This document shows positions 1 to 34,649 of a stretch of DNA of 34,649 bases, piece by piece. The position numbers and the translations under genes are program-made. The number at the start of each line of letters is the position of its first letter. Within the stretch, counting starts at the first letter, position 1. Source of the DNA: a virus. The stretch is taken from IMG/VR virus record IMGVR_UViG_3300035121_000028, positions 1 through 34,649 of that record; one strand, written 5' to 3'. Below the pieces are notes generated by a model. The model searched no databases. It saw nothing but the letters and a program-made list of their open reading frames with translations, and was not told where the DNA came from.

Positions 1-127
1 TATCAAATGCGTCATCAAAGTCTATTTTAGCTTTTGAAGCAAGTTCTTTATCTTGTTTGTATTGCTCCCATATTCGGTGAATCATAGATATTGGGGCATT
101 ATCATGAGTATTTATCTCACAACGATC
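1..127. repeat. Terminal direct repeat, left copy
   Basis: These 127 bases are identical to the last 127 bases of the window (34523-34649). A minus-strand gene continues in frame when the ends are joined, so the repeat is most simply the overlap of a circular assembly (127 is a common maximal assembly k-mer) and not a biological terminal redundancy. The circular map length is then 34522 bp. Confidence 0.95.
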
Positions 128-199
128 TGAACAGAACGGACTATCGTAACCTATTCTCACTTCAGAAAAACACGACACACATATATTTTTGTTTTCCAT
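1..199 (-). CDS. Double FCS/YacG-like zinc-finger protein, N-terminal part (continues at 34522)
   Basis: This is the 5' part of a 126-aa gene cut by the window edge; codons 1-66 lie here and the rest runs 34522 to 34341. The start is ATG at 199, with AAAGGAGTT just upstream, much better than the internal ATG at 85. Residues 7-27 form a zinc-knuckle pattern, C7-x2-C10-x12-C23-x3-C27, with the signature PFCSDRC. That signature is typical of treble-clef FCS-type fingers such as YacG, a small DNA gyrase inhibitor. The second half carries a second copy of the finger. It is the first gene of the leftward operon, so it is probably expressed early. A role in binding a host enzyme or DNA is inference; the zinc-finger pattern itself is plain in the sequence. 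Confidence 0.85.
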   Translation of the reverse strand, partial: MENKNICVSCFSEVRIGYDSPFCSDRCEINTHDNAPISMIHRIWEQYKQDKELASKAKIDFDDAFD

Positions 200-222
200 T
201 TTAACTCCTTTAGTTGTATGGA
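200..222 (-). promoter_or_regulatory. Leader and RBS shared with the 1755 gene
   Basis: On the minus strand this reads CCATACAACTAAAGGAGTT (203-221) before the ATG at 199. The same 19 bases precede the rightward gene at 1755 (1733-1751). It includes a strong Shine-Dalgarno, AAAGGAG, and fixes the start of the zinc-finger gene at 199. Confidence 0.75.
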
Positions 223-224
223 AG

Positions 225-270
225 TTGACTTATCTACTACATAGATTATCATAGATATGATTAAAGTCAA
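225..270. promoter_or_regulatory. Overlapping divergent promoters with a 14-bp palindromic operator
   Basis: On the plus strand TTGACT (225-230) is followed after 16 bases by TATCAT (247-252). On the minus strand another TTGACT (270-265) faces it, with GATAAT (250-245) as the likely -10. Between and over both -10 boxes lies the perfect palindrome ATCATAGATATGAT arms (ATCATA at 248-253, TATGAT at 256-261). A dimer bound here would cover both promoters. The tandem helix-turn-helix genes that start at 285 and 586 are the natural candidates for the binding protein. Promoter boxes are imperfect, so the exact start sites are uncertain. Confidence 0.6.
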
Positions 271-284
271 ACAATTTATAACGA

Positions 285-584
285 ATGAGAGAAAGTGTGA
301 AAAAAAAAGATAAACAAAGTTTTTTAAGAAGAGTAATTGATTGGGTTGATAATTATACAAGAATAGAATTATCCAAAATATGTAAGCCAAAACAAGATAA
401 AATTTATATCGATTTAAACTTACTTATTCGCAATTATATTAAAAATAATAATATAGGATATCTTGAGTTAGCAGATAAAATAGGTATAAATCGTGAAACT
501 CTAAGAACATTCATGAAGGAATCAAGAACTCCAAATCCGAAAACATTATTTAAAATACAACAATTCTTTAAAGATAAGAGATAA
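285..584 (+). CDS. Cro/XRE-like helix-turn-helix protein 1
   Basis: 99 aa. The basic N-terminal part (about residues 1-45) is unrecognised. Residues about 47-95 look like an XRE/Cro helix-turn-helix: a hydrophobic first helix, then YLELADKIGINRETLRTFMK as helices 2-3, then a helix ending in LFKIQQFF. The next gene has the same architecture, so the two are diverged paralogs. It faces the leftward zinc-finger operon across a palindromic operator, the usual place for a phage regulator. The start is uncertain: no good RBS precedes ATG 285, and GTG at 297 has a slightly better purine stretch. Function as repressor, Cro or antirepressor cannot be decided from sequence alone. Confidence 0.75.
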   Translation: MRESVKKKDKQSFLRRVIDWVDNYTRIELSKICKPKQDKIYIDLNLLIRNYIKNNNIGYLELADKIGINRETLRTFMKESRTPNPKTLFKIQQFFKDKR

Positions 585-585
585 T

Positions 586-792
586 ATGGAAATCAAATAC
601 GAATCACTAAAAGTAACAGTAGAAGAATACATGAAAGACAATTTATTGACATACAAAAAGATGGCAGAGTTGTTAAAGATTGGACAACATACGCTTATTT
701 CATTTCTTAATGGAAAGCGTACTGCATCGAGAGTTGTTTTATTTAAAATAGAAAAGTTTTTTGAAGAGAATAATGTTGACTTAAAGTTGTAA
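586..792 (+). CDS. Cro-like helix-turn-helix protein 2
   Basis: 68 aa, one base after the stop of the upstream gene, so almost certainly co-translated. Residues 12-60 form a helix-turn-helix with the same spacing as its neighbour: VEEYMKDN, LTYKKMAELLKIGQHTLISF, a turn with NGKRT, and a final helix LFKIEKFF. It is close to the minimal size of a Cro-type DNA-binding protein. It probably regulates the divergent promoters at 225-270, perhaps by competing or dimerising with the upstream protein. A strong terminator follows, so the two HTH genes form a short transcription unit of their own. An antitoxin role is possible but there is no adjacent toxin. Confidence 0.75.
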   Translation: MEIKYESLKVTVEEYMKDNLLTYKKMAELLKIGQHTLISFLNGKRTASRVVLFKIEKFFEENNVDLKL

Positions 793-855
793 CTGATTCA
801 CGCTATTAAGAATCATACAGACCTTTCATCTGCCTCTCTATAGGCACACTACTTT

Positions 856-885
856 CCCTCCACTCCCTCTCAGTGGGGGGTTTTT
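856..885 (+). terminator. Rho-independent terminator after the HTH genes
   Basis: The stem CCCTCCACT (856-864) pairs with AGTGGGGGG (872-880, one G-T wobble) around a 7-base loop, followed by TTTTT at 881-885. It separates the HTH unit from the noncoding region and the accessory operon. Confidence 0.85.
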
Positions 886-1158
886 ATTTGAGTCGTCTAT
901 AAACTGTCGACAACTGATCTTCCATGCAAATATAGACATACGCTACCAGAATTACATGGAGTCTATTGAGGGATCTGCATAGCTATAACAAATCACATTC
1001 AATGTCAACGATTTGAGGGAAAAAGGAAGGGTAGGGATAGTATTAGGGAGTCTTTCTTTCTTCTAATATACAAATACTATAATACTTAGTCATTGTAAGA
1101 CTAGCGATCAATATCAATCTGTATTCAGAACTTTTTTTTAAAGCTATACGAGATTAGT

Positions 1159-1209
1159 AATCGATTGCTTGTAAACAATCTGGAGCAGGTAACTAACAAT
1201 CGATTGCTT
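1159..1209. repeat. Two direct copies of AATCGATTGCTT
   Basis: Exact 12-base repeats at 1159-1170 and 1198-1209, starts 39 bases apart. Each contains the palindrome ATCGAT. The first also begins a small hairpin, GATTG (1163-1167) with CAATC (1176-1180). They could be iterons or paired protein-binding sites. Confidence 0.7.
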
Positions 1210-1234
1210 CTTTCTTTTGTATTTATATTTTCTT

Positions 1235-1283
1235 TCTTCGTATTAGTATTCTCTTCTCTGAGTATTAAGAATTAATACGAAGA
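1235..1283. repeat. 11-bp inverted repeat
   Basis: TCTTCGTATTA (1235-1245) is the reverse complement of TAATACGAAGA (1273-1283), with a 27-base AT-rich spacer. No T-tract follows, so a terminator is unlikely; a binding site or cruciform in the noncoding region is more plausible. Confidence 0.7.
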
Positions 1284-1683
1284 GTGTTCTTAGAAAGATA
1301 TTAGTAGTACTATCTCCTTGTTATATTATATATATACCCTCAAAAAAGTTATCCTACGGAGATGCCACAGAATCATTGATAGCTAGTTTAGTTATAGTTT
1401 TTAAAAATAGAGCTTAAGATTTACCATTTGATTGGATAGTCTTTCTTCAATAGTGATTGAGGCCTTTTGAAACAGGGAACGGGATTGCCTTAAACGGGAA
1501 GGTTGTGAAATTACCCTTTTGATGGAGTCTTAGAATTATTGTGTATGCATCAAATTTCAATTCAGAAGAAAGATTTTTGCTTTCATGATCTGTTGCACCA
1601 AAAGATACCCTTACATTTATTGTAGGTCAAATTTATTCGTATTTTAATTACAGATTAATGACCGTGTTCCGGCGAAGTAAGTG

Positions 1684-1710
1684 TTGACATTTGATGCCAT
1701 CTGTTATAAT
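1684..1710 (+). promoter_or_regulatory. Consensus sigma70-type promoter for the accessory operon
   Basis: A perfect TTGACA (1684-1689) and a perfect TATAAT (1705-1710) are separated by 15 bases, slightly short of the usual 17. The region through the RBS resembles the leftward promoter at 270-200 and shares its 19-base leader. It should transcribe the genes from 1755 to the terminator at 6381. Confidence 0.75.
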
Positions 1711-1732
1711 CTATTAGCAGATCAAGCAACAG

Positions 1733-1751
1733 CCATACAACTAAAGGAGTT
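1733..1751 (+). promoter_or_regulatory. Shared 19-base leader with strong RBS
   Basis: CCATACAACTAAAGGAGTT precedes the ATG at 1755 and recurs, in the opposite orientation, before the leftward gene at 199. The AAAGGAG core is an unusually good Shine-Dalgarno for this genome. Confidence 0.75.
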
Positions 1752-1754
1752 ATA

Positions 1755-2585
1755 ATGGCAACAAACCAAGCGTACAAAGAAGAAATACGTCCAGACATTT
1801 TAGGCATCACTGAGATTAATTTAACGCCATTAGGTCACTGCAATTTGATGATCTATACGGCAGGTACACTTTCAGAAGGTTTAGATGAACTCAGAAAGTT
1901 TATTTCAGTTCGCTCTGATAGCTCATCGTATGAAAGATGGAGCTTTTTAACTAATGCATGTAATGAAGCTTGTAAGAAAAGTAGATTAAGTCCTAGTTGG
2001 AGAAAGTATTACGAGATTAGAGAGAAGTTTTCGATTGATGAAAAAAGTTTTGTTAATAGTTCGTATAAAAATAATACAGCTAATAGCCAACCAAAAGAGC
2101 AAGTTAAGCTTGATGATATAGATCGTAAAGGTAACTTCCAAAAAGCAGTTGATTATGAGAACGCTCGTCCAGAGACAAACAAAGGAACTAATCCATTTTG
2201 GGGACACATGTATGCATCTCAAAAGCAAAAGATGTTTAATAGATTCCCATATCTTGCAGCAATATATCAAAAAGATTGGAACTTTGTTAAAGACATGCGA
2301 TTCAGAGAAGTACTCAACGAAGATGCACAAACACCTGTAGAACACGCAGAAAACATCATCTATGCAATTGAAAAAGATGTTGAGTATGCTAAACGCACAA
2401 AATCTAAGTTAGAAGACTCATATTATTTGAATCCGTTCTGGCAAGGTTTGTCGTTAGATGAGCAAGAAGATTTACTCGTGAAATATCCATGGTATATGAA
2501 TGTACTGTCTAAGCAGTTAAAGAACGCCCCAGAATATTTATTAAGATTATCTCAGCACATAGCCTCAAAAAATAGGGAAACATAA
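1755..2585 (+). CDS. Conserved-looking protein of unknown function with NPFW repeats
   Basis: 276 aa, first gene of the rightward accessory operon, with the best promoter and RBS in the window, so probably abundant soon after infection. I do not recognise a family. The C-terminal half contains an internal repeat: NPFW at 146-149 and again at 226-229, each followed by about 28 residues with matching Q, hydrophobic, [FY]P-[YW] and basic positions (RFPYLAAIYQK near 163-173, KYPWYMNVLSK near 243-253). The region between about 85 and 145 is polar and probably a linker. There is no signal peptide or membrane segment, so it is likely cytoplasmic. The stop overlaps the start of the tiny gene at 2585. 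Confidence 0.85.
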   Translation: MATNQAYKEEIRPDILGITEINLTPLGHCNLMIYTAGTLSEGLDELRKFISVRSDSSSYERWSFLTNACNEACKKSRLSPSWRKYYEIREKFSIDEKSFVNSSYKNNTANSQPKEQVKLDDIDRKGNFQKAVDYENARPETNKGTNPFWGHMYASQKQKMFNRFPYLAAIYQKDWNFVKDMRFREVLNEDAQTPVEHAENIIYAIEKDVEYAKRTKSKLEDSYYLNPFWQGLSLDEQEDLLVKYPWYMNVLSKQLKNAPEYLLRLSQHIASKNRET

Positions 2586-2656
2586 TGTATAAAGTATTGA
2601 TTGTTATAGCAGTGATTTTAATCGGTATAGTTATGAATAAATGTGGAAATAAATAA
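2585..2656 (+). CDS. Tiny single-span membrane protein (23 aa)
   Basis: The ATG overlaps the last base of the upstream TAA, so translation is coupled. The peptide starts MYK and then has about 13 hydrophobic residues (VLIVIAVILIGIV), ending MNKCGNK. It is a minimal membrane peptide, possibly a vestigial lipoprotein because of the Cys after the span. Its stop overlaps the next start. The chain of overlapping starts from here to 3469 is the main evidence that these very short frames are genes. No function can be assigned; a holin-like or accessory membrane role is conceivable. Confidence 0.55.
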   Translation: MYKVLIVIAVILIGIVMNKCGNK

Positions 2657-2832
2657 TGGATGATGAGGATAAAGAACTTATTTTTATAGGGATAATTCTT
2701 TTGTTAATTATGTTAGGAATTGGAGGATGTATAGCAAATGAAAATAAAACTGAGACAATAATAGTAGAAGATGCATACGGTAATGTTGTTAATAAGATAA
2801 TACAACCAAAAAGATATGGTAGATGTCGTTAA
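2656..2832 (+). CDS. Small lipoprotein-like membrane protein A
   Basis: 58 aa. An acidic start (MDDEDKE) is followed by a hydrophobic stretch at 8-24 ending in the lipobox-like GIGGC (21-25). The rest is short and polar: TIIVEDAYGNVVNKI near 34-48. The same pattern, a lipobox then [TS]II[VI]ED-x2-G-x3-NKI, is found in the next gene, so the two are tandem duplicates. It starts on the overlap with the upstream TAA. If lipidated it would sit in the cell envelope; the acidic N-terminus argues for a plain membrane anchor instead. Role unknown. Confidence 0.65.
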   Translation: MDDEDKELIFIGIILLLIMLGIGGCIANENKTETIIVEDAYGNVVNKIIQPKRYGRCR

Positions 2833-2844
2833 TAGGAGTAAATA

Positions 2845-3027
2845 ATGGAACAAAATAACTTGCTAGGATTACTATTGATTTTAGCTGGAGTACTTTGTTT
2901 GTTATCAGCTTGTAGAGATATAATTAATCCATATAGAAGATCAATAATAATAGAAGATGAAAATGGAAGAACTATTAATAAAATAAAGATTCCCAAAAAT
3001 ATAAGTAGACCTACAGGTTTGTTTTAA
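2845..3027 (+). CDS. Small lipoprotein-like membrane protein B
   Basis: 60 aa with RBS AGGAG at 2834-2838. Residues 7-22 are strongly hydrophobic and end in LLSAC, a good lipobox with Cys at position 23. The mature part carries SIIIEDENGRTINKI, matching TIIVEDAYGNVVNKI of the upstream gene, so this is its paralog. The mature tail is only about 37 residues. Small phage lipoproteins include outer-membrane spanins (Rz1-type) and superinfection-exclusion proteins; the sequence does not favour one over the other. There is no Pro-rich tail as in classical Rz1. Confidence 0.75.
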   Translation: MEQNNLLGLLLILAGVLCLLSACRDIINPYRRSIIIEDENGRTINKIKIPKNISRPTGLF

Positions 3028-3045
3028 ATATGCAATAGGATAAAT

Positions 3046-3222
3046 ATGGAACAAAACAATTGGCAAGAATCAGTAGCAGCATTAGTATTCGTTTTTCTTT
3101 TTGTAGCTTTATGGGTAGCAGGTAGTTATTACTTCCATCCAGAAAACAAAAAGAAAAGGCTTCCTAAAGCAGTAGAGAATACAATTATAGTACATGAACC
3201 ATCACCGGTGAAAATGTTATGA
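3046..3222 (+). CDS. Small single-span membrane protein
   Basis: 58 aa; RBS AATAGGA at 3034-3040. It begins MEQNN like the upstream protein, then has a membrane span at about 11-27, a basic patch (NKKKRLP, 34-40) and a short tail with ENTIIVHEP that echoes the II[VI]ED motif of the two upstream proteins. I take it as a third, more diverged member of the same small-protein set, without the lipobox. Its end overlaps the start of the next gene in an ATGA arrangement. The positive charge after the span suggests a cytoplasmic C-terminus, but topology is uncertain. Confidence 0.65.
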   Translation: MEQNNWQESVAALVFVFLFVALWVAGSYYFHPENKKKRLPKAVENTIIVHEPSPVKML

Positions 3223-3377
3223 CAGCGTTTGAATTTGTTTTGATTTGCACATGGCTATCTGTTTTGGTATCAGACAAGATCGATGATATTCATCGCAGCA
3301 AATGGCCTGGATATTTAAAGATCTATAAGCAACAGAAGCTAGAAAAGAAGGCAAAGATTAAAAAGGAAAAAGTATGA
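3219..3377 (+). CDS. Small protein with hydrophobic N-terminus and basic tail (52 aa)
   Basis: The start overlaps the upstream stop (ATGA at 3219-3222) and its own stop overlaps the next start, so it is translationally coupled on both sides. Residues 1-18 are hydrophobic (MTAFEFVLICTWLSVLVS). From residue 36 on it is highly basic (QQKLEKKAKIKKEKV), probably a cytoplasmic helix. No family recognised. The architecture, one short span plus a charged tail, is seen in many small phage membrane proteins, including some holins, but the length and lack of other features leave function open. Confidence 0.6.
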   Translation: MTAFEFVLICTWLSVLVSDKIDDIHRSKWPGYLKIYKQQKLEKKAKIKKEKV

Positions 3378-3472
3378 TTATAAGTCCAACAGTGATGTAC
3401 GTAGCAGGAATAATTTTTAGCTTTATGTTAATGCCAATAATAATGTATTTAATGATTCGGGAAATTAAATGA
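3374..3472 (+). CDS. Tiny membrane protein (32 aa)
   Basis: The start ATGA overlaps the upstream stop and its stop overlaps the ATG at 3469. Almost all of it is hydrophobic (about residues 8-28, rich in Met, Ile and Leu) with a short REIK tail, so a single transmembrane helix. It closes the run of six tiny membrane genes. The coupled overlaps are the chief support. No function assigned. Confidence 0.55.
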   Translation: MIISPTVMYVAGIIFSFMLMPIIMYLMIREIK

Positions 3473-4122
3473 TCAAGCCAGAAATGTTTAACTACAAAGA
3501 TGCTGACTCTTTTTATTCAAAAACTATCAATACTGAATCTGCTAGTGAATACGATTCGTATGTAAGAAATAATGGCGTACGAACTAAATCACTACTTGTT
3601 AAGAAACAAAATAACAATCGTAATCTCATGTATGCGGTAGAAGATATATTATGTCTTGCAGCGTACAATAAAGTCCAAGTAAGTGAAGAACAAAAGAAAT
3701 TCATCATTAACTTATGGGATCAATGTAGGCAATCAGATGATTTCTTTCATAGCTTTTATGATGAGTTTACTAAAGATTACATATTATCAGAGTTTAAAAG
3801 CCAGAAGATAGAATTTGTATCATTTCAGTTATTACAAGCAATAGTTTTTACCCTTATAAGGTTTTTAGATAAAGAAATTAATTGGCCATCAGCAGAAGCA
3901 ACTAACTATACCAATGAATGTAAGTATGCATGTTGTAGTATAACAGCAAATAAAGAAGATAGGCGAAGAGAATATACAGATAGAAAATATAGAAAAGTAG
4001 AAGATGTGCAAAATGAGATAAAGTTTCTAAAGTTGCCAAAACTAATTATAAATCAGCCAGTTAAAGAAGAAAAAATAGAGCTTCTACACAGAATAAAGCG
4101 ATGGATCAACAAATTTATTTAG
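3469..4122 (+). CDS. Unknown protein, 217 aa
   Basis: Starts on an ATGA overlap with the preceding tiny membrane gene; GGGA lies 9 bases upstream. No signal peptide or clear membrane span. The N-terminal 55 residues are polar and Ser/Asn-rich; the middle (about 55-140) looks helical with alternating aromatic and hydrophobic residues; Cys occurs at about 150 and as CC near 154. The C-terminal third is strongly charged and probably helical, ending KRWINKFI. I recognise no family. Its position suggests an early accessory function, perhaps host takeover. Confidence 0.8.
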   Translation: MIKPEMFNYKDADSFYSKTINTESASEYDSYVRNNGVRTKSLLVKKQNNNRNLMYAVEDILCLAAYNKVQVSEEQKKFIINLWDQCRQSDDFFHSFYDEFTKDYILSEFKSQKIEFVSFQLLQAIVFTLIRFLDKEINWPSAEATNYTNECKYACCSITANKEDRRREYTDRKYRKVEDVQNEIKFLKLPKLIINQPVKEEKIELLHRIKRWINKFI

Positions 4123-4176
4123 GGTTTAGTTTAACTTTAAGATTTATTAAGAGCAGTCACTAAATAGGGATGAATA

Positions 4177-4545
4177 ATGGATAAGCACTCGCGATTAGAT
4201 TGCCCTAGCTGGGAAAGAGCAAAGGAAGCATTAGAAAGATATGTAATAAGACAAATTAAAAAATATGGATATGAAGATAGAGATGTATCATTTAAATTAA
4301 CTGATGGTTGTACAGAAATATATATAGATAAAAATAAATGGGATATAAACGTTACATTAAAAAAGTGTTGGGTTAATTTTTGTCATGAATGCGATATGTA
4401 TAAACCTATAGAAATAAACTTTCATTTTTGTATGATTTTAGGCGAATTTTATGAATTAAAGCGCTGGTTTAAATTTGATCATGAAGAAATGAAAATGGAA
4501 ATATCGATGACAGACAAGATCAAATCATTCTTTAAGGGGGAATAA
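4177..4545 (+). CDS. Cys-rich small protein of unknown function, 122 aa
   Basis: RBS AATAGGGA precedes the start; the last base overlaps the next ATG (TAATG). Residues 1-85 include Cys at 9, 45 and then CWVNFCHEC around 68-76 and FHFC near 87, spacing that could hold a metal but does not fit a family I know. The protein is rich in Lys, Glu and aromatic residues and looks soluble. It begins a group of short proteins with similar composition and Cys clusters (4177-6341). Confidence 0.75.
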   Translation: MDKHSRLDCPSWERAKEALERYVIRQIKKYGYEDRDVSFKLTDGCTEIYIDKNKWDINVTLKKCWVNFCHECDMYKPIEINFHFCMILGEFYELKRWFKFDHEEMKMEISMTDKIKSFFKGE

Positions 4546-4883
4546 TGTTCACATATGTAGAAGTAAACTCATCGGGCACTAATAGGAATGCCTATGTTCG
4601 ATTTGTTAAAGAAAAATCAATTATAAAATACAATTACAGAGATATTATTTCATTACTATATATAAATGGAGAAGCCAGAGATCTTAAACCATACATGAGA
4701 GTTGTTGGTTTTCTAAGCGATAAGCCAGAATACAAATGGGTAGATTATTTTGATGATTGTACGCTAATTAATTTATTAGAGAAAACATGTCCAGAAAAAA
4801 CACATCTATTCTTAGATCTTTTAAATAAAATGAATAAATCAATAGAAGAAGGAACTTATAGATGCTCATCTGCTATGGATTAG
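4545..4883 (+). CDS. Unknown small protein, 112 aa, paralog-like to the 5089 gene
   Basis: The start overlaps the upstream stop by one base and GGGGGA lies just before it. The middle has a segment IIKYNYRDIISLLYINGEAR and the end CTLINLLEKTCPEKTHLFLD followed by LLNKMN. The latter resembles YMTIDELLKLFEDVFPEKLD followed by LILNRID in the 5089 gene (LL, PEK and a leucine/asparagine helix in register), so the two may share a C-terminal domain. A distant Bro-N/antirepressor-like fold crossed my mind because of the RDI-x2-LL pattern, but I cannot support it. No membrane segment. Confidence 0.75.
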   Translation: MFTYVEVNSSGTNRNAYVRFVKEKSIIKYNYRDIISLLYINGEARDLKPYMRVVGFLSDKPEYKWVDYFDDCTLINLLEKTCPEKTHLFLDLLNKMNKSIEEGTYRCSSAMD

Positions 4884-4886
4884 ATA

Positions 4887-5081
4887 ATGAATAATCATAC
4901 TTTAAACTGGTTAGGTATTTATGCTTTAGTTTTTTCGACTGTTGGGATACTTACTTATTTATTTAAAGATATGCCCATAAGCAAAAAAATGAAGCCATAC
5001 AAAGAAGAATCTTGTTGCCATTGTTCTAAGCAAAAAGAGAAAAAAGTGATTGTTAGACCTGTTGTAGTTGCGCATAGATAG
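4887..5081 (+). CDS. Small membrane protein with cytoplasmic Cys cluster, 64 aa
   Basis: Starts three bases after the upstream TAG, so coupling by reinitiation is likely; no strong RBS. One membrane span at about residues 8-26 (WLGIYALVFSTVGILTYLF), then a basic stretch and SCCHC at about 42-46, followed by KQKEKKVIVRPVVVAHR. The Cys motif could bind a metal or be a site for lipid or disulphide chemistry. Function unknown; the basic tail suggests that the C-terminus faces the cytoplasm. Confidence 0.65.
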   Translation: MNNHTLNWLGIYALVFSTVGILTYLFKDMPISKKMKPYKEESCCHCSKQKEKKVIVRPVVVAHR

Positions 5082-5088
5082 GAAATAT

Positions 5089-5463
5089 ATGAAATTCAGT
5101 AGAGATATTAAAGAAACAAAAATTAGAATTGATCCACTTTTGGTTATAAACAATATTGAAGTACGATATTTTTATGATAAAGATTCAGTACTGAATTGTA
5201 AGACATATGATTTTTTTTGTTCTCTTTATGGAGGGGAACATATTAATGAATGGAATAAAGTAGATAGATACATGTGCTCTTGTGAGAAGTTTTGTTCGTT
5301 TCATGAGTGTAGATATAAGGGAAATTATATGACTATAGATGAACTTCTCAAGTTATTTGAAGATGTATTTCCTGAAAAACTAGATGATGTAAAGCTTATA
5401 TTAAACAGAATAGATAGTTTAAAAGAGTTTCTAAGAACTAAGGAAACTAATGAGATCAAGTAA
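5089..5463 (+). CDS. Cys-rich unknown protein, 124 aa
   Basis: I prefer ATG 5089 because of the RBS AGGAAAT just upstream; an in-frame ATG at 5068 would lie inside the previous gene. Residues 64-83 hold a dense Cys cluster, MCSCEKFCSFHEC, which could coordinate one or more zinc ions. The C-terminal part (from about 88) is MTIDELLKLFED, then FPEKLDDVKLILNRID, similar to the end of the 4545 product. The next gene overlaps its last 14 bases. No known family recognised. Confidence 0.75.
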   Translation: MKFSRDIKETKIRIDPLLVINNIEVRYFYDKDSVLNCKTYDFFCSLYGGEHINEWNKVDRYMCSCEKFCSFHECRYKGNYMTIDELLKLFEDVFPEKLDDVKLILNRIDSLKEFLRTKETNEIK

Positions 5464-5704
5464 TCAATTATCAGATGAAATGAAAGAATATCTAATAAAG
5501 GTTTCTAAAGAATTTGCTGAGAAAGCAAAAAAAGAAAGCTTTCATGAAAATAAAGTTCCAGACAATATGGAATTTCATGTATTGGTTCTTTCAGGTAAAG
5601 TTTTTATACGATCATCAATATCAAATTATAAATGTGATTGTGAATCATTTAATGAATGTTATAAATGTTTAGTATTTAATTTTGATTTAGAGAAAAAAGG
5701 TTAA
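5450..5704 (+). CDS. Small protein with C-terminal Cys cluster, 84 aa
   Basis: Overlaps the upstream gene by 14 bases and has AAGGAAAC as its RBS. The N-terminal 40 residues look helical and Lys/Glu-rich. The end holds CDCESFNECYKC (about 63-74), another compact Cys group as in the preceding gene. It may be a metal-binding or redox-active mini-protein. No family recognised. Confidence 0.7.
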   Translation: MRSSNQLSDEMKEYLIKVSKEFAEKAKKESFHENKVPDNMEFHVLVLSGKVFIRSSISNYKCDCESFNECYKCLVFNFDLEKKG

Positions 5705-5705
5705 T

Positions 5706-6341
5706 ATGAAAAAATATAGTGTGTCTACGTTTGATTTTCATGAATTAAAAATGGATATATTAGTAAATGGAAAACCTGTTAACTATTATGTACGTAATTA
5801 TGTGATTTTTTATGATTTTATTAAGTTTGTATCTGCTTTAATAGATTCACAAGATATAAAAGAATTAGAAGAAGTTTGGTTACATAAAATAAGATCAGAA
5901 AGATTATCATGGGAAATATATACAGAGGATAGTATTTCAAAAAATTTTACACCAGAAGAAAGCGCAACTAGATTTTCTTATCGTATTACTAATATATCTG
6001 ACTTAACAAATGGATTTGATTCTACTTTTGGACTAACTCTGAAGTTTAAGTATATATGGACTAGTCTTTTAGAAGATTTTGAAAGTATAAAAGATGATCT
6101 TCTAAAGCAAGAATCAGAAATAATAAAAGAAGTTATTAAAAAAGAAAAATGCTCAGTAAATAAAAATATTAAATATGAAATACATAGTATCTATTACTTT
6201 TTAGGCAAAGATAAATTAAAAGAAATGGAAGACAGTTTAGGATTGTCGCGTTGTGAAGATTGTCTATATAAAATAAAATGTAACGAAGATTATTTTGATC
6301 TAAAACAACAATATGAATTGATTAATGGTAAAAGATTATGA
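5706..6341 (+). CDS. Unknown protein, 211 aa, last gene of the accessory operon
   Basis: RBS AAAAAAGG is five bases upstream. The N-terminal half has alternating aromatic and hydrophobic residues (NYYVRNYVIFYDFIKFVSAL near 26-45), and the C-terminal part carries SRCEDCLYKIKC (about 182-193), a C-x2-C-x5-C pattern similar to the mini zinc motif of the 34103-34249 gene. It shares base composition and small-Cys-cluster character with the four previous genes. The transcription unit ends about 40 bases later at a strong terminator. No function can be named. Confidence 0.8.
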   Translation: MKKYSVSTFDFHELKMDILVNGKPVNYYVRNYVIFYDFIKFVSALIDSQDIKELEEVWLHKIRSERLSWEIYTEDSISKNFTPEESATRFSYRITNISDLTNGFDSTFGLTLKFKYIWTSLLEDFESIKDDLLKQESEIIKEVIKKEKCSVNKNIKYEIHSIYYFLGKDKLKEMEDSLGLSRCEDCLYKIKCNEDYFDLKQQYELINGKRL

Positions 6342-6380
6342 TATATTATTAATCGGAGCTTAAGACACTCTAAGAATTTG

Positions 6381-6409
6381 GGCAAGCTTTATCTTGGCTT
6401 GCCTTTTTT
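6381..6409 (+). terminator. Strong Rho-independent terminator of the accessory operon
   Basis: Perfect 7-bp stem GGCAAGC (6381-6387) with GCTTGCC (6397-6403), 9-base loop, then six T (6404-6409). It separates accessory genes from the packaging and structural block. Confidence 0.92.
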
Positions 6410-6410
6410 G

Positions 6411-6440
6411 TTGCCTAACTACTACTTAAGATGTTAGTAT
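6411..6440 (+). promoter_or_regulatory. Possible promoter for the packaging/structural block
   Basis: TTGCCT (6411-6416) and TAGTAT (6435-6440) are 18 bases apart, directly after the terminator, where a new promoter is needed. Both boxes are imperfect. If real, its start site supports ATG 6476 over ATG 6431 for the RusA gene. Confidence 0.4.
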
Positions 6441-6475
6441 CAGGAATGAACACGAGTTTAAGTAGGGAAAAAGAG

Positions 6476-6910
6476 ATGGTGCCGCAAAATAGAGTATTAT
6501 TAGTTTCAAAAAAGTATGTGTTAAGTAGAGAGCCAAAGCCATTAGCAAGACCCAGATTCTTTGAGAAGAGAGTATATGATTCGCAGCAGTCATTAAAGTT
6601 GCTTCTTGGCGTGGAATTAAGCAATCAGCATGAAGATTTACCACCTTTTGATGGAATTCTTCACTTTGATATAGATTTTTACTTGCCACTTCCGATAACT
6701 AAATCAACAAAAACAAAATTAGAAAGACAAAAGTATCACATTTATAAGCCAGATCTATCAAACTTAATAAAGCTTATAGAGGATATATGTGTTGATACTG
6801 GAATTATAAAAGATGACTGCAATATAGCTTCTATATATTCAAGAAAATTTTATGGTAGTCCAAGCAGAACAGAATTTGTAATTACACAATTATCTATGAG
6901 AGATCAATAA
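6476..6910 (+). CDS. rusA: RusA-family Holliday junction resolvase
   Basis: 144 aa from ATG 6476 (AGGGAAAAAGAG upstream); in-frame ATGs at 6431 and 6446 lack an RBS and overlap the probable promoter. RusA enzymes are small dimeric endonucleases that cleave four-way DNA junctions. The hallmarks are visible: KPLARPRF near 21-28, H88, then YKPDLSNLIKLIEDI (90-104) with the catalytic-type Asp93, TGIIKDDCNI (108-117) with Asp113 and Asp114, and a Lys at 124 in SRKFYGSP. Phage RusA genes often sit beside terminase genes, where junctions are resolved before packaging of concatemers. The end overlaps the next start by one base. It pairs functionally with the Erf annealing protein at 33103-33726. Confidence 0.9.
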   Translation: MVPQNRVLLVSKKYVLSREPKPLARPRFFEKRVYDSQQSLKLLLGVELSNQHEDLPPFDGILHFDIDFYLPLPITKSTKTKLERQKYHIYKPDLSNLIKLIEDICVDTGIIKDDCNIASIYSRKFYGSPSRTEFVITQLSMRDQ

Positions 6911-7449
6911 TGGTAAAACTAAAGAGAGAAAAAAAGCCTGCTACTACTCGAGTAGCAAACATGATGCTTAAATCAAGAATAATCAATGAAAAAATAGAAG
7001 AACTTTTAAAGGTTCCTAAGCATAATGAAGATACAATTGGAACTTACTTTAAATATCTTCAAGAAACTCCGCCCGTAAATCAATTAGATTATATAAAGCA
7101 AGAACTTGAAAAATGGTCTGAAAAGCCTTCTTCTATAATCTTTTGGGACTTTTTAGATGAGTATTCAATTCCTGAAAGAAGATTTTATGAATGGTGTGAA
7201 AAACATTCAGATCTAAAAGAAGTTCATTCAAATGTTATAAGACGTATTGGTTCTCGCAGGCTTAAGCTCGCTATGTTTAAGGAAGCTGAATGCAATGAAA
7301 AGACTATTTATCATACATTGAGACTCTACAGCAAAGAGCACAGAGAGATTCATGATGAAGATTTGAAAAATAAACGTATACTTGATCAAGAAAACGATAG
7401 AGTAACCGTCATAATTAAAGATCTTAAAGAAATAAAATCAAATGAGTGA
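6910..7449 (+). CDS. Probable terminase small subunit
   Basis: 179 aa, squeezed between RusA (one-base overlap) and the large terminase (8-base overlap), which is the classic place for TerS. The N-terminus is basic; the centre (about 80-140) is helical with WDFLDEYSIPERRFYEWCEK and SRRLKLAMFKEAECNEKTIY, the latter resembling a helix-turn-helix. TerS proteins bind pac/cos DNA and regulate the large-subunit ATPase. No close family is recognised, so the assignment is mainly from position and size. Confidence 0.65.
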   Translation: MVKLKREKKPATTRVANMMLKSRIINEKIEELLKVPKHNEDTIGTYFKYLQETPPVNQLDYIKQELEKWSEKPSSIIFWDFLDEYSIPERRFYEWCEKHSDLKEVHSNVIRRIGSRRLKLAMFKEAECNEKTIYHTLRLYSKEHREIHDEDLKNKRILDQENDRVTVIIKDLKEIKSNE

Positions 7450-8791
7450 AATTGTCGTTGAATTAGATAAGTTTAAGCCAAGACCATACCAACTTGATTT
7501 ATGCGACAAATTTGAATCAGGTAAATACAAAAAGTTTATGGCTATATGGAATAGGCGTGCGGGTAAAGATATCTGTGCGTTTAATTTAATGCTAAGGGCG
7601 GCTCTTAAAAAGGTTGGTGTATACTATTATATATTTCCAACTTATTCTCAAGCGAAGAAAGTAATTTGGGATTCAATAACAAACTCTGGAGATAGATTCA
7701 TTGATTACATTCCTACTCCTTTGGTTGCTTCTAAAAATAGTCAGGAAATGAAGATTAAGTTGATCAATGGATCATTGATTCAGCTTGTTGGTAGTGATTC
7801 AGCGAGTGAGTCTCTTGTTGGTACAAACCCAATTGGTTGCGTCTTTTCAGAATACGCCTTACAAGATCCCAAAGCATATCAATTCTTGCGTCCTATTTTG
7901 CTTATAAACGGTGGATGGTCATTATTCATATCTACTCCACGCGGCAGAAACTCTCTTTATGATCTTTATAAGATTGCTATAGATAATCCAGAAGAATGGT
8001 ATGTCTCATATTTAACTATAAAGGAGACTAAAGTTGTATCTGAAGAAGATGTTCAAAAAGAGATTGATGAAGGACTAATATCATTTGACTTGGCTCAACA
8101 AGAATACTATTGTTCATGGTCTAAGGGCGTTGAAGGTGCTTATTACTCTAAGTATTTAGACAAGATGAAGTTGAATAACCAGATAGCCGATATCCCGTGG
8201 GAGCATGGATTTAAAGTCCACACTGCATGGGATATCGGTGTTCGAGATTCTACTGCTATAATATTCTTTCAGATGATTGGACGTACAATACGAATTATAG
8301 ATAGCTACGAAAAGAATAAAGAGGGTCTCGAACATTATGTTAAAATTATTCAGTCTAAGCCTTACATTTATGGGAAACATATTGCCCCTCACGATATGGG
8401 CGTTACGGAATTCGGGACTGGCACTACACGATTGGAAAAGGCCAAAGATCTAGGAATAAAGTTTATTCTTGCGCCTAAGATTTCTATTATGGACGGTATC
8501 GAATCAGTTCGCTCAGCTTTTAGCCGTATGTATATTGATGATAAAAAGTGTGCTTCTTTATTAAAGGCATTGGAAAACTATAGACAAGAATATGATTCTA
8601 AAAATAATGTATATAAAAGTAATCCACTTCATAATAGCGCTAGCCATTTTGCAGATGCGATGAGAATGTTATGTGTTTCATTGTCTAAGCTTCAAGAAGG
8701 TATGACTTCACAAGATATAGACAAGCTAAAAGCAGATGCATATCAGGTAACAAGTGGATCTTTTTATGGGCCTGGACTATTCAAAGGATAG
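7442..8791 (+). CDS. terL: Terminase large subunit
   Basis: 449 aa. The ATPase half has the relaxed Walker A NRRAGKD (37-43), a Walker B-like IGCVFSEYA (131-139, Glu137 catalytic-type) and a coupling motif FISTPRGRN (162-170). The nuclease half has Asp264 in HTAWDIGVRD, Asp318 in APHDMG and Asp405 in ASHFADAMRM, the acidic triad expected of an RNase-H-like fold. Together these package DNA into the prohead through the portal encoded next. ATG 7442 lies inside the end of the TerS gene with GAAATAAAATC upstream. Length and motif order are normal for podovirus-type terminases. Confidence 0.95.
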   Translation: MSEIVVELDKFKPRPYQLDLCDKFESGKYKKFMAIWNRRAGKDICAFNLMLRAALKKVGVYYYIFPTYSQAKKVIWDSITNSGDRFIDYIPTPLVASKNSQEMKIKLINGSLIQLVGSDSASESLVGTNPIGCVFSEYALQDPKAYQFLRPILLINGGWSLFISTPRGRNSLYDLYKIAIDNPEEWYVSYLTIKETKVVSEEDVQKEIDEGLISFDLAQQEYYCSWSKGVEGAYYSKYLDKMKLNNQIADIPWEHGFKVHTAWDIGVRDSTAIIFFQMIGRTIRIIDSYEKNKEGLEHYVKIIQSKPYIYGKHIAPHDMGVTEFGTGTTRLEKAKDLGIKFILAPKISIMDGIESVRSAFSRMYIDDKKCASLLKALENYRQEYDSKNNVYKSNPLHNSASHFADAMRMLCVSLSKLQEGMTSQDIDKLKADAYQVTSGSFYGPGLFKG

Positions 8792-8877
8792 ATATGGTCA
8801 AAAAACATGGTAATTTGATATGAGAAATGGTTAAATTTCAGAGATAGATATGAAAAATTAAAAATTGAGGAATATTC

Positions 8878-11001
8878 ATGCCTTTATTCCCTAACATTCA
8901 TAATAATTATTATAATGAGAATAACATGGATATTCTCAACAGAATGGAAAGATTTTACCAAGATTCTGTTACCATGAACCAACAATTTTGGTCAGAAGCA
9001 GATATTGATACTCGATTCTATGCGGGTGATCAGACGGTGCTTAATGAGATGTATGGTAACATGCCAATATCTCAACGCAGACAGTTCACATTTAACCGTA
9101 TACGAAAGATTGTAGAGATGCCTTGTGGTTACCAACGCAAGAACAGAAAGTCTACTATAGTCATTCCTATTGAGAATTCAGACCAGGTTACCGCAGATCA
9201 ATTTACTAAGATATTGATGTGGGCTAATCGTAAAGAAGGAATTTCATCAACGATATCTGATGCATTTACTGGTGCGATGATTACTGGTATGAACTTGCTT
9301 CAGGTCTGGATGGATTATAGAGAAGATCCAGTAAATGGTAATATTAAAATAGATAACTGTTCATATAATACGTTTGTGATGGATCCATACTTTAAGAAAA
9401 CAGATCTATCAGATTGTAATGGCATATGGAAACGAAGCTTTATCAATAAGGCGCAAGCTTATAGCCTACTGCCAAATCGTTCAGAAGAAGTTGATTATGT
9501 TTACAATAGTGGATCTCGTGATGGTAAATTTCCTTATATGCCTGAAAGTTATAACTATAATATGACTAATCTCATGTCATATGATGAGTTTTATTATAGA
9601 GATTACCGTAAACAAACAATGATTATCGATACCGAGTCTGGTGAAACAATGGAGTGGAGAGGAAAAGAAGACGACTTGAAAGAATATCTCAAAATGTTCC
9701 CTCAAGTTACTTCAATTGAGAATGATATACCAACAGTTAGATTGGCAATCGTCTTACAAGGAAAGGTGATGTACGATGGACCGAATCCTATGGGGATTGA
9801 TGATTATCCTTTTGTGCCTGTATTTGGTTATTATACTCCAGAGTTGCCTTATTTTCAGTGGCGTATTCAAGGTATTGTAAGAAGTCTTCGCGATGCACAA
9901 TATCTATACAACCGTAGAAAAGTTATTGAACTTGATATACTTGAAAGCCAAGTAAACTCAGGATTTGTAGCAAAAGAGAATGCATTTGTAGATCCAAAAA
10001 GTGCATACAAAACTGGTCAAGGTCAAGTATTGTGGCTCAAAGAAGAAGCACAAATGACTGATATACAGCCAATTCCTGCACCACAGATATCTCCATCAAT
10101 GTTCCAGCTATCTGAACAACTTGGTAGAGAGATTATGGATATATCTGGTATCAATGAGGAACTATTGGGTTCTGCTGTTGATGATAAAGCAGGCGTTCTA
10201 TCAATGTTACGCCAAGGTGCTGGGCTTACAACTCTGCAAAGATTATTTGATCAGCTAGATCATTCACAAAAACTTCTTGGTGATTTGATGATTAAGCTTA
10301 TTCAAAACAACTTCACTCCAGGTAAGGTTAAAAGAATAGTAGAAGAAGAGCCAACTGATCAATTCTATAACAAAAACTTTGGTACTTATGATTCTGCTGT
10401 TGAAGAAGGCTTTGATACAACGAGCCAAAAAGAACTTCAATTCGCTCAATTGCTTAATTTGCGTGCTGCTGGTGTAGATATTCCACAAGAGTTGATCATT
10501 GAAGCTTCAACGCTCCAAAATAAAAATAAACTTACTGAGTACATCAAGCAAAAAGAACAACAAGCTCAACAAATGGCACAAGCTCAACAAGAATCTGCTC
10601 AACAACAAGCTCAAGCTACTATGCAAATGGCTCAAGCTCGCGCTGAAGCTGATATGGGACTTGCTCAAGAAAGAATGTCTCGTATACAAGAGAATCAGGA
10701 ACTTGCAGTTGAAAGAAAAGCAGAAGCTATAAATAAAGTTGCTGCAGCGCACAAAGCTGAAGAAGAAGCTCTGATTAATAAAGTTAAAATGATTAAAGAA
10801 TTACAAGACATAGATATTCGTCAGCTTGAAGGAATGTTGAGAATATATAATGCTATGAAGAAAGACACTGAAACAGATTATGAAAAGCACTTGAATCAGC
10901 AAGAAAGAATTAAACAACAGCTACAGAATAATATGGCTCAGATGTTTCCTAAACAAAGAGAACAATCGCCTTTAGCTGAACAACCTCCGGTTAATGGTTA
11001 G
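8878..11001 (+). CDS. Portal protein, P22-like
   Basis: 707 aa, close to the 725 aa of P22 gp1. The portal is a dodecameric ring at one capsid vertex through which DNA enters and leaves. The N-terminus contains RFYAGDQ and NRIRKIVEMPCGYQRKNRKS (about 42-97), typical of this family's clip/wing start. The core includes GIDDYPFVPVFGYY and QGIVRSLRDAQYLYNRRKV (about 300-355). From about 545 on it is Gln/Ala/Glu-rich and predicted coiled coil, matching the long helical barrel of P22-like portals that reaches into the head. RBS GAGG is 8 bases upstream; the 86-base gap after terL holds no gene. Confidence 0.92.
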   Translation: MPLFPNIHNNYYNENNMDILNRMERFYQDSVTMNQQFWSEADIDTRFYAGDQTVLNEMYGNMPISQRRQFTFNRIRKIVEMPCGYQRKNRKSTIVIPIENSDQVTADQFTKILMWANRKEGISSTISDAFTGAMITGMNLLQVWMDYREDPVNGNIKIDNCSYNTFVMDPYFKKTDLSDCNGIWKRSFINKAQAYSLLPNRSEEVDYVYNSGSRDGKFPYMPESYNYNMTNLMSYDEFYYRDYRKQTMIIDTESGETMEWRGKEDDLKEYLKMFPQVTSIENDIPTVRLAIVLQGKVMYDGPNPMGIDDYPFVPVFGYYTPELPYFQWRIQGIVRSLRDAQYLYNRRKVIELDILESQVNSGFVAKENAFVDPKSAYKTGQGQVLWLKEEAQMTDIQPIPAPQISPSMFQLSEQLGREIMDISGINEELLGSAVDDKAGVLSMLRQGAGLTTLQRLFDQLDHSQKLLGDLMIKLIQNNFTPGKVKRIVEEEPTDQFYNKNFGTYDSAVEEGFDTTSQKELQFAQLLNLRAAGVDIPQELIIEASTLQNKNKLTEYIKQKEQQAQQMAQAQQESAQQQAQATMQMAQARAEADMGLAQERMSRIQENQELAVERKAEAINKVAAAHKAEEEALINKVKMIKELQDIDIRQLEGMLRIYNAMKKDTETDYEKHLNQQERIKQQLQNNMAQMFPKQREQSPLAEQPPVNG

Positions 11002-11019
11002 TAGATAGAGGTATAACCT

Positions 11020-11035
11020 TGCGGGTAATTCCGCA
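11020..11035 (+). other. Intercistronic hairpin after the portal gene
   Basis: TGCGG (11020-11024), loop GTAATT, CCGCA (11031-11035). No clean T-tract follows, only GTTTC, and the RBS of the next gene starts about 8 bases later, so mRNA processing, attenuation or weak termination are all possible. Confidence 0.6.
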
Positions 11036-11054
11036 GTTTCTACAAGGAGCCACT

Positions 11055-11285
11055 ATGGCAAAAAAACACTATGGGATGGAAGAAAGAGGTCACAAAGGTA
11101 AAGGTGGCATGATCCGTGAAGATCATTCAAAGCCTTCAAATCTTCCACAAGAGTATATGAATCAGTCATACCCATCACAAGATTACTTGAACGTTCCTGT
11201 GGACGATACAATGTATGCTATGGATATGCAATTCAACGAAGCAGTAATGGGTGCTAAACGCCAAAATGCTCGTAAAAAATACTAA
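11055..11285 (+). CDS. Small conserved phage protein next to the portal, 76 aa
   Basis: The start is ATG 11055 with RBS AAGGAG at 11043-11048; a longer in-frame start at 11019 would span the intercistronic hairpin and is rejected. The protein reads MAKKHYGMEERGHKGKGGMI, then REDHSKPSNLPQEYMNQSYP. I recall the MIREDHS...NLPQE pattern from small proteins adjacent to P22-like portals in other low-GC phages, but cannot name a function. Basic at both ends, probably a minor virion or packaging accessory protein. Confidence 0.8.
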   Translation: MAKKHYGMEERGHKGKGGMIREDHSKPSNLPQEYMNQSYPSQDYLNVPVDDTMYAMDMQFNEAVMGAKRQNARKKY

Positions 11286-11297
11286 TTGTTTCAGTAT

Positions 11298-11317
11298 CCC
11301 CTGGGTAACTCCAGGGG
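11298..11317 (+). other. Intercistronic hairpin
   Basis: CCCCTGG (11298-11304), loop GTAACT, CCAGGGG (11311-11317). Strong 7-bp stem but no T-run (TACTCTT follows) and the next RBS (AATAGGA) is close. Loop resembles that of the hairpin at 11020. Confidence 0.7.
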
Positions 11318-11337
11318 TACTCTTAATAGGAATAGCT

Positions 11338-11511
11338 ATGCCAGCATTTCCAAGAGCTAATAATAAAGCTACTAAGATTGCTTATAGAATTATCGGTGTT
11401 CCATCAAATTTGAAACACTATATAAAAGTTCGTGGTAAGCAAGATAAAAAAGAACGAAGAGAAACTAATTTAAGATATAACGATGGAATTAACGGGGTCG
11501 GTGGACAATGA
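11338..11511 (+). CDS. Small basic protein, 57 aa
   Basis: ATG 11338 follows RBS AATAGGA by six bases; the open frame extends upstream to 11251 but that would cover the hairpin and previous gene. Sequence: MPAFPRANNKATKIAYRIIG, followed by a Lys/Arg-rich second half. It overlaps the next gene by four bases. Small and basic, perhaps a nucleic-acid-binding or minor head protein. No family recognised. Confidence 0.7.
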   Translation: MPAFPRANNKATKIAYRIIGVPSNLKHYIKVRGKQDKKERRETNLRYNDGINGVGGQ

Positions 11512-11861
11512 AAAAGAAAAAAGGCTCAGCTCTATTAATTGCTATTACAAAAAAACCAAAATCAATGGCAAAAGAGATGAAATACGAAAAAGAAGAACAT
11601 AAAAAGATCCGTGAGTTAGAAAAAGAGATAAAACATAAACCAGAAAAAAAGAAAAAAGAAAAAACGAAGAAACATAAGTCAGATAAAAAACATGCGTCTA
11701 AAGGCAAATTTAAGCGTGCCGTAGAAAGTGAGATGAAAGAGTTCAAAGAAGGTAAATTACATTCAGGTTCTAAAAAAGGGCCTATTGTAACTAATCCTCG
11801 CCAGGCGATTGCCATAAGTCTTCAGGTTGCGAGAAAAAAAGCAGGTAAGAAAAGTAAATGA
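11508..11861 (+). CDS. Lys-rich protein with DUF6496-like C-terminus
   Basis: 117 aa, overlapping the previous gene (ATGA) and the next one. Residues about 20-75 are a run of Lys/Glu/His, probably a charged helix or disordered tail. The C-terminal 45 residues, FKRAVESEMKEFKEGKLHSG then SKKGPIVTNPRQAIAISLQV, fit the pattern I associate with DUF6496 (a short motif with E-FK-G-L-SGS and QAIAIAL-A). Such proteins are widespread in bacteria and phages and may bind nucleic acid; the role is unknown. Family name is from memory and should be confirmed. Confidence 0.7.
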   Translation: MKKKKGSALLIAITKKPKSMAKEMKYEKEEHKKIRELEKEIKHKPEKKKKEKTKKHKSDKKHASKGKFKRAVESEMKEFKEGKLHSGSKKGPIVTNPRQAIAISLQVARKKAGKKSK

Positions 11862-12304
11862 ATTATAAATTAATTTTAACCTTATTGTTGTTTTCGATTT
11901 CAACATATTCGATGAAGCCAGCATTTGATCAAATAGAGGCTCGATTCAAAGAAAAAAAGGTTTCATGTTTGCATTCACTGATTACTTTAAGCGGATGTAA
12001 TACAGATCTTATTAAAAGCGATAGTCATATCAAAGAACTAACCAGTAAGTTAAATGATATGATATTCGAACAAGAAACTGAGACTTTATTTGAATATGAA
12101 ATAGTACAAGAAGCACACTCTGCTTATAATGTAATTAAAAAAGGGTGCATTGCTGGAATATATTGTAATTTTGATTATGCAAAGAAATTGGCTTATATAG
12201 ACATTTACAGTTCAAAGTTATATAACCCATATCTTCCCGCATGGTTTACTTCGAAATGGTTTGAAGCTGAAAATTGTACAATAAATATCATTAATAGAAG
12301 CTAA
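11858..12304 (+). CDS. Exported/periplasmic protein of unknown function, 148 aa
   Basis: Starts on an ATGA overlap with the Lys-rich gene. Residues 1-18 are a signal peptide: MNYK, hydrophobic LILTLLLFSIS, then TYS with probable cleavage before Met19 or Lys20. The mature part has Cys at about 38, 47, 107, 113 and 139, consistent with disulphides in the periplasm. No catalytic motif of a lysozyme, amidase or peptidase is seen. An exported protein in the middle of the head genes is unusual; lysis control, envelope modification or superinfection exclusion are possible. The signal peptide style resembles proteins of intracellular bacteria such as Dependentiae, weakly. Confidence 0.75.
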   Translation: MNYKLILTLLLFSISTYSMKPAFDQIEARFKEKKVSCLHSLITLSGCNTDLIKSDSHIKELTSKLNDMIFEQETETLFEYEIVQEAHSAYNVIKKGCIAGIYCNFDYAKKLAYIDIYSSKLYNPYLPAWFTSKWFEAENCTINIINRS

Positions 12305-12307
12305 AAT

Positions 12308-12814
12308 ATGACTAAACAAAAAAGAGAAAAATTAGGCAAGTTAGCTGTTGAAGCAATGAATAAGCCCCTTGAGACAACGGATGCCCGTGAACAAGGGGCT
12401 GAGATGACCAAGCCTTACTTAGGTGAACTTTATAAAGCCATGGAAGATGGAAAGATTAAGTTCTCTGATAAAGACTTTTTCATAACTGTTTTAACCAAAA
12501 GAGAAAAATTGCTTCCGAATGTTATTAGAAACTATTTCATAGTTAGATCAACATGCCCAACTCCTGATTATGATCAAACTGTATGGCATTATAAAAAAGA
12601 ATTTGATGATGTTGGGTTCATTTGGTGCATACCATCAAAGCCATTTTGTGAATATCTTTTAACTGAAGGATATACAATTTCACCAGAATATTTTGAACTG
12701 TTACAAACTGTATATGATTTCAGAGATGGTAAGTTGATGGAAAAAGCTATAGAATTTAATAATGAGAATGTTTTAGTAGGCAATGTAGTTTTAGAGGTAA
12801 AAGATGGACAATAA
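12308..12814 (+). CDS. Conserved phage protein of unknown function preceding scaffold, 168 aa
   Basis: Three bases after the exported-protein gene and overlapping the scaffold gene by 11 bases. The N-terminus is MTKQKREKLGKLAVEAMNKP; the centre is rich in aromatic residues (TVWHYKKEFDDVGFIWCIPS near 97-116) and looks like a compact alpha/beta fold. Proteins of this type commonly lie between portal and scaffold in podoviruses with N4-gp56 capsids, to my recollection. A role in head assembly is inferred from position only. Confidence 0.75.
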   Translation: MTKQKREKLGKLAVEAMNKPLETTDAREQGAEMTKPYLGELYKAMEDGKIKFSDKDFFITVLTKREKLLPNVIRNYFIVRSTCPTPDYDQTVWHYKKEFDDVGFIWCIPSKPFCEYLLTEGYTISPEYFELLQTVYDFRDGKLMEKAIEFNNENVLVGNVVLEVKDGQ

Positions 12815-13652
12815 TAGAGAGCTAGAGAATTTAGAAAGAAATATTGCTTCAGGTTTAAATTCAGTCGCTGCAAATACTGCACCTGTTGAACCCACTGAGC
12901 CTGAGCAACAAGAAGAGCAATTGGTTCCTGAGCAAGATTATCCATATGAAGAAGAGAAACCAGCTGAACCAGTTGAAGAAAAAAACTCTCCTCAAAAAAG
13001 TTGGAGAGAATTAAGAGAGAAAGCTGAACAAGCTGACAAGTTAAAGAAAGAACGTGATGAATATCTTGCCTTGTTGAAACAAATTGAACGTGAGGCAATT
13101 GATTATCAAAGTAGACAAAAGCCTTTAGTAAAAGAACAAGAGCCAGATGAGTTCGATTATAATAAATTAGATGATGATGAGATTCTTACTGCAAGAGATT
13201 TAAAAAGAAGCTTCTCAAAAGAACAAGCTCGGCTAAAACGAATAGAAGAAGAGCTTAAAATGCAGCAAGTTCGTCATCGTGAATCACTAGTTGAAGCTGA
13301 ATTAAAGGCTAAGCATGCTGATTTGTATGATGTACTTACTGAATCAAATATAACTAAGCTCAGAGAAGTACGTCCAAGTTTGGCTAAGTCTATTAATTTG
13401 AATCCTGACCTTAAAGAAAAGGCATTGGATACTTACCAAGCGATCAAAGATCTAGGCATATACCAAGAATCTAATAGACAAGATGTTGAAAAGATCAGTA
13501 AAAACATTCAAAAACCAAGAACTTCTAACTCATTGGCTCCTCAAGGTGGAAATAGCCCTCTTTCAAAAGCGAACCAATTTGCCAATGGCTTGACCGAAGA
13601 GATGAAGCGCACTCTTTATCAGGAAATGTTAGAAAAGGCTGGCAAATTTTAA
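12804..13652 (+). CDS. Probable capsid scaffolding protein
   Basis: 282 aa, immediately before the major capsid gene as is usual. The first 65 residues are Glu/Pro/Gln-rich and acidic (EPTEPEQQEEQLVPEQ), followed by long charged coiled coil (about 65-170) with SWRELREKAEQADKLKKERD. The C-terminal part has SLAPQGGNSPLSKANQFANG and ends TEEMKRTLYQEMLEKAGKF, a basic amphipathic helix like those by which scaffolds contact coat protein. RBS AGAGG. No protease domain, so the scaffold is probably released rather than cleaved by itself. Confidence 0.82.
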   Translation: MDNNRELENLERNIASGLNSVAANTAPVEPTEPEQQEEQLVPEQDYPYEEEKPAEPVEEKNSPQKSWRELREKAEQADKLKKERDEYLALLKQIEREAIDYQSRQKPLVKEQEPDEFDYNKLDDDEILTARDLKRSFSKEQARLKRIEEELKMQQVRHRESLVEAELKAKHADLYDVLTESNITKLREVRPSLAKSINLNPDLKEKALDTYQAIKDLGIYQESNRQDVEKISKNIQKPRTSNSLAPQGGNSPLSKANQFANGLTEEMKRTLYQEMLEKAGKF

Positions 13653-13688
13653 ATTTGTTGAATTTATACATAATTTAGATATATAGTA

Positions 13689-13730
13689 AGGTAGACGCAA
13701 AAAGAAGAAGTCGTCTACCTTCATTTTTTT
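13689..13730 (+). terminator. Terminator-like hairpin between scaffold and major capsid gene
   Basis: AGGTAGACG (13689-13697) pairs perfectly with CGTCTACCT (13712-13720) around a 14-base loop that starts CAAAAA, followed after TCA by seven T. It may trim transcription between scaffold and coat genes or protect mRNA ends. A second look-alike hairpin follows at 13733. Confidence 0.75.
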
Positions 13731-13732
13731 AT

Positions 13733-13757
13733 GGACGCAAAAATCAAGATCTCGTCC
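13733..13757 (+). promoter_or_regulatory. Second hairpin in the capsid-gene leader
   Basis: GGACG (13733-13737) pairs with CGTCC (13753-13757); the loop is CAAAAATCAAGATCT. Both the closing GACG/CGTC pairs and the CAAAAA at the loop start repeat the preceding hairpin, suggesting a duplicated structural element recognised by a protein or RNase. Confidence 0.55.
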
Positions 13758-13797
13758 CGCTTGGTATAAGAAAAAGTTATCTATAAAAAGGTAAATT

Positions 13798-14745
13798 ATG
13801 CCAATAACAACTACTGGTGTGTTACCTGCTCCAGTTCAGCAAACATTTAATGCGAAACTGTTGTCAGTTCCAACACCAAACTTAATTCACAATGTTCCTG
13901 CTGAAAAATATAGAATGCCACGCAATGGTGGTACAATTATGAGATTCCGTCGTTACCAACCGCTTGCAACAGCAATGGTACCACTAGGAAACTCTGGTAT
14001 GACACCTCCTGCTCAACAATTAACTGCTACTGACATTGATGCAACAATCAGTTGGTATGGTACTTGGGTAGAAATTAACGAACAAGTAGTATTGGGCAAC
14101 CAAGAACAAGTTCTTAATGAAGCAGCTTTACGTCTTGGCGTATCGCTCCGTCAAACAGAAGATCAATTAACTCGTGATATGTTAGCTGCTACAGCAACAG
14201 CAGTTGCATGTGTTAATGGTATCAATGGTGACAACCCAACAGAAATTACTTCAGAAGATATTTCTACAGTAATTCAAATGTTGCTTGGTGCAGATGCTCA
14301 CATGTTCTTAAGTGGCGTTGAAGGTGAAAATAAATTCGGGACAGCTCCAGTTCGTAATGCGTACTTTGCATTATGTAATACAGATTTAACTGGTAACTTG
14401 AACAATGTTAACGGATTTATTAACCAAGCTAACTATCCAAGCCAACACAAAATCCTTGATTCAGAATGGGGATCAGTGCAAAACTTGAGATTCTTAGTAT
14501 CTTCAATTGGTTCTAAAGTTCCAGGTGCTTCTTCAAATGGTAATACAGTTTACAACGTATTCTGTGTAGCTAAAGAAGCTTATGGTTGTATTCACCAAGA
14601 TGGTGCTACAGCACAGTTTATTTACCGCCCTGCTCAATTCACTGGTCCATTAGCTCAAAACGTAACAGTAGGTTACAAATTTGCTACTGTTCCAAGACTA
14701 TTGAACGATCAGTGGGTTCTTAAACTTCAATGTACATTAGCTTAA
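13798..14745 (+). CDS. Major capsid protein, N4-gp56 family
   Basis: 315 aa. The pattern fits N4-gp56-like coat proteins: EKYRMPRNGGTIMRFRRYQPL (in the first 60 residues), GMTPPAQQLTATDIDATISW (about 67-86) leading to YGTWVEINEQVV, a long helix with LRQTEDQLTRDMLAATATAV, and late segments YGCIHQDG and GYKFATVPRLLNDQWVLKLQ. It should form the icosahedral shell (HK97-type fold). The codons are cleaner and the flanking RBS (AAAAAGG) good, as for an abundant protein, and two hairpins sit in its leader. Length is somewhat short for the family but complete at both ends. Confidence 0.92.
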   Translation: MPITTTGVLPAPVQQTFNAKLLSVPTPNLIHNVPAEKYRMPRNGGTIMRFRRYQPLATAMVPLGNSGMTPPAQQLTATDIDATISWYGTWVEINEQVVLGNQEQVLNEAALRLGVSLRQTEDQLTRDMLAATATAVACVNGINGDNPTEITSEDISTVIQMLLGADAHMFLSGVEGENKFGTAPVRNAYFALCNTDLTGNLNNVNGFINQANYPSQHKILDSEWGSVQNLRFLVSSIGSKVPGASSNGNTVYNVFCVAKEAYGCIHQDGATAQFIYRPAQFTGPLAQNVTVGYKFATVPRLLNDQWVLKLQCTLA

Positions 14746-14764
14746 TAACATTGAAAGGAAAAAT

Positions 14765-15826
14765 ATGGCAATAATTCAACAAGGTCGATTCACGTCTGAT
14801 GGTTCAAACTTTGTTTTACCAGTTCGTTCAGGCGTTGACTGGATTCGTGTTTTTAACCAAACTGCATCAATAACAACAACAGTAGATTTAGCATATGATT
14901 TTTATTTCCAATTAGGTATGGTGGCTAGTGCTCTTCCAACAACAGGCCAAGGAACCCGTTGGGTAAAATTAGGTGCTACTAATGCTCAAGATTGTATAAC
15001 AGTAAATCAAATTCCAGTTAACGGTGGGTTTGTTTTAGTAGATACATCTTTAAATCCATTAGGAAGCCCAGTAGCAATTACTGGTTCAAGTAACGCTACT
15101 TCTCCGGTTGTTACTACAGGAGATACCGGGGCATTAGTTGTAGGAAGCGTTGTTAGACTTTCTAACCTTGATGCTCAAAAAGAAAATGCTGGTATTGATT
15201 GGGCTATTAGTGCGGTTACTGCTAATACTAACTTTACTATTGCAGCTATTTTAGCTACAGCTCCAGGTGCTGCTGCTACATCTGGTTTCTATAGACAAGT
15301 TAAATTTGATCCAATTTTTTACCCATCAGATCGTGTAATTGTTAATATTACCGCAGTGGGTAATGGATCACGTATTTTCTTAAACGTTCCATCAAACTAT
15401 ACAGTTGGTTCAAAAATTCGTGTCAATGTTCCATCATCAATATATGGTATGACACAAATTAATGGATTACTTGGTACAGTAACAGCAGTTGATAATACAG
15501 TTGCTGGCGGTACTCGTGTATCTATTTTAACTGACATAGATATTACAGGATTCACTGCATTTACATTCCCAACTTCAGCTCAATTTAACGCAGCAGGTCC
15601 ATTCGCTCTTGCTACAGTGACTCCTGTTGGTGAAAATACTGCATATGCTCAAAATCAAGTTCCTCCATTGAACGTTTTGGGTGATGCAACATTAAATATT
15701 GGTGAAATTGGTGTGCTTCTTCAAGGTGGTAATACAACTGCAGGTGCTATAGCAGGACCAGCTGGTGCTACTGGAGACGTTATGTTCTGGATTGCAGGTT
15801 CTTCAGACGCTGTAACTAACACATAA
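14765..15826 (+). CDS. Head decoration or minor capsid protein (inferred)
   Basis: 353 aa, 19 bases after the coat gene and preceded by AAAGGA. It is rich in Thr, Val, Ala, Gly and Asn with regular beta pattern, including two stretches that look like Ig-like or jelly-roll beta domains (about 95-175 and 190-270). The start, MAIIQQGRFTSDGSNFVLPV, and RVFNQTAS resemble proteins that follow the coat gene in N4-gp56-type phages. I infer a decoration or capsid-stabilising role; a virion fibre is the alternative. No enzyme motif. Confidence 0.72.
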   Translation: MAIIQQGRFTSDGSNFVLPVRSGVDWIRVFNQTASITTTVDLAYDFYFQLGMVASALPTTGQGTRWVKLGATNAQDCITVNQIPVNGGFVLVDTSLNPLGSPVAITGSSNATSPVVTTGDTGALVVGSVVRLSNLDAQKENAGIDWAISAVTANTNFTIAAILATAPGAAATSGFYRQVKFDPIFYPSDRVIVNITAVGNGSRIFLNVPSNYTVGSKIRVNVPSSIYGMTQINGLLGTVTAVDNTVAGGTRVSILTDIDITGFTAFTFPTSAQFNAAGPFALATVTPVGENTAYAQNQVPPLNVLGDATLNIGEIGVLLQGGNTTAGAIAGPAGATGDVMFWIAGSSDAVTNT

Positions 15827-15839
15827 TTATGATACTATT

Positions 15840-15859
15840 GGGGAGATTAATTTCTCCCC
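15840..15859 (+). terminator. Hairpin after the head-gene pair
   Basis: GGGGAGA (15840-15846), loop TTAATT, TCTCCCC (15853-15859), then TTT. A strong stem but a short T-tract, so at best a partial terminator before the RBS AATAGGA of the next gene. Confidence 0.65.
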
Positions 15860-15879
15860 TTTCAATAATAGGAACAAAA

Positions 15880-16305
15880 ATGAGTAATGAATTAGTAAAA
15901 GATTATGAAAAAGAAGCGGTTGTAAAAACATCCAAAAAGAGTGCTTCTAAAGAAATAGCAGATAAATATAAAAAACAAATGCAAAAAGATCTTCGCATGG
16001 TTAAAGGTATGTTCAAGAACTCTGAACTTCCAGGAGCACCATTAACATTTGGATTTTTGAAGTACAAAGAAGTACCTGCTAAAACGTATACATTTGAAGA
16101 TGGTGGAACATATGAAGTTCCCTACATGATAGCTCAACATATTAATAATAGTTGCTGGTATCCAGTGTATAAAACGTTTGAAGAAGGAGATGGTAGATTC
16201 AGACAAAAAGTAGGACAAAAAGTTCAACGCTTCAGTTTTATACCATTAGACTTCATGGAAGATCTCGACACAAGTAATAATATTATTACCGTAGAACATA
16301 TTTGA
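15880..16305 (+). CDS. Small structural-region protein, 141 aa
   Basis: ATG 15880 with RBS AATAGGA; an upstream in-frame ATG at 15829 would run through the hairpin and is not used. The N-terminal 50 residues are Lys-rich and helical (KKSASKEIADKYKKQMQKDL), the rest is beta-rich with GAPLTFGFLKYKEVPAKTYT and NNSCWYPVYKTFEEG, ending in a DFMED segment. The position between decoration protein and tail adaptor suggests a head-completion or assembly role. No family recognised with confidence. Confidence 0.75.
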   Translation: MSNELVKDYEKEAVVKTSKKSASKEIADKYKKQMQKDLRMVKGMFKNSELPGAPLTFGFLKYKEVPAKTYTFEDGGTYEVPYMIAQHINNSCWYPVYKTFEEGDGRFRQKVGQKVQRFSFIPLDFMEDLDTSNNIITVEHI

Positions 16306-16361
16306 TTGCATTGAAATATTTATAGATGCTAAGATTATCTATATATAGTAGATATTAAAAT

Positions 16362-16386
16362 GGGCTAATCTGAAAATGGTTAGCCC
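16362..16386 (+). terminator. Hairpin before the adaptor gene
   Basis: GGGCTAA (16362-16368) pairs with TTAGCCC (16380-16386) around an 11-base loop; TACTG follows, so no T-tract. It lies just upstream of the chosen RBS and covers an alternative ATG at 16376. Confidence 0.6.
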
Positions 16387-16402
16387 TACTGAAGAGGTTG
16401 CA

Positions 16403-17458
16403 ATGGCAGTTATACCAAATTCTACGCTCAATGCTATTATGATTAAGGCCCGAAGGTTAAGTAGGTCTCCATCAGCTTCTCAAATATCTGATGCTGATTT
16501 AATAAACTATGTTAATACATTTCTTATTTATGATTTACCTTCTCATTTAAAGCTTAACTATTTGAGAAGGACTTTTACATTTTATACTCAACCAAATGTA
16601 GATTCATATACTACGAATGATATTTGGGATGGTAACCCGATGAATAATTTTAATAACTTAATTATTACATCAAGCGATCCGGTATATGTTTCAGGGTATA
16701 AAACACTGTTTACTCAATCAAGGGAAGAGTTTTTTCTCCGATGGAACTATTTAAAGCAAATAGCTCAAATTGGTACTGGTGACGGTTTAACAACTCAATT
16801 TGCAGGTATTCTTTCTAGTATTCCAATCATACCAACAGAGACAGTATTCACTTCAATAAATAGTGGTGGATTTGGTATAGGTCTTCAAGCAATTCCTATA
16901 TTTGATGAAAATAGCGGATTGCAAACACAAATTAGTGGTCTTTATGATACTAATGATACAACATCAATTCCAACTCAACCAATAACAACTGCTACAATTC
17001 CACCGTTTAATACCGTAAATAATGAAACAGGTGCATATGTTTTAACATTCTCATCTGCTCCTGGTGCTGGAGAAGTAATAAATGTTCAGTCAGTTCCATT
17101 CCAATCAGCAAGGCCAACAGATGTATTATTTTTCAATAATACCTTCACTTTAAGGCCAGTTCCTGATCAACAATATAATGTAACAATTGAATGTTATGTT
17201 CTTCCAACTGTATTAATAGATGCAGGACAATCTCCTGAATTAAATCAATGGTGGCAGTATATCGCTTATGGAACAGCTAAAAAAATTCTTGAAGATCGTT
17301 TAGACAATGAAACTCTTGCGTTGATAATGCCTGAATTTAAAGAACAAGAAAAACTTGTTCTCAGAAGAACAATTGAGCAAACAGGTGATACAAGAGCTGC
17401 AACGATTTATTCACAACAAACATATGGAAATGGCTGGCCATGGGGTTGGTGGAACTAA
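16403..17458 (+). CDS. Probable head-to-tail adaptor / tail accessory protein
   Basis: 351 aa from ATG 16403 (RBS GAAGAGG); the earlier ATG 16376 lies in the hairpin. The N-terminus, IMIKARRLSRSPSASQISDA then DLINYVNTFLIYDLPSHLKL, is helical and resembles tail-adaptor proteins of P22 gp4 or T7 gp11 type, which join portal and nozzle. The middle is beta-rich with an inserted Thr/Asn-rich section (about 125-225), and the C-terminus is helical again (WWQYIAYGTAKKILEDRLDN, about 289-308) and ends with GNGWPWGWWN. Position just before tail genes supports the call. Confidence 0.75.
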   Translation: MAVIPNSTLNAIMIKARRLSRSPSASQISDADLINYVNTFLIYDLPSHLKLNYLRRTFTFYTQPNVDSYTTNDIWDGNPMNNFNNLIITSSDPVYVSGYKTLFTQSREEFFLRWNYLKQIAQIGTGDGLTTQFAGILSSIPIIPTETVFTSINSGGFGIGLQAIPIFDENSGLQTQISGLYDTNDTTSIPTQPITTATIPPFNTVNNETGAYVLTFSSAPGAGEVINVQSVPFQSARPTDVLFFNNTFTLRPVPDQQYNVTIECYVLPTVLIDAGQSPELNQWWQYIAYGTAKKILEDRLDNETLALIMPEFKEQEKLVLRRTIEQTGDTRAATIYSQQTYGNGWPWGWWN

Positions 17459-17473
17459 CTTATAGGAGAAACT

Positions 17474-18106
17474 ATGCCATATTCAAGTATTATACCTGGA
17501 GTAAATGATAGAATTAGTATCTCTCAGGATGATATTCTTAATAACTTTCAAGAGATTAAGAATTTAATAGATGTAAACCACATTACTTTTGATGATCCAA
17601 GCGGAGATCAAGGTAAGCATAAGTTTGTTTCTATACCATCAAGAGATGATTCACCACCAACTATCTCAAAAGAAGTAGGAATATATTCAGCTCCAGGAGC
17701 GTTTTCTAGACAAACAGAGTTGTATGTTAAAAAACAAAGTAATGCGACTCCATATTCAATAACAGAACAAACTAAAGTTCCAAATGAGCCTGAATTTTCA
17801 TGGTTAAGATTGCCGAGTGGAATACTATTAAAATGGGGTTTTGTAGTTGTTTTTGGTTACGAGACTGGCATACCTCAATGGAACGCAGCTGGAGTAGTTT
17901 TTAAAAGTAATAATATTCCAGAGTTTACCAATGTTTTTAGTATTATTTTATCTGGTGCAGTTAATCCTCCTGAAAGAGTAAATGCTAATTATTATGTAGT
18001 ATCAAATTCAATAACTACTAATGGATTTACATTTTTAATTGAAAATGTGTATACATTTGTTCCTATTAAAACACATTTTGTAAACTATTTAGCAATAGGT
18101 ATTTAG
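17474..18106 (+). CDS. Tail-associated protein, first of two paralogs
   Basis: 210 aa, RBS ATAGGAGA. It shares with the next gene an N-terminal module: D-ISQDDILNNFQEIKNLIDVNH then F and GKHKFVSIP, then P-TI-KEVG-Y and TELYVK. It continues with SWLRLPSGILLKWGF, a motif frequent in tail-fibre-type proteins where a beta domain begins. The C-terminus is beta-rich. I infer a tail or fibre subunit that binds the nozzle or adaptor. It is not a spike enzyme: no hydrolase residues are seen. Confidence 0.75.
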   Translation: MPYSSIIPGVNDRISISQDDILNNFQEIKNLIDVNHITFDDPSGDQGKHKFVSIPSRDDSPPTISKEVGIYSAPGAFSRQTELYVKKQSNATPYSITEQTKVPNEPEFSWLRLPSGILLKWGFVVVFGYETGIPQWNAAGVVFKSNNIPEFTNVFSIILSGAVNPPERVNANYYVVSNSITTNGFTFLIENVYTFVPIKTHFVNYLAIGI

Positions 18107-18145
18107 ATATAGGAATGTAAGAGTTTAAATATAAAAAGGAAAATT

Positions 18146-18763
18146 ATGGCATACAAGCAAAACATTCCACAGCCTACTGATGAATTAGACACATCCCAAG
18201 CAGATATGTTAGGAAACTTTCAGGCTATACGAACATTAATTGGTATAAATCATGGAAATTTTGGAACAGCGGTTGAAGGTAAACATACGTTCATTGAATT
18301 TCCTGTTCAAGGTTCAGATCCAGCAACTATTCCTCAAGAAGTAGCTCTATTTTGTAAAAATGGACCAACATCAGGAGTTCCAGAATTAGCATTTAAAAGA
18401 GAAAATAATGGGACAGTAGCAGTATTCACAGAAGGTACTGCTGCAGGGAATACTGGGTATACGAGGCTTCCAAGTGGTGCATTAATAAAATTTGCTCTTT
18501 ATAATGTAGCGAGCGCATTAGGGGGAGTTTTCTTTAGGCAAAATACTTTAACAATTGGGCCTGTAGACCCTGCATTTACTGAAATAGATGCAGTTTTTGT
18601 AACTGCTGCAACTCCTTTAAATACTGATACTCCAACATCAATTCCTTATTTTGTACGTTTTGGAGCAACAGCTACAACATTTGATATTGTAACTAATTCC
18701 ACAAAAAGTGGTGGCGGCTGGGATGCCTATCAAGTGTCTGTTATGATAATAGGCAAAGGATAA
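18146..18763 (+). CDS. Tail-associated protein, second of two paralogs
   Basis: 205 aa, 39 bases downstream of its paralog, RBS AAAAGGA. The shared module is DTSQADMLGNFQAIRTLIGI, NHGNF, GKHTFIEFP, P-TIPQEVALF and PELAFKRE, then YTRLPSGALIKFALY. The C-terminal 90 residues differ in sequence from the first copy but keep beta character. Tandem duplication followed by divergence of the C-terminal part is typical of receptor-contacting tail proteins. The next gene starts three bases after its stop. Confidence 0.75.
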   Translation: MAYKQNIPQPTDELDTSQADMLGNFQAIRTLIGINHGNFGTAVEGKHTFIEFPVQGSDPATIPQEVALFCKNGPTSGVPELAFKRENNGTVAVFTEGTAAGNTGYTRLPSGALIKFALYNVASALGGVFFRQNTLTIGPVDPAFTEIDAVFVTAATPLNTDTPTSIPYFVRFGATATTFDIVTNSTKSGGGWDAYQVSVMIIGKG

Positions 18764-18766
18764 TAT

Positions 18767-20989
18767 ATGCCATACGATAAATTCTTAATAGCACCATTAA
18801 AGTCTGGCCTACAAAATAACGTAAAGCCTTGGTTGATCTCATCCGACGCGTATAGTGTTCTACAGAATTTATATACATGGCGTGGATCTGTAAAAAAAAG
18901 AGCTGGTGGAACATTGATGAATACATCAGTAGGTGCACCACAAGATCAATTATTATCACGTTTCAGGGTAAATATTGGCACTACAGCTGGTGATGGGTCA
19001 TTTACCGCTACGGTTCCAGGAGCGATATTTGATACAGGTCAGGCATTTTCTGTAGGAGATGAGATATTTACCGTTAATGCTTTGGGTACACCTGCAAACA
19101 TGCTAGATTCAACGAATACGGCAGGTCTAGCAACTTTTGATACAACTACAGGACAGGTAGATTTACTTACAATTCATGCGCTTACTGATGTATTTTATTA
19201 TCCAGCAACACCAGTAATGGGATTTGGATTATACACAACACCTTCAATCTCAAAGATTTTTGGATTTGACCAACAATTTGCTTATAACTTTACTTATACA
19301 ACTGGATGGAATAGAAACCCCGGTGGCGATACTTTAAATTCAACATGGACTGGTGACGATAAAGATTTTTTTTGGACAACAAATTATCGTGGGGCTACTG
19401 CTAATGTAATATTGTTTTTCATAACTAATAATGTTGCAGCAGATGGATTTAGATACTGGGATGGAACAAATTTTGTTCAATTGGGAACATCTGTTACAAC
19501 CCCCATAAATACAGTACCTGATTACATTGTTACAGCAAAAATAATATTACCGTTTAAGGGTAGATTGTTATTATTTAATGTTACTGAAAATATAAGCGCA
19601 TCTAATGTTTTATTCCAAAATAGGGTCAGATATTCACAAGTTGGATCTCCAGTATCAACTGATTCTTGGAGAGAAGATATTATAGGTAAAGGTGGCTTTA
19701 TAGATGCGCCAATAATTGATCCAATAATATCAGCTCAATTTCTTAAAGATCGATTGATTATATTTTTTGAGAATTCTACATGGGAACTTGTATATACAGG
19801 TAATGAGCTTTTACCATTTGTGTTCCAGAAAATTAATACAGAGCTTGGAGCAGAATCTCTTAATTCAATAATACCATTTGATCAGACCGTTGTAGGATTT
19901 GGCCCTAATGGAATAAATGAATGTAATGGTATAAACGTACAAAGAATAGATGAACTTATTCCTCAAGAGATATTTAACGTCAGTAACAACACTTTTGGAC
20001 CTCAAAGAGTAACAGGTATACGAGATTACTATAATGAAGTTGTTTACTGGGCATACAATTCTGGTGAAGAGACAACTGGCGATAATAATATATATCCAAA
20101 TTTAGTACTCGTTTACAATTATAGAGAAGGTAATTGGGCGTTTAACCAAGATTCTATAACAGCTTTAGGTAATTTTTACTTACAGAAGACAGTAACATGG
20201 GCTGATTCTCATATTACTTGGGAAAAACAACAGCAATTATGGTCTCAAACAGCTGAAAAAGATAAGTTTCTTTCAATAATAGCAGGTAATCAAGAAGGTT
20301 ATACATTTATAGTTGACTCAGGAAATTCTCAAAACTCAAAGGCTATGCAAATTACTGATATGGTTATAAATGATGCCACAATAACAGTAACTGCAAGAAA
20401 CCATAATCTGAAAAAGAATAGCTATGTACTTATACAAGATGTTAAATGCTTTGATGGAACACTAGAAAATGTTAATGACTTAATTTTTGCAGTTGATACG
20501 AGTGATCCAGACACATTTAGTATAAATACAGGAACTACAGTACTTACTGGAACATATTCTGGTGGTGGCGTAGTGACTAGAGTCAGCGAATTAGCTTTAA
20601 CGAGCAAACAATATAACTTTTACAATGAAGTTGGGGTTAATACAGCAGTATTAAAAGTTGATTTCCTTGTAGATAAAACTGATTTTGGACAAATGGCAGT
20701 TAATTGGGATGTGTCATCATCTAATAGAGACTTTATATTAGATTCTGTTGCTACACAATCACTTATAGGTTCTTCTATATTGCCTACATTTCCAAATGCA
20801 TTGATGCCACTTGAAGAAACTCAATCAAGATTCTGGCATCCAGTTTATTTCAATGCTCAAGGTGAAAACTTCCAATTCATAATGTTCTTTACTCCTCAAC
20901 AAGTTATGAATAAGAACATAGCGCTTTCAGATTTCCAATTGAATGCATTTATTGTTCATGCAATGAAAACAAGTCAATTTGGCTCATAA
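18767..20989 (+). CDS. Tail nozzle / packaged-DNA stabilisation protein
   Basis: 740 aa, largest tail-region protein. It begins MPYDKFLIAPLKSGLQNNVK, PWLISSDAYSVLQNLYTWRG, SVKKRAGG, the characteristic start of P22 gp10-like and T7 gp12-like nozzle proteins, followed by beta-propeller-like repeats (RLLLFNV, NRVRYSQVGSP, LKDRLIIFFENSTWELVYTG, GFGPNGI). It would cap the portal-adaptor stack and carry the tail fibres. A Thr/Val-rich insertion at about 525-620 looks like an extra beta domain. It ends just before a minus-direction hairpin. Confidence 0.85.
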   Translation: MPYDKFLIAPLKSGLQNNVKPWLISSDAYSVLQNLYTWRGSVKKRAGGTLMNTSVGAPQDQLLSRFRVNIGTTAGDGSFTATVPGAIFDTGQAFSVGDEIFTVNALGTPANMLDSTNTAGLATFDTTTGQVDLLTIHALTDVFYYPATPVMGFGLYTTPSISKIFGFDQQFAYNFTYTTGWNRNPGGDTLNSTWTGDDKDFFWTTNYRGATANVILFFITNNVAADGFRYWDGTNFVQLGTSVTTPINTVPDYIVTAKIILPFKGRLLLFNVTENISASNVLFQNRVRYSQVGSPVSTDSWREDIIGKGGFIDAPIIDPIISAQFLKDRLIIFFENSTWELVYTGNELLPFVFQKINTELGAESLNSIIPFDQTVVGFGPNGINECNGINVQRIDELIPQEIFNVSNNTFGPQRVTGIRDYYNEVVYWAYNSGEETTGDNNIYPNLVLVYNYREGNWAFNQDSITALGNFYLQKTVTWADSHITWEKQQQLWSQTAEKDKFLSIIAGNQEGYTFIVDSGNSQNSKAMQITDMVINDATITVTARNHNLKKNSYVLIQDVKCFDGTLENVNDLIFAVDTSDPDTFSINTGTTVLTGTYSGGGVVTRVSELALTSKQYNFYNEVGVNTAVLKVDFLVDKTDFGQMAVNWDVSSSNRDFILDSVATQSLIGSSILPTFPNALMPLEETQSRFWHPVYFNAQGENFQFIMFFTPQQVMNKNIALSDFQLNAFIVHAMKTSQFGS

Positions 20990-20995
20990 TAAAAA

Positions 20996-21019
20996 CACGC
21001 TGCCGTAAAAAGCAGCGTG
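20996..21019 (-). terminator. Terminator for the antisense gene at 21077-21610
   Basis: CACGCTGC (20996-21003) pairs with GCAGCGTG (21012-21019) around CGTAAAAA. On the minus strand the stem is followed by TTTTT (20995-20991), a proper intrinsic terminator for the leftward gene. On the plus strand no T-tract follows, so rightward late transcripts can pass. Confidence 0.82.
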
Positions 21020-21076
21020 CCCAAAAAAGAGAATGAATTAGAGCTATTTATTATTGCTATTAAATTGAAAAAAAAG

Positions 21077-21610
21077 CTACTGTTTTATGTACTCAAGTAT
21101 GACATAACATATAGTGAAATTAGTATAATCCATAGCAGTCGTTATATTTACATTAGTTGCATCAATAACAATAGATATATTCTGATTTATATTTACTGTA
21201 CTTGAATATGGAATAGGTATTGCAGAGGTAGAAGGAAAAGTAGCGGTACCATATATTCGTGTAAAGCTAGTTGTTGCATCAAATGTTATTCCATGAGGAA
21301 CACTTTTTGTAGCTGCATTCGGAAGTGCTCCAAAATTGACTACAGTGCGAAGAACAGGTCTTTGTGTAGGTGACTGTGCCGTCGTTGAAGAAAGTGCAGG
21401 GTTGGGGAAGAATTGTTGCCCATTTAATATTTCTGTGAGTTGGTATAGTCCAATATCTTTTGCATTCAACTGAATTGATATAAGATTTATTCTTTGAGTA
21501 AGGGCAACCATGAATTGTATGAACTCAGAAGAAGATAGATCCTTACCTTGAAGGCTCTGAACATCAAACACTGGTGTTGTCGGAACAAACATTCCTGGGA
21601 ATTGTGCCAT
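21077..21610 (-). CDS. Antisense tail/adhesin-like protein
   Basis: 177 aa, encoded opposite to all surrounding late genes. RBS GAGGAAAT is seven bases before ATG 21610, and a terminator lies downstream, so it is its own transcription unit. The N-terminal part has LSSSEFIQFMVALTQRINLI, a helix as in fibre trimerisation or attachment segments. The C-terminal half, KSVPHGITFDATTSFTRIYG then IPLPY-like IPIPYSS and VNINQNISIVIDATNVNITT, ending TICYVILEYIKQ, matches a beta domain I associate with phage tail-fibre tips. Function: probable minor receptor-binding or fibre protein. Its reversed direction may allow separate timing. Confidence 0.82.
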   Translation of the reverse strand: MAQFPGMFVPTTPVFDVQSLQGKDLSSSEFIQFMVALTQRINLISIQLNAKDIGLYQLTEILNGQQFFPNPALSSTTAQSPTQRPVLRTVVNFGALPNAATKSVPHGITFDATTSFTRIYGTATFPSTSAIPIPYSSTVNINQNISIVIDATNVNITTAMDYTNFTICYVILEYIKQ

Positions 21611-21630
21611 TTTATTTCCTCGTATTTTAG

Positions 21631-21660
21631 TATTATGTAATTATATATTTATACATAATA
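21631..21660. promoter_or_regulatory. Dyad between divergent genes
   Basis: TATTATGTA (21631-21639) and TACATAATA (21652-21660) are exact inverted copies 12 bases apart, extended outward by TTA/TAA with one G-T pair. It sits between the leftward gene at 21610 and the rightward gene at 21680, with TATATTT/TATAAT-like sequence inside, so an operator or divergent promoter is plausible. Confidence 0.55.
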
Positions 21661-21679
21661 TTAATTCGGAAGGTTTAAT

Positions 21680-22636
21680 ATGGCGAAAAAAGAATCAAGG
21701 GGAATGTTTCAAAGAGGTTTAGATGCATTTGGTAATACAGTTGGAGAAGGTGTTCTTAATGCATTTGAAAGACCTGGTGAAAATGTATCTAAATTTCTAT
21801 CAAAAAATGGAGATTCAATTGAGAGATTTATTTCTCAAAATGGTCCAGCATTAGCGGCAGCAATATCTGGAACATTAGTTGGAAATCCATCAATAGGAGC
21901 TATTTCAAGTGCATTAGCTGATATTGTCGGACAACAATTATTTCCTAATGAATGGAAAAATCCTTCAACAGCTGAAAAAATAAGAAATGGAATAGTTAAA
22001 ACGGCAGGCATTTCAGGATTAGCGAATGAAACTGTTAAGAGATATACATCAATGAATCCTCAACAGCAACAATCGCAAAATCAATTGGCGCAATCATTAA
22101 ATCAACTATCCCCTCAAGATCAAATGCAAGCACAACAACAATCTCCGAGTAGATTTAGTGGATTAACTGATTGGTTTCAAAATCAGAAACCTGAAATACA
22201 ATCACAAATATTATCTGCAGTTCCTGGATTAGCAAAAGTTTTGGGTTCTGGTGCAGGAGCTATTTACAATTCATTTAATTCAAAGCCAGAACTGTTACAA
22301 CAAATAGGTCATTACCCAGAAGATCAACAATCATTAATAAATCAAATAAGAACTGGCGGTATGAAAGATATTTTAGAACTTGCTGAAAAAGAAAGACAAG
22401 AAAGAAACGCTCCTACATGGAACCAACGATATGAACAATATGCGCAGCAAAATCCAAATTTATCAAGAATTACATCTGCTTTAGGGTCTGCAGTTCCTGT
22501 TGGTTTAGCTACTGGAGGATTAGGATTTTTACCTACTTTGATTGGCGGCCTAGGATATCAATATACACCTGAAATAAGCAAATATGGTCAAAGTGCATAT
22601 AACAATGTAAGTAATAGATTATCAAGATTATTTTAG
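21680..22636 (+). CDS. Probable DNA ejection / internal virion protein 1
   Basis: 318 aa, RBS GGAAGG. First of three consecutive genes in the place where P22 has gp7, gp20 and gp16. The N-terminal region (about 20-110) is Gly/Ala/Ile-rich with amphipathic helices (PALAAAISGTLVGNPSIGAI), the middle is Gln-rich and disordered (about 120-170), and the C-terminus carries a Gly-rich hydrophobic stretch (SALGSAVPVGLATGGLGFLP, about 265-285). Such membrane-active proteins are ejected to form a channel through the envelope. Assignment rests on order and composition. Confidence 0.7.
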   Translation: MAKKESRGMFQRGLDAFGNTVGEGVLNAFERPGENVSKFLSKNGDSIERFISQNGPALAAAISGTLVGNPSIGAISSALADIVGQQLFPNEWKNPSTAEKIRNGIVKTAGISGLANETVKRYTSMNPQQQQSQNQLAQSLNQLSPQDQMQAQQQSPSRFSGLTDWFQNQKPEIQSQILSAVPGLAKVLGSGAGAIYNSFNSKPELLQQIGHYPEDQQSLINQIRTGGMKDILELAEKERQERNAPTWNQRYEQYAQQNPNLSRITSALGSAVPVGLATGGLGFLPTLIGGLGYQYTPEISKYGQSAYNNVSNRLSRLF

Positions 22637-22647
22637 AAGGAATTATT

Positions 22648-23334
22648 ATGCCTATAGGATTAAATGAATTATTATCAGGTGGCGGTGCTTATCTAGGACA
22701 AAGTGCAGGTGGTGCTCTAGGAGGGGCATTTGGAGGTCCATTAGGAGCAGGAATAGGAAGATTTCTTGGAGGAGCAGCAGGAGGAGGACTACCTTATTTA
22801 ATGAGTTATTTAGGAGATCAAAGCCAACAAAATGCGCAACAACAATCAGCTCGTGATTATCTGCTTCAGCAGTTGATGCAAAATCCAAATGCTGGAGGCT
22901 TTGAAGGTATACAAAATGATGCAATGAGAAGATACAGAGAAGAAATTGTTCCACAACTATCTGAACGATTTGCAGGAGCTGGAGCATTAAATTCAAGTGG
23001 ATTTAGACAAGCTTTAGCATCTTCTGGTCAAGAATTAGCATCTAGATTAGCTGCGTTAAGAGATCAAAGCATGCTTCAAAGAGAACAATTGAATCAAAAT
23101 AGACTTGGAAATCTTGGTAACTTTTTATCAAATCAGCAACAATTACAACAACAAAATTCATTGAGACCTTCATTATCTAATTTGTTAGATATAGGTCAAT
23201 TTGGTTTGAATGCATACACTGGACTCAATAGAATGAACCAAGGTAATAGAGATGTATCTTATGGTAGTGCAATCAACAGAGGATCATTCACTCCTAATCC
23301 AACAACAACTGTAAGATTTGGCGCTGCTGTATAG
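22648..23334 (+). CDS. Probable DNA ejection / internal virion protein 2
   Basis: 228 aa, RBS AGAAGGA. Residues 9-50 are an extended glycine-zipper-like segment (GGGAYLGQSAGGALGGAFGG and following), able to insert into membranes. Then Gln-rich helix, and a recognisable motif REEIVPQLSERFAGAGALNS, SGFRQALASSGQELASRLAA, found in small ejection-type proteins that precede a large injection protein. The remainder is Gln/Asn/Leu-rich helix. It is probably carried in the virion and released early in infection. Confidence 0.72.
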   Translation: MPIGLNELLSGGGAYLGQSAGGALGGAFGGPLGAGIGRFLGGAAGGGLPYLMSYLGDQSQQNAQQQSARDYLLQQLMQNPNAGGFEGIQNDAMRRYREEIVPQLSERFAGAGALNSSGFRQALASSGQELASRLAALRDQSMLQREQLNQNRLGNLGNFLSNQQQLQQQNSLRPSLSNLLDIGQFGLNAYTGLNRMNQGNRDVSYGSAINRGSFTPNPTTTVRFGAAV

Positions 23335-23358
23335 TAAATAATAAAACGAGGATTTAAT

Positions 23359-25734
23359 ATGGCAATTCAAATAATACCTCAAAAAAGTAATAAGATAGAA
23401 GGTTTGGGTAATTTATTGAATTCAGGACTATCTGATATATCAGGTAGTCTTTCAACATTATCTGAACGATATGCAAATATGAGGAAGCAAAAAGAACAAC
23501 AAGAACACCAATCTAAGTTAAAAGAACTGGAATATTATCTTTCAGGTCAACAAGAACAACAAAAAAGAGAATATGAAGCTCAGCAAGAGCAAGCTAAACA
23601 AAGAGCTGCTCAAGAACAAGCTCAATCATATTATAATTCTCTTTATGGAAATATGGCCAATGGAGTTCCTCCTGAACAACTTGGCTTAGGGCAACAACAA
23701 TATGCGCAACAACCTATGGGATACACTCCAAATATGCCCCAAGAAAAAAGATCTGAGCATGTTCAAGGTGAGCCTAGCAGAGAAGATTATATTCGTGCTA
23801 TAAGAGCAGCAAATATATCTCCTAAAGAAGGAGAAAAGCTTCTTAAAGATTTTGATAAAAAACAACTTGAACGAGAAAGGTTAGCTGAAACTCAAAGAGG
23901 TCATGATATAGCTGAAGAAGGTCAATATTTAACAAGAACAGCTGAACAAAGAAAATATGTTGGTGAAGAGGCATCAAGAATACTAAAGAATCGTAATAAT
24001 TCAGATAAAAATATAAGGCAATATGAAAAACTTGAACGCTTAGCTAAATCGGGAAAATCAGAGGTAGGATATCAAAATGCATTTGGAAATATGATAGGAA
24101 TTCCTAACTTAGGTACAACTCCTGAATCAGAACAATTTGATAAAATAGCAAGTGCATTGAATTTAGATAAGATGGCAGCAACAACATCATCAGGAAATGC
24201 AAGCGCAGCTCTTTTGAAGGAAATAAATAAGACAAATCCCTCAATTTTTCATTCTCAAGAAGGTAAATTAGCTTTAATTAGAGCTAAAATATTAGAAGAA
24301 AAAGAAAATATGATACTTGGAGATGAATTAATTAAAATTCGTAACAAATCTAAAAGAAAAGAACTTGATAACGATTCAATAGAAGAAGCTTATGATGCAG
24401 CAAAGCCAGAAATAGAAAAACTTCATGAAGAATACTATAAACAACTTATTGATCTAGCAGAAAAAAATGGTATTAAAACAGAAAAACAATATTATGAACC
24501 TAAAGAAGGACAACAAGAATCTATTTCTGGTCAATTGGCTCGAAATTTGACTTCAGCAGGAACTAATGTCGCTTCAGGTATTGCCGGCGTTCCAAGTTCA
24601 ATTCTTGAAACAGCAAGAGGAATTTCTTCGCTTGGAGATAAGGCTGGTGAAGCACTCAATGAATACTTAAATCCAAATCTTAAAAAAGAATACGCTGCTC
24701 TAGGTTTAGGAGAACAAGGAAATAAGAATCCTATAACTGAAGGATTAGAGAAAGTAAGTTCAGTTGTCCCAGGATCTGAAAGACTAAAAAAAGAAGCAGG
24801 TAAAGCTCTTCCTGAAGGCTATTTAGAGCCAAGGAATTCGTTTGAGAAAGCAGCATATGAAACAGCAGAGGATATTGGAGCAGCATTACCAAGCTTGATA
24901 GTTAATCCAGTTGGTGGAGCTAAAGAATTTGCTAAGAAGTTAGCTAAAAGTAATATTCCTTCAAATGTAGCTAAGTTTTTGGCAAGAAGTTTTGGTGCTG
25001 GAGAAGGAACTCAAGATGCAGTTAAGGCAGCAACTATGCTAATGACTTCTTTAGATTTAGGAGATTCTATTTTTAAGAAATCAGGAAAAGATATTGAAAG
25101 ATTGAAGGGAAATCTACCTAAATCAAAAATGGCTGCTCCAGCAGTTGAAAAAGCAGCTGAAAATCTTGAAAATTGGGCAACTACTGGAGATAAAAAATTA
25201 CCTTCTAAAAAGGCGGCAATGGATTATCTCGAATCATTTAAAGAATCATTTGGTGGCGGAAGAGTAGATCCTGAGGAATTATTAAGATTAAATCAAGGAC
25301 TAAGCGATAGAATAAGTACTGAATATCTATCAAATAAAAGATCATCAGCTCTTCCTCATTTATATAAACTTAAAGATGCATTATCAGAGCAATTAGAAAA
25401 ATGGGCTCCAGGATTAAAAGAGGCAAATGCAGTATATAGTCAGGGGAAAAAAGCTCAAGAAGCTAATGATTTCTTAGTTGATACATTAACAAGCAAGTAT
25501 GGTAAGAAGTTTCAGGAAGCATGGCTGAATCCAAAAGCATGGTATAAGCTTGGTAAAACTTATGGCGCATCAATACCTATAATGAAAATGGCTAACCAGT
25601 TAGAGGGTATATCTTCAAGTCCTGCATATAGAAAAGCATGGCTTGGAATGATGATGTCTGCAGTAGAAAGAAATGCTTCAGGTGTTACTAAGAACTTTGA
25701 AAGAATACTAAAAGAAGAGCCAAAAAGTAAATAA
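23359..25734 (+). CDS. Large ejection / internal virion protein
   Basis: 791 aa, longest gene in the window; RBS ACGAGGA. Residues 40-100 are a Gln/Glu/Ala-rich coiled coil, followed by a Pro/Gln-rich linker. A middle part (about 180-385) is charged helix. Residues 390-560 have Gly/Ala/Ser-rich segments (AGTNVASGIAGVPSSILETA) possibly membrane-active. The rest (560-791) is helical with LKDALSEQLEKWAPGLKEAN. No lysozyme, transglycosylase or protease motif was seen, unlike T7 gp16. The place after two smaller ejection proteins resembles the P22 gp16 position. Confidence 0.75.
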   Translation: MAIQIIPQKSNKIEGLGNLLNSGLSDISGSLSTLSERYANMRKQKEQQEHQSKLKELEYYLSGQQEQQKREYEAQQEQAKQRAAQEQAQSYYNSLYGNMANGVPPEQLGLGQQQYAQQPMGYTPNMPQEKRSEHVQGEPSREDYIRAIRAANISPKEGEKLLKDFDKKQLERERLAETQRGHDIAEEGQYLTRTAEQRKYVGEEASRILKNRNNSDKNIRQYEKLERLAKSGKSEVGYQNAFGNMIGIPNLGTTPESEQFDKIASALNLDKMAATTSSGNASAALLKEINKTNPSIFHSQEGKLALIRAKILEEKENMILGDELIKIRNKSKRKELDNDSIEEAYDAAKPEIEKLHEEYYKQLIDLAEKNGIKTEKQYYEPKEGQQESISGQLARNLTSAGTNVASGIAGVPSSILETARGISSLGDKAGEALNEYLNPNLKKEYAALGLGEQGNKNPITEGLEKVSSVVPGSERLKKEAGKALPEGYLEPRNSFEKAAYETAEDIGAALPSLIVNPVGGAKEFAKKLAKSNIPSNVAKFLARSFGAGEGTQDAVKAATMLMTSLDLGDSIFKKSGKDIERLKGNLPKSKMAAPAVEKAAENLENWATTGDKKLPSKKAAMDYLESFKESFGGGRVDPEELLRLNQGLSDRISTEYLSNKRSSALPHLYKLKDALSEQLEKWAPGLKEANAVYSQGKKAQEANDFLVDTLTSKYGKKFQEAWLNPKAWYKLGKTYGASIPIMKMANQLEGISSSPAYRKAWLGMMMSAVERNASGVTKNFERILKEEPKSK

Positions 25735-25755
25735 CTATTATATTGAGAGGCTTAT

Positions 25756-25905
25756 TCAAAATTTATCCATATCTCCATCACGAATAAGCTTCTCAAGTAT
25801 AGCTCGTATAACCCAGGTAGTTATATTTAATGCTCTTCTTCTACACACAGTTCTTAAAAGGTTATGAATGCCCATTGGAATATCAATAGATAAGCGTCTT
25901 TTCAT
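25756..25905 (-). CDS. Ribbon-helix-helix DNA-binding protein, antisense in the late block
   Basis: 49 aa. The chosen start is ATG 25905 because AAAAGG lies six bases upstream; the upstream in-frame ATGs at 25941 and 25935 have no RBS. MKRRLSIDIPMGIHNLLRTV is the beta strand (residues 2-8) and helix A of an Arc/MetJ/CopG-type fold; CRRRALNITTWVIRAILEKL gives the turn and helix B. Arg3/Arg4 and the strand residues would contact DNA. It is transcribed leftward between the ejection genes and the fibre array. Two TTCAT/ATGAA dyads lie at and upstream of its start, so it probably represses itself and perhaps the rightward fibre promoter. Confidence 0.85.
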   Translation of the reverse strand: MKRRLSIDIPMGIHNLLRTVCRRRALNITTWVIRAILEKLIRDGDMDKF

Positions 25906-25946
25906 ATGAACCTTTTCAGTTTGAATTGTATTCATGTACATATGAA
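25901..25946. promoter_or_regulatory. Paired dyads, candidate operator of the RHH protein
   Basis: TTCATATGAA (25901-25910) is a perfect 10-bp palindrome covering the RHH start codon. TTCAT (25931-25935) and ATGAA (25942-25946) form a second dyad with six bases between. Centres are 33 bases apart, about three helical turns, an arrangement suited to cooperative binding of RHH dimers. Confidence 0.5.
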
Positions 25947-25956
25947 TAAGAATAAG

Positions 25957-25986
25957 TTGATATTATTAGATTTGCAAGCATATACT
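25957..25986 (+). promoter_or_regulatory. Candidate promoter for the tail-fibre array
   Basis: TTGATA (25957-25962) and TATACT (25981-25986) lie 18 bases apart, 31 bases before the ATG at 26018. On the opposite strand TTGCAA (25977-25972) with TATTCT 17 bases on could serve the RHH gene, so the two promoters would overlap. Confidence 0.5.
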
Positions 25987-26017
25987 AAAAATAAAGAATT
26001 TTACTTAAAGGGTAAAA

Positions 26018-27175
26018 ATGTCAAATAATAATGCATATAGTATAGGGCAGCCGCTTAGGGGTACATTTCCCTTTCCGATTGTTTTAAAGTACGATCCATC
26101 TCCATCAAATAATACATTTCAAATTGGCCAGGTATGGGTAAATAAAGTAACCAATGTTGCTTTTATGATGACTTCTCTTTCGAATGTTTCTGGAGCAACT
26201 TGGACTCAAATTACAACAAATGGTGACGCTACTTTTGATAATATTATTGTTAATGGACTAGCAGATTTAAATAATGTTGATATTGTTGGAGAAGAACATA
26301 TTCTTGGATCTGGATTGTTAACAGTAGATTCAGAATCAAATTTCAATGATAATGTTACTATAGCATCACCAGCTACATTATCTGCTACTGGTCCGGTTTC
26401 GTTGAATACTGGTGCAAATAACATAGAAATAAAAAATACTCATGAAGTGGCAGATTCAATAACTTTACAATCATCAGGACAGATAGTTATTGAATCAAAT
26501 TCAAACAATAATTCGTATCCTTCTATATATATAATAGAAAATGCAGGATCTAATGGAAAAGTATTGATTCAGACTGGTCAAGGAGATTCAGTATCTTCAC
26601 TTGTTATACAATCAGTAGTAGGTGGGATCCTATTGGATTCAAAAAAGGTGACTACTATAAATTCTAAGGGTGGGATTGCGCTTACTTCAACTCTTAATAC
26701 AAGTAGCTCGATAAATATTATTGCTAATGCCGGTACTACTGAGAATATAAATATAATTAGCTCTCAGGGAACAGATCAGGAATCAATTAGTTTATCTTCA
26801 GTTGCAGGTGGAATTAGTCTATCAGGAGCTTTAGGTGTTTCGGTTAAATCAAAACTATATACACCAACTGCTGCGACTGCAACAGCAAATGTAACAACTT
26901 TAATTGGATCTATTCAATTTACTGGATTTACAACAGCATCTACTCTATATCAGTTATTTACTATTAATCTTACAGGAGTAACTGCTACATCTTGTATATT
27001 TGTAACAGTGGCTAATACAACGGCAGAAGCTGAAAGTGCATATATGACTAGTGTTCAAGTTAAACCACAAGCAAATCTATTTACCGTATTAACACAGAAT
27101 GTTGGAGGACAGGCTTTAGATGCTGGATCTATTGTTTTTGTAAATTATTGGGTAACAGACTTATTACCATCATAA
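26018..27175 (+). CDS. Tail fibre / adhesin protein 1
   Basis: 385 aa, RBS AAAGGG. It begins with a virion-attachment-type module, NNAYSIGQPLRG then FPIVLKYDPSPS, shared with the next gene. The middle (about 75-275) is a repetitive Ser/Thr/Asn/Ile-rich region with roughly 18-25-residue rungs (for example NIEIKNTHEVADSITLQSSG), compatible with a triple beta-helix or beta-solenoid. The C-terminal about 100 residues start YTPTAATATANVTTLIGSIQ, FTGFTTAS and end FVNYWVTDLLPS, again shared with the next gene. Expected role: receptor binding. It has no obvious enzyme residues. Confidence 0.8.
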   Translation: MSNNNAYSIGQPLRGTFPFPIVLKYDPSPSNNTFQIGQVWVNKVTNVAFMMTSLSNVSGATWTQITTNGDATFDNIIVNGLADLNNVDIVGEEHILGSGLLTVDSESNFNDNVTIASPATLSATGPVSLNTGANNIEIKNTHEVADSITLQSSGQIVIESNSNNNSYPSIYIIENAGSNGKVLIQTGQGDSVSSLVIQSVVGGILLDSKKVTTINSKGGIALTSTLNTSSSINIIANAGTTENINIISSQGTDQESISLSSVAGGISLSGALGVSVKSKLYTPTAATATANVTTLIGSIQFTGFTTASTLYQLFTINLTGVTATSCIFVTVANTTAEAESAYMTSVQVKPQANLFTVLTQNVGGQALDAGSIVFVNYWVTDLLPS

Positions 27176-27212
27176 TGAATTTAATTATAACTTTTTAACT
27201 AATAGGATAAAT

Positions 27213-28274
27213 ATGGCACAAAATAGAGCGTATAGTATAGGACAACCACTAACAAATGTATTTCCATCGCCAATTGTAACTAATATAAATCCATCAGCTT
27301 CTAAAAAAGCAGAAGTTGGTCAAATATGGATCAATACTGGTACAGGTAATGCATGGATTCTAGCAGGTATTACCGCAGCTGCTGGAGCAAACTGGGTACA
27401 ATTAGTAGCTGGTGGGGGATTAATAGTTGGTAACTTAACAGTTACAGGTAACTTACAAGTAGATGGTACATCAAACTTTGATGGTGCTGTTACAACTGCT
27501 GCAGCTCTTACTGTAGGTACAGATCTTACGGTAACTGGTAATATTGACGCACAAACAGACGTTACCGTTGTAGGTACTCTTGGCGTTACTGGAGTATCTA
27601 CATTTGATGCGGCTATAGTAGCTAATAATAACGTTGGAGTTGGTGGAGATTTAACAGTAACTGGTGAATCAACATTCAATGATAATGTTACATTCGCTGC
27701 AGCAGCTAATGTTAATATCAATGGTACATTTAATTTAGATAATGGTGCGCATGATGTATCGATTCTTACTGACAATACAATAACTATTGATTCATCTGAC
27801 AATAACGCAGGTGCTATATCACTTACTGCTTCATCAGGTGGAACAGCTGCTAAAATTCTTCTCGAAAATGATAATGGAACATCTGTAGATTCAATAGCAT
27901 TAAATTCTCCTGCAGGTGGAATATTGTTAAGAGGCGCAGCAGGTGTGACAGTTACAACAGCTTTAGCAGGCCCTACAGCTTCTCCAACAGCAAACGTTGC
28001 AGTAGTAGCTTCAGTAGGACAAGCAGTATTCACTGGATTTACAACAGCAGCTGCTGCTTCACAAGTCTTTACTCTTGATAATGGAAATATATTAGCAAAC
28101 TCTGCTGCATTAATAACAGTAACTAATGACGGTGCAAATGACGCTCAAATGACTATTACTCGTGTTAAAGCGTCAACAGGCCATATAGAAATAACTGTAA
28201 AAAATAATGGTGCAGCAGCTCTTAACGGAAACGTGTATATTAATTATTGGATAACTGATTTAGATCCAGCTTAA
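27213..28274 (+). CDS. Tail fibre / adhesin protein 2
   Basis: 353 aa, paralog of the previous gene. N-terminal module NRAYSIGQPLTN then FPSPIVTNINPSAS, followed by VGQIWINTGTGNAWILAG. The middle is beta-repeat with GNLTVTGNLQVDGTSNFDGA-type rungs (VTVTGNI, LTVTGES, each with a T-V-TG signature), typical of fibre stalks. The C-terminus, GPTASPTANVAVVASVGQAV then FTGFTTAA and ending YINYWITDLDPA, is homologous to the tip of fibre 1. The pair probably arose by duplication, with divergence in stalk length and sequence. Confidence 0.82.
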   Translation: MAQNRAYSIGQPLTNVFPSPIVTNINPSASKKAEVGQIWINTGTGNAWILAGITAAAGANWVQLVAGGGLIVGNLTVTGNLQVDGTSNFDGAVTTAAALTVGTDLTVTGNIDAQTDVTVVGTLGVTGVSTFDAAIVANNNVGVGGDLTVTGESTFNDNVTFAAAANVNINGTFNLDNGAHDVSILTDNTITIDSSDNNAGAISLTASSGGTAAKILLENDNGTSVDSIALNSPAGGILLRGAAGVTVTTALAGPTASPTANVAVVASVGQAVFTGFTTAAAASQVFTLDNGNILANSAALITVTNDGANDAQMTITRVKASTGHIEITVKNNGAAALNGNVYINYWITDLDPA

Positions 28275-28287
28275 TTGAAAATTGATA

Positions 28288-28310
28288 TCCCCATGAAATA
28301 AACATGGGGA
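28288..28310 (+). other. Intercistronic hairpin in the fibre array
   Basis: TCCCCATG (28288-28295), loop AAATAAA, CATGGGGA (28303-28310). Perfect 8-bp stem without T-tract, followed by ATTAACCC and the RBS region of the 65-aa gene. Confidence 0.65.
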
Positions 28311-28338
28311 TTAACCCAAAAAAGACGAAAGAATTAAA

Positions 28339-28536
28339 ATGAATGCTTTTTTTAGAAATGCTTCAGTAAACTTTGAAATATTAAAAGATCAAAACGTATA
28401 TCTATTATCTATTCCCGTAGGTGCACCCTATGAAGAAGTAGATTTAGTTATACAAGAATTCAAAGATCATATGTTAGCTATGAAATTAGACTCAGACAAA
28501 CGAGAATCTGAAAAGGATAGTGGAGTAGCTGAGTAA
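28339..28536 (+). CDS. Small virion-region protein, 65 aa
   Basis: Starts MNAFFRNASVNFEILKDQNV, YLLSIPVGAPYEEVDLVIQE, then a charged helix ending KDSGVAE. A purine stretch (GACGAAAGAA) precedes the start. Small proteins with an IPVGAPYEE-like motif commonly lie among fibre genes in related phages in my recollection; role unknown, possibly assembly chaperone. Confidence 0.72.
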   Translation: MNAFFRNASVNFEILKDQNVYLLSIPVGAPYEEVDLVIQEFKDHMLAMKLDSDKRESEKDSGVAE

Positions 28537-28562
28537 TATTATCTTTCAATACAGGAGAAATT

Positions 28563-28946
28563 ATGGCATATGGTAAACGTCTTTTAGCAGAGACAATACG
28601 TTTAAAAGATTTTGGTGATATTGCTGCTACATATAGTCCAATAGGTTTAAATTCAACTCCTCCAGTATTAGGAGCTCCATTAGAATTTCCAGCGAGATTA
28701 TTATTAATACAAAATTATACAGATGTTCCATTGATGTTCTCATTAAATGGTTTAGCTGGTGCAACAACTGTTGATCAATTTCCATTATTAGCAGAAGGAT
28801 ATATTTTGATCGATGTTATGGCGAATACAGCAAACCCTGAAGGACTTTTTATTGCTGAAGGTACTACTATTAGTGTTAGAAGCATGGGAGCTGCTCCTGC
28901 AAGTGGTTCAGTATATGTATCTGTATTCTACGCTAAAGGAGATTAG
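28563..28946 (+). CDS. Small beta-rich virion protein, 127 aa
   Basis: RBS CAGGAG. The protein is nearly all beta: LLLIQNYTDVPLMFSLNGLA, then FPLLAEGYILIDVMANTANP, FIAEGTTISVRSMGAAPASG and SVYVSVFYAKGD at the end. This pattern is a compact jelly-roll-like protein I have seen beside tail fibre genes of diverse phages. It may be a fibre joint or a decoration of the tail. Two bases separate it from the next gene. Confidence 0.78.
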   Translation: MAYGKRLLAETIRLKDFGDIAATYSPIGLNSTPPVLGAPLEFPARLLLIQNYTDVPLMFSLNGLAGATTVDQFPLLAEGYILIDVMANTANPEGLFIAEGTTISVRSMGAAPASGSVYVSVFYAKGD

Positions 28947-28948
28947 TT

Positions 28949-29479
28949 ATGTCTCAAATAGGAACAATTACTCGGAGTGGTGGCGGTGGTGGAGAAGTAT
29001 TTACATTAACTGGTACTACTGGCGGTGGTCCAGTAGCTCCTGATGGACTGGGTAATATTACTCTTCAAGCAGGTGCTGGACTTACAATCACGGGTGAACC
29101 ATTGTTTAATAGGCTTGTTTTTGTTAATACAGAAGCAAGCTCATCATTGACATGGGTTGTGGATGCAGGAGCTGGGCCAATTAATCTTGTTGCAGGTATA
29201 GGTCATTTTGCTAATAATGCTGGAACTATATCTTACAATTTACCTGCAGTTGCATCAGTTGGTGATATATTTGCTATTGCTGCAATGAATAATAATAATT
29301 CATGGGAAATACTTCAAGCAGCTGGTCAATCTATTAAATATGGTAATTTAACTACTACGGCTGGAGTTGCTGGTGGAATATCATCAAGTAGAACAGGTGA
29401 TATAGTTACATTTGTATGTAATGTTGCGGATACTGGATTTTTTGTTATTAGTTCCATAGGTAACCTAACGGTAGTTTAG
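28949..29479 (+). CDS. Short tail fibre with shared C-terminal tip
   Basis: 176 aa; overlaps almost with its neighbour (GGAG region TAAAGGAGATTAGTT precedes the start). N-terminal 60 residues contain a Gly-rich TRSGGGGGEVFTLTGTTGGG and PDGLGNITLQAGAGLTITGE. From about 68, SLTWVVDAGAGPINLVAGIG, YNLPAVASVGDIFAIAAM, SWEILQAAGQSIKYG and the end FFVISSIGNLTVV make a beta domain found again at the C-terminus of the next gene. So it is a minimal fibre: short stalk plus tip. Confidence 0.8.
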   Translation: MSQIGTITRSGGGGGEVFTLTGTTGGGPVAPDGLGNITLQAGAGLTITGEPLFNRLVFVNTEASSSLTWVVDAGAGPINLVAGIGHFANNAGTISYNLPAVASVGDIFAIAAMNNNNSWEILQAAGQSIKYGNLTTTAGVAGGISSSRTGDIVTFVCNVADTGFFVISSIGNLTVV

Positions 29480-29491
29480 AAAGGAATATAT

Positions 29492-30640
29492 ATGGCAACA
29501 CAAAATAGTAATAATAATGATGTAAACGTTACAAGCTTATTTCCAATAAATATTACCACTGTAGATGATATTTCTTTAGCAAGCAGCAATCAAATAACTA
29601 TAGCAGGTACTAATGGAACAGAGGTTCAAGATGATACATTAGTAAGTTTAGATTCTTCTGGGCAGATTCATTTAACCTCTGCAGGAACGACAAATATCGT
29701 CTCTAACTACAATGGAGTAGCTGCAATAGGTATAGGTGCCAATGGAAGCGATCCATCAACTACACTTCAAATTGGGTGTGCTAGTGGGACCGGAGACGAA
29801 GCGGTATTAGTATATGCAGAAGGCGGCGGTATAACTCATCAAGCAGCTTCAAATATTAATCTGACATCTGGAAATAATACAATAATAACTGCAACAGGCA
29901 ATTTTGATGCAACATCTAGTGGTACCGCAACTATTATATCCAATGATAGCGTAGTAGCTGCCGTAGCTATAGCAGCAAATGGTTCTGGAGCAGGTACCAC
30001 TATGCAAATTGGATGTGCTCTTGGTACTGGAGATGAAGCAGTATTGGTATATGCAGAAGGCGGCGGTATAACATTAGAGGCTGCTTCCGGAGTGCATCTT
30101 AATTATGGAACTGATTCTGTGCAAATAGGGAATGGCGCGCAAACATTTGAAGTGTTAGCTGGTGATGTGAATCCAGACGGTGCAGTTTCTGCCTTACAGG
30201 GATCATTGTTTGTTGATGTAACAGGTACTGGTAATGATACGTTATATGTTAATACCAACGGTAGCACTGCATGGACTGCATTAGGTTCAGGAGGCGGTGG
30301 TGGTGGCTTTACTTGGAATTTAGTTACTACAGCAGGACCAATTACATTAGCTCCAAATAATGGATATTTCTGTGCATTTGCAGGGTTAATTACCTTTGTA
30401 TTGCCAACTACCTGTTCTTTTGGAGATAGATTTGCAATATATAATATTCAAGCTTCAAGCAACTGGACTCTAACTCAGAATGCTCTGCAATATATTAGAT
30501 TTGTTGGAACAGCTACAACAGTTGGTACAGGCGGAAGCATAACAGGTAATACAACAGGTGACGGTATTGATTTTACTTGTATGGCATCTAACTTTTTCTT
30601 TATAGTAACTTCAGCTGCAGGGAACCCAACAATAGTTTAA
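29492..30640 (+). CDS. Long tail fibre with internal 79-residue duplication and shared tip
   Basis: 382 aa; RBS AAAGGAATA. A tandem repeat of 79 codons lies at about residues 62-217: both copies contain the segment IGCA-x-GTGDEAVLVYAEGGGIT. Residues 255-270 are a poly-Gly hinge (GSGGGGGGF), followed by the C-terminal tip WNLVTTAGPITLAPNNGYFC, FVLPTTCSFGDRFAIYNI, NWTLTQNALQYIRFVG and FFIVTSAAGNPTIV, homologous to the tip of the preceding short fibre. The duplication length suggests extension of a beta-solenoid stalk. Probable receptor-binding protein. Confidence 0.82.
   Translation: MATQNSNNNDVNVTSLFPINITTVDDISLASSNQITIAGTNGTEVQDDTLVSLDSSGQIHLTSAGTTNIVSNYNGVAAIGIGANGSDPSTTLQIGCASGTGDEAVLVYAEGGGITHQAASNINLTSGNNTIITATGNFDATSSGTATIISNDSVVAAVAIAANGSGAGTTMQIGCALGTGDEAVLVYAEGGGITLEAASGVHLNYGTDSVQIGNGAQTFEVLAGDVNPDGAVSALQGSLFVDVTGTGNDTLYVNTNGSTAWTALGSGGGGGGFTWNLVTTAGPITLAPNNGYFCAFAGLITFVLPTTCSFGDRFAIYNIQASSNWTLTQNALQYIRFVGTATTVGTGGSITGNTTGDGIDFTCMASNFFFIVTSAAGNPTIV
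29810..30072 (+). repeat. Direct DNA repeat marking the fibre duplication
   Basis: A 26-base identical stretch occurs at 29810-29835 and 30047-30072, 237 bases (79 codons) apart, inside longer diverged repeats. High identity at the DNA level implies a recent duplication or a recombination hotspot. Confidence 0.85.
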
Positions 30641-30655
30641 AAGAAGGGAGTAGTA

Positions 30656-31216
30656 ATGAACGAAGGAGCAAAGCAAGCGGTTAATTACATATTAATACCA
30701 ATAATTATGGCATTAGTAGCAGTCTGTTATCGTGGAGTTAGTCGATTTAATAGAAGAATAGATATAGTTCATCAAATGGAAAGAGCGATTGATACATCAA
30801 GAGACATCAATCCAGACTTTCCAGAAGAAGATATTCAATCTAAAGCGATACAGATTATCAATAGTAATATAATTATAGACAATCACTCAGTTGGATTTGA
30901 TTATTCTGATGATCCAATTCCACCAGACAGAGAAGATTTTAAGGAAATAGGAGAGATTCCAAAATTTCCTCAAAGATCTCCAGATGACATGGAAAAATGG
31001 GATATAAAAGAAGAAATACCACAAGATAAGCAAATGGTACGATTCATGGATTCACCAGCTCCTATAATAGATATATCTGTTTGGGATCCAACTTACTCAG
31101 AAGAATCATCATTTTCATCACAGTTTTTGTCAAAAGAAGATCAAGCAATTAGTGAAACGATTTCATCCTTTTTTGAAGGAGAATTTATAAATGGCAACAC
31201 AGAATATAATAAATAA
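30656..31216 (+). CDS. Membrane-anchored protein within the fibre array, 186 aa
   Basis: RBS AGAAGGGAG. Residues 9-26 (VNYILIPIIMALVAVCYR) are one membrane span, followed by a basic segment and then a long acidic Pro/Asp/Glu/Ser-rich tail with no clear fold (EDFKEIGEIPKFPQRSPDDM). The fibre gene downstream overlaps by 26 bases. A membrane protein between virion fibres is unexpected; holin, spanin-like or membrane-recruitment functions are possible, but no motif decides it. The Asp/Pro-rich tail is unlike a fibre. Confidence 0.75.
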   Translation: MNEGAKQAVNYILIPIIMALVAVCYRGVSRFNRRIDIVHQMERAIDTSRDINPDFPEEDIQSKAIQIINSNIIIDNHSVGFDYSDDPIPPDREDFKEIGEIPKFPQRSPDDMEKWDIKEEIPQDKQMVRFMDSPAPIIDISVWDPTYSEESSFSSQFLSKEDQAISETISSFFEGEFINGNTEYNK

Positions 31217-32111
31217 CGGTGGGCAAATACAAACCGTTTTCGATGGTGGTGCAGGTACCTATACATGGACTAAAAATAGTCGTACACGGATAGTTACTGT
31301 TCATATGTGGGGTGGTGGTGCTGGCGGTGGATCAGGAGCTCAAGGGGTAGATGAGCAATCTAGTGGTGGTGGAGGAGGCGGTGCATGTGGATATTATGTA
31401 TTTACTTATCCACAATCATTTTTTAATGATACTGAAACAGTCGTAATTGGTGCTGGCGGTACAGGTGGTGCAGCACAAACTCTTTCTGAACATAATGGAA
31501 TAGCCGGTAGTAATGGGGGCTCAACATCATTTGCTAGTATTATTGTATTTGGTGGAAATGGTGGACAAGGTGGCCGCGGTACAGGTAATACTGAGCAACA
31601 ACAAACATTTAAATGGTGCGTTTCAACTGACAATGAATTCGCAAGTAATTTTGTAAAATCTGGTGCAGGATTAGTTGGAGCATCAGGTGATGCAGATGCA
31701 GTATTTGATCCACAATTTGATGTATCAGTAGGTGAATCTGGAATGGCAACAGGAGGAGGTGGTGGTGGTCCTTGTGATACAGGAGGTCCTATCAGAGGTG
31801 GTAACGGTGGAGATGTCGGTCCAGGCGCATGGATAGCAGGTGGTCTTGGTGGCATTGAATCAGGTACTATTGATGGCCAAGATGGTAATGACGGCGTATT
31901 AACTCCTGGATTCATTAGTGGATTCTTGTCAGGAGGTACAGGTGGTGGCGGTGGTGGCGGACAAACATCAGGACTTTTTGCTGGTAAAGGAGGTAATGGT
32001 GGATTCCCTGGCGGTGCAGGAGGAGGCGGGGGTGCATCTTTTGACGGTACAGACTCAGGTGCTGGCGGAGATGGTGCTGATGGCGCTGTTGTAGTGGTAG
32101 AATACTTCTAG
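31191..32111 (+). CDS. Glycine-rich tail adhesin
   Basis: 306 aa; RBS GAAGGAG, start inside the end of the membrane-protein gene. The first 75 residues contain a compact beta head (IQTVFDGGAGTYTWTKNSRT then IVTVHMWGGGAGGGSGAQG). The rest is very rich in Gly with GGGGGG blocks at about 60-65, 190-195, 248-254 and 280-290, and it ends DGADGAVVVVEYF. This is the pattern of Gly-rich domains in phage adhesins (polyglycine II sandwiches such as T-even gp38-type tips). Likely the distal host-range determinant. Last gene of the rightward block. Confidence 0.82.
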   Translation: MATQNIINNGGQIQTVFDGGAGTYTWTKNSRTRIVTVHMWGGGAGGGSGAQGVDEQSSGGGGGGACGYYVFTYPQSFFNDTETVVIGAGGTGGAAQTLSEHNGIAGSNGGSTSFASIIVFGGNGGQGGRGTGNTEQQQTFKWCVSTDNEFASNFVKSGAGLVGASGDADAVFDPQFDVSVGESGMATGGGGGGPCDTGGPIRGGNGGDVGPGAWIAGGLGGIESGTIDGQDGNDGVLTPGFISGFLSGGTGGGGGGGQTSGLFAGKGGNGGFPGGAGGGGGASFDGTDSGAGGDGADGAVVVVEYF

Positions 32112-32136
32112 AAATAGGCGCTTCTCTTCTAACAAC

Positions 32137-32205
32137 AAAAACCTCCCTGAAGGGAGTCCAGGGAGGAAATGGAGGTGTATGGAGTTCACATACATTTTGA
32201 TATTA
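32137..32205 (-). ncRNA. Candidate small RNA with anti-Shine-Dalgarno linker
   Basis: On the minus strand a hairpin TGTATG/CATACA (32194-32176) is followed by the single-stranded linker CCTCCATTT and by the terminator stem-loop at 32166-32142 with a U5 tail. A perfect TATAAT (32217-32212) or TTGCAA (32228-32223) with TAATAT 17 bases on could drive it. The free CCUCC could pair with Shine-Dalgarno sites. It may instead be only the 3' end of the leftward operon. Confidence 0.35.
32142..32166 (-). terminator. Terminator of the leftward operon
   Basis: CCTCCCTG (32142-32149) pairs with CAGGGAGG (32159-32166) around a 9-base loop. On the minus strand five T follow (32141-32137), a good intrinsic terminator. 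On the plus strand only AAATGG follows, so the rightward late operon has no clear terminator here. Confidence 0.85.
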
Positions 32206-32275
32206 TCATTGATTATAACTGATTGCAAGAGTTTATTTTTTATCCTTATCCATTATTGTCCTAGTTATCATGATC

Positions 32276-32728
32276 TCAATATTTACGTTTTGTTAATTCA
32301 TATCTCATCGCTAGATTAGTATTTAACATCCATCTAACTAATTTAGTATGTTTTTCATCGAAGTTTTCTATATTTTTAGATTCTAGGTTCATTTTAAGAT
32401 ACTTTAGTATTGTTTTGATCCATTCAGCATCACAATAATATTGAACTACATATTGCTTTGGACCTTCATATTCTGCAACTTGCATGCAATGATCATCAAA
32501 ATTTCTACAGCGCTTACCAGCTATTTCCCATATTATTGATTGTATTTTTAATCTAAATTCAGTGGACTTAATTATTGGATTTGGATTATCTCCAACTAAA
32601 AAGAAAATTATATCTCGTAATCTAAAGTGAGCTTTTTTATAAACCCATTCAATTCTTATATCATCTATTTTAATAACATCAGGATACGTTGGTTCTTTAT
32701 CAAAGTTTTTATATGAATAGTAATGCAT
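32276..32728 (-). CDS. Unknown protein, 150 aa, last gene of the leftward operon
   Basis: RBS AATAGGA, seven bases downstream of the upstream gene's stop. A Tyr/Asp-rich start (MHYYSYKNFDKEP) is followed by VIKIDDIRIEWVYKKAHFRL, RDIIFFLVGDNPNP and a middle with two Cys (KRCRNFDDHCMQ). The C-terminus is helical (KHTKLVRWMLNTNLAMRYEL). The RDI-x2-[FL]L segment resembles that of the 4545 product, hinting at a shared small domain; I would not press it. Soluble, function unknown. Confidence 0.78.
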   Translation of the reverse strand: MHYYSYKNFDKEPTYPDVIKIDDIRIEWVYKKAHFRLRDIIFFLVGDNPNPIIKSTEFRLKIQSIIWEIAGKRCRNFDDHCMQVAEYEGPKQYVVQYYCDAEWIKTILKYLKMNLESKNIENFDEKHTKLVRWMLNTNLAMRYELTKRKY

Positions 32729-32735
32729 TATTATC

Positions 32736-33005
32736 CTATTTATATATTATTTCTACATTTTCAAGCTCTATTTCAACCTCATCATCTATTAACTGGTCTA
32801 ATAGGATTTTAGGAATTTTAGGTTCATATATATCATGAGGAATAATATAAATGATAGGATTATTATTTTCATCATTTACAACTGCTGGCACGAGAAAATC
32901 ATCTACAACATATTTTTTATAATTTGTAGTGATATAAAACTTGTCTTGTAGGTCAACAGATCCATCGAGTTTGTGATATTGCAATAAAAAGTATCGTTTT
33001 TCCAT
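32736..33005 (-). CDS. Unknown small protein, 89 aa
   Basis: RBS CTAGGA upstream. Beta-rich and acidic: MEKRYFLLQYHKLDGSVDLQ, then a central YIIPHDIYEPKIPKILLDQL and an acidic tail DDEVEIELENVEIIYK. It follows a strong hairpin, so its expression may be reduced or separate from the Erf gene upstream. No family recognised; Ocr-like DNA mimicry was considered because of the acidic end but the rest is not acidic enough. Confidence 0.75.
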   Translation of the reverse strand: MEKRYFLLQYHKLDGSVDLQDKFYITTNYKKYVVDDFLVPAVVNDENNNPIIYIIPHDIYEPKIPKILLDQLIDDEVEIELENVEIIYK

Positions 33006-33024
33006 TATTTTTCCTAGTTAAAAA

Positions 33025-33065
33025 GTATCCCCCAACAAGAGTGTGTGGTCCTGTCAGGGGCATAC
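33025..33065 (-). terminator. Hairpin/attenuator between erf and the 89-aa gene
   Basis: GTAT-C-CCCC (33025-33033) pairs with GGGG-C-ATAC (33057-33065), one mismatch, with an inner CCTGTCAGG helix. On the minus strand TTTTT follows (33024-33020), so it should terminate a fraction of leftward transcripts after erf. Confidence 0.65.
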
Positions 33066-33102
33066 AAAAAAGGAGTATCTATTGAGCACCGACCAAGGTC
33101 TT

Positions 33103-33726
33103 TTATTTTTTTAGGTAATTATTTATTACCCATTCTAGTTGCTTTTCAGTCATATCTTCTAACGACTTGGTCTTAGTTGATACAAGTATATTATTTAATA
33201 ATCGTCCTGTCGAGTCTGCTGAGTGAATAGATTTCCCTAAAGCAACAGCTCCTTCAGCACTGATCTTTTTAGGTGCAACGTAACCTGATACCTTTTTGTT
33301 GGATACACCATCATCATCTTCTTGCTCTATGCCTAAAATTGACACCAGGGCGTATCTTCTTTGGTAAGTGATACCTGCACCAAGGGACTGTATATCTGAT
33401 GGATCATGGACGATTTTTGAAGCGCTACACATAAACTGTCCAGATTTGTGACATAATATGGTAGTCAGCATCTGAGACCCATCTTTATCAAATGATGGAT
33501 GCTGCGTTACTGCGAGTCCATGCTTTGAAAGAATAGGTAGAATATGATCAAGAACAGTATTAATATCAGCGTAACGATGACGGTGGCCATGATTTTCCTT
33601 CTTAATAGCAGTCATTTCTCCTTGTAATAGGCTTAAAGCGGTGAATAACTGATCTATTTCACAAGACATCGTCATTGAGCTAAGAGGAATTGTGGTAATT
33701 GAAGCAGTTTTTTCAACAAATGACAT
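33103..33726 (-). CDS. erf: Erf-family single-strand annealing protein
   Basis: 207 aa from ATG 33726; TTG 33738 is a possible but less likely start. Erf (from phage P22) binds single-stranded DNA and anneals complementary strands, promoting circularisation and recombination. Family signatures are clear: NHGHRHRYADINTVLDHILP (45-64), then ILSKHGLAVTQ, LTTILCHKSGQFM, and the diagnostic SLGAGITYQRRYALVSILGI (114-133) followed by EQEDDDG. The C-terminal 60 residues are variable, as usual. Together with RusA it gives a minimal recombination set. It is fourth or fifth in the leftward operon, consistent with early expression. Confidence 0.95.
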   Translation of the reverse strand: MSFVEKTASITTIPLSSMTMSCEIDQLFTALSLLQGEMTAIKKENHGHRHRYADINTVLDHILPILSKHGLAVTQHPSFDKDGSQMLTTILCHKSGQFMCSASKIVHDPSDIQSLGAGITYQRRYALVSILGIEQEDDDGVSNKKVSGYVAPKKISAEGAVALGKSIHSADSTGRLLNNILVSTKTKSLEDMTEKQLEWVINNYLKK

Positions 33727-33743
33727 AATAGAATCCAATGTAA

Positions 33744-34118
33744 TTAAAATATTAATGATAATACGCGAGACAACAAGATATATAATATATTAGCAAACGA
33801 ATATAATGCGCCAATAACCAATACAACTTCAGCGTACGCAATGATATCTGTTGCTTGAAGCTTCGGTATCGAATAGAAAAAAGATCTCACTCGGTCTGAT
33901 TCTGATCGTTTATTGACTATAAGATCTTGTATAAACTTGATCCAATGGTCAAGCCGAAACTCCTGAGCCTTAGCTTGTCGCTTAATGGTATCTATTTTAT
34001 CTTGCATATCTTTCAATTTTGCATCTGTTTCAGCAATATATGCTTCAATTTTGCTTTTTAAGGCAGATATTTTTGTTTCATCTGACTTTGGATTATTTTT
34101 TTCTAGTTTTTCTTCCAT
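33744..34118 (-). CDS. Coiled-coil protein with C-terminal membrane anchor, 124 aa
   Basis: RBS AAAAGGAAA. Residues 15-70 form a heptad-like coiled coil (ALKSKIEAYIAETDAKLKDM), followed by a short loop and a hydrophobic tail from about 92 to 124 (VVLVIGALYSFANILYILLS) that could hold one or two membrane helices. Tail-anchored coiled coils occur among phage exclusion and membrane-signalling proteins. The previous gene overlaps its first 16 bases. Function unknown. Confidence 0.78.
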   Translation of the reverse strand: MEEKLEKNNPKSDETKISALKSKIEAYIAETDAKLKDMQDKIDTIKRQAKAQEFRLDHWIKFIQDLIVNKRSESDRVRSFFYSIPKLQATDIIAYAEVVLVIGALYSFANILYILLSRVLSLIF

Positions 34119-34249
34119 TTTATTTCCTTTTTAGTTTTCTCTATCGCTTTTGCTACATCTTTTTGTGTTTGCCTTAGTCTGGTGATGAATTCTTTGAACT
34201 CGCATCGCTTTGAGCAGAATTCATTGAATGAACAGTTTTTACAATTCAT
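34103..34249 (-). CDS. Single FCS-type zinc mini-protein, 48 aa
   Basis: ATG 34249 with RBS AAAGGA six bases upstream; the start overlaps the upstream stop (ATGA) and its end overlaps the next gene by 16 bases. Residues 3-16 are C3-x2-C6-x5-C12-x3-C16 with FCSKRCE, the same FCS-x-[RK]-C core as both fingers of the operon's first gene. The rest is a basic helix (RLRQTQKDVAKAIEKTKKEI). It would be a minimal zinc-bound clip with a helical tail. Very likely related to the larger protein by duplication. Target unknown. Confidence 0.78.
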   Translation of the reverse strand: MNCKNCSFNEFCSKRCEFKEFITRLRQTQKDVAKAIEKTKKEIKWKKN

Positions 34250-34344
34250 GCAAGTCCTTTAGATATTGCGTAAAAGGCACCAAAAACAATCGCTAAAACA
34301 AACAAATCTCTCGCCATGAATAACAAGTTTATTATTTCCATCAT
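34246..34344 (-). CDS. Tiny membrane protein, 32 aa
   Basis: The start (ATGATG at 34344-34339) overlaps the stop of the zinc-finger gene and its stop overlaps the next start, so it is coupled on both sides. It reads MMEIINLLFMARDLFVLAIV then FGAFYAISKGLA: one transmembrane helix, about 14-28. AGGT lies close upstream. Function unknown. Confidence 0.6.
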   Translation of the reverse strand: MMEIINLLFMARDLFVLAIVFGAFYAISKGLA

Positions 34345-34649
34345 TTTTTACCTGCAGAATCTAGTTTGTAAACAATAGTATTAAACACGATGTTGTTATC
34401 AGAGAAATCAGAAAGCTGTACATAATGATCAACGCACTTATCAGAGCAGAAATATTCAACTCTTGTATCAACATAATCATAATCAAGATCTTTATAGCAA
34501 GTTTTGCATGTTATTGTGTTTGTATCAAATGCGTCATCAAAGTCTATTTTAGCTTTTGAAGCAAGTTCTTTATCTTGTTTGTATTGCTCCCATATTCGGT
34601 GAATCATAGATATTGGGGCATTATCATGAGTATTTATCTCACAACGATC
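34341..34649 (-). CDS. Double FCS/YacG-like zinc-finger protein, C-terminal part (start lies at 199 of the joined circle)
   Basis: This is the 3' part of the 126-aa gene whose ATG is at 199. Bases 34523-34649 repeat the start of the window, so residues 25-66 appear in both pieces. The second finger is C72-x2-C75-x16-C92-x3-C96, with FCSDKC, spaced a little wider than the first (C7/C10/C23/C27). After it comes VDHYVQLSDFSDNNIVFNTI, a soluble tail. Two YacG-type fingers in one small protein are unusual: YacG itself has one. An apparent start at 34607 (Met39) is internal. Confidence 0.85.
   Translation of the reverse strand, partial: DRCEINTHDNAPISMIHRIWEQYKQDKELASKAKIDFDDAFDTNTITCKTCYKDLDYDYVDTRVEYFCSDKCVDHYVQLSDFSDNNIVFNTIVYKLDSAGKK
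34523..34649. repeat. Terminal direct repeat, right copy
   Basis: Exact second copy of bases 1-127. Within it the minus-strand zinc-finger gene stays open to the window edge, as expected if this end continues into base 128 of the left end. Confidence 0.95.

Follow-up and report, generated by a model that had tools for sequence, protein, structure and literature searches.

A small phage protein with two putative YacG-like zinc fingers belongs to a family of variable finger number encoded upstream of an Erf-type annealing gene

Of the proteins with solved structures, the gyrase inhibitor YacG of E. coli (PF03884; PDB 1LV3, 4TMA) comes closest to the profile of the fingers analyzed here. YacG is a single finger of about 65 amino acids with the zinc site C-x2-C...PFCS-x-R-C, directly after whose fourth cysteine it carries DLGxW; the position of Trp40 within this motif (DLGEW) was checked. 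The tryptophan was reported to insert into GyrB and the C-terminal region to be essential (review, PMC10886550), and residue 40, printed as F40, was named as a gyrase contact (PMC5507300). Treble-clef fingers with an FCS motif are also known from MYM/TRASH/FCS proteins (PF06467, PF24273; PDB 2DAS, 2W0T), fingers of the same type occur in HNH endonucleases and NinG of phages, and a similar finger is found in a small zinc protein (DUF2116) that phiCbK-like phages of Caulobacter encode. The fold itself is present in phage HNH nucleases, in MYM fingers and in L24e.

In the present study a two-finger gene of a small environmental phage was analyzed in the IMG/VR virus record IMGVR_UViG_3300035121_000028, of which the whole stretch of 34,649 nucleotides is referred to as the window. 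Positions 1-127 are letter-identical with 34523-34649, and removal of one copy of this 127-bp end repeat leaves a circle of 34,522 bp, or the assembly of one; the overlap may be the leftover of a k-mer assembler on a circle, for which a biological repeat is not required. The initial annotation had held that the gene is concealed by the linear cut, and joining the ends bore this out, since the merged repeat completes an open reading frame of 126 amino acids on the minus strand, running from 199 to 1 and from 34522 to 34341. Its 5' part (1-199, ATG at 199) encodes finger 1 (residues 7-27) and then a long predicted helix before the frame resumes at 34522, and its 3' part (34341-34649, minus strand) encodes finger 2 (residues 72-96) and the C-terminal tail, with TGA at 34341-34343. 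The product, which reads MENKNICVSCFSEVRIGYDSPFCSDRC...CKTCYKDLDYDYVDTRVEYFCSDKC...GKK up to the stop, is composed of fingers, linker and tail only.

Both C-x2-C...FCS-x2-C motifs were recovered at the residues first proposed, as C7-x2-C10-x12-C23-x3-C27 in finger 1 and C72-x2-C75-x16-C92-x3-C96 in finger 2. This two-finger pattern is far above chance: it occurred in no open reading frame of 200 genomes simulated with an order-2 Markov model, and shuffling the residues of the 126-aa protein 100,000 times gave two fingers in no case and one finger in 16. Loss of the eight cysteines in homologues had been named as a point that would speak against the assignment; all of them are retained in both full-length homologues, L020 (123 aa, 48% identical) and L046 (102 aa, about 40% identical), which are likewise fused two-finger proteins, and the four ligands are invariant in each of 15 aligned finger rows.

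When residues 1-66 were modelled in alignment with 14 other fingers (pLDDT 81, pTM 0.60), finger 1 was predicted to form an FCS-type treble clef, consisting of a knuckle, a beta-hairpin and a helix starting at the second cysteine pair (residues 25-34), with bridge residues 6 and 12 and a further long helix at 37-62. Finger 2 was modelled in the whole L020 homologue only, at low confidence (pLDDT 56, pTM 0.33), so that the treble clef expected of both fingers is predicted for the first by a fair model and for the second by a low-confidence homologue model. In Foldseek comparisons of residues 1-66 with the PDB, YacG was fitted at 2.4 A over 33 columns with 33% identity and the FCS finger of LMBL2 (2W0T) locally at 2.2 A, both with E above 1; neither residues 1-66 (PDB, viral library) nor the whole L020 homologue model gave a significant match, and the top two entries for residues 1-66 in the viral fold library (BFVD) were HNH endonucleases at a non-significant E of 0.07-0.08.

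A profile of all fingers compared with PDB sequences ranked YacG first (E 7e-6). The likeness comprises the zinc site and a similar loop length, and the match spans cysteine 1 to just past cysteine 4 only. Unlike the single-finger YacG, the phage protein possesses two fingers and a helical linker (four fingers in L055), and in place of DLGxW, which is missing from all 15 finger rows, finger 1 displays a conserved motif of its own after the fourth cysteine, CE...AP...I...Y. The 126-aa protein scored 21.1 bits with PF03884 against a cut-off of 25.5 and 22.5 with the NCBIfam model of YacG (NF001638) against a cut-off of 83. Scores of the relatives likewise fell below the curated cut-offs, with weak PF03884 matches in several members, and a Pfam YacG search of 13 relatives, with E values as high as 1 allowed, found no match. 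Judged by its residues, the phage protein thus shares the finger of YacG and lacks the parts that bind gyrase. Gyrase as the target, as first suggested, is unsupported, because the match ends at cysteine 4, DLGxW with its Trp40 is absent and the scores stay below the cut-offs. For transcription, the other target suggested at first, the results speak neither for nor against. The motif PFCSDRC by itself is insufficient for calling a protein a gyrase inhibitor.

Other finger proteins match in part. HMMs of the MYM/TRASH/FCS group gave weak matches, below cut-offs, to forms of finger 2, and the other domains of these proteins are all missing from the phage protein. HNH endonucleases, some of which are encoded by relatives of this phage, contain a nuclease domain, and one HNH protein bearing the same finger type is strongly basic (pI 9.7), whereas the fused two-finger proteins are acidic (pI 4.6-5.1) and a search of the 126-aa protein for a Pfam HNH catalytic domain was negative; PHROG matches to HNH endonucleases were taken to reflect the shared finger and not the identity of the protein. 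The DUF2116 protein (tblastn E 3e-3 over 60%; rank 21 in BFVD) belongs to a different phage group and is about 30-35% identical over the matched part only. The finger protein matches phages of Caulobacter and Enterococcus weakly and over part of its length, and the L046 homologue has no such match. Among the relatives, HNH endonucleases with tandem FCS-type fingers were also observed in L004 (8521-9258) and L065 (2183-2908); the early fingers may derive from such proteins.

The position of the gene at the head of a tight leftward operon was confirmed. Downstream, where stops and starts mostly overlap, it is joined by an ATGA overlap to the gene of a 32-aa hydrophobic peptide (34246-34344) and this by another to the gene of a 48-aa peptide with C-x2-C-x5-CS-x2-C (34103-34249), followed by a 124-aa protein whose hydrophobic C-terminus includes an IGxLYxF-type motif (33744-34118) and by an Erf-like ssDNA annealing protein of 211 aa (33103-33738; PHROG E 2e-33), the anchor of the synteny test, all on the minus strand. 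The 48-aa peptide perhaps holds another small metal site; as its cysteines are lost in the nearest relative, L020, it was dropped from the family as a third finger. Most finger-bearing relatives have a protein of the 124-aa type at the same position: with a conserved IGxLYGF-like motif it separates the finger gene from that of Erf in the window as well as in L020, L021, L046, L054 and L055, and none was seen in L063. Elsewhere in the window, 6431-6910 encode a RusA-type Holliday junction resolvase (E 2e-13).

Divergently from the operon, on the plus strand, two helix-turn-helix genes follow at 285-584 (99 aa) and 586-792 (68 aa), with PHROG matches to transcriptional regulators; the HTH_3 score of the 99-aa protein exceeds the cut-off and that of the 68-aa protein lies just under it, and both are probably repressor-type regulators. 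The region in between (200-284) contains the inverted repeat TTGACTT...AAGTCAA around ATCTATGATAATCTATG. The block TTGACTT...TATGATAAT...AAGTCAA is kept upstream of the finger gene in several relatives, a similar one preceding it in L020, L021 and L054 and a less clear one in other relatives. The early-type promoter claimed initially is borne out by this conserved block in part only, since a sigma-70 scan scored a rightward promoter-like site at 225-252 (10/12) and no leftward one in the block, so that the leftward promoter is no canonical sigma-70 match. Early expression of the finger gene is thus deduced from its position. Inside one inverted repeat the conserved leftward block overlaps with this rightward site, an arrangement that would suit a switch.

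Relatives were reached through the portal protein, which has at least 593 relatives in viral contigs; peptide-pattern scans with the 126-aa protein and with its Erf found none, and scans with the finger alignments gave nothing beyond the known close homologue. The fingers behave as modules, which related phages carry at this locus singly, as two in separate genes, as two fused or as four in a chain. Besides the fused forms in L020 and L046, two adjacent genes carry the two fingers in L021 and L054, a single 272-aa protein in L055 has four, the last two of which match fingers 1 and 2, L063 has finger 1 alone, and L078 has a single, more doubtful one (FCCKKC). Among 27 distinct Erf loci (L021 contributes two rows), fingers preceded the annealing gene in 8, always on the same strand, and were absent from the remaining 19, which makes the finger gene accessory in the wider phage group. 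In some relatives short unrelated genes occupy its place. The portal tree, from which L078 was left out, unites fused, split and four-finger forms in one eight-row clade (support 99/97), which includes L001 and L003, partial contigs in which no such finger was detected; L063 falls outside. Within the clade fused and split forms are interleaved, which suggests that fission or fusion happened more than once. The libraries searched yielded no description of this finger family, whose members, fused or split and with one, two or four fingers, occupy a fixed early locus in a widespread phage group.

With regard to function, we favour, at somewhat below an even chance, a lineage-specific, zinc-structured protein-protein adaptor, first in its operon and altering a host or phage complex. 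It would be a new kind of protein-binding adaptor in phages and not a gyrase inhibitor copied from a host. Two FCS-type treble-clef fingers joined by a helical linker would sit in a small acidic protein, one zinc ion per finger would give a stiff surface, and the adaptor, if made early, might contact a host or phage protein complex for host takeover or regulation. For acidic zinc-finger proteins protein binding is likelier than nonspecific DNA binding; the low pI of the fused proteins makes the latter unlikely here, and it is on this acidity together with the general likelihood of protein binding that the early adaptor is favoured, although acidity is compatible with specific binding of DNA or RNA. 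A sequence-specific nucleic-acid-binding regulator, for instance of the early operon, could draw on the frequency of FCS fingers in phage HNH nucleases (PHROG matches, viral fold matches), on the adjoining regulatory region and on a first-gene place reminiscent of lambda N; the gap in pI to the basic HNH finger protein counts against it, and we consider it rather unlikely.

A little more credit, while still on the unlikely side, is given to a protein that assists the recombination module of Erf, its fingers loading or tethering the annealing protein, regulating it, or inhibiting a host nuclease, in a way comparable to that in which the Abc proteins of P22 serve Erf. The constant position upstream of Erf on one strand and the overlap of the single-finger gene of L063 with the erf start point in this direction, but the 19 Erf loci free of fingers imply that Erf does not need the finger protein, and the common position may reflect just one early operon. 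The patchy distribution and varying finger number, the short unrelated genes that relatives have there instead and the neighbouring 124-aa protein with its hydrophobic C-terminus would fit an accessory locus for counter-defence or superinfection control, with fingers binding a defence protein, which we hold to be improbable. That the phage encodes a YacG-type inhibitor of gyrase is more improbable still: to the first rank of YacG and the weak PF03884 matches are opposed the confinement of the match to the zinc site, the sub-threshold scores of every member and the lack of DLGxW, residue 40 and the C-terminal region being the reported contacts. Most speculative, and with very little probability, is an early-protein family that gains, splits and fuses FCS fingers, each binding a different host protein, possibly gyrase away from the site of YacG, in phages of the obligate intracellular Chlamydiota, in which just 1 of 116 sampled genomes had a YacG match.

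The host may belong to the Chlamydiota or to the Gammaproteobacteria. Three of five portal relatives in genome collections were in Chlamydiota MAGs and the nearest in a Methylococcaceae MAG, and the Methylococcaceae-binned contig is the only one of them in the window's own portal-tree clade. Portal matches occurred in 9 of 234 Chlamydiota genomes versus 1 of 301 genomes of the order of the Methylococcaceae MAG (Fisher p 0.006), a guide only, both groups having been picked for already holding a match. Lengths read for matching contigs ranged from 14 to 41 kb, with the longer ones as large as a phage genome; as none of these was a long host contig, mis-binning is possible. If the binning is right, some members of the phage group infect Chlamydiota; literature searches for a tailed phage of these bacteria brought up nothing pertinent. 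Should the finger protein bind a host complex, it could serve directly to probe host takeover in possibly hard-to-grow bacteria. The tailed-phage portal relatives from the 9 Chlamydiota genomes (L042, L043, L044, L132-L141) lie on phage-sized or shorter contigs.
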